From Desulfosporosinus nitroreducens (GTDB lineage Bacteria > Bacillota > Desulfitobacteriia > Desulfitobacteriales > Desulfitobacteriaceae): a stretch of DNA of 64,000 nucleotides. Each line of letters begins with the position of its first letter. The first letter of the stretch is position 1. A model generated the notes under the pieces. That model made no database searches. It was not told the DNA's origin and worked only from the letters and a program-made list of their open reading frames with translations. The stretch lies in contig NZ_JAMHFY010000017.1 of assembly GCF_023897015.1 (NCBI RefSeq), positions 1-64,000 of the forward strand, written 5' to 3'. Made by a program: the position numbers and the translations under genes. Positions 1 through 64,000 of this stretch are shown piece by piece.

Positions 1-6
1 AAAAGT

Positions 7-62
7 TGTATGCTTTGTGGCAGAAACCTGTATGCTTTCATTGACGTAAATGTGTATGCTTT
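7..62. repeat. Three direct repeats of TGTATGCTTT
   Basis: The 10-mer TGTATGCTTT occurs at 7-16, 29-38 and 53-62, about 22-24 bp apart. Regularly spaced short repeats of this kind are known at the ends of IS21-like and Tn7-like elements, so this may be the terminus of an element lying left of the window; that is inference. The rest of 63-340 holds no gene I can support, only AT-rich DNA with an imperfect inverted repeat at about 153-196 (arms related to CATTCAACT/AGTTGAATG). Confidence 0.45.
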
Positions 63-340
63 AGTTTACCATTCACAATCAGTTGATAGATTCAACATAG
101 CAATTATTCGAAGTAAAAATATTATCGATAATTATATATATAAACGTTACAACATTCAACTGTGCCAATAAAGATTATTTTAGCGCATAGTTGAATGGAA
201 GACTAAAGTGGACTTGATAAATGCCAAAGGAATTGTTAAGTAAACAGAATTTCCTTACTTCAAAATGTGAAACGGCAGGCTGAATAAATATACAACTAAA
301 AACCTAGTGCAAATGATGGTGGCCAAACTCTAGTGGTTTT

Positions 341-1249
341 CTATAATGGAACTACCCTGCCAATATGTATTTTATCTTTCATAATCGTTCCGTATTTGGT
401 GCCATCACTGCGCAGAATATTAAAATACTCTGTCTTATAACCGATCCCGTTCGTGGACTCCTGGCTTGACCAGTACCGTAGTCCCACAATCTTGCCATTA
501 ACTCTGACCCAATCAATCAACACGACTGTATGCCCCGTCTGGTTTTCTCTCGAAAAGTCGATAAAGTCACCGGGCCTTGCCTCTTCGAAATTAGTGAGTC
601 TTTTACCCAGTTGATACTTTTCCAAAGCGATAACCAGATTATTCTCTGTTTTTGGCCCAGCGACATACCATTTAAGGATGAAATCATAGAACTGCTCATA
701 GCTTAGATCTTTAATGGTGTCTCCAGCATACCCTTGTTGTTGATTCCATTCTTTCATGGCATTAAAAAAAACTTCAAAAGTTATACCCACGCAATGACTG
801 GCTCGGGTTCCATTGGGATGAGCTTTTAATAGCAACTTTTCCTGATAATAGAGGTTCGATGTCACACCATTATAGTTAGCGTAGTCATTGTTTAACAAAT
901 ACGGGTAGCTTCCCTTGTTATAAGTCTTGATTTGTGCCAAGACTAATTGGTTAAAAGGTAATGGACTCTCTTGCATAGTTGGTTTAGGCTGAACAATGAC
1001 TGGTTTCGCTATCGGTTCAATCACCTCAGTCGTTTCCTGTTCTGTTCCTTCGTTGGTATCAATGGATGCCTCAACCGATGTAACCTCGTCACTTAACTCA
1101 TTTTGATTCTTAACTAGGGCAGTTTCCTTTGATGTTGTTTCTGCCCCAAACATTCCAGTATAAACAACAATACCGCTTATCAATAAAGCGGTAACTATGA
1201 TGAAAACTAGAGAAATTTTCTTGTTGTAACCTAGATGTTTAGCTGTCAT
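341..1249 (-). CDS. Membrane-anchored NlpC/P60-like (papain-fold) putative cell-wall hydrolase
   Basis: 302 residues. There is one N-terminal membrane anchor (about residues 11-33), a Thr/Glu/Pro-rich linker (about 40-95) and a C-terminal domain. That domain has a Cys-His pair typical of NlpC/P60 or CHAP amidases: C153 in SHCVG at the start of a helix and H240 in GHTVVLIDW, after a PGDFIDF strand. Such enzymes cleave peptidoglycan peptides outside the membrane. The match rests on motif order and the outward-facing topology, not on a named family, so it may be a divergent amidase of unknown substrate. It is a single-gene unit; the ATG at 1249 follows a modest Shine-Dalgarno. Confidence 0.55.
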   Translation of the reverse strand: MTAKHLGYNKKISLVFIIVTALLISGIVVYTGMFGAETTSKETALVKNQNELSDEVTSVEASIDTNEGTEQETTEVIEPIAKPVIVQPKPTMQESPLPFNQLVLAQIKTYNKGSYPYLLNNDYANYNGVTSNLYYQEKLLLKAHPNGTRASHCVGITFEVFFNAMKEWNQQQGYAGDTIKDLSYEQFYDFILKWYVAGPKTENNLVIALEKYQLGKRLTNFEEARPGDFIDFSRENQTGHTVVLIDWVRVNGKIVGLRYWSSQESTNGIGYKTEYFNILRSDGTKYGTIMKDKIHIGRVVPL

Positions 1250-1357
1250 ATGTACTCCCTTGATTCATTATTAGATAGTTTGTTTACATAGTAGCACAAT
1301 AAACCAAGGAGGAATAAGCGTAAAATATTCCATTCTACCCTGTTTTCCGTAATCGTC

Positions 1358-2293
1358 TTAGGAATTTGAATGGTTAAGAAGTCGCATAACGATATATGCG
1401 ATCACACCGGAAACTAGAATAATAACAATATCGGCTGCGGAGAACGGAATTCCCTCTATAGGTTCAAAGAAAAAGCCGTTGCCATATTTGAAAAGCACCC
1501 CATCCATCAACACCAGCTCACCGATATACATGATGAGCGTTGTTACCGAGGCAGTCATAGCAGGTATAATCTTCGATAACAAGTTGCTTTTTCCATAAAA
1601 TATCGAGCCACAATAAATACCGGCAGTAATGCCGAACACGATGAAGAATACAGACATTAGTATCGCTGATAAGGTTGAAATATTGATGGTTCCGTTTCTG
1701 TAAAAAGCGGTAAAACAAGCGAGTATACAAAGACCGATAAAAAGCACAACAGAAACAGCTTGAGCAATCAGCGGACGCTTTTTACAGAAGTCCTGCTCTC
1801 TGAGCATTTTTGAAAAACCATTTATCACATTCAGTACAGCAAGTATGATGACAATAGCAATAAGGTAAAAGTGAATTTTGAAAGCAGGATTGTTCGCTGC
1901 ATAGATGGGTTCGCCGATGGAGCGGAGAACCTCCGGAGTAGTAATACACAAGCTTAATTGCCACGATTCAAGCGGCATTTCCACATATCCCTCAATCACT
2001 TTGATCTGTTCAAACCCGAATTCGGAAGCAAAGAATATTACAGTTCCTAAAAATGAAACGACAGGCAGAGTGTACCCTTCGAATAGCTTAAAGATTAGCG
2101 GCATGAGTGCGATAGACATAATTAACGCAATACAGATCGGTGTGTAGGGTATGATATATTTGGGATATTCAGTCACATCAATAGAACCATTTTGCAAATA
2201 GCTACTCAGCGTTACAAAACCCATGTATATCGGATAAACAGATGCTAAAATAACCGCAAGCAGCGACATTAAATAGAAGTTTTTATATTTCAT
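1358..2293 (-). CDS. Polytopic membrane protein of unknown function, downstream of a BlaI-type repressor
   Basis: 311 residues with about eight hydrophobic segments (for example about 8-30, 45-68, 78-95, 142-160, 175-195, 208-230, 245-265 and 283-305) and short loops. I do not recognise the family. The ATG overlaps the stop of the preceding 53-codon frame by four bases (ATGA), which suggests translational coupling. It sits downstream of a BlaI-family repressor, where a BlaR1 sensor or a resistance gene is usually found. A role in response to cell-envelope stress is therefore possible but only inferred. Confidence 0.5.
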   Translation of the reverse strand: MKYKNFYLMSLLAVILASVYPIYMGFVTLSSYLQNGSIDVTEYPKYIIPYTPICIALIMSIALMPLIFKLFEGYTLPVVSFLGTVIFFASEFGFEQIKVIEGYVEMPLESWQLSLCITTPEVLRSIGEPIYAANNPAFKIHFYLIAIVIILAVLNVINGFSKMLREQDFCKKRPLIAQAVSVVLFIGLCILACFTAFYRNGTINISTLSAILMSVFFIVFGITAGIYCGSIFYGKSNLLSKIIPAMTASVTTLIMYIGELVLMDGVLFKYGNGFFFEPIEGIPFSAADIVIILVSGVIAYIVMRLLNHSNS

Positions 2294-2451
2294 AATGCAA
2301 CCCTTTCATCGTATAGTTTTAACCATTCTTTTACCAAAGTCGATGTTTTAGCGTAGCCATTCCGATAGTTGCTTTGTCCCACGGGGATGTTTTTACTGTC
2401 TTCACAGATTGCTTTTAAGTACTCAAAACAGCACTTCCTAAACCGTCGCAT
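2290..2451 (-). CDS. Short 53-residue ORF between the BlaI-like gene and the membrane protein; possible gene remnant
   Basis: The frame starts at an ATG (2451) and stops at TGA overlapping the next start. The product begins MRRFRKCCFEYL and ends KEWLKLYDERVAL, is mixed in charge and has no membrane segment. No Shine-Dalgarno lies before the ATG. A second reading frame just upstream starts MVIAVIIITNATV directly after the blaI stop, like the first strand of a membrane protein. Together they may be the ends of a deleted gene, for example a blaR1-like sensor lost between blaI and the membrane protein. Low certainty. Confidence 0.3.
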   Translation of the reverse strand: MRRFRKCCFEYLKAICEDSKNIPVGQSNYRNGYAKTSTLVKEWLKLYDERVAL

Positions 2452-2481
2452 TCGTGATGATGATTACGGCAATTACCATTA

Positions 2482-2832
2482 CTAATGCAGCAAAGCAAAG
2501 TGACGATAAAACTCATCATCAGAAATATCATTTTCAATGAATGAGGCGAAAAAGGCCTTTTTTGAGCCGTTATAAAGCTTGTCGATAAGGCTTTTGGTTT
2601 CAGCCTTCCGTACATCTTCTTTTTTGACAAGTGAAGTGCAGATAAAGTTCGGTTCAGTCCGTTCAATGGCATTTTTTTCGATAAGTTTTTTGATAATCGT
2701 ATAAGTTCTATTCTTATTCCATCCGATTGTTTCGGCAGCGATAAGGGTAATTTCCTTTGCCAATACAGGCTCCTTATCCCACACAATGTCCCTAATTTTA
2801 AGTTCACTGTCAAAAAATTTTATTGTTTCCAA
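2482..2832 (-). CDS. BlaI/MecI/CopY-family transcriptional repressor
   Basis: 116 residues. The N-terminal winged helix (about 5-75) contains the segment LAKEITLIAAETIGWNKN followed by RTYTIIKKLIEKNAIER, matching the recognition helix and wing of BlaI. The C-terminal part (about 80-116), with DKLYNGSKKAFFASFIE, is the dimerisation region. The start is a TTG at 2832, spaced six bases from GGGGGTG. BlaI proteins repress envelope-stress or beta-lactam response genes until a BlaR1 protease cleaves them; no intact blaR1 is adjacent here. A 63-bp dyad directly upstream is the likely operator. Confidence 0.8.
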   Translation of the reverse strand: METIKFFDSELKIRDIVWDKEPVLAKEITLIAAETIGWNKNRTYTIIKKLIEKNAIERTEPNFICTSLVKKEDVRKAETKSLIDKLYNGSKKAFFASFIENDISDDEFYRHFALLH

Positions 2833-2834
2833 AA

Positions 2835-2897
2835 TTACACCCCCAGACTATTGGAGTAGTATAATTTATATACTACTCTAATAGTCTGGGGGTGTAA
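2835..2897. promoter_or_regulatory. 63-bp near-perfect dyad before the BlaI-type gene (operator and/or RNA hairpin)
   Basis: Arms 2835-2863 and 2869-2897 are 29 bp each with one mismatch (a G:T pair at 2853/2879) around a five-base centre. The inner part AGTAGTATA...TATACTACT fits the dyads bound by BlaI-family repressors. The outer arm nearest the gene carries GGGGGTG, the Shine-Dalgarno of the TTG start at 2832. A transcript starting beyond 2897 would therefore fold its ribosome site into a long stem. It could be operator, RNA switch or both. Confidence 0.6.
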
Positions 2898-3125
2898 AGA
2901 GTATTTATCTGTCATAATAATCATAATATCGCAATCATAAGGTCTATATGCTCTCTATCTAGTACCACCAATGTTTCATAATCCATCATGACTATCTCCA
3001 GTGAGGTAGTTTTTCTGTGTATATAATACTGTGTGACGGAGCAACTATAAAACAAAGAATTACTATGCTAATTCTTATAGGGCTGGAACTCCGAGCACCT
3101 GGGTTGCCAGAGAGGGAGTGATCTC

Positions 3126-3174
3126 AAATTATAACAAAGCTTTCCATCGGAGATGGAAAGCTTTGTTATAATTT
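3126..3174. terminator. 23-bp perfect hairpin, probable bidirectional terminator
   Basis: Arms 3126-3148 and 3152-3174 pair perfectly across a three-base loop; the stem ends in A/T tracts on both sides, so it could terminate on either strand. It isolates dinB from upstream DNA. In the rest of 2898-3220 I see no gene, only AT-rich DNA and a short GC-richer patch near 3080-3120. Confidence 0.6.
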
Positions 3175-3220
3175 TCCTAATCAATTCCCTTTACTACGAA
3201 CCTAAGTTTTAGTAAAATGA

Positions 3221-3232
3221 GAACATATGTTC
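3221..3232. promoter_or_regulatory. LexA (SOS) operator of dinB
   Basis: GAACATATGTTC is a perfect palindrome matching the Gram-positive LexA box GAAC-N4-GTTC. It lies 18 bp before the ATG of the Y-family polymerase. The site itself contains an in-frame ATG (3227), which is one reason to reject that ATG as the start codon. Confidence 0.85.
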
Positions 3233-3250
3233 CCGAGGAAGGTGGAGACA

Positions 3251-4504
3251 ATGGGTAACAGAATTATCTTTCATATAGATGTGAATTCAGCTTATCTTTC
3301 CTGGGAGGCTGTTCACAGAATTCAACATGGAGAAACCCTCGACTTGAGGACTGTCCCATCTGTTGTAGGGGGGAATCCTGAAACACGTCATGGAATTGTT
3401 TTGACCAAATCGATTCCAGCAAAAAAATATAATATACAGACAGGTGAAACAATCTACACTGCCAAGGCGAAGTGTCCTGAGTTGATTATAGTACCACCTA
3501 ATTATGGCTTATACATGCAATGCAGTCGTGCTTTTGGTGATATTCTTCGAGAATATTCGCCTCTGGTTGAACAGTATTCTATAGATGAGTATTTTTTAGA
3601 TTTCACAAATATGGGAAGGATCTATTATGACCCCGTTGAAGCAGCTTATAAAATCAAAAAACGTATCAAAGAGGAACTTGGGTTTACCGTAAATATCGGG
3701 ATCTCTTCCAATAAAATCTTAGCCAAGATGGCTAGTGAGCTTAAAAAACCAGATAAAGTACATACTATTTTCCCACATGAGATTGCGGATAAAATGTGGT
3801 GTCTTCCCATTGATGAACTGTTCATGGTTGGGAGAGCGACTGCGAAAAAGTTGCGGAGTAGATCCATTAATACTATTGGAGATTTAGCACAAGCAGATCT
3901 AAAGATGATTAAGCTTTTTTTAAAGAGCCATGGGGTCTTAGTATGGAACTATGCAAACGGAAACGATATATCGCCCGTTAGAGAAAATCGCAGAACAATG
4001 ATAAAAGGAATCGGCAACTCAACGACAATTCCTTTTGATGTGGAAGAAGCGACAACTGCCCATTTAGTGTTGCTTTCTCTGACTGAAACTGTTGCAGCAA
4101 GATTACGTCAAGCAGAATACTGCACACGTTTAGTGTCAGTTTCCATAAAGACGAATGAATTCTATTCTTGCTCTCACCAACGAAAGATTGCCTCCGCCAT
4201 AGATTGCACAAATGCTATTCACGAGGTAGCTTGCGAACTCTTTGACGAATTGTGGAAAGGAGAGCCGATTCGGCATCTTGGAGTACGTGTTTCTGAACTA
4301 TCCAGAAATGATTTTATGCAACTTTCTCTTTTCGAGAGAGATTACGAAAAACAAAGGGCAGTTGATCGTACGGTCGATTCAATTCGAGAACGGTTTGGAC
4401 CGGATGCAGTTTTTCGTTCATCGTTTCTGAATAGTGGAGTACGATTCCGGTCTGGAGGAACTGTTGATGATGAAGAATACCCCATGATGTCTTCAGTGTT
4501 ATAG
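3251..4504 (+). CDS. dinB: Y-family DNA polymerase (DinB/UmuC type), SOS-induced
   Basis: 417 residues from the ATG at 3251, chosen because GGAAGGTGG lies seven bases upstream and the earlier ATG is inside the LexA box. It performs error-prone translesion synthesis. Visible motifs: the palm motif HIDVNSAYLSWE (catalytic D10), the SIDEYFLDF motif (about 110-118, catalytic Asp-Glu), a helix-hairpin-helix region (about 175-225) and a C-terminal little-finger domain. QLSLFE at about residue 357 is a clear beta-clamp binding motif. The short linker and Val-Gly-Gly-Asn segment resemble the Firmicute UvrX/YqjW branch, so the exact paralogue name is uncertain. It appears monocistronic. Confidence 0.9.
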   Translation: MGNRIIFHIDVNSAYLSWEAVHRIQHGETLDLRTVPSVVGGNPETRHGIVLTKSIPAKKYNIQTGETIYTAKAKCPELIIVPPNYGLYMQCSRAFGDILREYSPLVEQYSIDEYFLDFTNMGRIYYDPVEAAYKIKKRIKEELGFTVNIGISSNKILAKMASELKKPDKVHTIFPHEIADKMWCLPIDELFMVGRATAKKLRSRSINTIGDLAQADLKMIKLFLKSHGVLVWNYANGNDISPVRENRRTMIKGIGNSTTIPFDVEEATTAHLVLLSLTETVAARLRQAEYCTRLVSVSIKTNEFYSCSHQRKIASAIDCTNAIHEVACELFDELWKGEPIRHLGVRVSELSRNDFMQLSLFERDYEKQRAVDRTVDSIRERFGPDAVFRSSFLNSGVRFRSGGTVDDEEYPMMSSVL

Positions 4505-4618
4505 TGTATTGTAAGTTTAATTGGAAACACATGTTATTGAACAAGCCGGACAAAAAAAGGTTATACTTCTTGATGACGAAATGAGAATCGTAAAACCGGT
4601 TTAAACTTTGCAAATTTA

Positions 4619-4650
4619 AAAGGAGGTAGGCTGAAAGACCTTCCTCCTTT
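4619..4650. terminator. Terminator between convergent dinB and the Cys-rich gene
   Basis: AAAGGAGG (4619-4626) pairs with CCTCCTTT (4643-4650), extended by AGG/CCT inside, with A and T tracts on both flanks. It can serve both converging genes. Confidence 0.6.
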
Positions 4651-4659
4651 ACTTTAGTG

Positions 4660-5022
4660 TTATTTAGCAGCCAAAGCTTTACTAGCCATCTTACGACATT
4701 CATCTGCGCACTTTCGGCACATGTCAGCACATTTTTGGCAGTGAGTATCCTTGAACATAGCGCATTCAGTGGCACAAGTATCACAGATTGTTGCGCAAAG
4801 ATTACATAGTTGCTGAGCAAATTCGCTACTTCTAGACATATACTGTGATGCCATGGAACAGATATCTGCACAATCACGAAGTACCTGAATGCAGTGCGTT
4901 CTTGCTTGTACATCTGGTTCATTTAAGCAGGCAGTATAGCATTCTTGGCAAGCTTCCATACAGGCGTTGCAAGCGTCAATACAAGCTTGCATCTCTGCTG
5001 TCGCATTGGTAACAATAGGCAT
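4660..5022 (-). CDS. Four-helix-bundle copper-binding (Csp/DUF326-like) cysteine-rich protein
   Basis: 120 residues with 19 cysteines, mostly as CxxxC, CxxC and CxxxCxxC along amphipathic helices, for example ACIDACNACMEACQEC and HCQKCADMCRKCADEC. This is the signature of the Csp copper-storage / DUF326 family, in which Cys thiolates lining a four-helix bundle bind many Cu(I) ions. No signal peptide is seen, so it is probably cytosolic (Csp3-like). GGAGGG lies nine bases before the ATG. Alternatives would be other ferredoxin-like proteins, but the heptad-like Cys spacing argues against that. Confidence 0.85.
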   Translation of the reverse strand: MPIVTNATAEMQACIDACNACMEACQECYTACLNEPDVQARTHCIQVLRDCADICSMASQYMSRSSEFAQQLCNLCATICDTCATECAMFKDTHCQKCADMCRKCADECRKMASKALAAK

Positions 5023-5039
5023 ATGAACTTCCCTCCAAT

Positions 5040-5590
5040 TCTAAATTTCCTTACTAGTATCTTGTTTACGGCAATTTTTATTCTTTAATTCACGAGGGAG
5101 GTAATTTAAGTGGTTTTATGCGAATTTTTCATATTATATGCAGCAAGAAAAATCCCAGGGGACAGTCAATGAGTAAAAGGAAATAGGCAAGACCAATTCC
5201 GCTAAACATCATTACCAGTGGGTTTGAATTGACAGCAGCCAAACGAAAGTGTAATTTTTTGATCAGCAGGAAAGAGTACCTAAAATGTCGAAACAATATG
5301 TTATGAGCTGAACGGGGTTTTCATCCGCACAGGATATCGGCAGATGGATGATATACCTAACATACGATTTGAGTGGAATACAAGCCCAACAGTTTAAAAT
5401 TAACATTGAGATGTACAAGCGAATATGATAATCTTTCTAAGGATGAGAGCGAGTTGAAGCATTTATACCATTGTCAAAGCTAAAACCAACATTATTTAGA
5501 GTCTGTGGTAGCAAAAACGAAGATTATTGAGTCGGAGGCAGTGAAATTTGGGGCAAATGAAAGCGAAGGTCCAGATATAAAAGAAGGAAA
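5040..5590. other. 550-bp intergenic region between divergent genes, no clear gene
   Basis: No confident gene. A 20-codon frame with a good ribosome site (GGGAGGT before GTG 5110, stop 5172; product ending ARKIPGDSQ) might be a leader or nothing. A 36-codon open stretch around 5284-5395 (reading ELNGVFIRTGYRQMDD) looks like decayed coding DNA with no start. The DNA must also contain the promoters for the genes on either side; I cannot place them reliably. Confidence 0.3.
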
Positions 5591-5601
5591 GGTTGGAAGA
5601 G

Positions 5602-7284
5602 ATGGATTTAACCATTGTACTATTTAGTTTTTTCGGAGGACTGGGACTTTTCCTTTTTGGTATTAAGTCAATGTCAGAAGGCTTACAAGCCGTAGCCGGA
5701 GATCGGTTAAGGGTTATCCTGGAAAAAGGGACTAAAACGCCTCTTCGTGGTGTTTTTACGGGCGCAATTGTCACTGCTTTGATCCAAAGCAGTAGCGGTA
5801 CAACTGTCCTAGCAATCGGACTCGTTAATGCAGGATTGTTGACACTTAGACAATCCATCGGAATTATTATGGGTGCTAATATCGGAACGACGCTTACGGC
5901 TTACCTCATTGGTTTTAAACTTGAACACTATGCCTTACCGATCATTGCACTTGGGGTTTTCCTTCTGTTCTTCTTTAAAACAAAGCGAATAAACTATCTT
6001 GGACAAATACTTCTAGGATTTGGTCTTCTCTTTTATGGAATGGACATTATGGGCGATGGTTTAAATCCCCTGCGAAGTTCCCCCTTCTTTATTGGTTTGA
6101 TGACCGATGTCGAAAATAATCCTCTGCTTGGGGTACTTGTCGGAACGATCTTCACTCTTGTTGTTCAGAGTAGTAGTGCAACCATTGGTGTCTTGCAGGA
6201 GCTTGCGAATCAAGGAGTTATTACTTACTCTCAAGCAGTACCCATTCTATTTGGAGATAATATTGGGACGACCATCACGGCAATCCTGGCTGGAATTGGA
6301 GCTTCGGTCATGGCCAGAAGAGCAGCCGCAACTCATTTAATCTTTAATTTAATCGGTACAGCCATCTTTTTACCGCTCTTCCTAGTGGGTATTTTCCCCA
6401 AACTTGTCATTTTATTAACCAACTATATATATATCCTGATTCCTGGGTTTGAAGGAACTTGGGATACACTGGGAATAAAACTTCAAATTGCTCAAACTCA
6501 TGGTGTCTTCAATCTTTTAAATACGGTTATTCAATTGCCTTTTATCGGACTTCTAGCGATATTTGTTAATAAACTTGTTCCCGGCAAAGAGGAAGAAGAA
6601 GTAGTCATCATCAATGCAAATCCTAAATATTTAGAACCTCGTTTATTTGGTAACCCTTCTATGGCTCTAGCCAATGCTAGCCGTGAGGCCTTGCGGATGG
6701 GCAGGATGGCGGGTGAAGCATATGAGAATTCAAAAGACTACTTTTTTGAGCATAACCCACACAATAAACACTTAACAGGTCAATTTGAAGCTGGGATCGA
6801 TAAGCTTGAAAACGAGATCACAGACTACGTTTTAAACATTACATCCGGTAAAATGCTCACATCTGAGCAATCGAACCAGAGTTATCGGATTCTCCAAGTG
6901 ATTGGTGACATAGAACGAGTAGGGGACCACGCCACTAATCTTGTGGAACTTGCTGATTATGCTATCGAATCAAAAGTTAAATTCTCAGAAGAAGCCAATA
7001 GTGATCTTATGAATATGTTTGAGAAAGTCCAAGAGATTTTCAGGATGTCCTTAGAAGTATTAAAAACTGATGATATTGCTTTATCTGAAAAAGTACTCAA
7101 ATATGATGATATTATTGACGATTTAGAAATCAGTTTGCGTAAGGGGCATATAGAACGTCTCAGTCAAGGGACTTGTAATGGAAGTTACGGTGCCACCTTC
7201 CTCAATATCATTAGTAATCTAGAACGTATTGGCGATCACTCTGTAAATATTGCAAAGTACACTCTTTTACACAGGAAAAACTAA
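5602..7284 (+). CDS. Na+/phosphate cotransporter with C-terminal PhoU domain (NptA/Pi-transporter family)
   Basis: 560 residues from ATG 5602 (a TTG at 5593 is the alternative). It imports inorganic phosphate coupled to sodium. Two inverted Na/Pi repeats are marked by QSSSGTT (about 60-66) and QSSSATIG (about 190-197), the paired QSSS motif of SLC34/NptA transporters, within about nine membrane segments up to residue 330. The cytosolic C-terminus (about 350-560) is a helical PhoU-like domain with two repeats ending in DIERVGDHATNLVE and NLERIGDHSVNIA, the PhoU metal-binding motif. It is monocistronic and followed by a strong terminator. Confidence 0.9.
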   Translation: MDLTIVLFSFFGGLGLFLFGIKSMSEGLQAVAGDRLRVILEKGTKTPLRGVFTGAIVTALIQSSSGTTVLAIGLVNAGLLTLRQSIGIIMGANIGTTLTAYLIGFKLEHYALPIIALGVFLLFFFKTKRINYLGQILLGFGLLFYGMDIMGDGLNPLRSSPFFIGLMTDVENNPLLGVLVGTIFTLVVQSSSATIGVLQELANQGVITYSQAVPILFGDNIGTTITAILAGIGASVMARRAAATHLIFNLIGTAIFLPLFLVGIFPKLVILLTNYIYILIPGFEGTWDTLGIKLQIAQTHGVFNLLNTVIQLPFIGLLAIFVNKLVPGKEEEEVVIINANPKYLEPRLFGNPSMALANASREALRMGRMAGEAYENSKDYFFEHNPHNKHLTGQFEAGIDKLENEITDYVLNITSGKMLTSEQSNQSYRILQVIGDIERVGDHATNLVELADYAIESKVKFSEEANSDLMNMFEKVQEIFRMSLEVLKTDDIALSEKVLKYDDIIDDLEISLRKGHIERLSQGTCNGSYGATFLNIISNLERIGDHSVNIAKYTLLHRKN

Positions 7285-7387
7285 AATATTTCACTACTAA
7301 AGGGTTGCTACCCCAAATTTAATTGAACCAAAAAGGGGACGTATCGAAACTGAACTGAGATATAAATCCCTGACCCACCACAAAAGG

Positions 7388-7432
7388 ACCCTCCCATGGT
7401 AGAACAAGTCTACTTAGGGAGGGTGTTTTTTT
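7388..7432 (+). terminator. Rho-independent terminator of the Na/Pi transporter gene
   Basis: ACCCTCCC (7388-7395) pairs with GGGAGGGT (7417-7424), extended by TGGTAGA/TCTACT inside, followed by seven T residues. The wider stretch 7285-7615 has no gene I can support. Confidence 0.8.
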
Positions 7433-7615
7433 GTGAAACAAAACATTGATACATAGGAAACATCATTCAATCGATTGATGTTTGGACCAACTCCTCTACA
7501 TAATAAACTACAAATAGAGATAATATGTTGAAGTGAATGGCATTGAGATGTAGTCTTGGGTTCATTGAAAAATAAGAGTCATGGGCCAAGTTACCGCAAA
7601 AGGAGGTATTGGATA

Positions 7616-8025
7616 ATGTTCAAGGGCGGGAAAATAGTTGCGGGGCTTATTATCGTTGTGGCTTTACTGAGCATACCTTTCTTCTATAATTTGGGAAATC
7701 CAACAAGGCGCCTTTAATAAATTTGGATACTCCAGCGATCAGGCAACTAGAGGTTAAGGAGTGTATCGAGTCAACGGAATTCATGAAAGCTAATCACATG
7801 AAACTTCTATACCAATGGAGAGATGAAGGTGTGCGTGAGGGCAAAACGGAGTATGTAAATAGTAAAGGGAAAGCATACAGTCTTAGTTTTCAAACTTGCT
7901 TGAACTGTCATTATAATTCGGGAGTAAAAACGTCTGATCAATTCTGTGTTTCGTGCCATAACTACGCTGCTGTAAAGCCGAATTGTTGGGATTGTCACTT
8001 GCTACCAGACCCTCATCCCGATTGA
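7616..8025 (+). pseudogene. dsrJ: Frameshifted orphan dsrJ: triheme cytochrome c of the DsrMKJOP complex
   Basis: Frame 1 starts at ATG 7616 behind AAAGGAGG and gives MFKGGKIVAGLIIVVALL, the DsrJ membrane anchor, then stops at 7715. The rest of the protein continues in another frame from about 7705 (KAPLINLDTPAIRQLE) to 8025. One missing base between 7699 and 7708 explains the break. The second part carries three haem motifs CLNCH, CVSCH and CWDCH and the WRDEGVREG segment typical of DsrJ. DsrJ is part of the DsrMKJOP membrane complex linked to dissimilatory sulfite reductase, but no dsrM, K, O or P is adjacent. It is either a decayed extra copy or a sequencing indel. Confidence 0.75.
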
Positions 8026-8042
8026 ACTGTAGAAAAGGTGGA

Positions 8043-8085
8043 CAGTGAACTCGTTCGACTAAAGCTTAACATCGAGACTTTGGTG
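8043..8085. repeat. Dispersed 43-bp repeat, copy 1
   Basis: The segment (CAGTGAAC..., then CTAAAGCTTAACATCGAGAC and TTTGGTG) is nearly identical to 17739-17782 downstream of gvpK, about 9.7 kb away and in an unrelated context. Both copies are followed by hairpins. The ACATCGAGACTTTGG core and following stem-loops recall right ends of IS200/IS605 (tnpB) elements, but no transposase is present here. The downstream stretch to 8227 holds small inverted repeats and no gene. Confidence 0.5.
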
Positions 8086-8227
8086 ACGTAAGTCTCCAGT
8101 GGAGATTATCGCCGAAAGCTCACGATCCGTAACGTATACAATTGCGCTGAGGATAGACTTATGCCGAAGGGGCATATCCACAGACGAATACATTCGCATC
8201 GTAGGATGGAGTTTAGTTATGGTGCCG

Positions 8228-8255
8228 AAAAATGGGGTCTTATTATCTAAGACCC
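8228..8255 (-). terminator. Terminator of the BMP ABC transporter operon
   Basis: On the minus strand GGGTCTTA (8255-8248) pairs with TAAGACCC (8242-8235) and is followed by a run of T. The stem overlaps the last codons of the final permease gene. Confidence 0.6.
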
Positions 8256-9208
8256 TTATCATACGCTATGCCCTCAGCTTTAGGAGCCCTTGATTTTTTA
8301 GATGTAAATGCGAGAACAACCATAGTTGCCACATAAGGCAGCATTTTGTAATAGGTTTGATTGATGTTTAAAGCATCTAAGAAGGGGATCAAGGCAATTG
8401 AATAGGCCACAGTGCGAAGAAATGCGAAGAATAACGCTGCGAGTAGAATCTTAAAAGGCTTCCATTGTCCGAATATCATAACAGCAAGTGCCAGAAAGCC
8501 GAATCCTGCAACACCTGTATGACCGTTAGTGTTCCCATTCATAACACCCACTGCATAGAAGAATCCGCCAATACCTCCTAGGATCCCAGAAAGGCTCACA
8601 CCAGCATAGCGCATGAAATAGACATTTATTCCAACCGAGTCGGCGGCATGAGGATGTTCGCCACAGGCGCGAAGGCGCAGACCAAACCTTGTTTTGTAAA
8701 ATACGATTGCAGATATGACAAGCAACATAATGCCAATGTACACAGTAATATACGTATTTTGAAAAAATAACTTGCCTAGTACTGGTATCTCGCTTAGGGC
8801 AGGCACTTCTTTAATATAAAAGTTCTTGTTTGTGGTGATACCGTCACTGTTGAAGAACATTTTTGAAAACAATAGAATTGCTGCGGGAACTAACATATTC
8901 AGTGCCGTACCGGTAATGGTCTGGTCTGCCTTCATAGTAACAGCAGCAAGGGATAACAACAACGAATATAAAAATCCCCCAGTTCCTGCAACGAGCATAC
9001 CCAGGAGCAATATTCCCTGTGCGTCCATGGAGGTACTCTGCACAAAGTAAACAAAAAGGCAGCCAAAAAATGCCCCGAACAGCATGATACCCTCCAGGGC
9101 AATATTGATGACTCCACTGCGTTCACTGAACATACCGCCTAAGGCCACTAAAAGCAGAGGGATAGCAACTGGAAGCGTATTCTGAATCAGATAATAAAAG
9201 GTATCCAT
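8243..9208 (-). CDS. BMP-type nucleoside ABC transporter, second permease
   Basis: 321 residues with about eight to nine membrane segments. The N-terminal signature LGGMFSERSGVINIALEGIM is typical of the NupQ/RbsC-like permeases that form a heterodimer with the other permease in BMP/PnrA-type purine nucleoside importers. It starts three bases after the stop of the preceding permease gene and is the last gene of the operon, with a terminator overlapping its end. Confidence 0.9.
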   Translation of the reverse strand: MDTFYYLIQNTLPVAIPLLLVALGGMFSERSGVINIALEGIMLFGAFFGCLFVYFVQSTSMDAQGILLLGMLVAGTGGFLYSLLLSLAAVTMKADQTITGTALNMLVPAAILLFSKMFFNSDGITTNKNFYIKEVPALSEIPVLGKLFFQNTYITVYIGIMLLVISAIVFYKTRFGLRLRACGEHPHAADSVGINVYFMRYAGVSLSGILGGIGGFFYAVGVMNGNTNGHTGVAGFGFLALAVMIFGQWKPFKILLAALFFAFLRTVAYSIALIPFLDALNINQTYYKMLPYVATMVVLAFTSKKSRAPKAEGIAYDKGLR

Positions 9209-9211
9209 AGT

Positions 9212-10339
9212 TTACGCCTCCTCCTTTGGGTCAGCAGGCAAAATTTCTTTCGATTGGTTTTTGCTGAAAAGCTTTTTGATAAGGTTGCCAACCATAGCAT
9301 TCATAAGCATAGCAAAGGCTGAAAAATATATAATAACCGCAATCACAACATCTATGATCTCCTGTTTATAGCCGTAGAGACTTGCTAGTGTGCCACCGCG
9401 CTGAATGTGAGAGACAAAAAGTGCAGAAAAAATAATTCCGATAGGGCTGGAGTTGCCCAGGAGGGCTACGGCTATACCATTAAACCCGTTCGCAGCAATT
9501 ACGCTTACCGGCTCATAGGTCATACTGCTTCCAGCAATGGTCGATGGTGCTAAAATAGCAAATGCTCCTCCAAGTCCTGCCATGGCACCTGCGATTACCA
9601 TCGTTAGGATGATATTGCGTTTCCCGTGCATACCGGCGTAGGCGCTGGCATATTTGTTAAAGCCCGTTGCTTTTAGTTCATAACCAAAGGTAGTTTTATT
9701 TAGAACAACAAATAATATTAGTGCCGCAATAATAGCAATGAAAATAGAAATATTTACACTGGAATTAGTGATTCCAAGAGAGGGCATTTGTGCCGACGCA
9801 GGGAGATATGAAGTTCTGGTTTTCGAGGAAATATACATCGTTGCGTTTCCTTGAATAAGCATATCTACCAGATACATACCGATATAGTTGAACATTATTG
9901 AGGTAATAACTTCATTAACGTTTAGCAATGCCTTAAATATACCGGGGATTAACCCCCAAAGCATTCCACCGGACATACCGGCCAGAACACAGACTAACCA
10001 GTGAACACTGTCGGGTAACTTCCACATAAACCCTGCATACAAGGCAAAGAACATGCCCATTGTATACTGGCCCGAAGCTCCAATGTTAAATAAGCCCATT
10101 TTAAAGGCAAACCCTACTGCCAGACCTGTCATTAAGATAGGAGTTGCATAATAAAATACATCCCCAATGCGTTTGAAACCACCCATCAGGAGCATCTGGA
10201 AACCTAAAAATGAGTTGGCAGGGCTTGCGATAGTCATAATGATATATCCAAAAACAAGCCCCAGCAATACAGCAAGCAGCGCTGCAGTAAATGCCGAAAA
10301 GCCTTTACTTTTTCCTGCTTTTTTGATAATAACCTGCAT
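9212..10339 (-). CDS. BMP-type nucleoside ABC transporter, first permease
   Basis: 375 residues. The start is taken at the ATG (10339) giving MQVIIKKAGKSKG, seven bases after AAAGGAG; an earlier frame opening to 10429 lies inside the ATPase gene. It has about nine to ten membrane segments and the family landmarks FNIGASGQYTMG and GFNGIAVALLGN of NupP/BPL_transp_2 permeases. It overlaps the ATPase gene by 35 bases, consistent with coupled translation. Confidence 0.9.
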   Translation of the reverse strand: MQVIIKKAGKSKGFSAFTAALLAVLLGLVFGYIIMTIASPANSFLGFQMLLMGGFKRIGDVFYYATPILMTGLAVGFAFKMGLFNIGASGQYTMGMFFALYAGFMWKLPDSVHWLVCVLAGMSGGMLWGLIPGIFKALLNVNEVITSIMFNYIGMYLVDMLIQGNATMYISSKTRTSYLPASAQMPSLGITNSSVNISIFIAIIAALILFVVLNKTTFGYELKATGFNKYASAYAGMHGKRNIILTMVIAGAMAGLGGAFAILAPSTIAGSSMTYEPVSVIAANGFNGIAVALLGNSSPIGIIFSALFVSHIQRGGTLASLYGYKQEIIDVVIAVIIYFSAFAMLMNAMVGNLIKKLFSKNQSKEILPADPKEEA

Positions 10340-11876
10340 TTTCATTCTCCTTTGCAGTGCTGCGTTTGGCACCTGACATGTACAGACCAAGTTCTTGAAC
10401 AGTGGTTGTCTTGGCGTCCAGCTCACCAACTATTTCGCCTTCATACATTACAAGAATTCTATCGCTTAAATTCATAACCTCCTCCAGCTCGAGAGATATC
10501 AACAAGACCGCTTTTCCGGCATCACGTCTTGCGACGAGCTGTTTATGTATGTATTCGATAGCCCCAATATCAAGACCCCGGGTAGGTTGTACTGCAATTA
10601 GCAGTTCATGTTCTTTGTCAATTTCTCGAGCAAGAATTGCTTTTTGCTGGTTGCCCCCCGACATGCTTCGCATAGGAGTAATCGGCCCTTGCCCGCTGCG
10701 AACCTCATATTGCTTAATCAACTTTTCGGCATATGAGCGCACGGCATTGCTTTTAATAAATCCGAAATGCTGAAACTCAGGCCGCCAATAACGCTGCAGA
10801 ACCAGATTTTCTTCCAATGAATAATCAAGTACGAGACCATATTTGTGGCGATCCTCCGGAATGTGGCTCATACCTGACATTGATCGAGTACGGATCGTCG
10901 CCTTTGTAATATCTCTGCCGCAAAGAGTGATAATTCCACTGCTTGTTTTTTCAAGCCCTGTAAGCGCCGAGACAAACTCAGTTTGTCCGTTTCCGTCGAT
11001 ACCGGCAAGACAAAGGATTTCACCTGCTCGTACATCGAAACTAACGTTTTTTACAGCGTTGTTGCTATGAATCTTGGAGGAAACTGTAATATTCTTTACA
11101 GATAGAACAACATCGCCGAGTTCCTTAGTTTTTTTATGCACCTTGAAGTTCACATTTCGTCCAACCATCATTTTTGAAAGTTCTTCCTTTGTGGTATCTT
11201 TTATTGCAACGTTACCAATTAATTTACCCTTGCGCAGTACAGTGCAACGATCGGCAACAGCCATAATCTCATTCAATTTATGAGTTATAAACAAAATTGA
11301 TTTACCTTCTCTGGCAAATTCCCGCATTATTTCCATGAGCTCATCAATTTCCTGTGGGGTTAAAACTGCAGTTGGTTCATCAAAAATCAGAATATCATTT
11401 TCACGATACAGCATTTTTAAGATCTCAACACGTTGCTGCATTCCAACTGAAATCTGTTCAATTAAAGCATCGGGGTTTACTTCAAATCCGTACTGTTCAC
11501 TAAGTTTTATAACCTTTTCCCGGGCTTCTTTCTTTTGCAAGAGGCCCATCTTATTTGGCTCAACCCCTAGAATGATATTTTCAAGAACGGTAAAAATATC
11601 TATAAGTTTAAAGTGCTGATGTACCATGCCAATGCCCAAATCGTTGGCGTCATTGGGATTGTTAATTTTAACGACCGTACCATTCTTCCTAATTTCCCCT
11701 TTTTCGGCCTGGTATAAGCCAAAGAGAACGCTCATAAGTGTCGATTTTCCTGCACCGTTTTCCCCTAACAAGGCATGGATTTCGCCCTTTCTTAAACATA
11801 AAGTAATATCATCATTGGCTGTAATGCCCGGAAATTCTTTAGTTATATTGAGCATTTCAATAATATAGTTTTCCAT
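10305..11876 (-). CDS. BMP-type nucleoside ABC transporter, duplicated ATPase subunit
   Basis: 523 residues made of two ABC domains. Domain 1 has Walker A GENGAGKST (about 38-46), signature ISVGMQQRVE, Walker B ILIFDEPTAVLTP and an H-loop THKL. Domain 2 has a degenerate Walker A (GIDGNGQTEF) and a strong signature SGGNQQKAILARE, as is usual in RbsA/NupO-type sugar and nucleoside ATPases. It energises import by the two downstream-encoded permeases. A stable hairpin separates it from the binding-protein gene upstream. Confidence 0.92.
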   Translation of the reverse strand: MENYIIEMLNITKEFPGITANDDITLCLRKGEIHALLGENGAGKSTLMSVLFGLYQAEKGEIRKNGTVVKINNPNDANDLGIGMVHQHFKLIDIFTVLENIILGVEPNKMGLLQKKEAREKVIKLSEQYGFEVNPDALIEQISVGMQQRVEILKMLYRENDILIFDEPTAVLTPQEIDELMEIMREFAREGKSILFITHKLNEIMAVADRCTVLRKGKLIGNVAIKDTTKEELSKMMVGRNVNFKVHKKTKELGDVVLSVKNITVSSKIHSNNAVKNVSFDVRAGEILCLAGIDGNGQTEFVSALTGLEKTSSGIITLCGRDITKATIRTRSMSGMSHIPEDRHKYGLVLDYSLEENLVLQRYWRPEFQHFGFIKSNAVRSYAEKLIKQYEVRSGQGPITPMRSMSGGNQQKAILAREIDKEHELLIAVQPTRGLDIGAIEYIHKQLVARRDAGKAVLLISLELEEVMNLSDRILVMYEGEIVGELDAKTTTVQELGLYMSGAKRSTAKENENAGYYQKSRKK

Positions 11877-11910
11877 AATTAACCTCTTTTTGTTTTTAAA
11901 AGTTATATCA

Positions 11911-11948
11911 TAAAAGGGAAAGGCATTTGCGTTTGCCTTTCCCTTTTA
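11911..11948 (-). terminator. Intra-operon hairpin between binding-protein and ATPase genes (partial terminator)
   Basis: Arms 11911-11925 and 11934-11948 pair perfectly over 15 bp, with A/T runs at the base. Its place after the substrate-binding protein gene suggests attenuation, so that the lipoprotein is made in excess of the membrane subunits, a common arrangement in ABC operons. Confidence 0.65.
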
Positions 11949-12008
11949 AAGGGCTTCTACTTACATAAGGCTCAGGCCAATATGTGGGCAGCAAAACTAT
12001 AATTATTA

Positions 12009-13169
12009 TTATCTTACCTCAACGGTAACCTTTGAAAGTTTGAGGCCGGAAACAAGCTCCTTAGCTGTTGCATAACCGTTAGTATCAGCAACCGTGATGG
12101 TACGGACGGGATCTATCGAACCCTTAGCTAGGGAGGCATATATAGCGTCATAGTCGTTTTTGGTGAATGATTTGAATCTGTCAAATGCATTGCCATCTTG
12201 TTGTCCAATTATCGTTGTTGGAAGACCTACACCGTTGTTGGTTGCATTGAAATAGGTAGATTTTCCTGCGAAGGTGCTCCAGCTGTTGGTTTTATAGATA
12301 GTTTCAAGAACTTGTTTAACAGAAGCTCCAAGACCTTTGGTCGCAGATGTAATAATAGTATCGCTGTCATATCTCTGGTCAACGTCAACGCCGATAACCT
12401 TTTTCCCTGCTTCAGCAGAGGCCGACATGACACTTTTACCTACTGAACCGCCGCAAGCAAAGATAACCTCTGTACCTTCCTGATACATGGTTTTTGCTGT
12501 TGCTTTATTGGTATCAGTTTCTGCAAAATCTCCAGTATAATGATAAGTAACAGAAACTGAACCTGAAGGAAGGTCTAATTTTACCGCGGCAGCCTCGGCG
12601 CCCTGCAAATATCCATAGCCAAATGCTTGAACAGCTGGAACTGCCATACCTCCCATAAAACCAAGCTTTTTCATGCCGTCCATAACAGCGGCATAGCCGG
12701 CCAGATAACCGGGCTCTTCTTCAGAGTATAGAATGCTGGCAACATTATCATTCGTTTTAAAGGTTGCGTAATCAGCAGTATGAGGTGTTCCATCTAAGAG
12801 GATAAACTTTACATCAGGGTACCTTGTCTGTGCTTCGTAAATCGGAACCTCAAACAGAAAACCCGGTGTTACAATAACCTTAGCGCCACCGGTTATAGCC
12901 AAATCAATAGCTGCAAGATAGCCTGCGTCAGACGCTTCCTCGGGCTTATAATACTTGTGAGTAATTTTGTTTTCCTCAGCAAAGGCAACTACGCCCTCCC
13001 AGGAGCCTTGGTTAAAGGACTTGTCATCGATGTTGCCTTTGTCAGTAATGAGTGCGATTTCGAAGCCTTTGCTTGTTGCACCACCTTCACTAGTTGTACC
13101 ACCGCAGCCAGTAACCATCGTGATGCAAAACAGAAAAAGAACCATCAGTATTGCCGAAAACCTTTTCAT
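12009..13169 (-). CDS. BMP/PnrA-family substrate-binding lipoprotein (nucleoside importer)
   Basis: 386 residues with a lipoprotein signal (charged MKR, hydrophobic core, lipobox VTGC with C22). The mature domain opens with IALITDKGNIDDKSFNQGSW, the diagnostic PnrA/BMP motif whose aspartate and asparagine contact the nucleoside ribose. In this family the ligands are purine nucleosides. It is the first gene of the operon, with GGAGGAGGAG upstream of the ATG. I looked for a purine riboswitch in 13170-13299 and did not find the conserved core. Confidence 0.92.
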   Translation of the reverse strand: MKRFSAILMVLFLFCITMVTGCGGTTSEGGATSKGFEIALITDKGNIDDKSFNQGSWEGVVAFAEENKITHKYYKPEEASDAGYLAAIDLAITGGAKVIVTPGFLFEVPIYEAQTRYPDVKFILLDGTPHTADYATFKTNDNVASILYSEEEPGYLAGYAAVMDGMKKLGFMGGMAVPAVQAFGYGYLQGAEAAAVKLDLPSGSVSVTYHYTGDFAETDTNKATAKTMYQEGTEVIFACGGSVGKSVMSASAEAGKKVIGVDVDQRYDSDTIITSATKGLGASVKQVLETIYKTNSWSTFAGKSTYFNATNNGVGLPTTIIGQQDGNAFDRFKSFTKNDYDAIYASLAKGSIDPVRTITVADTNGYATAKELVSGLKLSKVTVEVR

Positions 13170-13299
13170 TATACTCCTCCTCCTATAATCTGGATATGAT
13201 AGTTACTACCAAATGTATTTTACAACCCTTATATAAATTACAACTATTTTCCTATTGTTTATATAAAGTCTGGCTTTGCGAACTATAGGAGAAGGTGGG

Positions 13300-13416
13300 G
13301 TGATTAGCTTGACTAATTTTATTTCCAAACGGATTGTCTTGATACTTATCGTACTGATAGCCGCCGCAATTGCGGGAATGCTGTACTCCCATTCTAGTAT
13401 GTTTCCGTGGATATAA
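13300..13416 (+). CDS. 38-residue single-span membrane peptide
   Basis: GTG start at 13300, eight bases after AGGAG; stop TAA at 13414. The product has a basic N-terminus (SKR), one strong hydrophobic helix (RIVLILIVLIAAAIAG) and a short Ser/His tail ending MFPWI. It lies in the gap between the divergent BMP operon and the marR-GNAT gene, just before the latter's operators. No family recognised. The ribosome site and the start/stop context support translation; function unknown. Confidence 0.5.
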   Translation: MISLTNFISKRIVLILIVLIAAAIAGMLYSHSSMFPWI

Positions 13417-13422
13417 ACTATT

Positions 13423-13473
13423 TGACTAAGTCATATAATAATGGTTGACTAAGTCAGATAAGTGTGCTATTTT
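13423..13473 (+). promoter_or_regulatory. Tandem palindromic operators and promoter of the MarR-GNAT gene
   Basis: TGACTAAGTCA, itself a perfect 11-bp palindrome, occurs at 13423-13433 and 13446-13456, 23 bp apart centre to centre (about two helical turns). The second copy overlaps a putative -35 TTGACT (13445-13450), which is 17 bp before a -10 TATTTT (13468-13473). This fits autorepression by the MarR domain encoded directly downstream. Confidence 0.6.
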
Positions 13474-13502
13474 TAGTGAAATAACTATTGAGGGGCAACC
13501 AT

Positions 13503-14438
13503 ATGAATTCAACATATACACCATTGATTCATACCATTCGAAGATTTAACCGATTTTACACTAATATCCTTGGACTTTTGGATCATCATATGCTTGACAG
13601 TGATTTTTCCCTGTCAGAAGCTCGTGTATTGTACGAAATTGGGCATATGGAGAATTGTACTTCTAAAAAATTAATTGAGGAACTAAGAATCGACTCAGGC
13701 TATCTAAGCAGGATTATAAAACGCTTTGATAAGCACAATTTGACTTATAGAGTACAGTCCACTGAGGATGGCCGGTTGTATTATCTTTATCTTACTGATA
13801 ATGGAAAAGAGACGCTTTCAAAGCTGGATAATCAATCCGATCAACATATCTATCAGATGATTGTACAATTACAGGAGCAAAACCAAAAAAGGCTTATTGA
13901 AGGTATGCAAGCGATTGAAAGTGCGCTGTCAAGAGATTCTGTTTCTAGAAACGAAAAGATAAACTTGCGTTACGAGTTGATGCCTGGAGATGTAGGTCAG
14001 CTAATTCATCTGCATGGTTGGATATATGCCCAAGAATGTGGGTATAACCATGTTTTTGAAGGCTATGTTTGTAAGACCTTATCTAACTTCTTTGAAAACT
14101 ATAGTCCGCAGAAGGATAGGTTTTGGTTTGCCGAAGTTGATGGAGAGATGATAGGAGCTATTGCAATCGTCGGACATTCGGGAGAAAAAGCTCAGCTTAG
14201 GTGGTTTATACTTCATCCGAAATATCGAGGAATAGGTCTTGGCAAAAAGCTGTTGAATGAAGCCATGCAATACTGTAGAGAGAAGGGGTATAAAAATTTA
14301 TTTTTGGTAACCACGGAAGACCAAAAAACAGCTATAAAAATGTACTTGAAAGCTGGATTCAGAAAAGTGGCCGCGGATGAAAATCATGCATGGGGCAAGG
14401 ATTTGATTGAGCAGACCTTTGAGTTAAATTTACCATAA
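13503..14438 (+). CDS. MarR-family regulator fused to a GNAT acetyltransferase
   Basis: 311 residues from ATG 13503, eight bases after GAGGGG. Residues about 1-145 are a MarR winged helix: SLSEARVLYEIG, then the recognition helix in LRIDSGYLSRIIKRFDKH and the wing VQSTEDGRLYYLYLT. Residues about 155-311 are a GNAT domain with the acetyl-CoA loop motif HPKYRGIGLGKKLL and a beta-bulge VTTEDQKTAIKMYLKAGF. Such fusions are known in many bacteria; the acetylated substrate is unknown. The upstream tandem palindromes are probable operators. Confidence 0.88.
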   Translation: MNSTYTPLIHTIRRFNRFYTNILGLLDHHMLDSDFSLSEARVLYEIGHMENCTSKKLIEELRIDSGYLSRIIKRFDKHNLTYRVQSTEDGRLYYLYLTDNGKETLSKLDNQSDQHIYQMIVQLQEQNQKRLIEGMQAIESALSRDSVSRNEKINLRYELMPGDVGQLIHLHGWIYAQECGYNHVFEGYVCKTLSNFFENYSPQKDRFWFAEVDGEMIGAIAIVGHSGEKAQLRWFILHPKYRGIGLGKKLLNEAMQYCREKGYKNLFLVTTEDQKTAIKMYLKAGFRKVAADENHAWGKDLIEQTFELNLP

Positions 14439-14641
14439 TTATGCCTAAATAAGTCAGCACTTTAGCCTTAGCCCTCAACCCATTGAACATCTGATGTGGG
14501 GTCCCTTGTCAAGTCTAACCCAGAGGCTTAATTCACCTCGGATTATTCATTATTTCCCCTGTCTGCTTGACAGGGGTCAGTTCACTCATCATCGGCTGTT
14601 CTTAATATTAGTTTATAAAATTCTCTAAAGTTAATCCTAAC

Positions 14642-14759
14642 CTAACTTATTAAGCCCTTATCTCGATACTGAGCCAAATACCGACGCAGTGTAAGCTCTG
14701 ACAAACCTGATTGCTCACAAAGGGCAACTTTAAGCTGATTTGAAACCTTAAACCAAGAA
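14642..14759 (-). pseudogene. Transposase remnant (N-terminal helix-turn-helix only)
   Basis: The minus-strand frame reads LKVALCEQSGLSELTLRRYL then AQYRDKGLIS and stops at 14642. This matches the N-terminal HTH of IS481/Mu-type DDE transposases (E-x-SGLS-x-x-TLRR-[YW]L-x-x-YR). No catalytic domain follows, so it is a fragment. It sits in a 600-bp stretch (14439-15051) otherwise without an intact gene. Confidence 0.5.
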
Positions 14760-14843
14760 GAAAATCCAGCGTTTTTTGCAGAAGGCCTATTCAGCAATGG
14801 AGAACGCTTCTATGTGATACTCCAAGACAGAAGAAAAATGTGA
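14739..14843 (+). pseudogene. C-terminal fragment of an unidentified protein
   Basis: Open from 14739 to TGA at 14841, reading FETLNQEENPAFFAEG and ending GERFYVILQDRRKM. It has protein-like composition but no start codon, and a stop lies just upstream. It overlaps the transposase remnant on the other strand. It could be the tail of a gene cut by an insertion; the family is not recognised. Confidence 0.3.
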
Positions 14844-14850
14844 ACCTACT

Positions 14851-14882
14851 AAACCCCGTAACTGAATGTTTATGGGGTTTTT
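14851..14882 (+). terminator. Rho-independent terminator
   Basis: AAACCCC (14851-14857) pairs with GGGGTTT (14874-14880), followed by T residues. It follows the truncated coding fragment and shields the gas-vesicle-like operon from upstream transcription. Confidence 0.55.
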
Positions 14883-15009
14883 GTTATTTAATTTTCGTTG
14901 CTTCCAATATCATGATGATTTTCTGTGTAATTGTAAATAAGCTATGAAATCTATGAATACTTAGTAAAGCTTTTCAATATAAATGATTATATGCTAATTA
15001 CTTTTAAAA

Positions 15010-15029
15010 TCGAATAATTAGAGATTCGA
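15010..15029. promoter_or_regulatory. Inverted repeat before the MarR gene of the gas-vesicle-like operon
   Basis: TCGAAT (15010-15015) and ATTCGA (15024-15029) form a 6-bp dyad with an 8-base spacer 22 bp before the GTG start. It is a candidate autoregulatory operator for the MarR-type protein. Confidence 0.35.
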
Positions 15030-15051
15030 AGCTTAGAGAGGGTTTGAGGAC

Positions 15052-15480
15052 GTGATAGAAGGTAAGGAAAACTGGGTAAAGTTAGAGAGGAATCTCCGCC
15101 AGATAGAATTATTTTTGGATCAGAAAACGCGGAAGTATCTGATTTTAAAAGGCATTTCGAATGCCCGCTTTATTTTGCTTGTCGAGGTATACTTTAACCC
15201 TGGCCTTTCATTAACTGAACTTTATGAAAAAATGTGTGTAACTCTCAGTACCGTAAGTAATCTTACTGATCAACTGGTTATTAGCGGGCTGTTGAGCAGG
15301 GAAAGACGTTCAGATGACCGCAGGGTTATCGAACTAAATCTTACCCAGGAAGGACATAATTTGCTCGAAGATATTCTTAAGTACAGATACAGCCTTATTA
15401 AAAATATCCTGGAAGTAATGCCAAACGGGAGCGTAAGCAGCTTTGTCAAGATTATCGAAGAATTCGTTTCTCACGTCTAA
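15052..15480 (+). CDS. MarR-family transcriptional regulator heading the gas-vesicle-like operon
   Basis: 142 residues from GTG 15052. The winged helix shows LTELYEKMCVTLSTVSNLTDQL (recognition helix) and a wing with SGLLSRERRSDDRRVIELNLT, the MarR signature DDRR included. The flanking helices (about 10-40 and 105-142) form the dimer interface. It is 52 bp upstream of the first gvpL-type gene in the same direction, so it is the likely local regulator of the cluster. The ligand is unknown. Confidence 0.85.
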   Translation: MIEGKENWVKLERNLRQIELFLDQKTRKYLILKGISNARFILLVEVYFNPGLSLTELYEKMCVTLSTVSNLTDQLVISGLLSRERRSDDRRVIELNLTQEGHNLLEDILKYRYSLIKNILEVMPNGSVSSFVKIIEEFVSHV

Positions 15481-15531
15481 AACGGAAAAAGCGGGAAAAC
15501 ATTTCTGTTCATAGGAAGGGGGCGGAGAATA

Positions 15532-16440
15532 ATGAATTATAGGGAGAAAAGTAATATCTCTCAAAAATCCGGAACAAAGGAGAAAGGGTATTATATTTAC
15601 TGTATTCTGCAGGGCAGCACAGCTGTGATAGAAGACCATAAGGGAATCGATGGTATTGGCAATCTTTTTTTAAAAAATTATCGCAACCTTACTGCTGTTG
15701 TCAGCGAAGTGGAACTTGATACTTTTAAAGCACAAATAGCAGCTGTAGGCGAAGAAATTGATAGGGAGTGGATTGAGGAAAAAGCGCAAACTCATGAAAA
15801 AATAGTTGAGAGATTGATGAAAGAGAATGCTCTTCTACCAGCAAGGTTCTGTTCAATTGTGAGAAAAAAAGAAGACATCATAGCTTATATGGCTGACAAT
15901 TACCATGAGTATGAGAGAGCGCTCGAAAGATTGAAAGGACGAGAGGAGTGGGGAGTTAAGGCATACTTGAGTTTTGAAAAGTTTAAACAGTTCATTATCG
16001 ATAATACTCCAGAAATCAGGGAAAGAAGAGAAATGCTTGCCTTTATGTCAATCAAGGCTTCCTTTCTCATTCAACGCAAAATAGACAACCTGATTAAGGA
16101 ACGAATGGACAAACGTCTTGAGGGGATTATTCCACACATTGTAGAGATCCTGCGAGATGCGAGCGAGCAGGAGTCAATTGCGGCTGTGGAAATTATCAAT
16201 CAAGAGCAGGTAGATAATTCGCTGTTTTTTAAGGCTTCTTACCTTGTTGAAAAAAACTTATTTCCTGCTTTCAACCATAAGCTGCACCAATTATCCGCTG
16301 AACTTGAACCAGAGGGGATTACTTTGGTTGTTAGCGGGCCATGGCCTCCGTATTCTTTTGTTGAAGATAAGAAGAATTCAGATCTTGAGCGATCTTTGGT
16401 ACGAATGCTCTTTCCTATAAGATGGACCGGAAAGAATTAA
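15532..16440 (+). CDS. gvpL: GvpL/GvpF-family gas vesicle protein
   Basis: 302 residues, start ATG behind GGAAGGGGGCGGAG. Residues about 18-110 form the first GvpF/L domain (GYYIYCILQG, VVSEVE, HEKIVERLMKENALLPARFC), then an all-helical middle and a C-terminal strand domain ending VVSGPWPPYSFVE, the GvpL/F signature. These proteins are accessory factors needed for gas vesicle assembly and bind GvpA-type subunits. It is the first gvp gene of the operon and is paired with a second, extended GvpL at 17892. Confidence 0.88.
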   Translation: MNYREKSNISQKSGTKEKGYYIYCILQGSTAVIEDHKGIDGIGNLFLKNYRNLTAVVSEVELDTFKAQIAAVGEEIDREWIEEKAQTHEKIVERLMKENALLPARFCSIVRKKEDIIAYMADNYHEYERALERLKGREEWGVKAYLSFEKFKQFIIDNTPEIRERREMLAFMSIKASFLIQRKIDNLIKERMDKRLEGIIPHIVEILRDASEQESIAAVEIINQEQVDNSLFFKASYLVEKNLFPAFNHKLHQLSAELEPEGITLVVSGPWPPYSFVEDKKNSDLERSLVRMLFPIRWTGKN

Positions 16441-16468
16441 AACCAGTTAAAGAAAAGAGGACGTTAAG

Positions 16469-16879
16469 ATGATGGAAGCAGTTCGGGACAAAAATGACAG
16501 GTCGTCTCTTGTAGATGTGATAGACAGGCTTTTGGATAAAGGATTGGTAATTAATGCAGATATTACTGTATCTGTAGCCGGAGTGGAGCTGTTGGGTGTA
16601 AAGGTTAGGGCCGCCCTGGCCTCTTTTGCAACTGCAGCAAAGTATGGCCTTGAATTTCCCTCTGGTACCGATTACCAGACTGAAGCGTGGAGGGTGGCAC
16701 AAGCCGGTGTGGAGACATGCCCTCAGTGCGGCAAGGAAGTAAGTAAAGAAGAGTTACTCACTGAGTGTTGTCCTTGGTGCGGCTGGATCAGCGCCAAAGC
16801 TGAGCTGAAATTAAAAGAAAGAGAGATAGAAGAGATGCAGAGAATATCTGCGTCCATACCGCCTATGCTTCAAAGATAA
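16469..16879 (+). CDS. GvpA/GvpJ-type protein with C-terminal zinc ribbon
   Basis: 136 residues. Residues about 12-62 are a GvpA/J domain (LVDVIDRLLDKGLVINADIT, then VSVAGVELLGVKVRAAL); compare the GvpA consensus DRILDKG...VSLVGIELL. Residues 84-104 form a C4 zinc ribbon: CPQC at 84-87 and CC-PWCGW at 100-105. A charged helix follows (about 110-125). Ordinary GvpA is about 70 residues and GvpJ about 100-130, with no Cys ribbon. The same ribbon type ends the larger GvpA-like protein at 19469. It could nucleate a shell or act as an adaptor; that is inference. Confidence 0.8.
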   Translation: MMEAVRDKNDRSSLVDVIDRLLDKGLVINADITVSVAGVELLGVKVRAALASFATAAKYGLEFPSGTDYQTEAWRVAQAGVETCPQCGKEVSKEELLTECCPWCGWISAKAELKLKEREIEEMQRISASIPPMLQR

Positions 16880-16926
16880 TGCTTTAAAAGTATTAACGGT
16901 AGAACTTGGCGTGGAGGAGAGGCAGG

Positions 16927-17403
16927 ATGGAGCAGAGGAGAAAGAGACCTATTAAAAAAGAAGAGTTCAGATTATTCATGGAGGCCCTGGACGAGAAGAG
17001 CAGGAGAATATTCTGGCATTTCCGATGTCATGGACACGTTAGGCTTGCCGAACTGACTGAACTTATTAATGCTTCTAACAACATGGAGGTCTTATACAGA
17101 CTGAGAGAGGTAATAAATCCCCTAGCCGTAAGCATTTTGGGTAGGCCTTTGGTGGATTTTTGTGAATCCAGGCTTGACCGCGTTACCGGAAAAAAGGTGC
17201 TTTTTCATTGGTGGTTGCTGGATTTTACAGAAGCTAACCAACTTCAGACAGAACTCGGAGGGAAACCTGCCCTGGATCTCTTTGATGAACATGACCATAT
17301 TGTCATAATCTCTGAGGTATCTCCCTCATTGACAGTAAGCGATCGAGTGAAAGTGGAGCAGAGGCCGGGTATCTTAAGTATCAGGCTAGATAAACTCCGA
17401 TAA
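16927..17403 (+). CDS. Gas-vesicle-operon protein with Hsp20-like C-terminus (GvpH-like?)
   Basis: 158 residues from ATG 16927, chosen because GGAGGAG lies just upstream (a TTG at 16906 opens the frame earlier). Residues about 10-100 are helical and HTH-like (ARLAELTELINASNN-type segment). Residues about 115-158 (DLFDEHDHIVIISEVSP, then RVKVEQRPGILSIRLDK) resemble the strands of an Hsp20/alpha-crystallin domain, as in GvpH. The match is partial, because a full alpha-crystallin domain is about 90 residues. Its place between gvpJ- and gvpK-type genes supports a chaperone or assembly role. Family uncertain. Confidence 0.5.
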   Translation: MEQRRKRPIKKEEFRLFMEALDEKSRRIFWHFRCHGHVRLAELTELINASNNMEVLYRLREVINPLAVSILGRPLVDFCESRLDRVTGKKVLFHWWLLDFTEANQLQTELGGKPALDLFDEHDHIVIISEVSPSLTVSDRVKVEQRPGILSIRLDKLR

Positions 17404-17428
17404 AATCCAGGGAGGAGGGGGAGTGGCC

Positions 17429-17743
17429 ATGGCAATTGATATTAATGAGGACAATTTGAAACACGGCTTACTGGGCTTGATTATGGCTCTGGTAGAGATT
17501 ATTAGAGATTCTCTGAAACACCAAGCTCGCGAAAGAATGAAAAGTGGGATTTTAGCGGATAAGGAGATGGAGAGATTAGGGAGGGCCTTAATGGAACTCG
17601 ATATAGCCATTGAAGAAATAAAAGAGGAACAGGGAATTACCGAATCGGTAAAGGGTGTAAGAGATGGATTGGATGAAATTGTAGATAGTGTTGTAGACCG
17701 GCTTCTAAATCCTGAGAGATGGGCGGAAGAAGCGGATCAGTGA
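17429..17743 (+). CDS. gvpK: GvpK gas vesicle protein
   Basis: 104 residues from ATG 17429 (a GTG at 17423 is equally well placed behind GGGAGGAGGGGGA). The sequence follows GvpK closely: IDINEDNLKHGLLGLIMALVE, then SLKHQARERMKSGILADKEMERLGRALMELD (read in two parts). GvpK is a conserved, essential accessory protein of gas vesicle formation. It is the most diagnostic gene in the cluster. The stop codon falls exactly at the start of a dispersed repeat (17739), so its last residues may have been changed by an insertion. Confidence 0.92.
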   Translation: MAIDINEDNLKHGLLGLIMALVEIIRDSLKHQARERMKSGILADKEMERLGRALMELDIAIEEIKEEQGITESVKGVRDGLDEIVDSVVDRLLNPERWAEEADQ

Positions 17744-17782
17744 ACGCGTTTACGCTAAAGCTGAACATCGAGACTTTGGTGG
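17739..17782. repeat. Dispersed 44-bp repeat, copy 2
   Basis: Nearly identical to 8043-8085 downstream of dsrJ. The copy begins at CAGTGAAC, which contains the gvpK stop, and runs into a strong hairpin. Confidence 0.5.
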
Positions 17783-17835
17783 GGGAGTCTAACCCCCACC
17801 AAAGTAGATAAGGAACACCCACTTAAAGTGGGTGT
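17773..17835. terminator. Two tandem hairpins after gvpK
   Basis: Hairpin 1 pairs 17773-17785 with 17793-17805 (13 bp, perfect). Hairpin 2 pairs 17815-17824 with 17826-17835 (10 bp). Neither is followed by a long T run on the plus strand. They may be transposon-end structures or attenuators splitting the cluster into two expression blocks. Confidence 0.5.
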
Positions 17836-17891
17836 CTTGGAATTGATAAAGGACAACTGGAATTAGTCTTTAGGCAAAGGCAGGGTTGATT

Positions 17892-19145
17892 ATGGAGTAT
17901 CTATATCTAGCGATGTTTCTCCAGGAGCTTGGCAAGGAGATTAACGAAACAAATATACAAAGGATTTTTGCTGTTTTGGACATGGAGGCGGATGAGGCTA
18001 AAGTTCAGTTTTTGATCCCCGCATTGTCCGTTTTAACAACGGTTAATCGGAAAACGATCAAGAAAACAGCGGAATCTTCTCTTGGTCAGCAGATCAGTTA
18101 TTTGCAGAAACGATTTGAGGTTTTGGAAAACTCTCTGACAAAAGCTAATGAGAAGAAGACATTCCCCAACTACGAGGAGTCGGGACCATTAGCAGTTAAC
18201 GCGGACAAAGAAAAGGTGAAAGAGGCAGACGAACCTGAGCATGTAGTTAATACCTATCCTGTTGGGCATCTTGAAGACAAAGGACCAGAAACAGTGAATG
18301 AATCCTTTGGATACAAAAAGAAAGAGACTGTGCAGAAACAACCTGCCCGGTATGTGTATGGTATAGCCGATCAAGGAATAAAGGAGCATCTGGGACCAAT
18401 AGGTCTGGATGGTAAGGAAGTTTATACAATTCCCTATAAAGACACCTGTGTTATTGTTCACGACTGCTCAGCTGAGCCTTACAAATCAGAGGATGAGAAC
18501 GTAGTAAAGGAATGGCTGTTCACCCAGCAGGAAGTACTGGATTCGGTAGCGGAGAAGTTTGGAGTGGTGCTTCCGATGAGCTTCGATATGATCGTAGAGG
18601 GAAAGAACGGAAGTGATCCTGATCAAGGGGTAAGGGAATGGCTGGAAAAAAATTATGAGAATTTTCGCGTAAAGATGTCTGTTCTTAAGGACAAGCAGGA
18701 ATATGGAGTTCAGGTCATTCTGGACACAGGCATTTTAAGTGAAAAACTCATTGCAACAGATGAAAAACTGAGAATCAAAAAGGCAGAGATCGATACTAAA
18801 CCGGAAGGAATTGCCTATATGGAGAAAGAAATTTTGAAGGACCTGTTGAAGGAAAAGGTTGAGGAGAGTGCTGATCAGTACTTCCGGGAGTTTTACCACA
18901 GGATAAAAAAATACACAGAGGACATTGTCATAGGAAAGGCAAAAAAAGTTGGGGGAAATCAGCAAATGCTGATGAACCTGTCTTGTTTAGTGAAAAAAGA
19001 CAGGGTCGGCGAATTAGGAAATGAGCTGGAGAAGATTGAAAACGTCGATGGTATTTCGGTAAGATTTAGTGGCCCCTGGGCGCCTTACAGCTTTGTCACT
19101 CCTGAAAAGGGGGTGACAAGCAATGGAGAAGACCAGTCTGAATAG
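17892..19145 (+). CDS. GvpL/GvpF-type protein with N-terminal archaeal P1/L12-like domain
   Basis: 417 residues from ATG 17892 (TTG 17886 is alternative). Residues 1-48 (MEYLYLAMFLQELGKEI, then DEAKVQFLIPAL) resemble the dimerisation domain of archaeal ribosomal stalk protein P1/L12 (MEYxYAAxLL...GKEI...DEARVKALVAAL). A coiled coil (about 65-85), a charged linker (about 86-150) and a GvpL/F domain (about 153-410) follow: RYVYGIAD, then GVVLPMSFDMIV and finally FSGPWAPYSFVTP. Known GvpL proteins have no such extension. The P1 domain could dimerise the protein or dock a partner; this is inference. It overlaps the next gene by 23 bases. Confidence 0.8.
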   Translation: MEYLYLAMFLQELGKEINETNIQRIFAVLDMEADEAKVQFLIPALSVLTTVNRKTIKKTAESSLGQQISYLQKRFEVLENSLTKANEKKTFPNYEESGPLAVNADKEKVKEADEPEHVVNTYPVGHLEDKGPETVNESFGYKKKETVQKQPARYVYGIADQGIKEHLGPIGLDGKEVYTIPYKDTCVIVHDCSAEPYKSEDENVVKEWLFTQQEVLDSVAEKFGVVLPMSFDMIVEGKNGSDPDQGVREWLEKNYENFRVKMSVLKDKQEYGVQVILDTGILSEKLIATDEKLRIKKAEIDTKPEGIAYMEKEILKDLLKEKVEESADQYFREFYHRIKKYTEDIVIGKAKKVGGNQQMLMNLSCLVKKDRVGELGNELEKIENVDGISVRFSGPWAPYSFVTPEKGVTSNGEDQSE

Positions 19146-19506
19146 TGGCGAAGAGATGATCTTAAAGGCTCAAGGCCACTTACAGTTTGGAGCCTCCTGG
19201 AAGCAGGGCCATTTTTTCCTTACTAACCGACGGCTATTTTTCACCCCTATTGCTAAAAAGCTATTTGAAGTCAGCCTGGATCAGATTACAGAAATGAGCA
19301 TTGCCAAAAGAAGCTGGCTGCTGGGGGTGAGAGTGAAACAGTTATGTATTAGCTACAGCGCTGGCCTTGAGACGGAGCAAGTCTACATAACCTTGGCAGA
19401 ACCCAAGAAATGGGTTGAGGAGATTAAAGAAAGTATGACACTTATGCTGGCCGAAAGGTGGAGTTACAATGGAGCCAACCCGGAGCTCCCAGGCAACACT
19501 GAATGA
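19123..19506 (+). CDS. Small GRAM/PH-like domain protein
   Basis: 127 residues. One beta-rich domain (about 8-105) has the GRAM/bacterial-PH hallmark GHFFLTNRRLFF (29-40), followed by SLDQITEMSI and a C-terminal helix KKWVEEIKESM. GRAM/PH folds commonly bind lipids or proteins at membranes. GGGGGTG lies before the ATG, inside the end of the previous gene; its own end overlaps the next gene by 38 bases, so the three genes are coupled. The domain is homologous in pattern to the two such domains in the next protein. Confidence 0.65.
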   Translation: MEKTSLNSGEEMILKAQGHLQFGASWKQGHFFLTNRRLFFTPIAKKLFEVSLDQITEMSIAKRSWLLGVRVKQLCISYSAGLETEQVYITLAEPKKWVEEIKESMTLMLAERWSYNGANPELPGNTE

Positions 19507-20548
19507 CCTGCTGGATAGAATCCTTGACAAGGGTATTCTGTTAAATACAGACCTGATTATATCTGTAGCCGGGATTCCCCTCTTGGGTGTTAATCTCAAA
19601 CTAGCCCTGGCAGGGATGGAAACCATGTTGGAATACGGTATCATGCAGGATTGGGATGAAGCCCAGCGTGCTGTGGCTATGAAAGAAACAGAAATTGATA
19701 GGCCTGCCCTGGGGAAAGATGAATATATCATTTTTTCTGTATTTGGAACCCACTGGTACAGCAAGGGGATCTATAACAGTTGGCGGGCAGGCACACTATA
19801 CATTACCAATAAAAGGCTGATCCAGTTCAGGAAAATGCCCTCTGAAGTTTTATTTGAAGTGTACTATGAAGAGATCAAGGCGATGGCTCTTCGGGAAAGG
19901 GATCACTTCACAGGCAGCAGGCGTAAGGAGCTCCATCTCCTGTTAAGGGAAGACGACGTAGCTCAGCTGCACACAAAAGATTCCGAGGCCTTGAGAAAAG
20001 TCTTGGAAGACGCCATTAAAGCAAAGGGACTAAGCCTGGCAGAGAATCTTGCCTTCCCGGATAAAAAAGAAGTGCCGGGCGACTTTCTAGAGCAGGAGGA
20101 GGAGGTGCATCATTCGGGCCAGATGTGGCATCAGGTCTCCTTTTTGGCGGATGGAAACACGCGCTACCAATGGAAACCGGGACACTTATATCTCACGAAT
20201 AAGAGGCTCTGTTGGTGGTATGATTTTGAAAGAAAGCTGCTTTTGGAGATTCCTTCTGAAAAGCTTCAACACGTTACCGTGCAAAATGTCCAGTTTGGAA
20301 GTGCACCAGTGGAGGAAAAGTCTCTGATTGTATTATATAAAGAGGGAAAAGAAAATAAAGTGGTCTGCTTTTCATTCAATGAAGCTTCCCTGCGGGAATG
20401 GGAGAAAGTGATTGGAGAACTGACCAAGGAGCATGAAGCCGGAAGAGGGATGGAAACATGTCCCAGGTGCGGGAGAAAAGCAACCAGAGCAGATTTGCTC
20501 GTAAACGGCTGTTCACGGTGCGGTTGGGTGAGTCACAGGATACAATAA
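19469..20548 (+). CDS. GvpA/J domain fused to two GRAM/PH-like domains and a zinc ribbon
   Basis: 359 residues. Order: GvpA/J domain at about 8-60 (LNDLLDRILDKGILLNTDLI, then ISVAGIPLLGVNLKLALAGM); GRAM/PH-like 1 at about 80-185 with GTLYITNKRLIQF (108-120); GRAM/PH-like 2 at about 205-320 with GHLYLTNKRLCWW (238-250); C4 zinc ribbon at 331-352 (CPRC...CSRCGW). I know of no described gas vesicle protein with this architecture. It would place a vesicle-shell-type helix-strand hairpin on a probable membrane- or partner-binding scaffold. The start is ATG behind AAAGGTGGAG, inside the previous gene. Function inferred only. Confidence 0.78.
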   Translation: MEPTRSSQATLNDLLDRILDKGILLNTDLIISVAGIPLLGVNLKLALAGMETMLEYGIMQDWDEAQRAVAMKETEIDRPALGKDEYIIFSVFGTHWYSKGIYNSWRAGTLYITNKRLIQFRKMPSEVLFEVYYEEIKAMALRERDHFTGSRRKELHLLLREDDVAQLHTKDSEALRKVLEDAIKAKGLSLAENLAFPDKKEVPGDFLEQEEEVHHSGQMWHQVSFLADGNTRYQWKPGHLYLTNKRLCWWYDFERKLLLEIPSEKLQHVTVQNVQFGSAPVEEKSLIVLYKEGKENKVVCFSFNEASLREWEKVIGELTKEHEAGRGMETCPRCGRKATRADLLVNGCSRCGWVSHRIQ

Positions 20549-20565
20549 GGGGAAAGTTTATAAGC

Positions 20566-22737
20566 ATGAAGGGGGAGCAAACCGGGATGACAGGCGTGTA
20601 TTTCAGTCAGGAAACTAAAATCTCCCTGAGAGTACAAGAAGCTGGGGCCAGAGAAGTGGGACGTGGTATTGCAAGAATGGATCCGGAGGATATCAGCTTG
20701 TTAGGTGTAGAGGTTGGTGATATTATTTCTATCTTCGGCAAAGAGGATGCCGCTGCCAAGGTCCTGCCAGCCCATAAGGAATACCGAGGTAAATCGATTC
20801 TCCAGATCGATGGAATCCTGCGCGCTAATGCTGGGGTCGGCATTGATGACGAAGTGGTTGTGGGAAAAAGCACATGCACTATAGCCCGTTCTGTTACTTT
20901 ATCTCCAATCAGTGAAGACTGTAACCCCAATCAGAGATGGGATACCGAATATATAGGCAAATTGCTGGAAGGTTTGCCTGTGAGGCAAGGCAACCGGGTC
21001 CGGGTCGCACTTTTTGGCTCAAAATCTGCGGATTTTATAGTGACTAAGACGTCTCCAGGTGAGGTTGTACTGATCCATGCTTGTACAGCATTGGAAATTG
21101 AAAGTACTGCCGATGAGCGGAAAGGTAGAGTCCGAATTGCTTATGAGGATATCGGAGGACTTCATCCTAAACTACAGCGAGTACGGGAAATGATCGAGCT
21201 TCCCTTCAGATTTCCGGAGATATTTGAACAGATTGGGATAGCTCCTCCCAAAGGTGTATTGCTTTACGGCCCTCCGGGAACGGGTAAAACCTTGATTGCC
21301 CGGGCTATAGCCTCGGAAACCGAGGCCCATTTCATTGCAGTAAACGGACCTGAAATCATTCATAAGTTTTATGGAGAGAGTGAGGCCAAATTACGGGGTG
21401 TGTTCGAGGAAGCTGCCAGTAAGGCGCCTGCCATCATCTTCATTGATGAAATTGATGCGCTTGCGCCAAAACGGACTGAGGTATCCGGAGAGCTCGAGAA
21501 GAGGGTTGTCGGCCAGCTTTTAGCGATGATGGACGGACTGGAAAAACGCAAGCAGGTGGTGGTTATTGGGGCGACGAATATTCCTGATGCCTTAGACCCG
21601 GCCCTGAGGAGACCGGGCAGGTTCGACAGGGAAATCTCCATCAGTGTACCTGATAAAGGCGGAAGGAGAGAAATTCTTGAAATTCATACAAGGGGAATGC
21701 TTCTGGCGAAGGACGTTGATTTAGGAAAGCTTGCTGAGATCACACATGGATTTGTCGGAGCAGATCTGGAGGCTTTATGTCGGGAAGCAGGGATGTTTGC
21801 TGTCCGAGAGATTCTTCCGGAAATAGATTTTCACCGGAACTTTATACCCAAGGAGAGCTTACTTAGGCTGGGGGTCAACATGGACCATTTTACCTGTGCC
21901 ATGAGGGAGATCGAGCCTTCTGCCATCCGTGAGGTATTTGTTGAGGTTCCAAATGTAATGTGGGAGGATATAGGTGGGTTAAGTGAGATAAAGGAAGCAC
22001 TGAAGAAAGCAATTGAGTGGCCGCTTAAATATAGAGAACTTTTCGACCATGTAAAGAGTCGAAATCCGAAAGGTATTTTATTAGCAGGACCTCCCGGGAC
22101 TGGTAAGACCCTCATCGCTAAGGCCGTGGCCTCTGTGAGCAACGCAAACTTCATTTCAGTTAAAGGTCCGGCCCTTTTTACTAAATGGGTGGGTGAGTCA
22201 GAAAAGAGATTGAGAGAAATCTTTAAAAAGGCGAAGCAGGCTGCTCCTTGTATAATATTTTTCGATGAGATTGATGCCATGACGAGTGCCAGGGATTCGG
22301 GGGCCTCTGATTCAGGTGTGGGTCAAAGGGTTATCAGTCAGTTGCTGACCGAACTTGATGGGGTAGAAGAACTGAAAGGCGTTGTTGTCCTGGCTGCCAC
22401 CAACCGGATAGACCTAGTAGACCCTGCCCTCTTGAGACAGGGCAGGTTTGATCACATCTTTCAAATTTCTGCACCTGATGAGTTGGAGAGATATGAGATC
22501 TTTAAAATTCATCTGAGAGGCAGGCCCGTGGCTGAGGGAGTGAATATCGAAGAACTGGCAGGTCATACTGCCGGGGTTGCCGGTTCTGATATTTACGGCA
22601 TATGTGAAAAAGCAGCGCTGATGGCTATGGATAGGTTTATCACAAGTGGTGAGGATTGCCTGGATAATTTGGTGATTAGTGCAGAGGATATGCATACGGC
22701 AATAAATAATGCAGTCCGTATTCTTCGGGAGCAATAA
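20566..22737 (+). CDS. CDC48/VAT-type double AAA+ ATPase in the gas-vesicle-like operon
   Basis: 723 residues from ATG 20566 (ATG 20587 is a good alternative with GGGGGAG upstream). The N-domain (about 10-190) has LRVQEAGAREVGRGIARMD, the double-psi barrel signature of archaeal VAT. D1 has Walker A GPPGTGKT (about 235) and Walker B IIFIDEIDAL; D2 has GPPGTGKT (about 508) and IIFFDEIDAM; both have arginine-finger regions RRPGRFD and RQGRFDH. CDC48/VAT hexamers unfold and extract proteins. Its position as last gene, 17 bases after the GvpA-GRAM gene, suggests remodelling of the shell proteins, perhaps replacing GvpN, which is absent. Confidence 0.88.
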   Translation: MKGEQTGMTGVYFSQETKISLRVQEAGAREVGRGIARMDPEDISLLGVEVGDIISIFGKEDAAAKVLPAHKEYRGKSILQIDGILRANAGVGIDDEVVVGKSTCTIARSVTLSPISEDCNPNQRWDTEYIGKLLEGLPVRQGNRVRVALFGSKSADFIVTKTSPGEVVLIHACTALEIESTADERKGRVRIAYEDIGGLHPKLQRVREMIELPFRFPEIFEQIGIAPPKGVLLYGPPGTGKTLIARAIASETEAHFIAVNGPEIIHKFYGESEAKLRGVFEEAASKAPAIIFIDEIDALAPKRTEVSGELEKRVVGQLLAMMDGLEKRKQVVVIGATNIPDALDPALRRPGRFDREISISVPDKGGRREILEIHTRGMLLAKDVDLGKLAEITHGFVGADLEALCREAGMFAVREILPEIDFHRNFIPKESLLRLGVNMDHFTCAMREIEPSAIREVFVEVPNVMWEDIGGLSEIKEALKKAIEWPLKYRELFDHVKSRNPKGILLAGPPGTGKTLIAKAVASVSNANFISVKGPALFTKWVGESEKRLREIFKKAKQAAPCIIFFDEIDAMTSARDSGASDSGVGQRVISQLLTELDGVEELKGVVVLAATNRIDLVDPALLRQGRFDHIFQISAPDELERYEIFKIHLRGRPVAEGVNIEELAGHTAGVAGSDIYGICEKAALMAMDRFITSGEDCLDNLVISAEDMHTAINNAVRILREQ

Positions 22738-22812
22738 GAAAAGTTACTCGGAAGGCTTGAAGAATACCAAAGCTAAAAAGACATTTTTTTTCGTAGTGGT
22801 ACTTGTAATGCC

Positions 22813-22862
22813 AATAGTTCAGATTGAGGACTGGATAAACCTAGTCTCCAATCTGAACTATT
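22813..22862. terminator. Long hairpin terminator between convergent operons
   Basis: Arms 22813-22832 and 22843-22862 are 20 bp each with one or two mismatches. It lies between the end of the CDC48-like gene and the end of the minus-strand oxidase gene and can serve both. Confidence 0.7.
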
Positions 22863-22891
22863 ATTGTATTGTCTACAGAGAGTAACAGCAG

Positions 22892-25800
22892 CTAACAATC
22901 TTCCAGCGGATTCCTGACTTTATAGGGACGCATCATATCATTGTCTTCGTGGTCGAGAATATGGCAGTGCCAAACATAACCTGGCTCCGCGGCAGGATTG
23001 AAGGGAAATTGATTAAGGCCGGGGATTGAGACCACCTCGGCTTGAGGCGCGAATCGGATCCTGATCGTAGTTACTTGTCCGGGATAGGCTTGAATGGTAT
23101 CTTTCCAGCCATCTTCATGAGCGGGTGGGTTAATTGGTCCATCCAGGAGGTAAGGTTCCACGGGTAACACTTTAGTTAGATGCTCAAACGGAGGCTCACC
23201 GTTTAGGGCTAACCAATCGCTCCTATATTTGTTAACCAAAAAGCCCTGACGACTGATCAACCGGAACTGAATTAAGTGGATGTGAATCGGATGAGCCCCT
23301 CCCGTTAGGTTGACGATTTGCCAGTCCTCGGTAGATCCTACTAAGGGTAGTTCGGAGGTAGGCATATGCCATTTCTGACCGTCCAGCAGAAATTCTAAGG
23401 GTCCCGTGGGGCCTAGAACCAGATTAAGAGTCAGGGTTCGTTTTTTTCTGTCACGTTTGAGTGGGTATAGAATATTCAAGATTTTTGGCAATGGTGGGGG
23501 TACGACAGCGGGCTTGTTCAGCACAGTAAACTGCATAATTTGGCCTGTTGTCTGGGGATCAGGTGGATTCCCATTAGGGAACGGAGCATTGGCAGTATTA
23601 GTCATAATTAATTTAGTGCCCGGTGTTAGCTGGGAGAAGTCTATAAGGATGTCAACTCTTTCGCTAGGCGCAATGAGCAAGGCGTCGAGCTGAACAGGTT
23701 TCGGCAGGTAGCCACCATCTGTGCCAATTTGCACAAATGGCATCTGATTTGAGAAGGCCATATTATAGAAACGATCATTGGATCCGTTCAAAATTCGAAA
23801 ACGGTATTGCCTGGGTTCGACATCCAAATTGGGCCATACCTTGCCATTTACCATAATCGTATTACCTAAAAACCCTGGTATCCAGTAGGGATGAACATTC
23901 GGAACGAGTCCATTACTGGGATACGCCAAGGAGCCATCGTCAAAGAAGGATCTGTCTTGGATGACCATGGGTATCTCATATTTGCCCTGCGGCAGCACGG
24001 AATGCTTTTCATCGAGGTGATTTTGAGGGTCGCGTAATAAATAGAAACCGGCGAGTCCCATCATGACATTAAGTCGGGTCATGCCTATCGAATGGTCATG
24101 ATACCATAAAGTCGTCGGTTCCTGCTCATTAGCGTAATGATACCGTGATTTAACAAAGGTTGGTCCGGTTATGGCTTCCCCGGCGGTAAACCATGCTTCG
24201 GGGAACCCATCAGATGATGGCTCAGTTTCTCCGCCGTGCAAGTGGGGCACCATAGGCACGGGACTTTGGGCTAAAGGAAATCCTGGCGGAAACGGTGGGA
24301 AGGGGGGCATAGGCATTTCCATTTTATTGGGGTTAGCCCAATGAAGAGTAGGATCTACAGCCAACGGATGGGGTTCGGTCAGGTTGTTAATCCATTGCAC
24401 ATTGATGGGAATGTGTCTTTTGGCTTCAAAGGTTGGACTAGGTGTAGACTTGAAATCAGGTATGATCTCATCTGTTTCAGGAATTCTGACTTTGCCCCCA
24501 TAGCCCCATACGGTTGTTTCAGGAAAACCTTCCGGTAGAATTTGCTGGGTGAACTGGCTGACTGTCACCTTATAGTCGTGGCTTTTTATTTTACCGCTAA
24601 TCGGGTGCTTAACAACTCTTGGCATAAAGACAGGCGGGACAAAAAATTGGTTTACAAACTTCGGAATAGTTGTCGGATCAAGGGGATTTGGCGCTAAACT
24701 TCCGGCTCCATTTAAATGAGTTTCCTCTGGGTCGCTTTCAACCTCATCTGCTGACTTATCTTCTTCACTGTTAACAGAGAAGGGGGGCTTTAGGTCAGCA
24801 GTGAATAATTCCGTAGCTGGGTTTTGTGAAGGATGGATACTTTGAGGGAAATTGAATACATTACTTGGATCATACTTAGTCTTGATGTCTTGCAAAACGT
24901 TCACGTATTGACCATAATAAGCCATTGGGTAATCCTTTAGTTTACTATACGGAAAGTTCACATATGAACCTAAAGTAAGCTTCTTAATATATAAAAAACC
25001 CTCTGCTACCCATTCCTTGTTGATTGGCGCTTCATCATTCTCTTCCCAGCTTGACGAAATGGCCATAATATAGTTTGCCTTCCTATAATAAAAAGCAGTA
25101 TTATTCTTCATAACATCACCTACTGCTCCGCCTAATGAATAAACTTTAACAAAGGAATTGTAATCCGTAGGGGCCTTATCGATTATTTCTATGATTTCAC
25201 ATAATTCATGGTCGGGAAGATGCTCATACATAAATCTTCCTGTGTCCGTGAATTTCTCACTTTTCGGATATGTGTTTCCTATGGTGCTTACAGCATCAAT
25301 AAAATCAACATACTCGATATTTTCAAACGTAATCCCCGGTATACTTAGGATAGGCTCTAATAGTCTTCTGGCTTCATCGGGCTTTCCATAGAAGAAAGCA
25401 TACATTAATGCCCCTTGTTTATATACTCTGCCGAATGCACTCATTCTTCTATCCAAATCTTCTAACCATTCTTGCCATACACTCAAAAAGCTGAGCCTAG
25501 CAGGTTGATTGTTGTTCCACTTCAGTTGAATAAGGGTTATTTTATCTATTTTCTTTTTTAAGGTGAATGTGAAGGACGTGACAACCCCGAAATTTCCTCC
25601 GCCTGCTCCTTGTAATGCCCAAAACAAATCTGGATTGCAGTTGTGATTAGCTATTAATATATTACCTTTGGCATCCACCATTTCTGCTTCAATCAAGCTG
25701 TCAATGGTAAGTCCCAAGTAGCGGGTAGATAAACCTATTCCTCCACCTAAAACCAATCCGGAAATTGCTACTGTAGGACAAGTACCGCCCGGAAATGCAT

Positions 25801-26158
25801 ATCCGTATTCATATAGTATTGCATATAATTTTCTAAGCCTAGCTCCTGCTTGTACCTTTACTACGTCATTAAGAGTATCTATTTCTATATGATTCATTAG
25901 TGTCGTGTCGATTACCAGTTTCTCTGTTCCGGTTGAATAGCCTTCGTAGTTGTGTCCCCCTGAACGAATGCGAAGTTTTACTTGATTTTTTTCTGACCAA
26001 AGAATGGCATTGGCAACATCCTGATTATGAGAGCAATAGACAATTGCTAGAGGATATTCATCTATAGCTCTGTTGTACTCTTGTCTGGCATGTTCATACT
26101 CTGGATCAAAAGGCCATATAACCTTACCTGTTAATCCTTCTTGTTCCAAGATAAGCAC
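22892..26158 (-). CDS. Fusion of a BBE-type flavin oxidase and a multicopper oxidase
   Basis: 1088 residues. Residues about 30-445 are a berberine-bridge-type FAD oxidase: RIRSGGHNYEGYS (H69) and GGTCPTVAISGLVLGGG (C127) give the His/Cys pair that binds FAD bicovalently, and VFNFPQSI is the BBE tail. An acidic linker (about 460-490) leads to a bilirubin-oxidase/CotA-like multicopper oxidase (about 495-1088) with all copper motifs: HLHGG (639), WYHDHS (685), HPIHIH (956) and HCHILDHEDNDM (1064-1075). No signal peptide is seen. The pair could oxidise a sugar or phenolic while copper sites reduce O2, perhaps on the spore; inference. It is monocistronic. Confidence 0.88.
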   Translation of the reverse strand: MLILEQEGLTGKVIWPFDPEYEHARQEYNRAIDEYPLAIVYCSHNQDVANAILWSEKNQVKLRIRSGGHNYEGYSTGTEKLVIDTTLMNHIEIDTLNDVVKVQAGARLRKLYAILYEYGYAFPGGTCPTVAISGLVLGGGIGLSTRYLGLTIDSLIEAEMVDAKGNILIANHNCNPDLFWALQGAGGGNFGVVTSFTFTLKKKIDKITLIQLKWNNNQPARLSFLSVWQEWLEDLDRRMSAFGRVYKQGALMYAFFYGKPDEARRLLEPILSIPGITFENIEYVDFIDAVSTIGNTYPKSEKFTDTGRFMYEHLPDHELCEIIEIIDKAPTDYNSFVKVYSLGGAVGDVMKNNTAFYYRKANYIMAISSSWEENDEAPINKEWVAEGFLYIKKLTLGSYVNFPYSKLKDYPMAYYGQYVNVLQDIKTKYDPSNVFNFPQSIHPSQNPATELFTADLKPPFSVNSEEDKSADEVESDPEETHLNGAGSLAPNPLDPTTIPKFVNQFFVPPVFMPRVVKHPISGKIKSHDYKVTVSQFTQQILPEGFPETTVWGYGGKVRIPETDEIIPDFKSTPSPTFEAKRHIPINVQWINNLTEPHPLAVDPTLHWANPNKMEMPMPPFPPFPPGFPLAQSPVPMVPHLHGGETEPSSDGFPEAWFTAGEAITGPTFVKSRYHYANEQEPTTLWYHDHSIGMTRLNVMMGLAGFYLLRDPQNHLDEKHSVLPQGKYEIPMVIQDRSFFDDGSLAYPSNGLVPNVHPYWIPGFLGNTIMVNGKVWPNLDVEPRQYRFRILNGSNDRFYNMAFSNQMPFVQIGTDGGYLPKPVQLDALLIAPSERVDILIDFSQLTPGTKLIMTNTANAPFPNGNPPDPQTTGQIMQFTVLNKPAVVPPPLPKILNILYPLKRDRKKRTLTLNLVLGPTGPLEFLLDGQKWHMPTSELPLVGSTEDWQIVNLTGGAHPIHIHLIQFRLISRQGFLVNKYRSDWLALNGEPPFEHLTKVLPVEPYLLDGPINPPAHEDGWKDTIQAYPGQVTTIRIRFAPQAEVVSIPGLNQFPFNPAAEPGYVWHCHILDHEDNDMMRPYKVRNPLEDC

Positions 26159-26405
26159 ATCCTCTCAGTTAAATACTTCTGTATAAATTATTCAGTAGCT
26201 AATACGGTCAATCTCTTGACCAAAACGAGGGTCTGGAACCCTGGACAAGGGTTTTCAGTGTCGAGGACAGTTGAATGGCATTTAGATCCAAATAAGAAAT
26301 TAGGATAGTAGAGCTGGAAGGCGATGCCATTTCAAAAGCGGGGAAGAACAAACAATTACTATTTGCATTATTTAACCTTAACCGCTGCTGGTTGCCCAAA
26401 ACGCT

Positions 26406-26759
26406 TTGGTATTCAAACCCAGAATAGAATATGCTTGTTTACTTAAGATTGCTACTGTTGCAAGAATCATAAAAGACAGGATACAAAGTGGCGAAAGCGT
26501 GACCATTATCGGCAACCCTTTGGGCTTTGAGAAGATCTCTCAGAGAGGTAAAGTAGGTCAATTTTATAATATAGAAAATATCCTGACCCAGGTTTTCGAT
26601 ATCAATATACCTATTAATCCTGGCAATAGCGGTAGTCCGGTCATAGATAATCAGGCCAAGGTGGTAGGTATTATCTTTGCCAGCACTAATATTGAAATAA
26701 ATGGCGAATCAGAACTTCGGGCCTTAGCAATTCCTGTTCAGGTTTTGCCGTCGGAATAA
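26406..26759 (+). pseudogene. C-terminal fragment of a trypsin-like serine protease
   Basis: The frame codes for VTIIGNPLGFEK, then INPGNSGSPVIDNQAKVVGI, the DegP/HtrA-type region around the catalytic serine. The domains carrying the catalytic His and Asp, and any PDZ domain, are missing and no start with a ribosome site is seen. It is a truncated remnant. Flanking stretches 26159-26405 and 26760-27057 hold no gene I can support. Confidence 0.7.
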
Positions 26760-27057
26760 TTATCTCGGATATCACCCATCATTGGTTTATTTCACTTCAA
26801 AGCGGGTTCAATCAATACGAATTTGTGCAGATTTTTGGTGTAGGTGTCCGGGACATTATGTGCAAAATATGTCGAACAAAATTTGTGGGATTATCAATTG
26901 TAGTGGTGTAACATAAAGCAGTAAGTCGATATTAAGTGAATGCTTGCAGTAAGAAACATAGAGAGGTCTCGGTTTCCTTCTTCGCAACAGATTTAATTTC
27001 GACAATATAAGGATTAAAGAGTTACAAGTAGTGTATATGGAAGGAAGGGAAAGCGAC

Positions 27058-28155
27058 ATGAATTGGTTCTTAGAACGGTTAGAACCAAATTCGATAATCG
27101 GGATGACAGCGGGTGTGGATTTTTTTGATGGCTTAGGAGTTCTGTTACTGCGCAAAGGACAGCTGATTACGAAAGGGATAAAGGATCTACTGCAGAAGCG
27201 AGAAGTTTACGTTTGGAGAAAACAGGAAAACATAAGTCGTCCGTCTGAGATGACGAAAGCTTTTCCAAAAGATGTATACATAGAATTAGTGGGATCTTTA
27301 TGGGGTATTTACCATGAAGCGAAGCTTATTCGACCTGAGCAAATTGAAAAAACTGTTGTGCTCGTAGAAACTATTCTAAAAGAGCTTAAACCTATAAATG
27401 TCTATCTGGGTTTAGATGTATTGCAATTAGACTTAGAGAACTTCAAACAACATGATTATGGAACGTTTGTGCATAGCCTAAATGTTGCTTTATTAGCAAC
27501 AATTACCGGAATGCGTTTAGGATATAAAGAGAAGAGACTCAAATATTTGACCTTGGGGGCGTTGCTTCATGACTTAGGAAAGTTGAGGGTGCCAAAGGAA
27601 ATCTTGAACAAACAAGGTAGTTTGACAGAAGAAGAGTTTGTTATTATGAAGCAACACCCTCTGTTGGGAGTAGAAATGCTGAAGAATACCCATTTATTAC
27701 CTAGTGTGCTGGCGACTGTCAAAAACCATCATGAGCGTTGGAATGGAAAGGGTTATCCATACGGATTAATGGAGAACAATATTCATTTTGATGCTCAAAT
27801 ATTAGCCGTCACGGATGTTTATGAAGCATTAACTGCCGACAGGCCATATCGCAAAGGCTTACCACCGTACCATGCTCTCGAAATGATTCTGTCCTGGTCA
27901 GGGAAGGACTTTAACCCGATAGTCGTACAAGCTTTTAGAGAGTCCCTGGTTTTATATCCTGAAAATGCTATTGTTACCCTCAATACGAGAGAAGTGGGAG
28001 TGATTGCGGCAGTGCCCTTGCAACTTCCAACGCGACCTCTTATTCGTCTTTTATTTGATAGTAATGGTAGATTTCTTAATAAAGAGACATATATAGATTT
28101 GATGCATGATTTAACTCGTTTTATTGGGCATGTAGAGTTTAAAGAAGTGGGATGA
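27058..28155 (+). CDS. HD-GYP domain c-di-GMP phosphodiesterase
   Basis: 365 residues from ATG 27058 behind GGAAGGGA. The N-terminal part (about 1-120) is a DUF3391-like/unknown sensory region. The HD-GYP domain (about 130-300) is complete: HDYGTFVHSLNVA, then LLHDLGKLRVPKEIL, then the K-HHERWNGKGYP segment with the GYP motif, and a DVYEALTADRPYRKG segment. These residues form the metal site that hydrolyses cyclic di-GMP. It is followed in the same direction by a small gene and a GGDEF protein, so the set may make and break the messenger. Confidence 0.9.
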   Translation: MNWFLERLEPNSIIGMTAGVDFFDGLGVLLLRKGQLITKGIKDLLQKREVYVWRKQENISRPSEMTKAFPKDVYIELVGSLWGIYHEAKLIRPEQIEKTVVLVETILKELKPINVYLGLDVLQLDLENFKQHDYGTFVHSLNVALLATITGMRLGYKEKRLKYLTLGALLHDLGKLRVPKEILNKQGSLTEEEFVIMKQHPLLGVEMLKNTHLLPSVLATVKNHHERWNGKGYPYGLMENNIHFDAQILAVTDVYEALTADRPYRKGLPPYHALEMILSWSGKDFNPIVVQAFRESLVLYPENAIVTLNTREVGVIAAVPLQLPTRPLIRLLFDSNGRFLNKETYIDLMHDLTRFIGHVEFKEVG

Positions 28156-28224
28156 ACTATCAAAAGACTGTTTTGGACAAACTAGTTATATTAATCAAAA
28201 AAATCGGAGGTTAACGCGAACGTC

Positions 28225-28563
28225 ATGAAAGAAGCCAAAAAAGCGGAAATCCAAATGAATCTGACTGAATTTGAAATGCCTCCTATGCAAGACGTTGTCA
28301 TTGTGGGTCGTAATGCACCTATAGGACCTGAGGCATTAAAGAGGATGGTTGATGTCCTCAGCCCAGATCAGTATAAGATCATTAAAGTTGATCACCCAGT
28401 CATAGAAGCCATAGTAGTACGCAATGCTCTGATGAACATGATCCCCGAAGAAAAATTATGTGAGTTCATTTTAGAGGAAGGAGGGAAGATTGTTGATGAA
28501 ACTACGATTATCAAAGCTCATGTCAATATAACTGTACACATCAGCAAATCGATTGATTTATGA
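28225..28563 (+). CDS. Unknown 112-residue protein in the c-di-GMP module
   Basis: The product is soluble, alpha/beta in pattern (DVVIVGRNAPIGPEALKR, DQYKIIKVDHPVIEAI, KLCEFILEEGGKIVDE) and has no membrane segment or metal motif. I do not recognise it. Its stop overlaps the start of the CBS-GGDEF gene by four bases (ATGA), which makes co-translation and a functional link likely. It could be a partner or regulator of that enzyme. Confidence 0.6.
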   Translation: MKEAKKAEIQMNLTEFEMPPMQDVVIVGRNAPIGPEALKRMVDVLSPDQYKIIKVDHPVIEAIVVRNALMNMIPEEKLCEFILEEGGKIVDETTIIKAHVNITVHISKSIDL

Positions 28564-29426
28564 TAAATATTAGGCGAGTTGAACATATTTACTCTAAAGA
28601 ATTCTACACAGTGGATGTATTGGATGGAGTTTCAAAGATAAGGACATTATTATCTGAAATTGAAAATGGTTGTTGTCCGGTAATGGATGATGGTAATCTG
28701 GTGGGAGTAATAACTTACAAGGAGCTCCTGAGAACACATCCCAACCGAATCATTGCAGATGCTATGAGAGGAAAACCGGTCACAGTTTCTGCTGAAATAC
28801 CGCTTTGGCAAGCCAAAGAACTCTTTGACGAGACTGGTCTAGATGTCTTCTTAGTAGAGGAAAAAGGTATATTATCCGGTATTCTACCTCGAAACCTGCT
28901 CGAGATTCAACTAGGATCTCATATTGATTCATTGACTGGTCTTTATAAGAGTGATTACATATATTATCATGGTGTTCGACTACTTGAAAATAAGCAAGAA
29001 ATCAGTATTCTTTTTTTTGACATAAACAATTTCGGTTTAATCGATAAAACTTTCGGTCATACAGTAGGGGACAATATTTTAATCGAAGTGAGCAAACTCT
29101 TAAGAGAAAATGCTCCTTCGGAGGCCTTTTTGTGCCGTTTTGGAGGAGATGAATTTGCTGTTTTATTACCAGCACACTTGGACACAGGTGCCGCATTAGC
29201 TTACCATCTGGCGGATATTATAGGCCGGCACAGCTTTACTTGCGGAATAGAGATAAGTATTTCAGCAGGAGTAATTGGGGGACGGCGGCATGAAGAACGT
29301 GCTGATGATCCATGGCACACAATGGAGCAACTGATAAATATTGCGAGTCTAAGGTCAACAGAAGCTAAAAAGACTAACGCAACACTTTCCATGGCAGAAA
29401 TTCAGGTTGGAGATGAAATCGCCTAG
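28560..29426 (+). CDS. Diguanylate cyclase with tandem CBS domains
   Basis: 288 residues. Residues about 8-115 form a CBS pair (CCPVMDDGNLVGVITYKELL and LDVFLVEEKGILSGILPRNL), which usually senses adenine nucleotides. Residues about 122-280 are a GGDEF domain with DSLTGLY, the intact active-site loop RFGGDEFAVLL and no obvious RxxD inhibitory site immediately before it. It would make c-di-GMP from GTP under control of an energy-related ligand; this is inferred from the domains. Coupled to the upstream 112-residue gene. Confidence 0.9.
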   Translation: MINIRRVEHIYSKEFYTVDVLDGVSKIRTLLSEIENGCCPVMDDGNLVGVITYKELLRTHPNRIIADAMRGKPVTVSAEIPLWQAKELFDETGLDVFLVEEKGILSGILPRNLLEIQLGSHIDSLTGLYKSDYIYYHGVRLLENKQEISILFFDINNFGLIDKTFGHTVGDNILIEVSKLLRENAPSEAFLCRFGGDEFAVLLPAHLDTGAALAYHLADIIGRHSFTCGIEISISAGVIGGRRHEERADDPWHTMEQLINIASLRSTEAKKTNATLSMAEIQVGDEIA

Positions 29427-29516
29427 GAAGAAAATTCAAGGACATATTATGACTACTCTCAATAGGTTCAGTTGATTTTAGAATGGTAGAGTAGAGCCTG
29501 AATAGGAGGTGAATTT

Positions 29517-30191
29517 ATGTTCAATATTTTGGTAGTCGAAGATGACACCAACACACAAAAACTGATCTGCGCTGTCCTAAAGCGGGGAGGGTACAATGCT
29601 TTGGCGGCAAAAGATGGCCTCGACGCTTTAAGTATGATGGAAAGGCAATATTTTGATTTGATTATCTTGGATTTGATGATGCCAAGGATGAGCGGCTATC
29701 AACTTTGCCAAGAATTACGCGATGTAGGAGAAAATATTCCTATCTTGATGATTACAGCACAACAAGAAATTAAGGATAAACATAGAGGCTTCCTTGTAGG
29801 CACAGACGATTACATGACAAAGCCCTTTGACGAGCAGGAAATGCTATTTCGCATAAAGGCATTACTACGTCGGGCGCAAATTGTCAATGAGCACAGATTA
29901 ACCATCGGCGGCACCACTTTGGATTATAATACGCTTACCGTCACTCATGGTGAAGATACAATTACCCTTCCCCAGAAAGAATTCTATTTACTCTTCAAAT
30001 TGATGAGTTATCCAAATATGATTTTTACCCGCCTGCAATTAATGGATGAAATATGGGGACTTAATACAGAAACAGATGAGCATACCCTGAATGTCCATAT
30101 GGGCAGGCTGCGCGACAAATTTAAAGATAACCCTGATTTTGAGATCGTTACTGTACGCGGACTAGGATATAAGGCGGTGAAGCAACCATAA
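29517..30191 (+). CDS. OmpR/PhoB-family response regulator
   Basis: 224 residues. The receiver domain (1-115) has the acidic pocket EDD (8-10), phospho-acceptor D52 in LDLMMP and the conserved Lys in TKPFDEQE. The C-terminal winged helix (about 125-222) has LTLPQKEFYLLFKLM, then the DEIWGL turn and HTLNVHMGRLRDKF with the wing TVRGLGYKA. It is nine bases upstream of the sensor kinase gene. With the adjacent ABC exporter it resembles systems that respond to cell-envelope antibiotics. Confidence 0.93.
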   Translation: MFNILVVEDDTNTQKLICAVLKRGGYNALAAKDGLDALSMMERQYFDLIILDLMMPRMSGYQLCQELRDVGENIPILMITAQQEIKDKHRGFLVGTDDYMTKPFDEQEMLFRIKALLRRAQIVNEHRLTIGGTTLDYNTLTVTHGEDTITLPQKEFYLLFKLMSYPNMIFTRLQLMDEIWGLNTETDEHTLNVHMGRLRDKFKDNPDFEIVTVRGLGYKAVKQP

Positions 30192-30199
30192 AAAGAAGA

Positions 30200-31237
30200 A
30201 TGAGTCTCGCTGTTTCACTGGTTGTATTTGTCTTTTTTGTTATGGCTTTGTCTGTTGTGATTGGTAGATTAGGTACATATTTACTGGACTATATTTTTGG
30301 CAGTAGATTTTTGGCAAATGGTTTTTTTGGATTTTTTGCCTTGTTGCTAGTAAGCGTATCGATTGGAACTTCTATCACCGCTCTTCTAAGCAGGTGGATG
30401 GTTAAGCCTGTCCGTAATCTGATTGAAGCCATTGAAGATGTAGCTAAAGGGGATTTTTCGGTTACGGTTAAAGGCAGCAACATTCCAGAGCTGGAGAGCC
30501 TTGCCGCGAGTTTTAATATAATGGTGCGGGACCTTGCAGGAATTGAAATGTTACGTCTTGATTTTATCAATAATTTTTCCCATGAGTTTAAAACGCCGAT
30601 TGTTTCGATTAAGGGCTTTGCCAAACTTTTGAAAGAGGGCGGTTTAACCAATGAAGAAGCGCAGGAATATTTAGATATAATCATTCAAGAGTCCCAAAGA
30701 TTGGCTGACCTTTCCACAAATGTCCTGAATTTATCAAAGGTGGAAACTACGGAGATCATTAGTGAGAAAGAGGTTTATGCGCTGGATGAGCAAATTCGCC
30801 GCGCTATACTTATATTGGAACCCAAATGGAGCGCTAAAAATCTGTCAGTAGATGTGGATTTGGAGAGTATAACCATTTATAACAATGCATCCCTGCTCCA
30901 ACAAATATGGGTAAACCTCTTGGATAACGCTATCAAATTCACAGATAACGGTGGAAAATTGCAAGTCAGTTTAAGACGCATCAATTCATCAATACGGTTT
31001 TGTTTGCGGGATAATGGCCAGGGAATGGACGAGGAAACGAAACAACATCTCTTTGACAAGTTTTATCAAGGGGATACATCCCACACAACTATTGGGAATG
31101 GACTTGGACTGACGTTGGTTAAAAAAATTGTCGGCCTCTGCAGCGGACATATAGAAGTCGAAAGTAGTTTGGGAAAAGGTAGCGCCTTCACTGTTTTCTT
31201 GCCTTTGGGGATGCCGATGGATAATATGCGCAGCTAA
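30200..31237 (+). CDS. Sensor histidine kinase with short extracytoplasmic loop
   Basis: 345 residues. Two membrane helices (about 4-26 and 42-64) enclose only about 15-20 residues outside, the layout of intramembrane-sensing kinases. A HAMP domain (about 65-117) is followed by the H-box NFSHEFKTPI (H128) and an HATPase domain with N (NLLDNAIKFT), G1 (DNGQGMDEE), F and G2 (GNGLGLTLV) boxes. It pairs with the response regulator just upstream and is followed by a strong terminator. Confidence 0.92.
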   Translation: MSLAVSLVVFVFFVMALSVVIGRLGTYLLDYIFGSRFLANGFFGFFALLLVSVSIGTSITALLSRWMVKPVRNLIEAIEDVAKGDFSVTVKGSNIPELESLAASFNIMVRDLAGIEMLRLDFINNFSHEFKTPIVSIKGFAKLLKEGGLTNEEAQEYLDIIIQESQRLADLSTNVLNLSKVETTEIISEKEVYALDEQIRRAILILEPKWSAKNLSVDVDLESITIYNNASLLQQIWVNLLDNAIKFTDNGGKLQVSLRRINSSIRFCLRDNGQGMDEETKQHLFDKFYQGDTSHTTIGNGLGLTLVKKIVGLCSGHIEVESSLGKGSAFTVFLPLGMPMDNMRS

Positions 31238-31266
31238 AGCTGTTTTAATCATAATGCTTGGAGTAT

Positions 31267-31311
31267 AAAAGTGCCTGCCAAGGGATAAATCATCCCTTGG
31301 CAGGCACTTTT
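31267..31311 (+). terminator. 20-bp perfect terminator after the two-component system
   Basis: Arms 31267-31286 and 31292-31311 pair perfectly, with AAAA/TTTT at the base. Confidence 0.85.
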
Positions 31312-31699
31312 GTCTTTTGCTATCCTGAAAGATATCCCCAAAAAGCAATCAGAAGAATGCCCCAACCCCAAAAGCAAAGCTTGGGCGACGAAGCTTCCCG
31401 ACCCGGGAGCACTCTCTTTTTATTATCTGATGGTGTCGTTATGGCATGGGGGCCTATCAGAAAGTATAACTTTTCGTTGCATACTGCAAGAAGGGCTAAT
31501 ACGTGCGAAGACAGTGTTTTCGTCGTCTGGAAGCATAAGTGCGACTTTGGCGGTCGCTTGCGCCGGAGGCTTCTCCGTATGTCAACACGTGGGAAGACAG
31601 TGTCTTCGTGGGTGCCAGCCAAGTTTTCTAATACTAGTTGAGGTTGAGTTGATATTAGATTGTTAGCATAAAACTACAAAATGAAAGGAGTTACAGACT
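31312..31699 (+). other. 388-bp leader region before the ABC exporter, with paired hairpin repeats
   Basis: No convincing gene; the open frames here overlap hairpins and have no ribosome sites. A 25-bp unit built on the palindrome GAAGACAGTGTCTTC occurs at 31501-31525 (imperfect) and 31587-31611. A GGGAG-rich hairpin followed by T residues lies near 31400-31425. It may be a structured leader of the ABC operon. Confidence 0.35.
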
Positions 31700-32650
31700 A
31701 TGAATATAATTTCAAAGCAAAAAAACCGTGGCACAAAAGCAATCCAAATTGAGAGTTTGCACAAGAATTTTGGCGAATATAAAGCCTTGAACAATCTGTC
31801 TCTGGAAGTGAACCGAGGAGAGATTTTTGGATTTCTGGGGCTGAATGGTGCAGGAAAGACAACGACCATAAAAACCCTCTTAGGGATGCTCAGGCCAACC
31901 TCCGGCAAGCTCTACATGTTGGGCGAAAAGGTCCATGCCGGAAACTATAAATTATGGGATAAGGTTGGGTATTTGGAGGAAGCTACTTTTTATCCTGATT
32001 TAACCCTAATTGAAAATCTTGACATCGCACGCCGGATGCAAGGGGTATCTGACAAAGAGTCCGTCAATCGGGTTATCTGTAAGTTGGGGCTTGAGCCGCA
32101 CGAAAAGAAAAAGGCGAAGCAGCTTTCTTTAGGAAACAAACAGCGCTTGGGACTTGCCAAAGCCATGATCCACAACCCGGAAATCATGATCCTGGATGAA
32201 CCGATAAATGGTCTTGATCCGGCAGGAGTGGCTGAGATACGGAATATGTTATATGATTTAGCGAAAAATTTTGGCGTTACTATTTTTATATCCAGCCATC
32301 TGCTGGAAGAACTCGCAAAAGTTGCTACACGCCTTGGGATTATTCACAACGGTCACCTTATTCAGGAAATCGAAATGGCTAAGCTGGAACAATCGTTGCA
32401 GAAAAATTTAGTGTTGGATGGACGGGACAAAAATGCCCTAAAGAGTGTGCTTAAAGAACAGGGCTATGAATTTGAGGAAACAATGGATGGTCATCTCAAA
32501 TTAACCGATGGCCATGCACTTGAGAGTCCTGAACGGTTGGCCGAACTCCTCGTTAAATCTAATCAACCGCCAACCCTGCTTCGAGTAATTACGGAGGATC
32601 TGGAAGGCTACTTTCTTCGGACAATTGGTATGGTAAGGGGGAATATCTAA
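31700..32650 (+). CDS. ABC exporter ATPase (BcrA-like)
   Basis: 316 residues. One ABC domain: Walker A GLNGAGKTTT (about 49-58), Q-loop region YLEEATFYPDLT, signature LSLGNKQRLGLAKA, Walker B IMILDEPINGLDP and H-loop SSHLLEE. About 80 C-terminal residues follow the ABC fold, as in BcrA/CcmA-type ATPases of antibiotic or peptide exporters. Good ribosome site (AAAGGAG). Its stop overlaps the permease start, so the two form one exporter. Regulated probably by the upstream two-component system, though a terminator separates them. Confidence 0.9.
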   Translation: MNIISKQKNRGTKAIQIESLHKNFGEYKALNNLSLEVNRGEIFGFLGLNGAGKTTTIKTLLGMLRPTSGKLYMLGEKVHAGNYKLWDKVGYLEEATFYPDLTLIENLDIARRMQGVSDKESVNRVICKLGLEPHEKKKAKQLSLGNKQRLGLAKAMIHNPEIMILDEPINGLDPAGVAEIRNMLYDLAKNFGVTIFISSHLLEELAKVATRLGIIHNGHLIQEIEMAKLEQSLQKNLVLDGRDKNALKSVLKEQGYEFEETMDGHLKLTDGHALESPERLAELLVKSNQPPTLLRVITEDLEGYFLRTIGMVRGNI

Positions 32651-33366
32651 TGAATATTTTGTCTGTTCTACATTGTGAAATTCGTAAGATTATCCGCTCT
32701 AATGTGTTTGGGCTGGTGTTTCTTGTTTTTGCATTTGGGCCAATCATGATGGGAGTTGGAACTATTTTATCCAGTAACACGGGTGATATCAATTGGCAAA
32801 TGTATTTAACAGAATTGCTTAGTGGTCTCGCCGCCCTGGGACTTATCGGATACACATTTATCTCTGCCTGGGTATTTGGTCGAGAGTTTTCAGATAAAAC
32901 GATTAAGGATTTGCTTTCCAAGCCCGTATCCAGATCACAGATTGTCATGTCCAAATTGCTGGTTATTTTAGCCTGGGACCTATTGCTTGCTCTCTTTATG
33001 TTTGTCGTTGCCCTCGCCGCAGGTGGTGTTCTGGGGGTTACGGGCTGGTCAGATGCCCTTATTGGGGATGTTTTCTTTAGATTTATTATAACATCCCTAT
33101 TGTTTATTGTGGTTACCACACCAGGCACCTTTCTGGCAAATATTAGCAAAGGATACTTGGCGCCCTTGGGACTCATCTTGGTCATCGTAATTTTCTCAAA
33201 CGTGTTGGCCTCTATGGGATTTGCCCCTTATTTCCCCTGGACAATCCCCTCGGTATTTCAAAGCACCGGGTTCCTTAATTTGAGTAGCATAATTATTCTT
33301 GCTTCTACGGGAATAGCCGGAATAGTTGGAACATTTGCTTGGTGGAGATTTGCTGAGCAACAATAA
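32650..33366 (+). CDS. ABC-2-type permease of the exporter
   Basis: 238 residues with six hydrophobic segments (about 18-38, 55-75, 100-125, 140-160, 170-192 and 210-230). The cytoplasmic motif GREFSDKTIKDLLSKPVSRSQI is the hallmark of BcrB/ABC2_membrane_4 permeases. The ATG overlaps the ATPase stop (TAATG). It should export a hydrophobic compound or peptide; substrate unknown. Confidence 0.88.
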   Translation: MNILSVLHCEIRKIIRSNVFGLVFLVFAFGPIMMGVGTILSSNTGDINWQMYLTELLSGLAALGLIGYTFISAWVFGREFSDKTIKDLLSKPVSRSQIVMSKLLVILAWDLLLALFMFVVALAAGGVLGVTGWSDALIGDVFFRFIITSLLFIVVTTPGTFLANISKGYLAPLGLILVIVIFSNVLASMGFAPYFPWTIPSVFQSTGFLNLSSIIILASTGIAGIVGTFAWWRFAEQQ

Positions 33367-33392
33367 ACGCACTGATTTCTCGTAAGCATACC

Positions 33393-33420
33393 GCTCCTGA
33401 TAAGGAGCAATAACTTTTTA
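33393..33420 (+). terminator. Weak terminator after the ABC permease gene
   Basis: GCTCCT (33393-33398) pairs with AGGAGC (33403-33408), then AATAACTTTTT. The following stretch to 33710 has no intact gene. The minus strand around 33400-33604 is open and protein-like (CIRLGLYVEKLGEWVGIM) but lacks a ribosome site and may be decayed coding DNA. Confidence 0.4.
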
Positions 33421-33710
33421 ACCATTGCTCACAAGTTCGGGCTTGACGATAAGCTATCATAATACCGACCCATTCTCCAAGCTTTTCAACGTATAACCCC
33501 AGGCGAATACACACATGCCTCGATTGGAATCGAAGCATGGCAATGAATTTCTTCGCTTTGTTGCAAAAGGTGGATTCCATATTGATCCGGTCAAGGGCAC
33601 TCACTTACGGTGATGAGGGTGAATGAACCGTCCCCGGAGGATGTTCGCTCAGAGAAAAATAGGTGACCGGATATATGAGTACAAACCGAATTATATGAGG
33701 GGGATTTATC

Positions 33711-34964
33711 TTGTTTAAAAAAATAGGCCCAGCTGTTAGGGGATTTACAATGACAAAACACAAACTTCTGACAATTGTCATTGTACTAATTTTAGCTGGT
33801 ACAGGAGTTACAACCTTCATGGGAAAGACGGAAAAGACAATCGCAACTGCTCCAAATAAAGTTTATGTCAAAGTTAGTGTGGCAGAGAATGTGATTAAGC
33901 AAGCAACCGTTTCATATAAGGCATCATTAGAAGCCTCTGAAGAGGGTATTGTAAGTGGCAAGGTCGGTGGTAAGGTAGTTCAAGTGATGTTTGAAAATGG
34001 TCAAAATGTAACCCAAGGGGACCCACTGATTAAATTGGATGATCAGGACATTAAAAACAATATAGCTTCTTCTCAGGCCAAGCTGAAAGCCTCAGAAAGT
34101 CAAGTAAAATCCTCTGAGAGTCAATTAGTTTCTTCACAAACCGGATTGCAGAAAATGCAACTGAGTGTAGACAATGCAGTGCGTACCTATGACAGAACGA
34201 AAGAGCTTTTTGACGGCGGGGCTATTTCCAAGGTTGAACTGGAAAGTGCTGAAACAACGGTAAGTAATGCAAAAAGCGACCTGGAATCGGCAAAAGCCAA
34301 TATCGAAACAGCACAAGCCAGTATTAAAACAGCACAAGCGAATATGACTGCAGCACAGGTTGATTTAAAAATTCTTGCAAATTCGCTGGCGGATACGACC
34401 ATCACTGCGCCCCTTACTGGGATCATAGATGAGAAAAGTGTTAGTCTAGGACAATATGCCAACCTAGGAGTTGCCTTAGGAAAAGTTAAGACTATATCAC
34501 CAATCTATGCGGTAATTGAAGTAGACCAAAACGATATAAGTTCTCTTAAAGTAGGCCAGAGTGCCAAAGTCAAAGTTGGAAGTACTGATATCAAATACTA
34601 TGACGGAATTATAAAAACTCTTGAAGCCTCTGCCGATGCTACATCAAGAGTTTTTAAATGCAAAGTTGAGGTTGCTAATCTCGATCAGACACTGAAACCG
34701 GGCATTTATGCCAGCGTGAATATTGTAGGTGACCAGACATCAGAAATGATTGCTGTGACAACAGAAGCCTTGAGTGGAAATCCAGGAAATTATACAGTGT
34801 TTGTGAATGATAAAGGGGTTGCCCGTAAACGCATTGTCAGTATTGGGCAAATCACAAACGGCTTAGTGGAGATCAAAGACGGCGTAAAGAATGGTGACAG
34901 CGTCATCATTACCAATGTGAATACACTGCAGGATGGCGATGCGGTTTCAGTGGTAACGGAATAG
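33711..34964 (+). CDS. RND efflux periplasmic-adaptor (membrane fusion) protein
   Basis: 417 residues if the TTG at 33711 (GAGGGGGA seven bases before) is used; ATG 33750 is the alternative. One N-terminal membrane anchor (HKLLTIVIVLILAGTG), then the half-lipoyl EASEEGIVSGKVGGKV, a long coiled-coil hairpin (about 105-215, Ala/Ser/Gln-rich with repeated TAQA units), the second lipoyl half TTITAPLTGIIDEKSV, a beta-barrel and a membrane-proximal domain. It links the RND pump to the outside. It has no lipobox. It is 13 bases before the pump gene. Confidence 0.88.
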   Translation: MFKKIGPAVRGFTMTKHKLLTIVIVLILAGTGVTTFMGKTEKTIATAPNKVYVKVSVAENVIKQATVSYKASLEASEEGIVSGKVGGKVVQVMFENGQNVTQGDPLIKLDDQDIKNNIASSQAKLKASESQVKSSESQLVSSQTGLQKMQLSVDNAVRTYDRTKELFDGGAISKVELESAETTVSNAKSDLESAKANIETAQASIKTAQANMTAAQVDLKILANSLADTTITAPLTGIIDEKSVSLGQYANLGVALGKVKTISPIYAVIEVDQNDISSLKVGQSAKVKVGSTDIKYYDGIIKTLEASADATSRVFKCKVEVANLDQTLKPGIYASVNIVGDQTSEMIAVTTEALSGNPGNYTVFVNDKGVARKRIVSIGQITNGLVEIKDGVKNGDSVIITNVNTLQDGDAVSVVTE

Positions 34965-34977
34965 GAGGACAAGATTT

Positions 34978-37900
34978 ATGTTTTTAACAGATATCAGCCT
35001 GAAAAGGCCTGTATTTGCCACTGTAATCATTATTGCTATGCTTGCAGTGGGTGCTATGAGCTATATAGGACTACCCATCAACGAAAACCCTGAGATCGAG
35101 ATTCCTTATATAGCGGTTGCCATTTCCTTGCCGGGAACTTCAGCAGAACAGATTGAATCGAAAGTGACGAAAAGAGTCGAGGAATCTGTCGGACAAATTT
35201 CGGGAGTGAAACACATTACCTCCAGCATTTCGGAAGGGGTTTCCCAGACCGTCATTGAGTTTAATTCTGGAACAGAAGTCAATGTGGCAGCCCAAGATAT
35301 CAAAGACAAACTAAGCGGTATTCGGGGCACTTTGCCGCAGGATATCGAGGAACCCATTATTCAAAAATTTGACTTTGCAGCAAGGCCCATTATATCCTTC
35401 GTGGTCACCAGCCCTCTTTCCAACAAGGACTTATCACAAGTAGTCGAAGATGACATCACCAAAAAACTAAATACGGTTAAAGGGGTTGGATCGGTTACCA
35501 CCTATGGTGCGCAAGTCAGGGAAATACATATCAAACTCGATAAAGAAAAAATGGCGTCTCTTAATGTGACCACTGCGGAAATCACCCAGAGCCTGCAAAG
35601 TGACAACATAGATAGGTCCAGTGGAAAAGTTTCCAACAATGATAAAGAAGTTTCCATCAGAACGAATGGTACGGTCAAAGAAGTTAATGATTTCTTGAAT
35701 ATTTTAGTCGCCAATCGTAACGGTACTGAACTTAGAATCAAAGATATTGCCCAAGTGGAAGATACTATTAAGGATCGGGACAGTTTATCTTATTATAAGG
35801 GTGCGGAATCGATTGGTATTGATATCGTTAAACAATCCGGAGAAAACACCACCCAAGTAGCGGATGATCTTAAAGCAAAAATTGCAACGATTCAAACCTC
35901 ACTGCCTAAAGATGTGAAAATTGATATTGTCAATGACAATTCCCAGGTCATACGGGCCTCCGTGGCTGAAGTTCAGAAAACCTTGTTGGAAGGTTGTATT
36001 CTGGCGGTTCTCGTGGTTTTCCTCTTCCTGCGGAATGGGGGAAGCACGGCAATCAGTGCAATTTCACTGCCTACCTCGATTATCACTACCTTTGCCGCTA
36101 TGAAACTGATGAATTTTTCACTCAACACTATGTCCTTAATGGGCCTCTCCTTATCAGTTGGATTGCTGATTGATGATGCCATTGTCGTCGTTGAGAACAT
36201 TGTGCGTCACTTAAAAATGGGTAAATCCGCCATCCAAGCAGCGAAAGACGGGACGAGTGAGATTGGGCTGGCCGTGACGGCTACCACGTTTACCATAGTT
36301 GCTGTCTTTCTCCCCATTACCATGGTTGATGGATTGATCGGGGCCTACTTCAAGGAATTTGGTCTAACGGTTGCTGTCAGCGTCTTGATTTCTTTATTTG
36401 TATCCTTTACATTAGTCCCGTTGATGGCATCTAAATATATAAAAAGGGAAAACGAGGAATTAGATAAAAAACACGGTCCCCTAGGGAAATTCTTAATATG
36501 GTTCAATCACTTGTTTGTTAAACTTGCCAGAGTCTATACAAGACTTCTCAGGGTAACCCTGAAACACAGAATTAAAACCATAGCTATTGCCTCGGCAATG
36601 TTCTTCGGCAGTTTACTCCTTCTTAACTTCATTAATATTAGTTTTTTAGATTCCTCAGACAATGGAAAGATCACAATAGCAGCGACGACAGATGGAGGGA
36701 CAACACTGGATAGCGCTGCAGAAACAACCAAAAGAATGGAAAGTATTCTTAGTAAGTATCCTGGAGTAGTGTACCTGTACTCCACTGTTACACCCAGCAG
36801 CATCAACATTAGCGTGCAGCTTCCAGACAAGAATGCCAGAAAAGAGACCTTAAGTGAAGCAGCCAGTAAAATGAGAGAGAGTTTAATTCAGATTCCGGGA
36901 ATTAGCGTTTCTATGACGATTGGTTCAACTTTGGGGGAAGTATGGGCTACCGAAATTCATTTTACTGGGGATGACTTTAATCAGCTTTTAGACTATTCAA
37001 TGCAAGCCGAGAAAGTTTTAAAGAAAATTCCCGGGGCTGTTGATGTAAGTATAAGCTATAAAACTGGAAAAGCAGAAGCAATAATTGAAGTGGATCGTGA
37101 TAAGGCCGCTGATTTAGGGGTGAGTCCTCTTGTCGTGGCCAATACCTTGGGAACACTCTTTAATGGTTCTCTCGTAACCCAGTATGAAACAGAGAAAGAT
37201 CGTTTTGACGTTAAAGTGTTGCTCCAGGATGATCAGAGGAAGGACTTTGACAGTTTAAAAGGGATTTATGTGCCTGGTTCAAATAACAGTATGGTTCCTC
37301 TCGATCAGGTTACAAAGCAAGTTTTCGCCACGGGCTCTACGACCATTAGTAGGTATGATAAAGCTCGAGAGATTGTGGTAACGGCCAATGCCTCCGGAGT
37401 TTCGGCAACTCAGTTGAATACACAGTTTAACACAGCCTTAAAAAATGACACGAAGATGCCCGCTGGAGTGAGCCAAGTTAGCGGAGGAGATCAGGAAATG
37501 ATGGCAGAAGCTATCCCCGGCTTAATGCAGGCACTTTTGATGGGAATTCTGTTCATTTACTTGATCCTTGCCGCTCTGTTTGAAAGTTTTATTGATCCCT
37601 TGGCGATTGTCTTGGCTTTGCCCTTCGGTATCATCGGAGCCCTGTTGGCCCTGTTCCTTAGCGGCAGCAATTTAAGTATGATGGCCATGATTGGTATTAT
37701 TATGTTGATGGGTCTGGTCACCAAAAATGCGATTTTATTAGTTGACTATGCCAAGCAAAAGCTGTCCGAGGGAGAGGAGCGCAATGAAGCGCTGCTACAG
37801 GCGTCTTCTACACGACTTAGGCCTATCATTATGACGACGTTAGCGATGGTATTCGGTATGATTCCCACAGCGCTTTCCACAGGGTTAGGCTCTGAAGGAC

Positions 37901-38061
37901 GCGCACCTATGGCTTATGCCATTATTGGCGGCTTAATTACATCAACTTTTTTAACACTCATCGTTGTACCTGTAATTTATACGCTGTTGGACGATGCCAA
38001 AGGGTTTTTTCACAAGAAACCGCCTTCCGTTGTAGGGCAACCGTTAAATGCACAATTGTAA
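34978..38061 (+). CDS. RND multidrug efflux pump (HAE1/AcrB family)
   Basis: 1027 residues, full length for the family. Twelve membrane helices in two halves with large external loops. It starts MFLTDISLKRPVFATVI as AcrB homologues do. Proton-relay residues are present: Asp-Asp in LLIDDAIVVVENI in TM4 and Lys in VTKNAILLVDYAKQ in TM10. It exports drugs or metabolites driven by protons. No outer-membrane TolC-type gene is adjacent, as expected for a monoderm host; Firmicute RND pumps work with the adaptor alone. Confidence 0.93.
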   Translation: MFLTDISLKRPVFATVIIIAMLAVGAMSYIGLPINENPEIEIPYIAVAISLPGTSAEQIESKVTKRVEESVGQISGVKHITSSISEGVSQTVIEFNSGTEVNVAAQDIKDKLSGIRGTLPQDIEEPIIQKFDFAARPIISFVVTSPLSNKDLSQVVEDDITKKLNTVKGVGSVTTYGAQVREIHIKLDKEKMASLNVTTAEITQSLQSDNIDRSSGKVSNNDKEVSIRTNGTVKEVNDFLNILVANRNGTELRIKDIAQVEDTIKDRDSLSYYKGAESIGIDIVKQSGENTTQVADDLKAKIATIQTSLPKDVKIDIVNDNSQVIRASVAEVQKTLLEGCILAVLVVFLFLRNGGSTAISAISLPTSIITTFAAMKLMNFSLNTMSLMGLSLSVGLLIDDAIVVVENIVRHLKMGKSAIQAAKDGTSEIGLAVTATTFTIVAVFLPITMVDGLIGAYFKEFGLTVAVSVLISLFVSFTLVPLMASKYIKRENEELDKKHGPLGKFLIWFNHLFVKLARVYTRLLRVTLKHRIKTIAIASAMFFGSLLLLNFINISFLDSSDNGKITIAATTDGGTTLDSAAETTKRMESILSKYPGVVYLYSTVTPSSINISVQLPDKNARKETLSEAASKMRESLIQIPGISVSMTIGSTLGEVWATEIHFTGDDFNQLLDYSMQAEKVLKKIPGAVDVSISYKTGKAEAIIEVDRDKAADLGVSPLVVANTLGTLFNGSLVTQYETEKDRFDVKVLLQDDQRKDFDSLKGIYVPGSNNSMVPLDQVTKQVFATGSTTISRYDKAREIVVTANASGVSATQLNTQFNTALKNDTKMPAGVSQVSGGDQEMMAEAIPGLMQALLMGILFIYLILAALFESFIDPLAIVLALPFGIIGALLALFLSGSNLSMMAMIGIIMLMGLVTKNAILLVDYAKQKLSEGEERNEALLQASSTRLRPIIMTTLAMVFGMIPTALSTGLGSEGRAPMAYAIIGGLITSTFLTLIVVPVIYTLLDDAKGFFHKKPPSVVGQPLNAQL

Positions 38062-38077
38062 ATGGTAAGCTAAACTG

Positions 38078-38105
38078 AGCAGGTTTGATTTAAATCAAAC
38101 CTGCT
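38078..38105. terminator. Perfect 28-bp palindrome after the RND pump gene
   Basis: AGCAGGTTTGATTT (38078-38091) is followed by its exact complement (38092-38105) with no loop base. There is no T tract, so it could be a terminator or a protein-binding site. Confidence 0.45.
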
Positions 38106-38217
38106 ATAACGCTCTAGTGATTGATTTTGCTTGGTATTTTTAAATAGATACAATTTATTTAAATCATGCTTTTTGTGTTATAGTATTTCTAACGATTTTA
38201 TGCACGAGGTGCTATGG

Positions 38218-38259
38218 ATGAATAAGACTAGTTTAAGTATTTTATTAGTAACGGACTAA
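38218..38259 (+). CDS. 13-codon ORF before the lipoprotein gene (leader peptide or truncated start)
   Basis: ATG 38218 to TAA 38259 with GAGGTG upstream, reading MNKTSLSILLVTD. The end resembles the first strand of a response-regulator receiver domain. It may be a leader peptide or the stump of a deleted gene. Weak evidence. Confidence 0.25.
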   Translation: MNKTSLSILLVTD

Positions 38260-38293
38260 CTAAAAAAGTGATTAAGAGTAGGAGATGATAGTT

Positions 38294-38734
38294 GTGAATA
38301 AGAAAATTAAATCAATAGTGTTTATAGGTCTAACTTCTATTGCCATATTAAGTCTAGCCGGCTGCGGCAGTCAAACAAAAGACATAATGAGTACTAGCAA
38401 CATGACTCAATATATGACCAGCAATACCACAGCAATGGTTGATGTTTTAAGTTCACCTGATACTCGCCAGTCCGTGGTTAAAGTAATGGGGTCTTCCCAA
38501 ATGATGCCTGTTATGGTAGATATGATGAAAAATAGCGATATCCAAAAAAATATGATCAGTATCCTGGGGAGTAGCGAAAATAAAGATACCATGGTCAGTA
38601 TTATGGCTAATCCATCAATGTTTAAGCCTATGGTAGAGGCCATGTCCGATCCGAAAATGAAGGCAACTTTCAAAGCAATGCTAAAAGATCCAGCCCTGCA
38701 ACCCCTGGTTAATGAAGCCCTAGGTGTAAAATAA
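38294..38734 (+). CDS. Met-rich lipoprotein of unknown function
   Basis: 146 residues from GTG 38294, nine bases after GTAGGAG (the ATG at 38285 is too close to it). A lipoprotein signal ends in LAGC (C24). The mature protein is helical and very rich in Met (about 25), with repeated units of the type SxxMxxxMVxxMxxxxxM. It is somewhat like GerD-type spore lipoproteins, but I am not sure. Met-rich surface could bind Cu(I) or act as a helical stack. It lies behind the RND genes in the same direction but after a palindrome, so co-transcription is uncertain. Confidence 0.6.
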   Translation: MNKKIKSIVFIGLTSIAILSLAGCGSQTKDIMSTSNMTQYMTSNTTAMVDVLSSPDTRQSVVKVMGSSQMMPVMVDMMKNSDIQKNMISILGSSENKDTMVSIMANPSMFKPMVEAMSDPKMKATFKAMLKDPALQPLVNEALGVK

Positions 38735-38809
38735 ACTTTATATAAGAAGGGACCCTGATTCTCAAGGTATCTATATTATTTATAGTTATACACTGTCAGT
38801 TAACCTTGA

Positions 38810-38850
38810 GACCTTAAATCCGTATATCTAGCGGGTTTGAGGTCTATTTT
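38810..38850 (+). terminator. Terminator after the Met-rich lipoprotein gene
   Basis: GACCTTAAATCCG (38810-38822) pairs with CGGGTTTGAGGTC (38832-38844) allowing G:U pairs, followed by TATTTT. A second inverted repeat (TCTCAAGGT/ACCTTGAGA) flanks it upstream. No gene in 38735-39096. Confidence 0.55.
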
Positions 38851-38940
38851 GGTTATTAAAACATGAGGTTAAATGTGACTTATCTTCTATAAATAATAGA
38901 GAGCAGTTTAATTTATAGATGTGACTTTAGAAGAAAATGC

Positions 38941-38971
38941 TTGACTTGGAGTTAACTCCGGATGTTAGACT
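38941..38971 (+). promoter_or_regulatory. MerR-type promoter of the aldo/keto reductase gene
   Basis: -35 TTGACT (38941-38946) and -10 TAGACT (38966-38971) are 19 bp apart. The overlong spacer contains the perfect dyad GGAGTTAACTCC (38948-38959). This is the architecture of promoters activated by MerR-family regulators that respond to electrophiles or aldehydes. No merR gene is in the window. Confidence 0.65.
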
Positions 38972-39096
38972 ATGATACGAGGTTGATCTCTGTTAATATC
39001 TTAATGCTAGTCCTTGTTAGTCTTTAATTATTGCTAAAGTAATATCGAATAACAAAACTATAAATATAAGACAATTAGAAAGAAGGAAAAAATTTA

Positions 39097-40245
39097 ATGG
39101 AAAAAAAATTAGGTTTTGGATGTATGAGATTACCACTTCTAGATAAAGATGACCAGACATCTTTTGATATGGAAACGTTAGATAAATTGGTAGATACCTT
39201 TTTAGAGAAAGGATTTACTTATTTTGATACTGCTTATGTCTATCATGGCTATATGAGTGAGGACGTAATGAGAGAAGCTCTTGTAAAAAGACATAAAAGA
39301 GATAATTTTGCACTTGCGACAAAGCTTCCTATGAGAGATGTAAAAACTGTGGAAGATCAGGAAAAAGTCTTTAATGAACAGCTTGAAAAATGCGGTGTGG
39401 AGTATTTCGATTATTATCTGCTCCACAATATTGGCGTTATTTCATATAAGAAGGCTTGTGAACTTGACAGTTTTAGTTTTGGAATTAGTAAAAAGAAAGA
39501 AGGCAAAATCAAGAACTTTGGTATGTCATTCCATGATACACCGGAATTACTAGATGAGATTTTAACGGCTCATCCGGAATTGGATTTCGTTCAGTTACAG
39601 ATAAATTATATTGACTGGGAAAATCCAAGCATTCAGTCAAGAAGGTGCTATGAGATAGCCAGAAAGCATAACAAACCAATTATCGTCATGGAACCATGTA
39701 AAGGAGGCTCTCTGGCTTTAGTTCCGGAAAAAGCAGAAAAATTAATGAAAGGATATAATCCGGAAGCATCCATTTCATCCTGGGCAATCCGATTTGCGGC
39801 CAGTCAGGAAGGGGTCATAATGGTACTAAGTGGAATGAATACAATGGAACAGGTGCTTGATAATACGTCATATATGGCAGACTTTAAACCTCTTAACAAA
39901 GAAGAGTACATGATTATTAATCAGGTAAGCAAAATCATCAATGAAAACACTGCAATTCCCTGCACAATCTGCAGATATTGCGAAAAGGGCTGTCCGAAAA
40001 AGATTGCTATTCCAGACTACTTTGCCTTGTATAACAGTACAAAACGTGCTACAACTGATAACTTTTCAAGTCAGTTTGTCTATTATTTAAACCTTGCAGC
40101 AAATCATGGTAAGGCAAGTGACTGTATAGACTGTAAACAATGTGAACACGCTTGTCCTCAGCATTTGAAGATAACGGAGCACTTAAAAGATGTATCTGCG
40201 ACATTTGATGTGACACCACAGTTTCCAACCAGAAAGGAAAAATAG
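39097..40245 (+). CDS. Aldo/keto reductase with C-terminal double Fe4S4 domain
   Basis: 382 residues. The AKR barrel (about 1-270) carries the catalytic tetrad D44, Y49 (DTAYVYHG), K76 (TKLP) and H110 (LLHN). The C-terminal part has two ferredoxin-like motifs: C289-x2-C292-x2-C295-x3-C299-P and C343-x2-C346-x2-C349-x3-C353-P. This architecture is common in clostridia and suggests electrons pass between ferredoxin-type clusters and a carbonyl substrate. It is monocistronic under a MerR-type promoter, so induction by an aldehyde or similar compound is plausible. Confidence 0.9.
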   Translation: MEKKLGFGCMRLPLLDKDDQTSFDMETLDKLVDTFLEKGFTYFDTAYVYHGYMSEDVMREALVKRHKRDNFALATKLPMRDVKTVEDQEKVFNEQLEKCGVEYFDYYLLHNIGVISYKKACELDSFSFGISKKKEGKIKNFGMSFHDTPELLDEILTAHPELDFVQLQINYIDWENPSIQSRRCYEIARKHNKPIIVMEPCKGGSLALVPEKAEKLMKGYNPEASISSWAIRFAASQEGVIMVLSGMNTMEQVLDNTSYMADFKPLNKEEYMIINQVSKIINENTAIPCTICRYCEKGCPKKIAIPDYFALYNSTKRATTDNFSSQFVYYLNLAANHGKASDCIDCKQCEHACPQHLKITEHLKDVSATFDVTPQFPTRKEK

Positions 40246-40342
40246 AAACAGGGTGAAAAGACTATGAGAAATCAGCATATTTCAGGGGCCTGAAGGTAGC
40301 ATTGACTAATATGTTTTTATAGAGATGGGAATACCGGATAGT

Positions 40343-42613
40343 TTATGCTGGAAATTTCCCTGACTTGCTAATACTCATTCTGAACAGGCGATGTCTCGCT
40401 CTAGTCATGGCGACATAGAGCAATTTAAGATCAAGGTCTTCATCACTATAGTGTTCATGGATATTAAAAATAAACACAACGTCAAATTCTAGTCCTTTGG
40501 AAACGTACGAGGGCACGATCAAAACTTGTCCTTCATAAAGGGTTTCATCCCCATGCAAAATTTCACAGGGAATATTCAGGTTCTTTTTGAGTAATTGACA
40601 TTCTTTAAGGGTTTTCCCGATAAGGGCGATTGATTTATAACCGCCTGCAAGTTGGATTTCAAGTAAATTTTCTATGGCATGAACCATATCCTTAACACTT
40701 TTGAAAGCTAGAACATCGGGAGGAACTCCATGGCGGATGACTGGTTTCGCCAAGAGGATATCGGTTGCTTTCACTTTTTTAATAACTTGGTTGGCATATT
40801 CCATAATTTCAATAGTGGTTCGATAGCTTTGTTCGAGAGTTAAATAGTTGCAGTCAAGAGCTGGAAAGACCTCTTGCCTAACCTGATCCCAACTTTTTAT
40901 CCCTCGATAAGCGTGAATTCCCTGAGCCAAATCGCCAAAAATCGTAAACATATCTGTCTTTAAAACTTTGCGCAATGTATAGAGCTGAAAGATACTAAGA
41001 TCCTGGGCTTCGTCAATAAAGACATGACTGATATCAAACTTTTCTTCATAACCGAACAGAAGTTGCTTTAAATAGACTAGAGGAGCCAAATCCTCCAGTT
41101 CAAGTTTATTTTGGGCGATCAGTTCGGCAGAAGAACTGCACAGGTATTCAAGGGTAGCTCTGTCCAGCCCTTTCGCACCCGTATCTAAGAAAACGTCTGG
41201 ATCAGCAATAATCCTTTTATAGTGATCTAACAGATCAATTTTAGGGAAGAGCGCAAGATACTTCTTTACCACAGTCTTGGCGGAATTGGTGAGCTTAGTT
41301 AGAGTTTCATTGCGCGAGTCAACTAAAGCAATCCCTTTTTCACGCCGCACCTCTTCATCGAAGGTTGATGAAGAACGCACTTCCTGGATTTGACGGTTAA
41401 ACTCCTCTTCGACTAGTTTTAAGGCAGGCTCTTTGGCTGCTTTGAGTTTATTAGTCAACACTTTTTTAACCATTTCAATTCGCTTCTGTAAGGGAAGAAA
41501 ACTGTATTCCTCAAGAAAAACTCGTTGAATGTCTTCTGCTTCTAAAATGACATAGTCTCCGAGTTTAAAATCAACCTTTGGTACAAACGTCTCTTGTAAG
41601 CGTTCTACATAATGATCGAGGACATCTTTAAATTGAAGGGAACCTTTGAATTCTGAGGCTCCAATAATATAGGAAGAATTTAATGAGGACTGGTTATTTT
41701 CTTCCAGTAACTGAAATAGTTTTTGTTCTGGGGGAACTAATTTGATTTTCGCAGTTTTACCAATCAGCTCCAACATGAAGTCGATCAAAGTCGTCTGAGT
41801 CACTCTTTCTGCGCCCAACTCCGGTAAGGCTTCGGAGATATAATTAAGAAATAAGCGATTCGGGCCGAGAATAATGAAATTCTCGGGGATGAAACGATCT
41901 TCATAGGTATAGATAAGATAGGCCATGCGATGAATTGCTATGGTCGTTTTACCGCTGCCGGCAACTCCTTGAACGATTAAGGGAGCGATATCTGCGCGGA
42001 TCACCCGGTTTTGTTCCGCTTGAATCGAGGTGGCGATATCCTTGAGCCGATTATCGGCACTTGCTTCCAGAGAGGCCTGAAGGAAAGCGTCATTGGTTGT
42101 AATGTCGATATCTCGAATCTCCAATAACTGTCCGTTTTCAATGGTATATTGCCGTTTGAGACCCAGCTCTCCTTGAATGGTTCCTGTGGGAGACTGATAA
42201 TCAACAGCCCCCAATCGCCCTTCATAATAGATGGAGGCAATAGGGGAGCGCCAATCAAGGATAAGGGGCTCTTGATCTTCCTGGGTAAGCAACGATAACT
42301 TGCCGATATAATAACGCTTAAAGTCTGGACTGCCTTCTTGTTTAAAGTCAATCCGGGAAAAGTAGGGCTTGGCAAGTCCTTGATTGAGTTGGTAAAAGTG
42401 TTGTTCTCCGTATTCTAAAAGCTGAGAAGTCACCAAAATAGAAATGTAACTCTGGCTGCTGTCTAAATAATCTAAGTCAATAAAAGCTTGGCGAATCTCT
42501 TCGCGCTGACCTTGGCGGTTCTCCACAATCAAATTAATCATTTTCTTCATGTATGTGATCGTAGAAGCAAGACGTTTTGCTTCTTGGTCAAATTCGTGAT
42601 GATGACTGCTCAT
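40343..42613 (-). CDS. helD: HelD-type UvrD-like helicase (RNA polymerase recycling factor)
   Basis: 756 residues. N-terminal coiled-coil arm (about 5-60), then the HelD-specific segment LILDWRSPIASIYYEG, Walker A GVAGSGKTTIAIHR, Walker B HVFIDEAQDLS, a QSYRTTIEIMEYAN motif and the C-terminal YVAMTRARHRL. HelD proteins are SF1-like motors that remove RNA polymerase from DNA rather than unwind DNA. The ribosome site AAGGGAG lies inside the tail of the broken MFS gene upstream, so it may once have been the second gene of that unit. Confidence 0.9.
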   Translation of the reverse strand: MSSHHHEFDQEAKRLASTITYMKKMINLIVENRQGQREEIRQAFIDLDYLDSSQSYISILVTSQLLEYGEQHFYQLNQGLAKPYFSRIDFKQEGSPDFKRYYIGKLSLLTQEDQEPLILDWRSPIASIYYEGRLGAVDYQSPTGTIQGELGLKRQYTIENGQLLEIRDIDITTNDAFLQASLEASADNRLKDIATSIQAEQNRVIRADIAPLIVQGVAGSGKTTIAIHRMAYLIYTYEDRFIPENFIILGPNRLFLNYISEALPELGAERVTQTTLIDFMLELIGKTAKIKLVPPEQKLFQLLEENNQSSLNSSYIIGASEFKGSLQFKDVLDHYVERLQETFVPKVDFKLGDYVILEAEDIQRVFLEEYSFLPLQKRIEMVKKVLTNKLKAAKEPALKLVEEEFNRQIQEVRSSSTFDEEVRREKGIALVDSRNETLTKLTNSAKTVVKKYLALFPKIDLLDHYKRIIADPDVFLDTGAKGLDRATLEYLCSSSAELIAQNKLELEDLAPLVYLKQLLFGYEEKFDISHVFIDEAQDLSIFQLYTLRKVLKTDMFTIFGDLAQGIHAYRGIKSWDQVRQEVFPALDCNYLTLEQSYRTTIEIMEYANQVIKKVKATDILLAKPVIRHGVPPDVLAFKSVKDMVHAIENLLEIQLAGGYKSIALIGKTLKECQLLKKNLNIPCEILHGDETLYEGQVLIVPSYVSKGLEFDVVFIFNIHEHYSDEDLDLKLLYVAMTRARHRLFRMSISKSGKFPA

Positions 42614-42619
42614 AGGTTG

Positions 42620-43908
42620 CTACTTGCTCCCTTCAGGTAAATTTGGACTTGAAGACATTAGGGCTGCAATTATCCTAATAAAGGAAATGCTATCATTACA
42701 TAAAGGATTTCGGTGTAGCCACCCCACTGATCGAAGGCTATACCTAGGGGCAATGGGCCAAGTGCCGCGCCAATAATCATGACACTAGAAGCAATTGCGC
42801 GAATACTGCCTAAGTCGCGACGCCCATAATAATTGGGCCAAATTAAATTTAAAGTGATTTGCTCAAAGCCTACAAAGAATCCCCACATTAGACCAAAAAC
42901 AATGACACTGAGTTGAGAATCTACAAATTGAAGGGTTAACAAAACCATGATTTCGCCTAGAAAAACGAAGGCCAGAGCATAGTTTGTCTTTACTCGTTCC
43001 AAAATGAATCCAGCAAGGAATGAAACGGGGAACCCCACTAGAGCCATTAAGGTTAAAATAAAGGCTGAATTCAAGGGTGAAATTCCTCGTTCCCCCAGAA
43101 TGGAGATTAAGTGAAAGGTTAATCCTGTATTGACTAAAGCTGGAACCGCAGCAGCCAGAAGGATAAACCAGAAGGTTCTCGTTTTCTTTGCTTCCGCTAG
43201 AGTCAAGTTAATTTCTGTATCAACAATGTCTTTCGCTTTGTTCGTTGAAATCGAATCAGGACTCTTGATTATCTTTGGCGAGTCTCCATCGGGGTATAAC
43301 CCGACTTCCTCAGGTTTGTTGACGGTAAAGTAATAGGTCAGAGGGGTAAATAGCAGGATCAGTAATCCTCCCCATACCCACCAGGTAACCCTTAAATCCC
43401 AGGTTTGGATCATCCAGACATTGAAAAGAGGAATGAAGGATGAACTGGCAAATCCCCCCAGGGCCATTATACTGAAGGCTCTTCCTCTTTTTTGAACAAA
43501 CCATTGAGGGACCAAGGTGCTGGGAATAAGGCTCATGGAGCCTTGTCCAAATAATCGGAGCATAAAGAAGCCAATAAATATCCAAAGGGGTCCGTGGAGG
43601 AAACTGTTCCAAAAGCAAGGCAAATCCTAAGCAAAGGGCGATGACAGCGCTCATTCGTCGTTGTCCATAGCGATCAATTAGTCGTCCCATCATAAATAGA
43701 GAAAGACCAGCCGTTAAGCTAGCCAGGGAATAAATACCAGAAATCAAGGAGCGGCTCCAACCTAATTCGGTAGTATAAGCATTTATAAAAACGGAGATAG
43801 AGTAGGTTTGAAACCTGAGAAAAACAAACTTAGGGCGGAGATGACGACGATAATCCAACCATAGAAAAAGGGAGGATTGACTGGGAGTTTTCCTTGAGAA
43901 CGGTGCAC
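42620..43908 (-). pseudogene. MFS transporter broken by at least three frameshifts
   Basis: A GTG at 43908 behind AAAGGAG starts a protein MHRSQGKLPVNPPFFYGWII. The frame must shift near 43800 to give FQTYSISVFINAYTTELGW and GRLIDRYGQRRMSAV, shift again near 43620 to give LRLFGQGSMSLIPSTLVPQW, and again near 42670 to end in IIAALMSSSPN at 42620. Put together, it is a 12-helix MFS carrier of the oxalate/formate-antiporter (OFA/MCT) type. Either the gene is decaying or the sequence has indels. Confidence 0.8.
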
Positions 43909-43972
43909 GGCAACTAAGCTCCTTTGTTTTTGACTGCTAAAGAAAATCCTGCGAAGGCTTTTTAAAGGGTTA

Positions 43973-45634
43973 TTAGACTTCTTGAAAAATCGGTATAACC
44001 ATGGGACGCCTCTTGGTCTTGGCATAAAGATGTCTGCTTACAGCATCTCTAACGCGATTTTGCAAAAGGTTGGTTTCATGGATACCATTCTGGATACTGC
44101 GGGCTATGGTCTCTCTGGTGATCGCTTTTACCTCATCGAGCATTGCGTTTGATTCTCGAACATAAACAAATCCTCGGGTGACAACATCTGGACCCGTTAG
44201 TATTGTGTTGGTTGCGCTGTTGAGGGCTAAAATGATTATCAGAATTCCATCTTGGGAGAGGAGTGACCGTTCTTTCATAACACTATTCCCGATATCCCCG
44301 ACTCCCAAGCCATCAATAAAAACTCGCCCGGCGGTAACATTATTAGCCAGTTTTGCTCCGTGACGAGTAAACTCTATCACATTTCCGATTTCTGCCACAA
44401 AAATATTTTCCCGTGGAATTCCCACTTGCACAGCAAGTTCAGCATGTTTCATGAGCATGCGGTATTCCCCGTGGACAGGAATAAAGTACTTAGGTTTCAC
44501 CATACTGAGCATAAGTTTAAGCTCTTCTTGGCTGGCGTGGCCGGAAACGTGCATCCCGGAGAGGGATTCATAGATCACCTTCGCCCCTAACTTGAAGAGC
44601 TGATCAATATTTCGAGAGACGGCTTTTTCATTCCCCGGGATGGGAGAAGCCGAGAGAATAACCGTATCTCCCGGATAGATGGAAATCTGCCGATGATTAT
44701 GGTTCGCCATGCGGGTAAGGGCAGCCAACGGCTCGCCTTGACTGCCTGTTGTCAGGATGCATACTTGATTGCTCGGCAAGCACATGGCCTCATCGACGTC
44801 AATGAGAGTGTCTTCAGGGACATGGAGATACCCAAGCTCCGCGGCGATGCTAACGACATTGACCATGCTTCGGCCGACGGCAGCGACTTTGCGATGGTAC
44901 TTGAAGGCGGCGGTGATCGCTTGCTGAAGGCGATTGACATTGGAAGCAAAACTGGCGAAGATCACTCGCCCCTCGGCACCCGCAAAGGCCTTGTCAATGT
45001 TTTCCCCAACCAGCCGCTCAGACTTCGTAAAGCCTGCGCGTTCCACATTGGTACTGTCTGAGAGAAGGCAGAGAACTCCTTTGTCGCCAAGTTCTGAAAA
45101 CTTGTGGATGTCGAGAACCTCTCCGCTCACCGGAGTATGATCCAGCTTGAAATCTCCGGAATGAATGATGGTTCCCAGGGGGGAATGAAGGGCTAAACCG
45201 ACAGAACCCGGTATGCTGTGGCTCCCATTAATAAAGTCAATGGCGAAGGAGCCCAGTTTTATGGTTTCTCCAGGCTGGATTACCTGGGTAGTTATTTGTC
45301 CCAATTTGGCTTCCGTTAGTTTATATTGAACTAAGCCAATGGCAAGGCGTGTTCCGAAAATAGGGACGTTAAAGTGTCTCAACAAATAGGGTAGTCCCCC
45401 AATATGGTCTTCATGACCGTGGGTAATCAGGATTCCCAGGATGCGGTCTTTGTTTTCAATGAGGTAAGTATAGTCTGGGATTACCAGGTCGACTCCATAC
45501 ATATCCTCGTCAGGAAAAGCTAGACCTGCGTCAATTAAAACGATTTGATCATTATAGCGGATAGCGGTGGTATTCTTTCCGATTTCCCCTAGTCCACCGA
45601 GGGGAATAATTTGTAGTTTGCTTTCTTTAGGCAA
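43973..45634 (-). CDS. rnj: Ribonuclease J
   Basis: 553 residues, usual length. The metallo-beta-lactamase core has HGHEDHIGGLPYLL (metal ligands), then HSGDFKLDHTPV; the beta-CASP motifs include SDSTN and SGHASQEELK and PVHGEYRML. The C-terminal domain runs from about 450. RNase J is the 5'-3' exonuclease/endonuclease of Firmicute mRNA decay. The first gene of its unit; the MFS pseudogene follows 64 bases after its end. Confidence 0.95.
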   Translation of the reverse strand: MPKESKLQIIPLGGLGEIGKNTTAIRYNDQIVLIDAGLAFPDEDMYGVDLVIPDYTYLIENKDRILGILITHGHEDHIGGLPYLLRHFNVPIFGTRLAIGLVQYKLTEAKLGQITTQVIQPGETIKLGSFAIDFINGSHSIPGSVGLALHSPLGTIIHSGDFKLDHTPVSGEVLDIHKFSELGDKGVLCLLSDSTNVERAGFTKSERLVGENIDKAFAGAEGRVIFASFASNVNRLQQAITAAFKYHRKVAAVGRSMVNVVSIAAELGYLHVPEDTLIDVDEAMCLPSNQVCILTTGSQGEPLAALTRMANHNHRQISIYPGDTVILSASPIPGNEKAVSRNIDQLFKLGAKVIYESLSGMHVSGHASQEELKLMLSMVKPKYFIPVHGEYRMLMKHAELAVQVGIPRENIFVAEIGNVIEFTRHGAKLANNVTAGRVFIDGLGVGDIGNSVMKERSLLSQDGILIIILALNSATNTILTGPDVVTRGFVYVRESNAMLDEVKAITRETIARSIQNGIHETNLLQNRVRDAVSRHLYAKTKRRPMVIPIFQEV

Positions 45635-45700
45635 GTAGTGATACCTCCTGTATTATATAACACTCAATCCTTTTAAAGGAGTATTTCAAGACCACTTTAG

Positions 45701-46057
45701 CTAAACCAGGTTTCCCTCCCGATTAATTATGATAATTAGCATAGATCCAACTTCCTCACTGCTGGGCGCAGTAATCATAATTTGCTCTTGTTGCGAAGTG
45801 ATGATAATACCCAAAGCAGGAAAACCTATATTATGGTTTGTAGTCTTAATACTTATCTTGCCGCCGACATAACTGGTGGACTTTACGCGCATTACTAATT
45901 CACAACTGCGATCGTATTGGGAATCTGAGTTGACATGCAAATGCACAGTCATACCAACAAGTGCATTCATGATCTGCTTTAATAATTCAAGGTTTTTAGG
46001 ATCAAATAGCCTTTGGTTTAAATGATCCCTAACCAGGCTATACAGGTTATCAAACAA
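45701..46057 (-). CDS. Unknown small protein upstream of rnj
   Basis: About 118 residues if the TTG at 46057 (GGGGTGA upstream) is the start; the frame is open to 46108. N-terminal helices (NLYSLVRDHLNQRLFDPKN) lead to a beta-rich half (TVHLHVNSDSQYDRSCELVMRV, KISIKTTNHNIGFP, GIIITSQQEQIMI). No membrane segment or catalytic motif. Not recognised; could be a dimeric ligand-binding or chaperone-like protein. Protein-like codon use and a clear ribosome site support a real gene. Confidence 0.5.
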   Translation of the reverse strand: MFDNLYSLVRDHLNQRLFDPKNLELLKQIMNALVGMTVHLHVNSDSQYDRSCELVMRVKSTSYVGGKISIKTTNHNIGFPALGIIITSQQEQIMITAPSSEEVGSMLIIIINREGNLV

Positions 46058-46204
46058 CAATATCACCCCGTGTTTGTAGTTAGTAACTGCCCTGTCAGAT
46101 AGAGACAATACTTATCACGGTGGACTAGCCTGGGTAAGATTAGATTTTTGTAAGCTCATCCTCAACACCTCTTGTTCATAGTATTAAGGGGTATGTTCCA
46201 ATTA

Positions 46205-46393
46205 TTAGAACCTTTCCCCGCGTTTTTGCTTTTCAATAAACTCGTTAAGATCTTCTTTTTTCACCCGCCAGCTATGGCCAATTTTGAAGGCGGGGATTTT
46301 ATTCTCCTGAACCAAACGATAGGTGGTCACCTCGCTGATTTGTAGGTATTCAGCCACTTGGCGCAGGGTCATTATTTCTTTGTATTCAGCCAT
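46205..46393 (-). CDS. Excisionase/MerR-like helix-turn-helix DNA-binding protein
   Basis: 62 residues from ATG 46393, nine bases after AAGGAG. Almost the whole protein is one excisionase-family domain: TLRQVAEYLQISEVTTYRLV (HTH), then KIPAFKIGHSWRVKKEDLNEFIE. Such proteins are either phage excisionases or small regulators. No integrase is nearby, so a regulatory role is more likely. Confidence 0.85.
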   Translation of the reverse strand: MAEYKEIMTLRQVAEYLQISEVTTYRLVQENKIPAFKIGHSWRVKKEDLNEFIEKQKRGERF

Positions 46394-46662
46394 CGGACTC
46401 ACTCCTTAATATTTTGCTACATTAATAGTGATTATTGTTGATTAGAACTGATAACGAAATTATATAGTAGGTATCTAAAGAAGGCAATCCTTAGCTAAAT
46501 ATAGATTGTTTTGACAAATTGCTGTTTATGATTATTTGTGATAATGTACTACAGGCACTCTCGAAATTTAATGTCCTCAATGAGTTAATCAGTTAGGGGT
46601 ATTTTCTTTTTGCTCCGAGGGGAACACTATCGAAAGTAGCTTGTTGTAAAAGTGAGGTTTGT

Positions 46663-48147
46663 ATGGAAACTTTATCCTTCAGAGAGTCATGGTTTAGCAA
46701 TATTAAAAATGACGTATTGGCTGGGCTTGTCGTTTCCCTGGCTTTGATTCCAGAGGCGATCGCATTCTCAATTATTGCCGGGGTAGACCCAATGGTGGGT
46801 TTGTATTCCTCCTTTATCATTCCAATTGTGATTGCCTTTGTCGGAGGAAGGCCGGGAATGATTTCTGCGGCAACAGGGGCAATGGCTCTTTTATTTATTA
46901 CCTTAGTAAAAGAACATGGTATTGAGTATCTCTTTGCCGCTACGATATTAACAGGAATATTTCAGATCTTGTTTGGGACATTTAAACTGGCGAGATACAT
47001 GAAATTTATACCTCGCTCAGTGATGGTTGGGTTTGTTAATGCTTTAGCAATTATGATTTTCACGTCTCAATTTCCTTATCTTTTTGGCCAATCATGGCCG
47101 GCGTACGTTATGACCGTGGGTGCTTTAGTGATCATCTACGGTTTACCACTGATATTAAGGTCAATTCCTTCCACACTTGTGGCGATTGTTGGAATTACAG
47201 CTATTGCCATAATACTTGACATCAAGGTTCCGGTGATCGGAGACATGGGAATCATTACACGTTCCTTACCCAGTTTTTCTATACCTAACCTGCCGATAAC
47301 CCTGGAGACATTATTAATTATTGTACCGTATTCCTTTGCTCTAGCGATGGTAGGCCTGACTGAATCCTTGCTCACCGCCACGATTGTGGATGACATGACG
47401 GATACAGGAAGTAATAAAAACAAAGAGAGCCAGGGTCAGGGTATTTCTAATATTGTCGTCGGTTTATTCGGAGGGATGGCCGGGTGCGCCATGATTGGTC
47501 AGTCGGTCATTAATGTGAAATCAGGTGGAAGAGGTCGATTATCTACGTTTATTGCAGGGGCGTTTTTGATCGTTCTGATTATTGGTCTCAGGGATTATGT
47601 CGTGCAAATTCCTATGGCAGCCTTAGTTGCCGTGATGATAATGGTTTCAATTGGAACCTTTGATTGGCAATCGCTTAAAACCTTGCGAATTACTCCTAAA
47701 AGCGATGCCTTTGTCATGATTTTTACCGTTTTAACAGTTTTAGTAACTCATAATTTAGCCTTAGGCGTTATGGCGGGAGTTATTCTAAGTGCAGTCTTTT
47801 TTGCATCAAAAATTTCTAAGGTTTATGCAAAGAAACAAATTGAGCAAGATGGTTTAGTGAAAACATACAAAATTAGTGGGCAGCTGTTTTTCGTATCTGT
47901 AACAGATTTGCTGAATGTATTTGATTTTACGAACGATAACAAGGATAATATACGAGAAGTGGATATAAATTTTAGCAATGCGAATCTGTGGGATGATTCG
48001 GCCGTAGCTGCGATTGACAAGATTGTCTTCAAATACAGGCAATATGATATTAAGGTTACCTTAAGCGGACTAAACGAACAGAGTGCTCGATTGATTGAAA
48101 AATTGGCCACCCATACAGATTTGAACTCTGGACTGCCTAAACACTAA
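46663..48147 (+). CDS. SulP-family anion transporter with STAS domain
   Basis: 494 residues. Ten or more hydrophobic segments (about 15-385) include the SulP signature [22 protein letters not shown] and GLYSSF, and the [14 protein letters not shown] region. The STAS domain is at about 400-490 ([29 protein letters not shown] type). SulP proteins carry sulfate, bicarbonate or other anions coupled to Na+ or H+. In a probable sulfate reducer, sulfate or bicarbonate are both plausible. The uspA gene follows by 39 bases. Confidence 0.88.
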
Positions 48148-48186
48148 GAAGAGACAAATGCCAAATATAAATTGGGGGTTGAACGT

Positions 48187-48606
48187 ATGTTTAATAAAAT
48201 CCTATTGGCAGCCGATGGCTCGGAACACTCAATAAGAGCTGCTGAAAAAGCAATCATTTTGACGCAAAATAACCCTGAGGCAAAGATTGAGATTGTCTAT
48301 GTGATTAACAGTGAGGCATCTAAAGCGGACGTATTACGTGAGTTAGATACAGACGCTATAACCTTAAAAAGGAATCAAAAGTTGCTTCCGCTACAAGAGA
48401 AGATGAAACAGGCGAAGGTTGATTTTAAGGTGAAGTTTATCCACGGTGAACCAGGGCCTGCGCTCGTTAAATATGCGAATGATGGTAAATTTGATATTGT
48501 TGTTATAGGTAGTCGGGGTTTGAATACTTTACAGGAGTTTGTCTTAGGAGGGGTTAGTCATAAGGTAGCCAAAAGGGCTAGCTGTCCTGTATTAATAGTA
48601 AAATAG
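48187..48606 (+). CDS. Universal stress protein (UspA family)
   Basis: 139 residues from ATG 48187 (an upstream TTG at 48172 is less likely). Begins KILLAADGSEHSIRAAEKA and ends with the ATP-binding motif GSRGLNTLQEFVLGGVSHKVAKRASCPVLIV (read as G-x2-G-x9-G-S/V). It belongs to the ATP-binding Usp class. SulP-Usp pairs are common and suggest the Usp modulates the transporter. Confidence 0.9.
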   Translation: MFNKILLAADGSEHSIRAAEKAIILTQNNPEAKIEIVYVINSEASKADVLRELDTDAITLKRNQKLLPLQEKMKQAKVDFKVKFIHGEPGPALVKYANDGKFDIVVIGSRGLNTLQEFVLGGVSHKVAKRASCPVLIVK

Positions 48607-48759
48607 ACCCTTTATGGATTTCTTGACGATTACTAACCAATTGGATATTGGGTAAACTTCGCTAAGTGTCTATTATTTGAACCTTGTGGAAAATCACAGT
48701 TCTAACTTTAAATGATGGAATAGGGAAGTTTTTTTCATATAGTCAACCAACTATTTTTG

Positions 48760-48816
48760 ACACAAACGAAAAGCCTATCATTCTGCAATTTGGAATAATA
48801 GGCTTTTCGTTTGTGT
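48760..48816. terminator. Strong terminator after the sulP-usp unit
   Basis: Arms 48760-48778 and 48798-48816 pair perfectly over 19 bp. The stretch 48607-49228 contains no gene I can support. Confidence 0.7.
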
Positions 48817-48897
48817 TTGTGTCATTTAGTTTTAAAATGCCTATTCCGCCAAGGCCACCAGCAGCACTATGTGATTTTCTCACTCCTATCTGGGCAA

Positions 48898-48940
48898 GCA
48901 CAGGCTTCAGCGTTACGTCGGAGCCTGTGTTATCTTTTTT
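48898..48940 (+). terminator. Second terminator-like hairpin
   Basis: CACAGGCT and AGCCTGTG enclose a 13-base loop and are followed by TTATCTTTTTT. Confidence 0.5.
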
Positions 48941-49228
48941 ATGCGTTCAAGGCACTTTAGCGTTACTTCATTGTAAGTTTGTCTTGGGCGTAGAGCTTAA
49001 TGTAAACAAATATTTAATGCGTTCGTTAAGCACATTAGTATATGTACTGCTTTAAGTCCAAAGACTTTATTCACTTCATTTGAATTGCAATCAACACTGA
49101 TGAAGGAAAAGGCGAATACCTTTAATTAGCAACATTGATAGGTAACGGTAGTATAAATGAGTGCATAGATAGTATATAATTATGATGCAAACTAGAATTA
49201 TTCTAATGTTATACGAGGAGTTAGAACA

Positions 49229-51811
49229 ATGGAAAACAAATGTTTTAAAATTGTTATATCAGGAGATATATGTGTAAATTTATTACAGTGGAGAACTGAT
49301 CAACAGTGTACTAAGGGTTTGAATTGGCAGTCTTATCCACATGTTCACAATAGTTTAAAAAATGGCGAGGCACTACTTTTGTCAAAGTTTGTAACGTTAG
49401 CATCTCAGGCTTCAATAAGTTCACCGCAAATTCAAGACATAGAAGCTGCGTTGCCCAAAGAACTTCTTCGTTCTACTGTAGAGTTAGAGCTTTTTCCTGA
49501 AACCCTCAATAAAAATGATAATCACAAAGTCTACCGCATCAGCCGCTATCTTGGATTTACAGGACTGACCTCTTGTAGGCCTATGTTACTACCGATCATA
49601 GATGATGACCAAAATGCAGATATGGTCATATTAGATGATGAGAATAACGGTTTTAATGCTAACGAAGAATTCTGGCCTTTAGCAATAAAAACACCTGGAA
49701 AATCACCTATTGTAATATATAAGGTGAATCATCCTACCAGTTCTAGTAAGCTTTGGCATAATATAAGAGATTTTCATATTCAAAATACCATTGTTGTTAT
49801 CAATAGTGATGATTTACGAGCAAAAGGAGTTAATATTAGTAAGAGCCTTTCTTGGGAAAAGACGGCCCAGGATTTTGTGTGGCAAATGAATCATAACCCC
49901 GACCTGGCCTTCCTTGCTCACTGTCATCACCTTATAGTACCTTTCGGCCTTGAAGGTGCGATATATTATCAAAATAAAGGAGTAGCGGAATCTCAACTGT
50001 ATTTCTTAACTTATGAATTTGAAGGAGGTTTCATCAAAGACAATCAAGGCAAAATGTTTGGATTAACCTCTTGCTTTGTTGCTGCGCTGTCCCGTAATAT
50101 AGCTACAGGAATTTGTAATAATGAAGAACTTAGTAAATCAATAGGGGAAGGTATACGCGAAGGCATTGTTGCTGCTCAAAAATATTTTGTTTATGGTTTT
50201 GGTGAAACTATTGAGGAAAGTGCTTTTCCTAATCCATTAATCTTTAAGGAAGCCGAAAATGATTTTGTCTGTAAAGAGCATATTCAAGATGTACTGATAC
50301 GTGATACAAATAATTCTTCAATCTGTGAGACTGACTGGTATATTATTAAAGACAAAAGTTCTAGTAGTTTAGCAGACATAGCTTATAATATCGTCAAAAG
50401 TGGAGAAAAAAGTGCCCTCAAGTATATCCCCATAGCACAATTTGGCAAATTAAAAACAGTGGACAGGGCAGAAATTGAGGGTTATAGAAGCATCAAAAAC
50501 CTAATGACGGAGTATATTTCTACGAAAAATACGGTTCGTCCGCTGTGCATTGCTGTATTTGGAACACCAGGGTCCGGGAAATCCTTTGGGGTAGCAGAAG
50601 TAGCTTCCAGTATTGCCCCAGATTTAATGGATCAATTAAATTTTAATTTATCTCAATTTCAATCATTGGTAGACTTATTTGCTGCCTTCCATAAAGTCCG
50701 AGACCTTTGCCTGAAGGGAAAAGTTCCGCTAGTTTTTTTTGACGAATTTGATTCGGCTTTTGAAGGAAATCTAGGTTGGTTAAAATATTTTCTAGCACCT
50801 ATGCAGGATGGGGAATTTAGAGAAGGAGATTCTATTCATCCTATTGGGAAAGCTATTTTTGTCTTTGCCGGTGGCACCAGTAGTACATTCCAAGAATTTG
50901 GCGGAGAAGATATTACGGATGAATTGGAATATAAACAATTTCTGAAAAAATTTCAAAGTGCTAAAGGTCCAGACTTTGTAAGTCGTCTAAGAGGGTACGT
51001 AAATATTCTCGGACCTAATCAAACAGATGAACAGAAGGATCAATTATTCATTGTTCGTAGAGCAATGCTATTGCGATCCCTACTGGAACGCAAAGTACCT
51101 CATCTATTAAATGAGCGAGGGGAAGCTCAAATAGATAATGGTATTTTACGAGCAATGCTCAAAGTTACACGATATAAACATGAATCCAGATCAATGGAAG
51201 CCATCTTAGAGATGAGTATGCTAACCGACAGTAAAAAATGGGAGCAATCACATTTGCCTTCTAAAGAACAGTTGAAATTACATGTTGATGAAGAACAATT
51301 TTTACGTCGTTTAATGCATGATGCTTTCTATAGTGAGAAATTTGAAAGTTTGGCAATGGATCTTTATAGGCATACTTTGCTCAACAAAGATAAGAATGAA
51401 TCAGAATCAAATTGCCTAAAATCCTGGGAAACTCTTTGTAATGAACAGAAAGAGTCTATCTACGAACAAATAAAGCATATTCCTGATGCTTTGCATAGGA
51501 TTGATTACGATATTATCTCTGTTAAGGAAAAACTCGAAGCTGTAACATTTACAGAACGTGAATTAATTGCTTTAGCTGAATACGAGCATGAACGTTGGTT
51601 ACTTCAAAAAAAGGAAGCTGGCTGGAAACTAGATGCTATTATAGATGAAGAGAGAAAATTACACCCTTTACTAGTACCTTGGAAAAAATTATCCGACAAT
51701 AACAGAAATGAATTAATTGCAACGATTAAATTTTGGCCAGAAATCCTGGCAAATTCAAACTTTAAGATAGAACGACTCAAGTTTCTTTCTTATTGTGAGA
51801 CTGCACTTTAA
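49229..51811 (+). CDS. AAA+ protein with PfkB-like N-terminus and C-terminal RyR domain
   Basis: 860 residues. Residues about 1-360 resemble a sugar-kinase (PfkB/ribokinase-like) fold: KIVISGDICVNLLQW at the start, LDDENNGFNANEEFWP and IVVINSDDLRAKGVNISKSL. The AAA+ module (about 430-700) has Walker A GTPGSGKS (445-452) and Walker B LVFFDEFDSAF (about 502-512). Residues about 775-835 (LAEYEHERWLLQKKEAGW, then HPLLVPWKKLSDNNR) are an RyR domain. Prokaryotic RyR domains occur in proteins proposed to act in phage defence or nucleotide-ligand sensing. It is alone between terminators. Function inferred. Confidence 0.8.
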   Translation: MENKCFKIVISGDICVNLLQWRTDQQCTKGLNWQSYPHVHNSLKNGEALLLSKFVTLASQASISSPQIQDIEAALPKELLRSTVELELFPETLNKNDNHKVYRISRYLGFTGLTSCRPMLLPIIDDDQNADMVILDDENNGFNANEEFWPLAIKTPGKSPIVIYKVNHPTSSSKLWHNIRDFHIQNTIVVINSDDLRAKGVNISKSLSWEKTAQDFVWQMNHNPDLAFLAHCHHLIVPFGLEGAIYYQNKGVAESQLYFLTYEFEGGFIKDNQGKMFGLTSCFVAALSRNIATGICNNEELSKSIGEGIREGIVAAQKYFVYGFGETIEESAFPNPLIFKEAENDFVCKEHIQDVLIRDTNNSSICETDWYIIKDKSSSSLADIAYNIVKSGEKSALKYIPIAQFGKLKTVDRAEIEGYRSIKNLMTEYISTKNTVRPLCIAVFGTPGSGKSFGVAEVASSIAPDLMDQLNFNLSQFQSLVDLFAAFHKVRDLCLKGKVPLVFFDEFDSAFEGNLGWLKYFLAPMQDGEFREGDSIHPIGKAIFVFAGGTSSTFQEFGGEDITDELEYKQFLKKFQSAKGPDFVSRLRGYVNILGPNQTDEQKDQLFIVRRAMLLRSLLERKVPHLLNERGEAQIDNGILRAMLKVTRYKHESRSMEAILEMSMLTDSKKWEQSHLPSKEQLKLHVDEEQFLRRLMHDAFYSEKFESLAMDLYRHTLLNKDKNESESNCLKSWETLCNEQKESIYEQIKHIPDALHRIDYDIISVKEKLEAVTFTERELIALAEYEHERWLLQKKEAGWKLDAIIDEERKLHPLLVPWKKLSDNNRNELIATIKFWPEILANSNFKIERLKFLSYCETAL

Positions 51812-51949
51812 TTTTCCCCAAAAAGAGCCTTTGGGGAGGCGATGTCGCGTTCTGTAAAGCTTTGGCTATGGTCGGAATAGGTTTTGGCGCGATTTCAACC
51901 GAGGTCGCCGACCGGTTCAGCGATTCCATCCCTGCCTTTGTCACGCAGG
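51812..51949 (+). pseudogene. Fragment of an unidentified membrane-type protein fused to BlaR1 debris
   Basis: The frame reads GDVAFCKALAMVGIGFGAIS, then TEVADRFSDSIPAFVTQGIR and ends abruptly where the sequence becomes BlaR1-like in another frame. It resembles a membrane component of a conjugation or secretion system, but the piece is too short to name. No start codon. Confidence 0.35.
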
Positions 51950-52567
51950 GAATACGCCAGGGCATTACTCGATGTTGCTTCTTGTATGGGGGAACGCAGG
52001 CCTGTTGTAGCCGTATCGTCGTTTGCGGAGGGAAATTTAAAGGATAGAGTGAAAAACGTCTTAACCGGACGGAAATATTCTTATATAGCTTCCTTCGCTG
52101 CGGGTGCTGTAGTAATCATTGCCGGAACTGTATTGCTTACAGGGGCACCTACCAAGAGCGAAGATATCAGTCCCGGCGTAAGTATAACCGAAACTCAGGA
52201 TGAAGGTGCTGAAGCAGAAGTTATCAGTCTGGTCGAGAATTTCGGCAAAAAACTTCAGACGGTTTCCCTTACAGCGCCTAGAGATTACGTAAACAAAAGT
52301 ATCCAAGAGAACTACGGAGATCTAGTATCCCCCGAGCTTTTGTCGGCATGGCAAAAAGATCTTCAGGATGTTCCGGGCAGGGTGGTTTCGAGTCCATGGC
52401 CGGATCGAATAGAGATTCTAAGCATTCAGAAATCATCATCAGAGTATGACGTGAAGGGCGAAATCTTAGAGATAACGAGTGTGGAGATACAAAATGGTGG
52501 TGTTGCCGCCAAGCGGCCAATTGATCTTAGGGTAAGGAAAGTCGAGAATCGCTGGCTGATTACTTAG
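51950..52567 (+). pseudogene. C-terminal part of a BlaR1/M56-type sensor, catalytic half missing
   Basis: The frame from 51950 reads EYARALLDVASC, then SSFAEGNLKDRVKNVLTGRKY, the conserved segment after the M56 protease domain of BlaR1. A membrane helix (YIASFAAGAVVIIAGTVLLTG) and an external domain of about 140 residues follow, ending ENRWLIT. The HExxH half is absent and the upstream part belongs to another gene in another frame, so it is a rearranged remnant. Confidence 0.7.
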
Positions 52568-52604
52568 GTCAAACTTGGTGCCTACGAAGTAGGATTATAG
52601 TGGG

Positions 52605-52788
52605 GCAGAGCTCTTAATCATGGGTGAGACTACAGCTGGCCTTGATCCAATGGCGCGCAACGACTTTTAGACATCCTTGCTACCCTGATCCAAGATGAGC
52701 GTAAGTCCGTCTTTTTTTTCACCCATATTACCCCGGCTTTAGATAAGATTGCCGACTATGTGTCGTTCATTAATCAGGGTTATGCATC
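52605..52788 (+). pseudogene. ABC-transporter ATPase fragment
   Basis: AELLIMGETTAGLDPMARND corresponds to a Walker B/D-loop in which the catalytic DEPT has become GETT. After a one-base shift it continues LDILATLIQDERKSVFFFTH, the H-loop region, and ADYVSFINQG. Only the last third of the ATPase remains. Confidence 0.75.
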
Positions 52789-52796
52789 CGTTGTAT

Positions 52797-53027
52797 TTTG
52801 CTGGTATAGATCAAGGTACAAAAACTCAAATCAAAATTGGTGATGTGCCAGCAACACTACATGAGAGTGAAATTGCCAAAGTAAATGCCATTCAATTCAT
52901 AAAGAATGGTATTGAGTACACGGCTGGCACCCGATATGATGGGGGTATTTCGCTTGATGACTTGAAAAAAATCTGCGCAAGTATAGTTGTTCCTGTGAAC
53001 AACCCCCCTGCAAAACTTTTATATTGA
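52797..53027 (+). pseudogene. DUF4367-like fragment 1
   Basis: Reads GDVPATLHESEIAKVNAIQF, then GIEYTAGTRYDGGISLDDLK and stops at 53027. The pattern (strand, strand, then S-x-D-D-L-x-K-I) is that of the C-terminal half of DUF4367 proteins, which accompany sigma factors or M56 sensors. No start region is present. Confidence 0.5.
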
Positions 53028-53030
53028 TAA

Positions 53031-53441
53031 AACGGTCCTACAGCTTCTGAGGGGTTAAGTTTTAAAACCCTTCAACCGGGAGATATCGTCGTTCCGCAGG
53101 GGCATAAGTTCCAAGTCGCATCTTCCAGAATAAGCACCGAAGGAGACAAAAAGTCAGAAGCCTTTACATTGTCCTATACTACCGCAGGAGCATCATATTT
53201 AGATGTAGAGATAGCGTTCGGAGAACCGACTCCAGTATTAACGCCTGACTCTGATTTTGATACAAAACAAATCGGCGGAACTGAAGTTAAACTACGGTTG
53301 AAAAACAACATTCAAGGGTTGCCAGCCGCTAAATTTATAATCCCCGAGAAGGGTTTGGAATGTATAGTTTATTCGACGGTGCAGGAATTTGAAGTAGAGA
53401 AAGCGGCGGAATCAATTTTACAAGCTTATGCAAAGCTGTAA
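53031..53441 (+). pseudogene. DUF4367-like fragment 2
   Basis: Open from 53031 without a start: GDIVVPQGHKFQVASSRIST, then FTLSYTTAGASYLDVEIAFG and a C-terminal repeat of the DUF4367 pattern ending AAESILQAYAKL. It is a second, tandem remnant of the same kind. Confidence 0.5.
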
Positions 53442-53540
53442 CAATGAGACATCACTTTAGCTTTAACAAGAGATTAGGTATTCAAAGTAACCTGAGCTCT
53501 TTTAGGTTTTCAATGGGGCTCTTAAACGTGTATTTCAACC

Positions 53541-53592
53541 TTGACATATGTAGATGGCCGATATATTATCATATATAGATTATCTACATATG
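53541..53592 (+). promoter_or_regulatory. Promoter and operator of the padR-ftsW-like unit
   Basis: -35 TTGACA (53541-53546), 17-bp spacer, -10 TATTAT (53564-53569). The inverted repeat CATATGTAGAT (53545-53555) and ATCTACATATG (53582-53592) brackets the -10. It contains the ATGT/ACAT halves typical of PadR operators, implying autorepression. Confidence 0.7.
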
Positions 53593-53603
53593 GAGGTGTA
53601 AAT

Positions 53604-53948
53604 ATGGCAATCGATAAAAGTCTTTTAACAGGAAGTACCAGTATGCTTATCTTAAAGCTGCTTGACGGAACGGATATGTACGGCTACCAGATGATTGAAG
53701 AACTTAGAAAGAAGTCAAACAATGCTTTTGATTTAAAAGCAGGAACATTATATCCACTGCTCCACACCTTAGAGCAGAAAAATATGCTCACTTCTTATGA
53801 AGAGGTCGCTGATAACGCTAGAGTACGGAAATACTATAGTATTACTAAACACGGCCGCCAGCAGTTGAAGGAGAAAAAAGAAGAATGGAAAGTATACACC
53901 GCTGCGGTAAATGATGTTTTAGGAGGTGCAAGTTTTGCAACAGCCTAG
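53604..53948 (+). CDS. PadR-family transcriptional regulator
   Basis: 114 residues from ATG 53604, behind GGAGGTG. The winged helix includes MLILKLLDGTDMYGYQMIEEL, then LKAGTLYPLLHTLEQKNMLTSY and RKYYSITKHGRQQLKEKK, the PadR signature. It overlaps the next gene, which starts at TTG 53935 behind AGGAGGT inside padR. Its operator is probably the inverted repeat around its promoter. Confidence 0.92.
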   Translation: MAIDKSLLTGSTSMLILKLLDGTDMYGYQMIEELRKKSNNAFDLKAGTLYPLLHTLEQKNMLTSYEEVADNARVRKYYSITKHGRQQLKEKKEEWKVYTAAVNDVLGGASFATA

Positions 53949-55329
53949 CAAAATTACCGAGTATTTAGAAACTGTGCGCCAACAGATACGTTGGAAAAAG
54001 GCTCAGCTTCCTGTTTTAGAAGAAATAAATAACCACATCATCGATCAAAAGAATGCCTTCATTAGTGAGGGACTCAGTGAAGAGGAGGCAGCCGACAGGG
54101 CAATCGCCGAGATGGGCGATCCTGTTGTTGTCGGGGAACAGCTTGACCGAGCCCATAGACCCAGGCCGGATTGGCCGCTACTTGTAATGACAGCTGCAAT
54201 TCTTCTTTTGGGGCTTGCCATTCAAGTTTTGATTGGACCTAATCATCGTAATAACGGAGCAGAGATGTTTCAAAAACAGTTTATATGAGCAGGCATGGCA
54301 ATGTTGGTGATGATTGCTGCCTATTTAGTAGATTTTACAATTATCGGAAGGTTCCCATGGGTTATATTTTTTGGACTTTGCGCCATAATAGTCGCTAATT
54401 ATTTGTTTACGAGAGTACATATCAGTTCGATCTATGCGATAAATCTCTTGTTGTTTTTTCCTACCGCTTATGCTGGATTTGTTTACAAAATGCGAAATCA
54501 TGGGTATGCCGGATTTGTCCTATGTGGGGTAATTATTATGATTCCAGCCTACTTAGCCATACTCGGGCGTCGGGGGCTTAATGAAACGGTTTTCTTTTTG
54601 CTCTGCACATCCTGCCTTATTATTTTGACGGCCGCTGTTACAAAAGGCTGGTTTAATGTAAGAAAACTATTGGCATTGTTGATTATGTATACCTCAACTG
54701 CTGCTGTTTTGCCTACCCTGTTTTTCATGACAATGGGCGAGGGGTATGTCACGAGGAGAATCCATGTAATATTGAATCCAGCCTTTGATCCGACAGGGTA
54801 TGGATATATTGGAACCGTAATACAACGGTTCTTGTCTCATGCTCAGTTTATTGGCCAAGGCTTGCCGTTAAGTGGTTTTGAGCAATATACGACATTACAG
54901 CTTTTGCCTGATGTCAATACAGATTTTCTTTTAACTTATTTGATTTATAGATTCGGATGGATTGTGCTTATTGGAATAATCATGATATTGTCACCTTTTA
55001 TTATACGTGCCCTTATTCTGTGTAAGAAGCAAAAAAGTGTACTTGGTTTTTTGGTTTCACTCGCGATTATCTCCGGCTTTGCCTTACAGTGTATAATCTA
55101 TATTGCAGCAAATTCAGGTTTATTCTTCTTTTCTCCATTGTCGTTGCCCCTAATTTCTTATGGAGGGCAAGCTCTGGTTATCAATATGTGCTTGATTGGC
55201 TTGCTGCTTTCAGTATTTCGGACAGGGGATTTGGTGGGGGATCAAGCCGGGTTAGCGGCGACCAAGTCAAGTCGCTTTATTCAATTTAATCATGGACAGA
55301 TTATTATTAATCTAAAGCTAAATAAATAA
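53935..55329 (+). pseudogene. FtsW/RodA/SpoVE-like protein with permease prefix domain, interrupted by an in-frame TGA
   Basis: One frame from TTG 53935 to 55329 (464 codons) with a single internal stop, TGA at 54286-54288. Residues about 1-70 are a permease-prefix domain (KKAQLPVLEEINNHIIDQKN, then GLSEEEAADRAIAEMGDP). The rest has about ten membrane helices and the SEDS motif SLPLISYGGQALVINMCLIGLLLS near the end (read in two parts). The stop falls where SEDS proteins have Trp (KQFI-stop-AGMAMLVMIAAY), so TGG to TGA is likely. Downstream ATG 54295 could restart a 344-residue piece. Confidence 0.8.
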
Positions 55330-55531
55330 CATTATGATATAGTCACAGTGATGATACTTGATAATAAATCGGCTGTTGAAGTCGTTGTAAGCTGGAACAA
55401 GAGCACCTTTGAGACAATATCAGCGCAACCGCTCTACTGATCGGTTTAGTTTATATCATTCAACCAAGAGTCGGTTGTTTATAAGATTGAAAAAAGGTAT
55501 TATCAAAACATAGGCAAGGAGGGCTATCAAA

Positions 55532-55645
55532 ATGGTCACCTGGAGTAACGATAGCCGAGTACCTACTCGGTGGAACATGCTAAGGGGCGGTCATTGTTTG
55601 TCGAGTAAGGTATATAAATACAAGGGCGACAGGGAAACAACGTAG
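55532..55645 (+). CDS. 37-codon ORF with strong ribosome site, unknown
   Basis: ATG 55532 follows AAGGAGG by nine bases; stop TAG at 55643. The product starts MVTWSNDSRVPTRWNMLRGG and is basic with no membrane segment. No family recognised. Other parts of 55330-55782 hold an extended stretch without genes, with a short hairpin (ACCGAGTA/TACTCGGT type) inside this ORF. Confidence 0.3.
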   Translation: MVTWSNDSRVPTRWNMLRGGHCLSSKVYKYKGDRETT

Positions 55646-55782
55646 CGTGGTTTCATCAGACCAATATCTTCCGCTTAAATGTCTATAACTTAAATTTTTC
55701 GAAAGGTCGATTTGATGAAAATACATAATATGGGCTATTTGTGATATAATTGATTGTACAACTCTATATGGCAGGGATGGGT

Positions 55783-55814
55783 GGCCAATTCCCCTAATGA
55801 AAGGGGGTGAGGCC
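55783..55814 (+). promoter_or_regulatory. 5' leader hairpin hiding the ribosome site of the small toxin
   Basis: GGCC (55783-55786) pairs with GGCC (55811-55814) and CCCCT (55791-55795) with AGGGG (55802-55806). The Shine-Dalgarno AAGGGGGTGAGG is inside the stem, which would limit translation, as is typical for type I toxin mRNAs. Confidence 0.5.
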
Positions 55815-55815
55815 A

Positions 55816-55911
55816 GTGGACCAATGGTATCAAACGCTAACAGCAATGATTGCATTTGCAACATTAATAGTTTTGATACTTCAGTTTGCTTACAATATGA
55901 CGAAAAAGTAG
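55816..55911 (+). CDS. Putative holin-like small membrane toxin (type I toxin-antitoxin)
   Basis: 31 residues from GTG 55816: MDQWYQTLTAMIAFATLIVL, then ILQFAYNMTKK. One hydrophobic helix followed by a Lys-Lys tail is the pattern of the putative holin-like toxin family (Hol_Tox) widespread in Firmicutes. The leader folds over the ribosome site and the gene ends in a terminator, as in known type I toxin loci. An antisense RNA from the other strand is expected but I cannot place its promoter with confidence. Confidence 0.55.
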   Translation: MDQWYQTLTAMIAFATLIVLILQFAYNMTKK

Positions 55912-55939
55912 CCCACCCTGAAAAGTAGCTACTTTTTCG
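55901..55939. terminator. Terminator overlapping the end of the toxin gene
   Basis: CGAAAAAGTAGC (55901-55912) pairs perfectly with GCTACTTTTTCG (55928-55939). The A and T runs allow termination on both strands. Confidence 0.6.
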
Positions 55940-55979
55940 TTACCCCATTATGGCCGCCTCTTGCGGTTTGTGTTGTACA

Positions 55980-56012
55980 GCTAGGATGTTTGCAGCATCC
56001 TAGCATTATTTT
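55980..56012 (+). terminator. Second hairpin terminator downstream of the toxin locus
   Basis: GCTAGGATG (55980-55988) pairs with CATCCTAGC (55996-56004), followed by ATTATTTTA. Confidence 0.55.
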
Positions 56013-56067
56013 ATGCAGGTTCTTATGAAATAATTATATATCCTTTTGAAAAATTGAGCAAGTACGG

Positions 56068-56679
56068 ATGAAAGTCGCTTTTTTAGTATCTTCTTCCTTG
56101 ATTATTGTTACAAAATTGTACGACAATGCCAATCCGTCCACCATAGAGGTCGCCCAAACCCCTGATGACTTAACCGCCGAGCAAGCCGGGTATAGTTCCC
56201 ATTATCCTAAACTGGAAATTCTCAATGGAACGACCAAGCTCATTTGGACTAGGGGAGACGCCAACTACACTTCGCAGCCTGGCGTGTTGATTGGTAATAC
56301 GAATTTCGGTTTAGGAATTGACGAAGCGATGAAATGACCAGTCAGTGTGGTTAAGCCAGAATCATGGCTTGAGTTCATGGCTGAGGAGGTTGCGGGCTTA
56401 GATAAGCCAACCTAAGATGGTGTTAGAGTTGGCGACCTATTAAAGCGAAGCAACGAATTATCGAAACTGAATAATTTAGACTTTTCTAAGTATATGGGTC
56501 AACGAGTCAAGATGTATACGGCTCAAATTGAAACTGGTGTCCGTGAATCAAATTATGACGTAGTCCTCTTCCTAGCCGAAAATAAAGTGGTCGGTTATTG
56601 GATTGATGCTGGAATGAAGGACCCTAAGCAAAACAGACCTAATTTTAATGTATTAGTCAATCTCCTAATAGCGAGATAA
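56068..56679 (+). pseudogene. Unidentified exported protein gene with two in-frame stops
   Basis: A single frame runs from ATG 56068 to TAG/TAA at 56679 with internal TGA (56335-56337) and TAA (56413-56415). It starts with a hydrophobic segment (VAFLVSSSLIIVTKLY), then reads IEVAQTPDDLTAEQAGYSSH and ends YDVVLFLAENKVVGYWIDAG. The last part resembles DUF4830-like domains found near M56 sensors. Continuity of the reading frame through both stops argues for recent nonsense mutations. Confidence 0.6.
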
Positions 56680-56731
56680 AATGATTCTTCAAAGATAGGC
56701 TTGTGTCATTACCTCCAGATGCTTTCGGGGA

Positions 56732-56920
56732 TCAAGGGGAGCTGTCTCTCCATAGAAATGTAATTTCATCCGAGGAATTTGGCGCAATCATAAAAATTAT
56801 TAACGCAAGGCTAAGCGCCAGGAAAGCAAGGGCCTTAATGAGATAATCGCGCCTGCGGATATGAGTGCGTTCATGTTCCAATATATAGGAAAGATCGGCC
56901 TCGCCGATATGAACCGGCAC
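56732..56920 (-). pseudogene. M56 (BlaR1-type) peptidase fragment
   Basis: The 62-codon frame holds LSYILEHERTHIRRRDYLIK, the HExxH zinc motif with the RRxD tail of M56 peptidases, then one membrane helix. The rest of the protein is missing on both sides. It lies just downstream of a padR gene, another sign of regulatory gene debris. Confidence 0.7.
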
Positions 56921-56974
56921 ATAAATTTTGGGGCAGATAAATGCATTGCAATGAGAACGCCTGCTGAGATTATG

Positions 56975-57289
56975 TTAGATCCTGATTCCTAAGGCAGAAA
57001 CGCTATGCAGGATCTCGCCCCATTCAGCCAGCATCTGGTCCAGGTATTCCAAACCTGTCGGCGTAAGGCGATAGTATTTGCGCGCCGGCCCGTTTAAAGA
57101 TTTTTTTTCCTCGATTTGGGTATAGCCAGTGGCGTTCAAGCGGCGCAGAATGGTATAGATTGATCCTTCATAAACATCAGGGAAAACAAGGCGTATTGAT
57201 TTCATCAGCTCATACCCGTAAAGCTCTTCGTCTTTCAGCTGATAGAGGATGCACATTTCCAGCACCCCTTTTTTCATTTGGGTATCCAT
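56975..57289 (-). CDS. PadR-family transcriptional regulator
   Basis: 104 residues. KGVLEMCILYQLKDEELYGYELMKSI (read in two parts), then EGSIYTILRRLNATGYTQIEE and ARKYYRLTPTGLEYLDQML form the winged helix and C-terminal helix of PadR. AGGAGG overlaps the stop of the upstream RDD gene, ten bases apart from the ATG, so the two genes are co-expressed with the RDD gene first. Confidence 0.92.
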   Translation of the reverse strand: MDTQMKKGVLEMCILYQLKDEELYGYELMKSIRLVFPDVYEGSIYTILRRLNATGYTQIEEKKSLNGPARKYYRLTPTGLEYLDQMLAEWGEILHSVSALGIRI

Positions 57290-57301
57290 ATCACCAGCCT
57301 C

Positions 57302-58117
57302 CTAGACATTGGCGACAATTGTGTCGGCCAGCAGGTCATGGAGCGCTTTATGCTCTTTGGTTAACAGAATGGTAACGATCGATATCAACGGTACGATCGG
57401 AATAGAATTGATCAGAACTTTCCCCAAAAGTTCCCGGCTGAAAATACCGCCTTTTGTCAACGGGCCTGAATCAGAGCGGCGCACTTTGAGACGCATGAGC
57501 TTTTTACCGACGGTCTGCCCCTTAAAAATGAGGGTTGCGGCCACCGAATACAGCAAATAGAAAGCAAGAGCCAGTAAAGCGGCGGCAATGGAAAGAGTAG
57601 TTGGTCTCAGGACGCTCTCACGAACGTTTTCCCGGACGTTTTCCTGGCTGCCCTCCGGTATCGTTATTGAACTACCCGGACTGCTTTCTACCACAGAAAA
57701 ACTCTGGAAGGTTGCATAACCGGTATAAACAAATGCTCCGCCTAAAGGGGAAGGATACATCATCAATAGAAAGAAGGTCAGTACGGCACTGCCTAAAAAG
57801 CTCGTTACAATAAAAGCCGGCAGTACGGCAATTACAGCATCAATCAAAAACGCACATAACCGGCGGCCCGGATTGGCAATGTGTTTATCCGGCTTCTCCG
57901 TCTGACCCGTTTCAGTTTGCGCTTGTTCCTGAAGCAGCGCTTTAGCTAAATAAGCGGGCGAGCCGAGTCCCTCGGATATTTCATCGTCGGTTTTTCCGTC
58001 CTCTCTGCCGGACACAAAAAAACTTTCGTAATCAGTTAAAATATCCATCACCATCTCAGGCGCAAGTCGTCCCGCAAGGTTCTCCTTCAGCTCCCGCAGG
58101 TATTCAGACTGTGTCAT
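57302..58117 (-). CDS. DUF1700-type N-domain fused to an RDD-family membrane domain
   Basis: 271 residues from ATG 58117 (GGAGGG eight bases before). Residues about 1-70 (YLRELKENLAGRLAPEMVMD, then YESFFVSGREDGKTDDEISE) are the helical DUF1700/HAAS-type domain that commonly partners PadR. Residues about 85-270 form an RDD domain: RRLCAFLIDAVIAVLPAFI with the defining Arg and Asp, two further helices and GQTVGKKLMRLKV. RDD proteins are small multi-span proteins, some acting as Na+/H+ antiporters. The downstream padR probably controls the unit. Confidence 0.85.
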   Translation of the reverse strand: MTQSEYLRELKENLAGRLAPEMVMDILTDYESFFVSGREDGKTDDEISEGLGSPAYLAKALLQEQAQTETGQTEKPDKHIANPGRRLCAFLIDAVIAVLPAFIVTSFLGSAVLTFFLLMMYPSPLGGAFVYTGYATFQSFSVVESSPGSSITIPEGSQENVRENVRESVLRPTTLSIAAALLALAFYLLYSVAATLIFKGQTVGKKLMRLKVRRSDSGPLTKGGIFSRELLGKVLINSIPIVPLISIVTILLTKEHKALHDLLADTIVANV

Positions 58118-58160
58118 TATTATCCCTCCGCTACTAATTATGAAATAGTATGATGCCTTT

Positions 58161-58193
58161 AGTATACCCAACTACTGTTTAATAAACAATAGT
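58161..58193 (-). promoter_or_regulatory. Promoter and dyad of the RDD-padR operon
   Basis: On the minus strand -35 TTGTTT (58189-58184) and -10 TATACT (58166-58161) are 17 bp apart. A dyad at 58171-58193 (ACTACTGTTT, centre AAT, AAACAATAGT) covers the -35 and may be the PadR site. The rest of 58194-58360 has no gene. Confidence 0.5.
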
Positions 58194-58363
58194 AAAGATG
58201 AAAATATTCTGTCTAATTGTCGGAGATGATTCAAAACGTCTCAAGGAATCGATGAAGGTGGCTGGAATATGGAAATAATATAAAAAAAGCATTGGATTCT
58301 TCTGTTATCCAATTGCCCCAGAAGTTAACTACTACCCCTATATGAATATTATATTGGGAACCA

Positions 58364-58418
58364 TTGACAAACAACGATTACTTATGTAATATGTACTCAA
58401 ATAGATTACGGATGTAAT
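58364..58418 (+). promoter_or_regulatory. Promoter with two BlaI-type operators before blaI-blaR1
   Basis: -35 TTGACA (58364-58369), 17-bp spacer, -10 TAATAT (58387-58392). Two dyads ATTAC-N4-GTAAT lie at 58377-58390 and 58405-58418, 28 bp apart; the first overlaps the -10 and the second the start region of the transcript. This fits repression by the BlaI protein encoded next. Confidence 0.75.
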
Positions 58419-58460
58419 ATGTTTTTGCTTAAATCATACATAATAAGAGGTGGGTATATT

Positions 58461-58856
58461 ATGCAGAAACTACCGCAGATATCGGATGCCGAATGGCAAG
58501 TCATGAAAGCAATATGGTCCCAAGCGCCTTGTACGGCCAATCAGGTTATTGAATATTTGTCCGAAATTGTAACCTGGCAGCCCAAAACAATCAAGACGCT
58601 GATTAATAGGCTGCTGAAGAAAAAAGTCCTGGGATTTAAAATTGATCCGCAGGATAAAAAAACCTACCATTACTACCCGCTACTCTCGGAAAAGGAATGC
58701 GTCAGAGCGGAAAGCCAATCATTTTTGCATCGCGTCTTCGACGGTTTACCCCAGATCATGCTTGCCAACTTTATTGAGGAATGCGAATTAAGTCGAGAAG
58801 ATATCGCCGGATTGAAGCAAATCCTCGAAGAAAAGGAACAGAAAAAGACAACGTAA
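58461..58856 (+). CDS. blaI: BlaI/MecI-family repressor
   Basis: 131 residues from ATG 58461 behind GAGGTGGG. Starts with ISDAEWQVMKAIWSQAPCTA, then WQPKTIKTLINRLLKKKVLG, the winged helix of BlaI, and ends in a dimerisation region. The cleavage-site region lies about residues 95-105. It is 42 bases before the M56 sensor gene; the pair is a complete repressor-sensor module. Confidence 0.93.
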   Translation: MQKLPQISDAEWQVMKAIWSQAPCTANQVIEYLSEIVTWQPKTIKTLINRLLKKKVLGFKIDPQDKKTYHYYPLLSEKECVRAESQSFLHRVFDGLPQIMLANFIEECELSREDIAGLKQILEEKEQKKTT

Positions 58857-58898
58857 AAAGCAAAGTAAAAAACAAAGTAGGGAGGGGACGGATTTTTC

Positions 58899-60902
58899 AT
58901 GAGTTTCTTGCTCCCGGTTTTTCAATGGGTGCTTAACGTTTCTGTCATGGCCGGCATTCTGACGATCGTGATCATCTTGCTCAAGCTGCTGTTGGGCAAT
59001 AAATTAAATGTAAAGTGGCACTCCTGGGTCTGGTTTTTGGTCATGATCCGCTTGCTGGTACCCTATGCGCCGGAGACTCCTTTCAGCGTCTTTAATCTTT
59101 GGGGCTTTTTTTCCAGCGCACCCAATTATACGATGTCTGAACAGCAGATTAATCTTATTGACAATTCTGGATCAGCGCAAAATAACGGCGGTAATCAGCC
59201 TGATTTACATAACGGGGTCATCGGAACCACTCTGCCGGACAGTTCCGGTTCGCCAAACAGCACGAATACGCATGATTTTTACTTACTGCTCTTCTGTGCC
59301 GTCTGGTTGGCGGGAATAGCGGGATTTGGTTTTTTGACCCTGGTGAAAGAAAGAAAGTTTATACGCGAACTGAAAAATTACCGGCCTTGCGCGGACGAAA
59401 AAATCTTAGCACTTTGCGCCTCCTGTCAATGCAGGCTGGGCTTGTCGGGTAGCCTGGTTATCCTCGAAACGGATAACCGCAAATCACCATCAGTTTGCTG
59501 CTTAATCCACCCCAAATTGCTGATGCCTGCGGGAATCGGAACTCAGCTGACGTATGCTGAACTCGAGTATGTCATACTCCACGAACTGGCTCATCTCAAA
59601 CGAAAAGATACGGCTGTCTATTTTTTAATAAGCATCATGCAGATTATTCACTGGTTCAATCCCGTGCTGTGGGTTGCATTTTCTCGCTGGCGTCAGGACA
59701 GTGAAATAGCATGCGACGCCTACGTTTTATCCAAAATAGGAGCCAACCATTCCGGCGACTACGGACGGGTTATCATTAAACTGCTGGAGAACTGCTCCCG
59801 CAAAAACGCTTATGGTACTGTCGGCCTGCTTGGGCGCAAGTCCCAAATACAAAGGAGGATAACCATGATTTCCTTATTCGGCAAGGGATCCTATAAATGG
59901 TCGGTTTTATCTGTAGCGCTGATCCTTGTCTTAGGTGCCGTTTTGCTGACCAACGCTCAAACAATGAACGGTGAGGATACGGCAGATGCAGCCTTGAAAG
60001 CATACGAATCGCACATGCTGGATGTGGACAAGGATATTGCCGGTTCATTCCAGTTATCTTTGGCGGATCTGAAAAAAGTCGATGAACAACCACTGTACGA
60101 TCAACAGGAAGAACAGTCTGATTCAACTCTGCTGGGCGTTTTGTCCCAGGTTAGAAGAACTCTGGATTACGGGGATATCAAACCGAGCGCCTATTTAAAA
60201 CAGGACGGCCAGAGCGGCTACATTCTGCAAAAAAAGGCCGACGGTACCAATCATTTATACACGATCGCTTATAAACAGGGATGGGCCATTATTAAAACCG
60301 ACAGCGCTCCAGGCCAAAAGATGTCCAAGGTCATTGATGAAATTGGAGACAAGGTATATTCCCCGCTTACGGAGGCCCAGCTTAACCAATATTTGGCGGA
60401 GAACAAGATATCGCCGCTGGCGGTTCAAAACATCGGCAATTTTACTGTCGTGCTCGATAAAGTCAAACGTGAGGATAAAAGTGACCAGGAAAAAAATATT
60501 GTTCCGGAAAACATAAGCACCCTGATAGAAACGAGGCGTCTGACTGCCGATCAAGATGGAAACATCATTCATCATGGCGGAGGCAGCGGAGACGACAATT
60601 CAGATATTGTGCCCGTGTCCATCGGTGTAAGCGGCGGCAGTTCTCAGTATGGCCGCATTATGTATGCCAGAGTGATTATTAATGACAGTAATCTTTTAAA
60701 AGATGCTGATAGGATAACGTGCTATTACGCCAACAACATAACAACAACGACGCCGGTCGATAATCAGAAGGCCTTCATTATTCCCTTACCGCAGGAAAAG
60801 GCGGAATTGCTCAGGCAGGAAGCAAGAAAATTGACCAATGTGATCATCAGCGATAAAAACGGGAAGGTGCTATTTGATCAGAATGAATGGACCAAAAACT
60901 GA
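58899..60902 (+). CDS. blaR1: BlaR1-type M56 metallopeptidase sensor
   Basis: 667 residues. Four membrane helices (about 5-28, 35-50, 125-145 and 345-365), the zinc motif HELAH (228-232) in VILHELAHLKRKDTAVYFL and the downstream DSEIACDAYVL third-ligand motif of M56 peptidases. After the last helix is an external region of about 300 residues that is not a penicillin-binding domain (no SxxK transpeptidase pattern); it contains SPLAVQNIGNFTVVL and a Gly-rich stretch. The ligand is therefore unknown. It should cleave the adjacent BlaI on activation. This is the only intact BlaR1 in a region with three fragments. Confidence 0.9.
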   Translation: MSFLLPVFQWVLNVSVMAGILTIVIILLKLLLGNKLNVKWHSWVWFLVMIRLLVPYAPETPFSVFNLWGFFSSAPNYTMSEQQINLIDNSGSAQNNGGNQPDLHNGVIGTTLPDSSGSPNSTNTHDFYLLLFCAVWLAGIAGFGFLTLVKERKFIRELKNYRPCADEKILALCASCQCRLGLSGSLVILETDNRKSPSVCCLIHPKLLMPAGIGTQLTYAELEYVILHELAHLKRKDTAVYFLISIMQIIHWFNPVLWVAFSRWRQDSEIACDAYVLSKIGANHSGDYGRVIIKLLENCSRKNAYGTVGLLGRKSQIQRRITMISLFGKGSYKWSVLSVALILVLGAVLLTNAQTMNGEDTADAALKAYESHMLDVDKDIAGSFQLSLADLKKVDEQPLYDQQEEQSDSTLLGVLSQVRRTLDYGDIKPSAYLKQDGQSGYILQKKADGTNHLYTIAYKQGWAIIKTDSAPGQKMSKVIDEIGDKVYSPLTEAQLNQYLAENKISPLAVQNIGNFTVVLDKVKREDKSDQEKNIVPENISTLIETRRLTADQDGNIIHHGGGSGDDNSDIVPVSIGVSGGSSQYGRIMYARVIINDSNLLKDADRITCYYANNITTTTPVDNQKAFIIPLPQEKAELLRQEARKLTNVIISDKNGKVLFDQNEWTKN

Positions 60903-61060
60903 GCTTTCATTATCCGTTACAAAAGGGCGGTCCCCGAGGATATAAAACTGATCACCCTCAGCGATTACCGCGGCGGCAAAAGGCCGGTAATTCTGCGGAG
61001 ATGGACGATCGACCAGCTCTACGGCGAATGAAGATAATATAATTGACGCTAAAACGACGA

Positions 61061-61104
61061 ACAGCCGTCGAACGCTTAAGCAGTATTCGACGCCTGTTTT
61101 TTTG
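61061..61104 (+). terminator. Rho-independent terminator after blaR1
   Basis: ACAG-C-CGTCGAA (61061-61072) pairs with TTCGACG-C-CTGT (61086-61097), followed by seven T residues. Confidence 0.7.
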
Positions 61105-61155
61105 TATTGTTCATCCACCCTGGAAGTTATCTGAAATGATGGAAGGAGAATTGTA

Positions 61156-62411
61156 ATGCTGGAAAAAACATATAACAGTATGAATGAACAGATTTCGGTT
61201 GACCAGGGTCTTATTAGCAACACCCTGATGTCAGTCCAGAACACCAAAAAACGGGAAAAACCAAACCTCTTTATCGCAGGCCTATTGTAATTGCAGTTGC
61301 TTTTGCCTTGTGCTTGGTTTTGGCTGCGCCTGTAATGGCTTCAAACTTACCTGCCATTTACCAATTGATGTATTTGGTATCTCCTGAGGCAGCACAGTTC
61401 TTCGTACCGGTACAGAAGGCTTGCAAGGATAATGGAATCCGCATGGAGGTTGTTACCGCGAATATTCATGACAATACGGCAGAAATTTATATTACGCTGC
61501 AGGATCTTACCGGCGACACTCTGGGGGACTATGACGGAATCGAGCATGGCTGGCAATCGGGTTATTACCATAGAAGCTATCCTCAGATTCTGTTCCTGTC
61601 CGAAAATGGTCGGAATCTGGAGCCTCACCTGTCGGAGACCTATGGTTTCGGTCCGTCGTACAGAGTATCCCGGGATGGGAAAACGTGGGCAGGGCTTATT
61701 TTGACGGCATATCGGCCAATACGCTCCAAGTTAAATTAACGGATATTTATGCTTCTTACAATCTGAAAGAAATCATTCCTTTAGACGGGGTAAAGGATAA
61801 GCTGGATATCAATCGGAAATTGCCGGTTCACAGCTACAGCGTTGACCTGAAGTCTTTCACCCAAGGCAAAGACAAGGGAACCTGGGTTTTGAACTACCGT
61901 GTTTTGGATTCAGCCGGCCGATCGGTGGATGGCGCTGCCCTTAAAATAATAGGCTGGGGATCAGGCAGGAAGATGCAGTGCTTAATATTAAACTTGACCA
62001 TTCAAATAAACCTGGTGCCAACAGCACTGACAATCAAATAATGGCTGTTGTTAAGGAATATTACATGACCTTTGGCGATGCCCTGAAGAGCAATGACCTT
62101 GCCGTTTTGTCGCAGAAATACGGCTACCTCTTACCAACGGGCCAAGACGGGGACGAGGTTAACGACTGGCGGCACGATTTCCAGGTGTGGAGTCCTTTTG
62201 GAATAAGAGATTATTCCGTTTCTTTCAATGATCCCATCTTCACCGTGACGGCGACACGGCCACGGCAGATATAATGGGACAGGAAAAAATTGTGCGTAAC
62301 GAGGGCAATTCGGGTTCGGTCTTTATTACCGAGTTTTCTTTGGCAAAAGAAGATGGAATTTGGAAAATAATGAAGATCGATGAATTGACTGATGCTGAAA
62401 TAGGGGAGTGA
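61156..62411 (+). pseudogene. DUF4179-like membrane protein broken by four frameshifts
   Basis: ATG 61156 follows AAGGAGAA. The protein can be rebuilt by shifting frame near 61265 (to PLYRRPIVIAVAFALCLVL, a membrane helix), near 61690 (to GRAYFDGISANTLQVKLTDI), near 61950 (to LGIRQEDAVLNIKLDHS) and near 62255 (to GDTATADIMGQEKIVRNEGN), ending at 62411. It resembles sigma-factor-associated DUF4179 proteins with a C-terminal NTF2-like domain (VKEYYMTFGDALKSNDLAVL). Four indels in 1.2 kb indicate decay or poor sequence. Confidence 0.7.
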
Positions 62412-62557
62412 ACTGATTAGAATCATCCGGCATCCTCAATGGACTGCCCAAGTCAAACGTTAGGATATTCTGATCACGATAGTTACACGTTGGAATTAAA
62501 CCGGAAATAAAATATCCAAATCCTGATGCAAAGTAAGAAATAAACAAGGAGAAGACT

Positions 62558-63784
62558 ATGGGAGAAAACAAGCATCAAAAGCAATCCCCAAAAATACAGA
62601 CTGGTATTATTGGCATGGTGCTGACTTTAAGCATAATCTTGGGAGTTGGCTGCACGAAATTCCCAGTCACCGAGGAAAACGGACAAAAACCGCATGATAA
62701 TATTCGCGGCAATACAATTCCGGTCGCTCAAGAAAATGTTGAGAACCTGCAAGGCAATATATTGGGTAATCTTGTGATTCGTAATAGTATGGTGGCAGAG
62801 AAAGGGAACACGCATTATTTTATATATTATATAGCCGGGAGTAGTGATGAATCCACTGGACTTTATAGTCAGGAACTAGACGATACACTTGCCAAAACAC
62901 TGGTTACTAATGAGAGTTCTATCGTATTGCCTCAAGTATCGGGGGATTTTGTCTATTATCTTAGCAGCGGTAAGGGATTGTGCCGGATCAACACCAAAGC
63001 TCGGGAGGCGAAAGAAGAGGTTGTCGCTCCGTCGGCTGGCAGATATTCAATCTATGATCATTGGGCTTATTTTTGGAAGGGAGCCGAAGACAGTCTCTAT
63101 TATATGGATTTGACGGATATTAAGAACCCTCCCCAGAAAATCGCCGAATTCCCAGATTCGGATTTGGATTTCCTTGCGGCGCGGGGTGATTTCATTCTTG
63201 CCGTGGCAAGGTTGGGCAACCCACAGCAAAGAAACATGTCTACTCAGATTTGGAAGCTGTCTCCGGACGGAGAAAAAAAGGAACTTCTCACGGCAACGCC
63301 CAATTGGCCGGATACTGATATTCAGCCGTATAAGAATCACATTTATTACTATCAGGACAATGCGATCTGGCGCACAAACCTGGAAGGGGAAAATAAAGAA
63401 CAAGTCTATACGTCTAACAATTCTATAAGTGAATTTATTATTTATGCTGATCGCATCTATTTAGTGGAAGGAAATGAACATGATCCGCATATGTATATTT
63501 CTGTTGACTTGGAAGGGAAAGACAAACGCCTCATTTTTAATTTGCGGGGACCGAAAGGAAATTTGGGTGAAGACTAATCTAAAATAAACAGTATCTTTGA
63601 TGAAATGCATATACAGAGATTTAACGTGACCAGGGAATATTTATATCTAACGGGAGCCGGTTATAATTCCGGTCAGATTTGGTTATCGCGAATACCCATT
63701 GCCGGGGCTGCCGAGGAGAAAAAAGCAGAGACGTTAGTCGGTTGGAGATGGAGATCTGTAGATTATTTTATCCAAAAGCAGTAA
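62558..63784 (+). pseudogene. DUF5050-type beta-propeller lipoprotein with an in-frame TAA
   Basis: The open part 62558-63577 codes for a lipoprotein (lipobox LGVGC, C32) with repeats such as YFIYYIAGSS, DFVYYLSSGKG, HWAYFWKG and NHIYYYQDNAIWR typical of DUF5050 propellers. After the TAA at 63575-63577 the same frame stays open to 63784 (NVTREYLYLTGAGYNSGQIW, the last blade). So the present stop is probably a nonsense mutation that removes about 68 residues; the shortened 339-residue protein might still be made. Confidence 0.65.
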
Positions 63785-63842
63785 TGACCTACTCGTTATG
63801 TCATTATGCGAATAGCTAAAATGTTCTAAGAAAGTGAAAGAC

Positions 63843-63882
63843 GGTATCATAGAACGACTTCTTTTGTAATTTCTATGATATC
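63843..63882. terminator. Hairpin before the last gene, possible terminator
   Basis: GGTATCATAGAA (63843-63854) pairs with TTCTATGATATC (63871-63882) allowing one G:T. There is no strong T run. Confidence 0.4.
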
Positions 63883-63946
63883 GCCTTTAAACTTTTGGCA
63901 ATGGACACGGATAAAAAGAGAAATGGAATAGAGAGTGTGGTCAAAT

Positions 63947-64000
63947 ATGAAAAAATTAATCATCAGTATGGTTTGTTTTGTCATGGTATTGACAGGTTGC
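63947..64000 (+). CDS. Start of a lipoprotein gene (cut by the window edge)
   Basis: ATG 63947 and 18 codons: MKKLIISMVCFVMVLTGC, a complete lipoprotein signal peptide with lipobox LTGC at the last codon. The gene continues beyond the window, so the function cannot be judged. No strong ribosome site is visible immediately upstream (GAGAGTG at about 12 bases). Confidence 0.6.
   Translation, partial: MKKLIISMVCFVMVLTGC

What the first reader, a model, noticed from the sequence alone, without database searches (positions are those of the whole stretch)
49229..51811. PfkB-like / AAA+ / RyR-domain protein, candidate defence or nucleotide-sensing protein
The three-part architecture is visible in motifs. 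RyR domains in prokaryotes have been linked by comparative genomics to conflict systems and nucleotide signals. The gene stands alone between terminators and next to a zone of gene debris, a typical setting for defence islands.
Basis: partly seen in the sequence, partly recalled or inferred. Interest (0 to 1): 0.62.

Follow-up and report, generated by a model that had tools for sequence, protein, structure and literature searches.

The report
Bacterial ryanodine-receptor-domain ATPase, probable nucleotide sensor
This gene encodes a bacterial protein that joins a sugar-kinase-like domain and a motor ATPase to the same paired domain that animal calcium channels use to bind nucleotides and dantrolene, and relatives of it sit beside bacterial immune-signalling genes, so it probably switches on when it senses a nucleotide alarm signal.

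Summary
Window 49229-51811 (+) encodes an intact 860-aa protein: a ribokinase/PfkB fold (residues 3-348, Z 20), an AAA+ ATPase with intact motifs, and a C-terminal RyR domain that is a full tandem Repeat12-type module (human RyR3 R12, Z 14.7 over 157 residues). The ribokinase part is probably a pseudoenzyme: the catalytic Asp is missing in 22 of 23 family rows, this one included.

The defence link comes from relatives, not from this locus. Of 21 lineages, 11 have SLOG, TIR, DUF4062, SIR2 or a second RyR gene nearby, sometimes in one operon; in four more a fused SLOG domain replaces RyR; six have neither. A 2026 preprint shows that phage RyR domains bind or cleave the TIR-made immune signals 2'/3'cADPR. 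This protein keeps three of the four key residues (H787, W790, H812) but has Leu829 for the catalytic Asp, which favours binding over cleavage.

In Desulfosporosinus the gene is a solitary, AT-rich, horizontally moved unit under purifying selection; its genome shows no TIR gene. Best reading: a nucleotide-gated AAA+ switch of the TIR/SLOG/RyR NAD-signalling network. Ligand, output and anti-phage function are untested.

The parts
49229..51811 (+). CDS, 860 aa: pseudo-ribokinase + AAA+ + tandem RyR (R12-type)
   Evidence: dN/dS 0.087-0.126
49235..50272 (+). ribokinase/PfkB-fold domain, residues 3-348
   Evidence: VIA-align Z 20.0, rmsd 4.2, 289 aligned, to pseudouridine kinase 7c1z; Foldseek best E 1.9e-7
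50069..50071 (+). codon of Ser281, where active ribokinases have the catalytic Asp of GAGD
   Evidence: alignment of 24 rows: Asp in 1 of the 23 rows that have a letter there (L006); the role of the GAGD motif is recalled knowledge
50465..51304 (+). AAA+ ATPase domain, about residues 413-692
   Evidence: invariant columns; Pfam AAA in 14 of 16 members
50561..50584 (+). Walker A GTPGSGKS, residues 445-452
   Evidence: GxPGxGK in 24 of 24 rows
50729..50752 (+). Walker B LVFFDEFD, residues 501-508
   Evidence: DEFD in 24 of 24 rows
50984..50986 (+). Arg586, proposed Arg finger (PDFVSRLRG)
   Evidence: Arg in 24 of 24 rows; the role is inferred
51188..51190 (+). Arg654, proposed sensor-2 Arg (RSME)
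   Evidence: Arg in 24 of 24 rows; the role is inferred
51305..51778 (+). tandem RyR (R12-like) module, residues 693-850; first repeat degenerate
   Evidence: model m2387c935f5d6; Z 14.7 to human RyR3 R12, 157 aligned; two Pfam RyR hits in L007 and L008 and L078
51569..51769 (+). second RyR repeat, residues 781-847 (PF02026)
   Evidence: E 3e-10
51587..51715 (+). ligand-site residues by alignment to RyDEP: His787 (H75), Trp790 (W78), His812 (H100) kept; Leu829 in place of catalytic D117
   Evidence: roles in RyDEP from PMC13232231
49147..51828 (+). transferred unit: gene plus about 80 bases upstream, 92-98% identical in L001-L004 (Desulfosporosinus) at other sites
   Evidence: GC 36% against 41.6% for the window, only 2 of 246 sliding windows as low
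46663..48606 (+). left neighbours SulP transporter and universal stress protein; this pair occurs in four congeners in which the core was not found
51944..52587 (+). gene debris downstream; 98% identical to L001 (D. lacus) 13902-14545, which lies inside a 632-aa ORF there

Best explanation
The protein is a nucleotide-gated AAA+ switch. Its C-terminal tandem RyR (R12-like) module binds an adenine/ADP-ribose-type ligand, most likely a TIR-made signal such as 2'cADPR or 3'cADPR or a related ADP-ribose compound. Binding changes the state of the AAA+ ATPase, probably a ring-forming remodeller. The N-terminal ribokinase fold, without its catalytic Asp, acts as a second ligand-binding or partner-binding module rather than as a kinase. 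In other bacteria it is the hub of a multi-gene system: a TIR, DUF4062-STAND or SIR2 protein senses the invader or uses NAD+, and RyR- and SLOG-bearing proteins (this core, a TrkA/RyR membrane protein, a SLOG protein) receive the signal. In Desulfosporosinus only the receiver/effector gene has been carried along. Shown: the predicted folds, the motifs and the gene neighbourhoods. Inferred: the ligand, the gating, the ATPase activity, the output (growth arrest or cell death) and anti-phage action.
For: R12 fold at Z 14.7 to human RyR3 R12 crystallised with azumolene and AMP-PCP. H787, W790 and H812 match RyDEP ligand residues; RyDEP cleaves 2'/3'cADPR and six of eight tested phage homologues bind them (PMC13232231). 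Partners (SLOG, TIR, DUF4062, SIR2, separate RyR) in 11 of 21 lineages. L078 carries core, SLOG, TrkA-RyR, TIR-WD40, a small RyR and a DUF4062-WD40 protein on one strand. Fused SLOG replaces RyR in 4 of 21; these four group (100/99) with three cores that have a separate SLOG gene next door. Chance expectation within about 10 kb, 12 core genomes: TIR 0.069 expected, 2 seen; separate RyR 0.032 expected, 3 seen. AAA+ motifs kept in 24 of 24 rows and kinase Asp lost in 22 of 23. Purifying selection. Patchy: 5 of 29 congeners; moved unit.
Against: In Desulfosporosinus no partner lies in the stretches read, and the own genome (99.99% complete) has no TIR_2 or TIR match and one weak SLOG-profile match, E 7e-4, so no source of the proposed signal is identified. 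Six of 21 lineages have neither a partner nor a fused SLOG, three of these no recognised RyR either. No PADLOC model matches. The RyDEP catalytic Asp is Leu here, so the published chemistry does not transfer. The H100 position is His in 11 of 12 core domains but in only 1 of 9 RyR domains outside the core, so ligands may differ. Here the ribokinase sugar-site motifs are also degenerate (GD..N for GD..D, GE for GG). TIR_2 genes also occur in 4 of 14 control genomes. Partner queries came from the first loci found, so part of 11 of 21 is circular. I saw no Clp-type pore loop, so protein threading is doubtful. No experiment tests any step.
Confidence: 0.55

Rival explanations
1. Sponge or counter-signal role: the mobile unit carries the protein to soak up cADPR-type signals made by other defence systems, as phage RyDEP-type sponges do, and so protects the element or tunes host immunity.
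For: RyR residues for binding kept with the catalytic Asp replaced; sponge-type phage RyR homologues that bind without cleaving exist (PMC13232231); the gene moves as a solitary unit.
Against: A sponge needs no 690-residue AAA+/ribokinase core with ATPase motifs kept in 24 of 24 rows. Relatives sit in operons with presumed signal makers, as receivers would. The whole protein has no match in 50,697 phage records at E 0.01, and none was confirmed in viral contigs.
Confidence: 0.15
2. Metabolic regulator: the ribokinase-fold and RyR domains read pentose, nucleoside or NAD+ status for ordinary metabolism, with no immune role.
For: Ribokinase fold closest to pseudouridine kinases and ribokinases; here a solitary gene next to transport and stress genes; no TIR in the genome.
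Against: Flanking genes differ between the Desulfosporosinus loci apart from pieces shared with D. lacus. Rare and patchy: the core in 6 of 398, 4 of 301, 2 of 346 and 2 of 349 genomes of four phyla, centre genomes included. Recurrent TIR, SIR2, SLOG and DUF4062 partners.
Confidence: 0.15
3. Active enzyme: either the RyR domain cleaves a nucleotide (glycosidase) or the ribokinase domain phosphorylates one, to make or end a signal.
For: RyDEP is a glycosidase (PMC13232231); 8 of 12 core RyR domains keep both residues of its dyad, H75 and D117; L006 keeps GCGD in the kinase part.
Against: In this protein the RyDEP catalytic Asp is Leu829 and the ribokinase Asp is Ser281. In the preprint none of the eight other homologues tested cleaved the signals.
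Confidence: 0.08
4. Decaying hitchhiker without current function in Desulfosporosinus.
For: Lies beside gene debris and apart from the partners seen in relatives.
Against: dN/dS 0.087-0.126 against three congeners and a full-length frame; about 80 bases upstream move with it.
Confidence: 0.07

Closest known systems
Repeat12 (R12) domain of animal ryanodine receptors (PF02026)
   Same: Tandem two-repeat fold, Z 14.7 over 157 of 168 residues; the H, W and H of the ligand site are kept in the second repeat.
   Different: No channel; fused to AAA+ and a ribokinase fold; the first repeat is degenerate.
RyDEP and its phage homologues (PMC13232231)
   Same: RyR fold; H75/W78/H100 equivalents present.
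   Different: D117 is Leu829; large ATPase rather than a small phage protein; cellular gene.
Thoeris and other TIR/SLOG NAD-signal systems
   Same: Some relatives co-occur with TIR, SIR2 and SLOG genes, the kinds of parts Thoeris uses; the L078 TIR and L025 SIR2 proteins match PADLOC ThsB and ThsA models, among others.
   Different: No ThsA/ThsB pair at this locus; the receiver domain is RyR; an AAA+ core is involved; PADLOC gives no model for the core.
PfkB/ribokinase family
   Same: Fold (Z 20.0) and the N-terminal GD motif.
   Different: Catalytic Asp absent; GG motif is GE here; Pfam PfkB matches 0 of 16 members.
Nucleotide-centric conflict systems of Burroughs and colleagues, 2015 (recalled; text not held)
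   Same: From memory: SLOG, TIR and related sensors in nucleotide-signalling operons; it may already mention prokaryotic RyR domains.
   Different: Could not be checked. The listings of nine library searches showed no paper that names this PfkB-AAA-RyR core.

Membership tests
RyR domain (PF02026), R12 type | profile match above curated cut-off | tested here: met
   E 3e-10, 40.7 bits against a cut-off of 27.4
RyR domain (PF02026), R12 type | tandem two-repeat R12 fold | tested here: met
   predicted model: Z 14.7, rmsd 3.4, 157 aligned to 9l91; Pfam sees one repeat in this protein and two in relatives L007, L008 and L078
RyR domain (PF02026), R12 type | binds adenine nucleotide or cADPR-type ligand | not testable with these tools
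   only residues compared: H787, W790, H812 kept
RyDEP glycosidase | catalytic dyad H75 and D117 | tested here: not met
   H787 present, D117 replaced by L829
PfkB/ribokinase family | ribokinase fold | tested here: met
   predicted model: Z 20.0, rmsd 4.2, 289 aligned; Foldseek best E 1.9e-7
PfkB/ribokinase family | catalytic Asp of the GAGD motif | tested here: not met
   Ser281; Asp in 1 of 23 rows
PfkB/ribokinase family | Pfam PfkB profile match | tested here: not met
   0 of 16 members at E <= 0.01
AAA+ ATPase | Walker A and Walker B | tested here: met
   24 of 24 rows
AAA+ ATPase | Arg finger and sensor-2 Arg | tested here: inconclusive
   Arg586 and Arg654 in 24 of 24 rows; assignment by resemblance only
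Thoeris | TIR (ThsB) gene beside the effector | tested here: not met
   no TIR in the own genome by PF13676 or PF01582; TIR genes do lie near relatives L008, L027, L078, L080, L081. ThsB_TIR (PF08937) was not searched in the genome
Thoeris | ThsA effector of a modelled type | tested here: not met
   no PADLOC or NCBIfam match of the protein at E <= 1
anti-phage defence system | protects cells from phage | not testable with these tools
   needs an infection assay

The most novel reading that the evidence does not exclude
A previously undescribed family of NAD-signal receivers: a pseudo-ribokinase/AAA+ hub that plugs in either a tandem R12 (RyR) or a SLOG sensor and works with a TrkA/RyR membrane protein and TIR or DUF4062 STAND sensors as a multi-gene immune system. 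It would mean that the R12 pair of animal ryanodine receptors descends from, or shares ancestry with, bacterial receptors for cyclic ADP-ribose signals, with the Desulfosporosinus protein a stripped-down, sense-only version.
Probability: 0.3. Interest if true: 0.85.

Novelty: new variant of a known kind. Interest (0 to 1): 0.64.

Why it matters
Whether cyclic ADP-ribose acts on animal ryanodine receptors directly has, from general knowledge, long been argued. Here is a bacterial protein with the complete two-repeat R12 module, in a family some of whose operons contain the enzymes expected to make such signals. It offers a tractable system in which to test ligand binding and gating, and names a candidate multi-gene immune system with a swappable sensor (RyR or SLOG) on one AAA+ hub.

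Tried and rejected
Thoeris proper was set aside: no TIR and no ThsA model here. An active sugar kinase was set aside: catalytic Asp lost. A phage or viral origin of the whole protein was sought and not found: no match in phage records at E 0.01; viral contigs gave 338 pattern matches and no confirmed relative. RyR domains alone do occur in phages: 90 records at E up to 1 with the L009 RyR region as query, the listed ones mostly weak. Plasmids gave two records with the core; two other members as queries added only partial hits. Promoter and terminator scans found no more sites than shuffles. Rfam found nothing at 48500-53700. A clean empty site was not obtained: four congeners hold the left flank up to window base 48606 or 48607, but no piece of 60 bases or more of the right flank matched their fetched stretches (L098-L101). 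RyDEP residue Q54 could not be placed with certainty, my reading and the MAFFT result differing, so it is left out. The tree left out L001 and L004 and has long branches (L105, L083, L011, L025, L027, L026) whose places are unsure. The VIA fold list for the whole protein is filled by the kinase domain, so a solved relative of the AAA+ part or of the whole is not excluded.

Limits of counts: the 21 lineages are 25 core loci with five close Desulfosporosinus loci counted once; several stretches end within 10 kb of the gene (L009, L028, L078, L105 among them). Genes were called as longest open frames, unreliable in GC-rich loci. Partner queries came from the first loci; of seven core loci read with the query set fixed (L055, L078, L079, L080, L081, L083, L105), four had partners (L078-L081), one had fused SLOG (L055), two had neither. 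The Poisson estimates use the 12 core-bearing whole genomes counted; the two plasmid records, L009 and the later genomes are not in them, and the genomes of L007, L008, L010, L011 and L027 were already known to have partners. The 21 RyR stretches without the core are those I fetched; many further RyR-only matches (for example G872, G800, G887, G1057) were not fetched.
Full report
What is there. Window 49229-51811 (+) is one open frame of 860 codons. Pfam finds the RyR domain at residues 781-847 (E 3e-10, above its cut-off) and only weak AAA matches; PADLOC and NCBIfam find nothing. The nearest named relatives are in Desulfosporosinus (best segments 95-98% identical in L001-L003, 89% in L004), then Clostridium sp. 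DSM 8431 (56%) and six more distant ones at 33-39%: Agromyces, Anaerolineales, Dehalococcoidia, Ignavibacteriales, Thermoleophilia and Aquibium. The window's own genome is called same-genus with G398, G401 and G411, whose contigs have the lengths of the D. fructosivorans, D. lacus and D. sp. BG records, so it is taken as Desulfosporosinus.

Fold. An AlphaFold2 model with 14 family rows has mean pLDDT 80.3. Residues 3-348 are a ribokinase fold: Z 20.0, rmsd 4.2, 289 aligned, to a pseudouridine kinase; Foldseek agrees. Pfam had not shown this: PfkB matches 0 of 16 members. The C-terminal 168 residues were modelled alone with 18 rows (pLDDT 82.6). They match human RyR3 Repeat12 with Z 14.7, rmsd 3.4, over 157 residues; the 28 best rows are all RyR proteins and the first unrelated row has Z 4.3 (Foldseek). 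So this is the two-repeat R12 module. Pfam sees only the second repeat here, but marks two RyR repeats in relatives L007 and L008 and L078.

Motifs. In an alignment of 24 core rows, Walker A (GxPGxGK) and Walker B (DEFD) are kept in 24, as are Arg586 and Arg654, which I read as Arg finger and sensor 2 (assignment inferred). The GAGD catalytic Asp of ribokinases (motif recalled) is Ser281 here; Asp occurs in 1 of 23 rows with a letter there, Agromyces L006. The N-terminal GD remains; the GG motif is kept in most relatives but reads GE here, and the second Asp of GD..D is Asn. The kinase part therefore looks like a binding module that has lost catalysis; here even the recalled sugar-site motifs are worn.

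The RyR ligand site. A 2026 preprint (PMC13232231; parts 1 and 2 of 6 read, passages) shows that RyDEP, gp78 of mycobacteriophage DyoEdafos, is an RyR-domain glycosidase for 2'cADPR and 3'cADPR; H75, W78, H100 and D117 contact the ligand and H75 and D117 form the catalytic dyad; six of eight other phage homologues bound the signals, and none of the eight cleaved them. I read gp78 from its record; the residue numbers fit. Aligned with 21 bacterial RyR domains, H75 and W78 are kept in 21 of 21. In the 12 core-fused domains H100 is His in 11 and D117 is Asp in 8; the four without the Asp are the three Desulfosporosinus rows (Leu) and Clostridium (Ile). In the 9 domains outside the core, H100 is His in 1 and D117 Asp in 5, so those may bind otherwise. 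The window protein keeps His787, Trp790 and His812 and has Leu829 for the catalytic acid. That favours a reader over an eraser, though the preprint shows that sequence likeness alone does not give activity.

Neighbourhoods. I read 25 core loci, 21 lineages if the five Desulfosporosinus loci of this type count once. Eleven of 21 have a SLOG, separate RyR, TIR, DUF4062 or SIR2 gene in the stretch held: L007, L008, L009, L010, L011, L025, L027, L078, L079, L080, L081. Four more (L028, L029, L030, L055) carry a SLOG domain fused in place of RyR. Six have neither: Desulfosporosinus, L005 and L006 (fused RyR), L026, L083 and L105 (no RyR or SLOG recognised). In L078 core, SLOG, TrkA-RyR, TIR-WD40, a small RyR and a DUF4062-WD40 protein follow on one strand; L079 has core, SLOG and TrkA-RyR. 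Pfam confirms TIR in L008, L027, L078 and L080 (there TIR-NB-ARC-TPR), TrkA-N with RyR in L009 and L078, DUF4062-NACHT in L010 and SIR2 in L011; the others rest on BLAST to these or, for L025, on the record's annotation, and the SLOG proteins, for which the two tested (L007, L078) had no Pfam match, on likeness to each other and recalled motifs. RyR proteins without the core look similar: in 11 of the 21 such stretches that I fetched a TIR, DUF4062 or SLOG gene is also present (L032 and L033 overlap on one contig). In the tree the four SLOG-fused cores form one group (100/100) within a group (100/99) whose other three members, L010, L080 and L081, have a separate SLOG gene next door: a gene pair on one side, a fusion on the other. 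In the 12 core genomes counted, TIR_2 has 0-2 and RyR 0-3 matches per genome; of 14 control genomes TIR_2 is in 4 and RyR in 0. By chance, 0.069 TIR and 0.032 separate RyR genes would lie within about 10 kb of the core; 2 and 3 do. Part of the 11 of 21 is circular because the queries came from the first loci; of seven core loci read afterwards, four had partners, one a fused SLOG and two nothing.

Desulfosporosinus itself. A core is in 5 of 29 genomes of the genus; in one of them (G421) it is a divergent core without RyR. A unit from about 49147 to 51826-51860 is 92-98% identical in L001-L004 (L004 in pieces, with masked bases), whose surroundings otherwise differ, apart from pieces that D. 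lacus (L001) shares up- and downstream. The SulP-stress-protein pair on its left is found at 85-90% identity, ending at 48606-48607, in four congeners in which the core search had no match. GC is 36% against 41.6% for the window. dN/dS is 0.087-0.126. So the gene is mobile, solitary and kept by selection. The own genome has one RyR match (this gene), no TIR_2 or TIR match and one weak SLOG-profile match, so whatever triggers it is not an obvious Thoeris-type TIR. PADLOC models match one of ten ORFs around it, an SF1 helicase, mostly through UvrD-type helicase models.

Reading. The best-supported account is a nucleotide-gated AAA+ switch of the TIR/SLOG/RyR network, with RyR or SLOG as exchangeable sensors. 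Shown: predicted folds, motifs, gene order, selection, mobility. Inferred: ligand identity, gating, output, immunity. The solitary Desulfosporosinus version is the hardest part to explain; a trigger from phage-induced NAD+ breakdown, from an incoming element, or from another NAD-using enzyme not searched for would each fit.

Known or new. The domain kinds are known, and a link between phage RyR domains and TIR signals is in print (PMC13232231). The listings of nine library searches showed no paper on this PfkB-AAA-RyR core. Four papers on related conflict systems were searched for terms only: PMC7159879, PMC8195603, PMC9503650 and PMC7824862 hold no word beginning with RyR in the text held (PMC8195603 lists two ryanodine-receptor papers among its references). 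The 2015 and 2020 papers of Burroughs and Aravind, which may mention it, are not held.

Noticed in passing
window 48696-48819 (hairpin 48760-48816): A 24-nt hairpin (96% complementary) lies in a stretch of about 124 bases that recurs at 91% identity at G000:C8:86593-86718: perhaps a small dispersed palindromic element.
   Followed up: partly
window 48936-49030: Up to 95 bases match many places in congeners at 74-94% identity: an unclassified dispersed repeat; Rfam gives nothing.
   Followed up: partly
L031 6486-13517 and L032 5497-14411: TIR or DUF4062 gene, TrkA-RyR membrane protein and SLOG-DUF4231-type protein close together without the AAA+ core: a related compact system.
   Followed up: partly
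L009 2740-4512, L008 7693-9462 (-), L078 8181-9920 (-): TrkA-RyR proteins start with what looks by eye like a two-helix, channel-like membrane segment before the TrkA-N part, without a recognisable K+ filter motif; a possible RyR-gated bacterial channel.
   Followed up: no
L034 7019-10647 and L057 6977-10602: An RyR protein overlaps a TIR gene by 4 bases in two genomes of one genus (G293, G377): a minimal RyR/TIR pair.
   Followed up: no
L097 6527-8580: A 95-aa single-RyR protein directly beside a TIR gene, in a genome (G309) that also has a SLOG-fused core on another contig.
   Followed up: no
L011 11990-18796 and L025 6870-13118 (-): Homologous giant SIR2 proteins (2268 and 2082 aa ORFs) near the core in Aquibium and on a Methylobacterium plasmid.
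   Followed up: partly
window 40343-42613 (-): SF1 helicase-like protein that matches many UvrD-type PADLOC models such as GajB; probably an ordinary helicase, no GajA-like partner sought.
   Followed up: no
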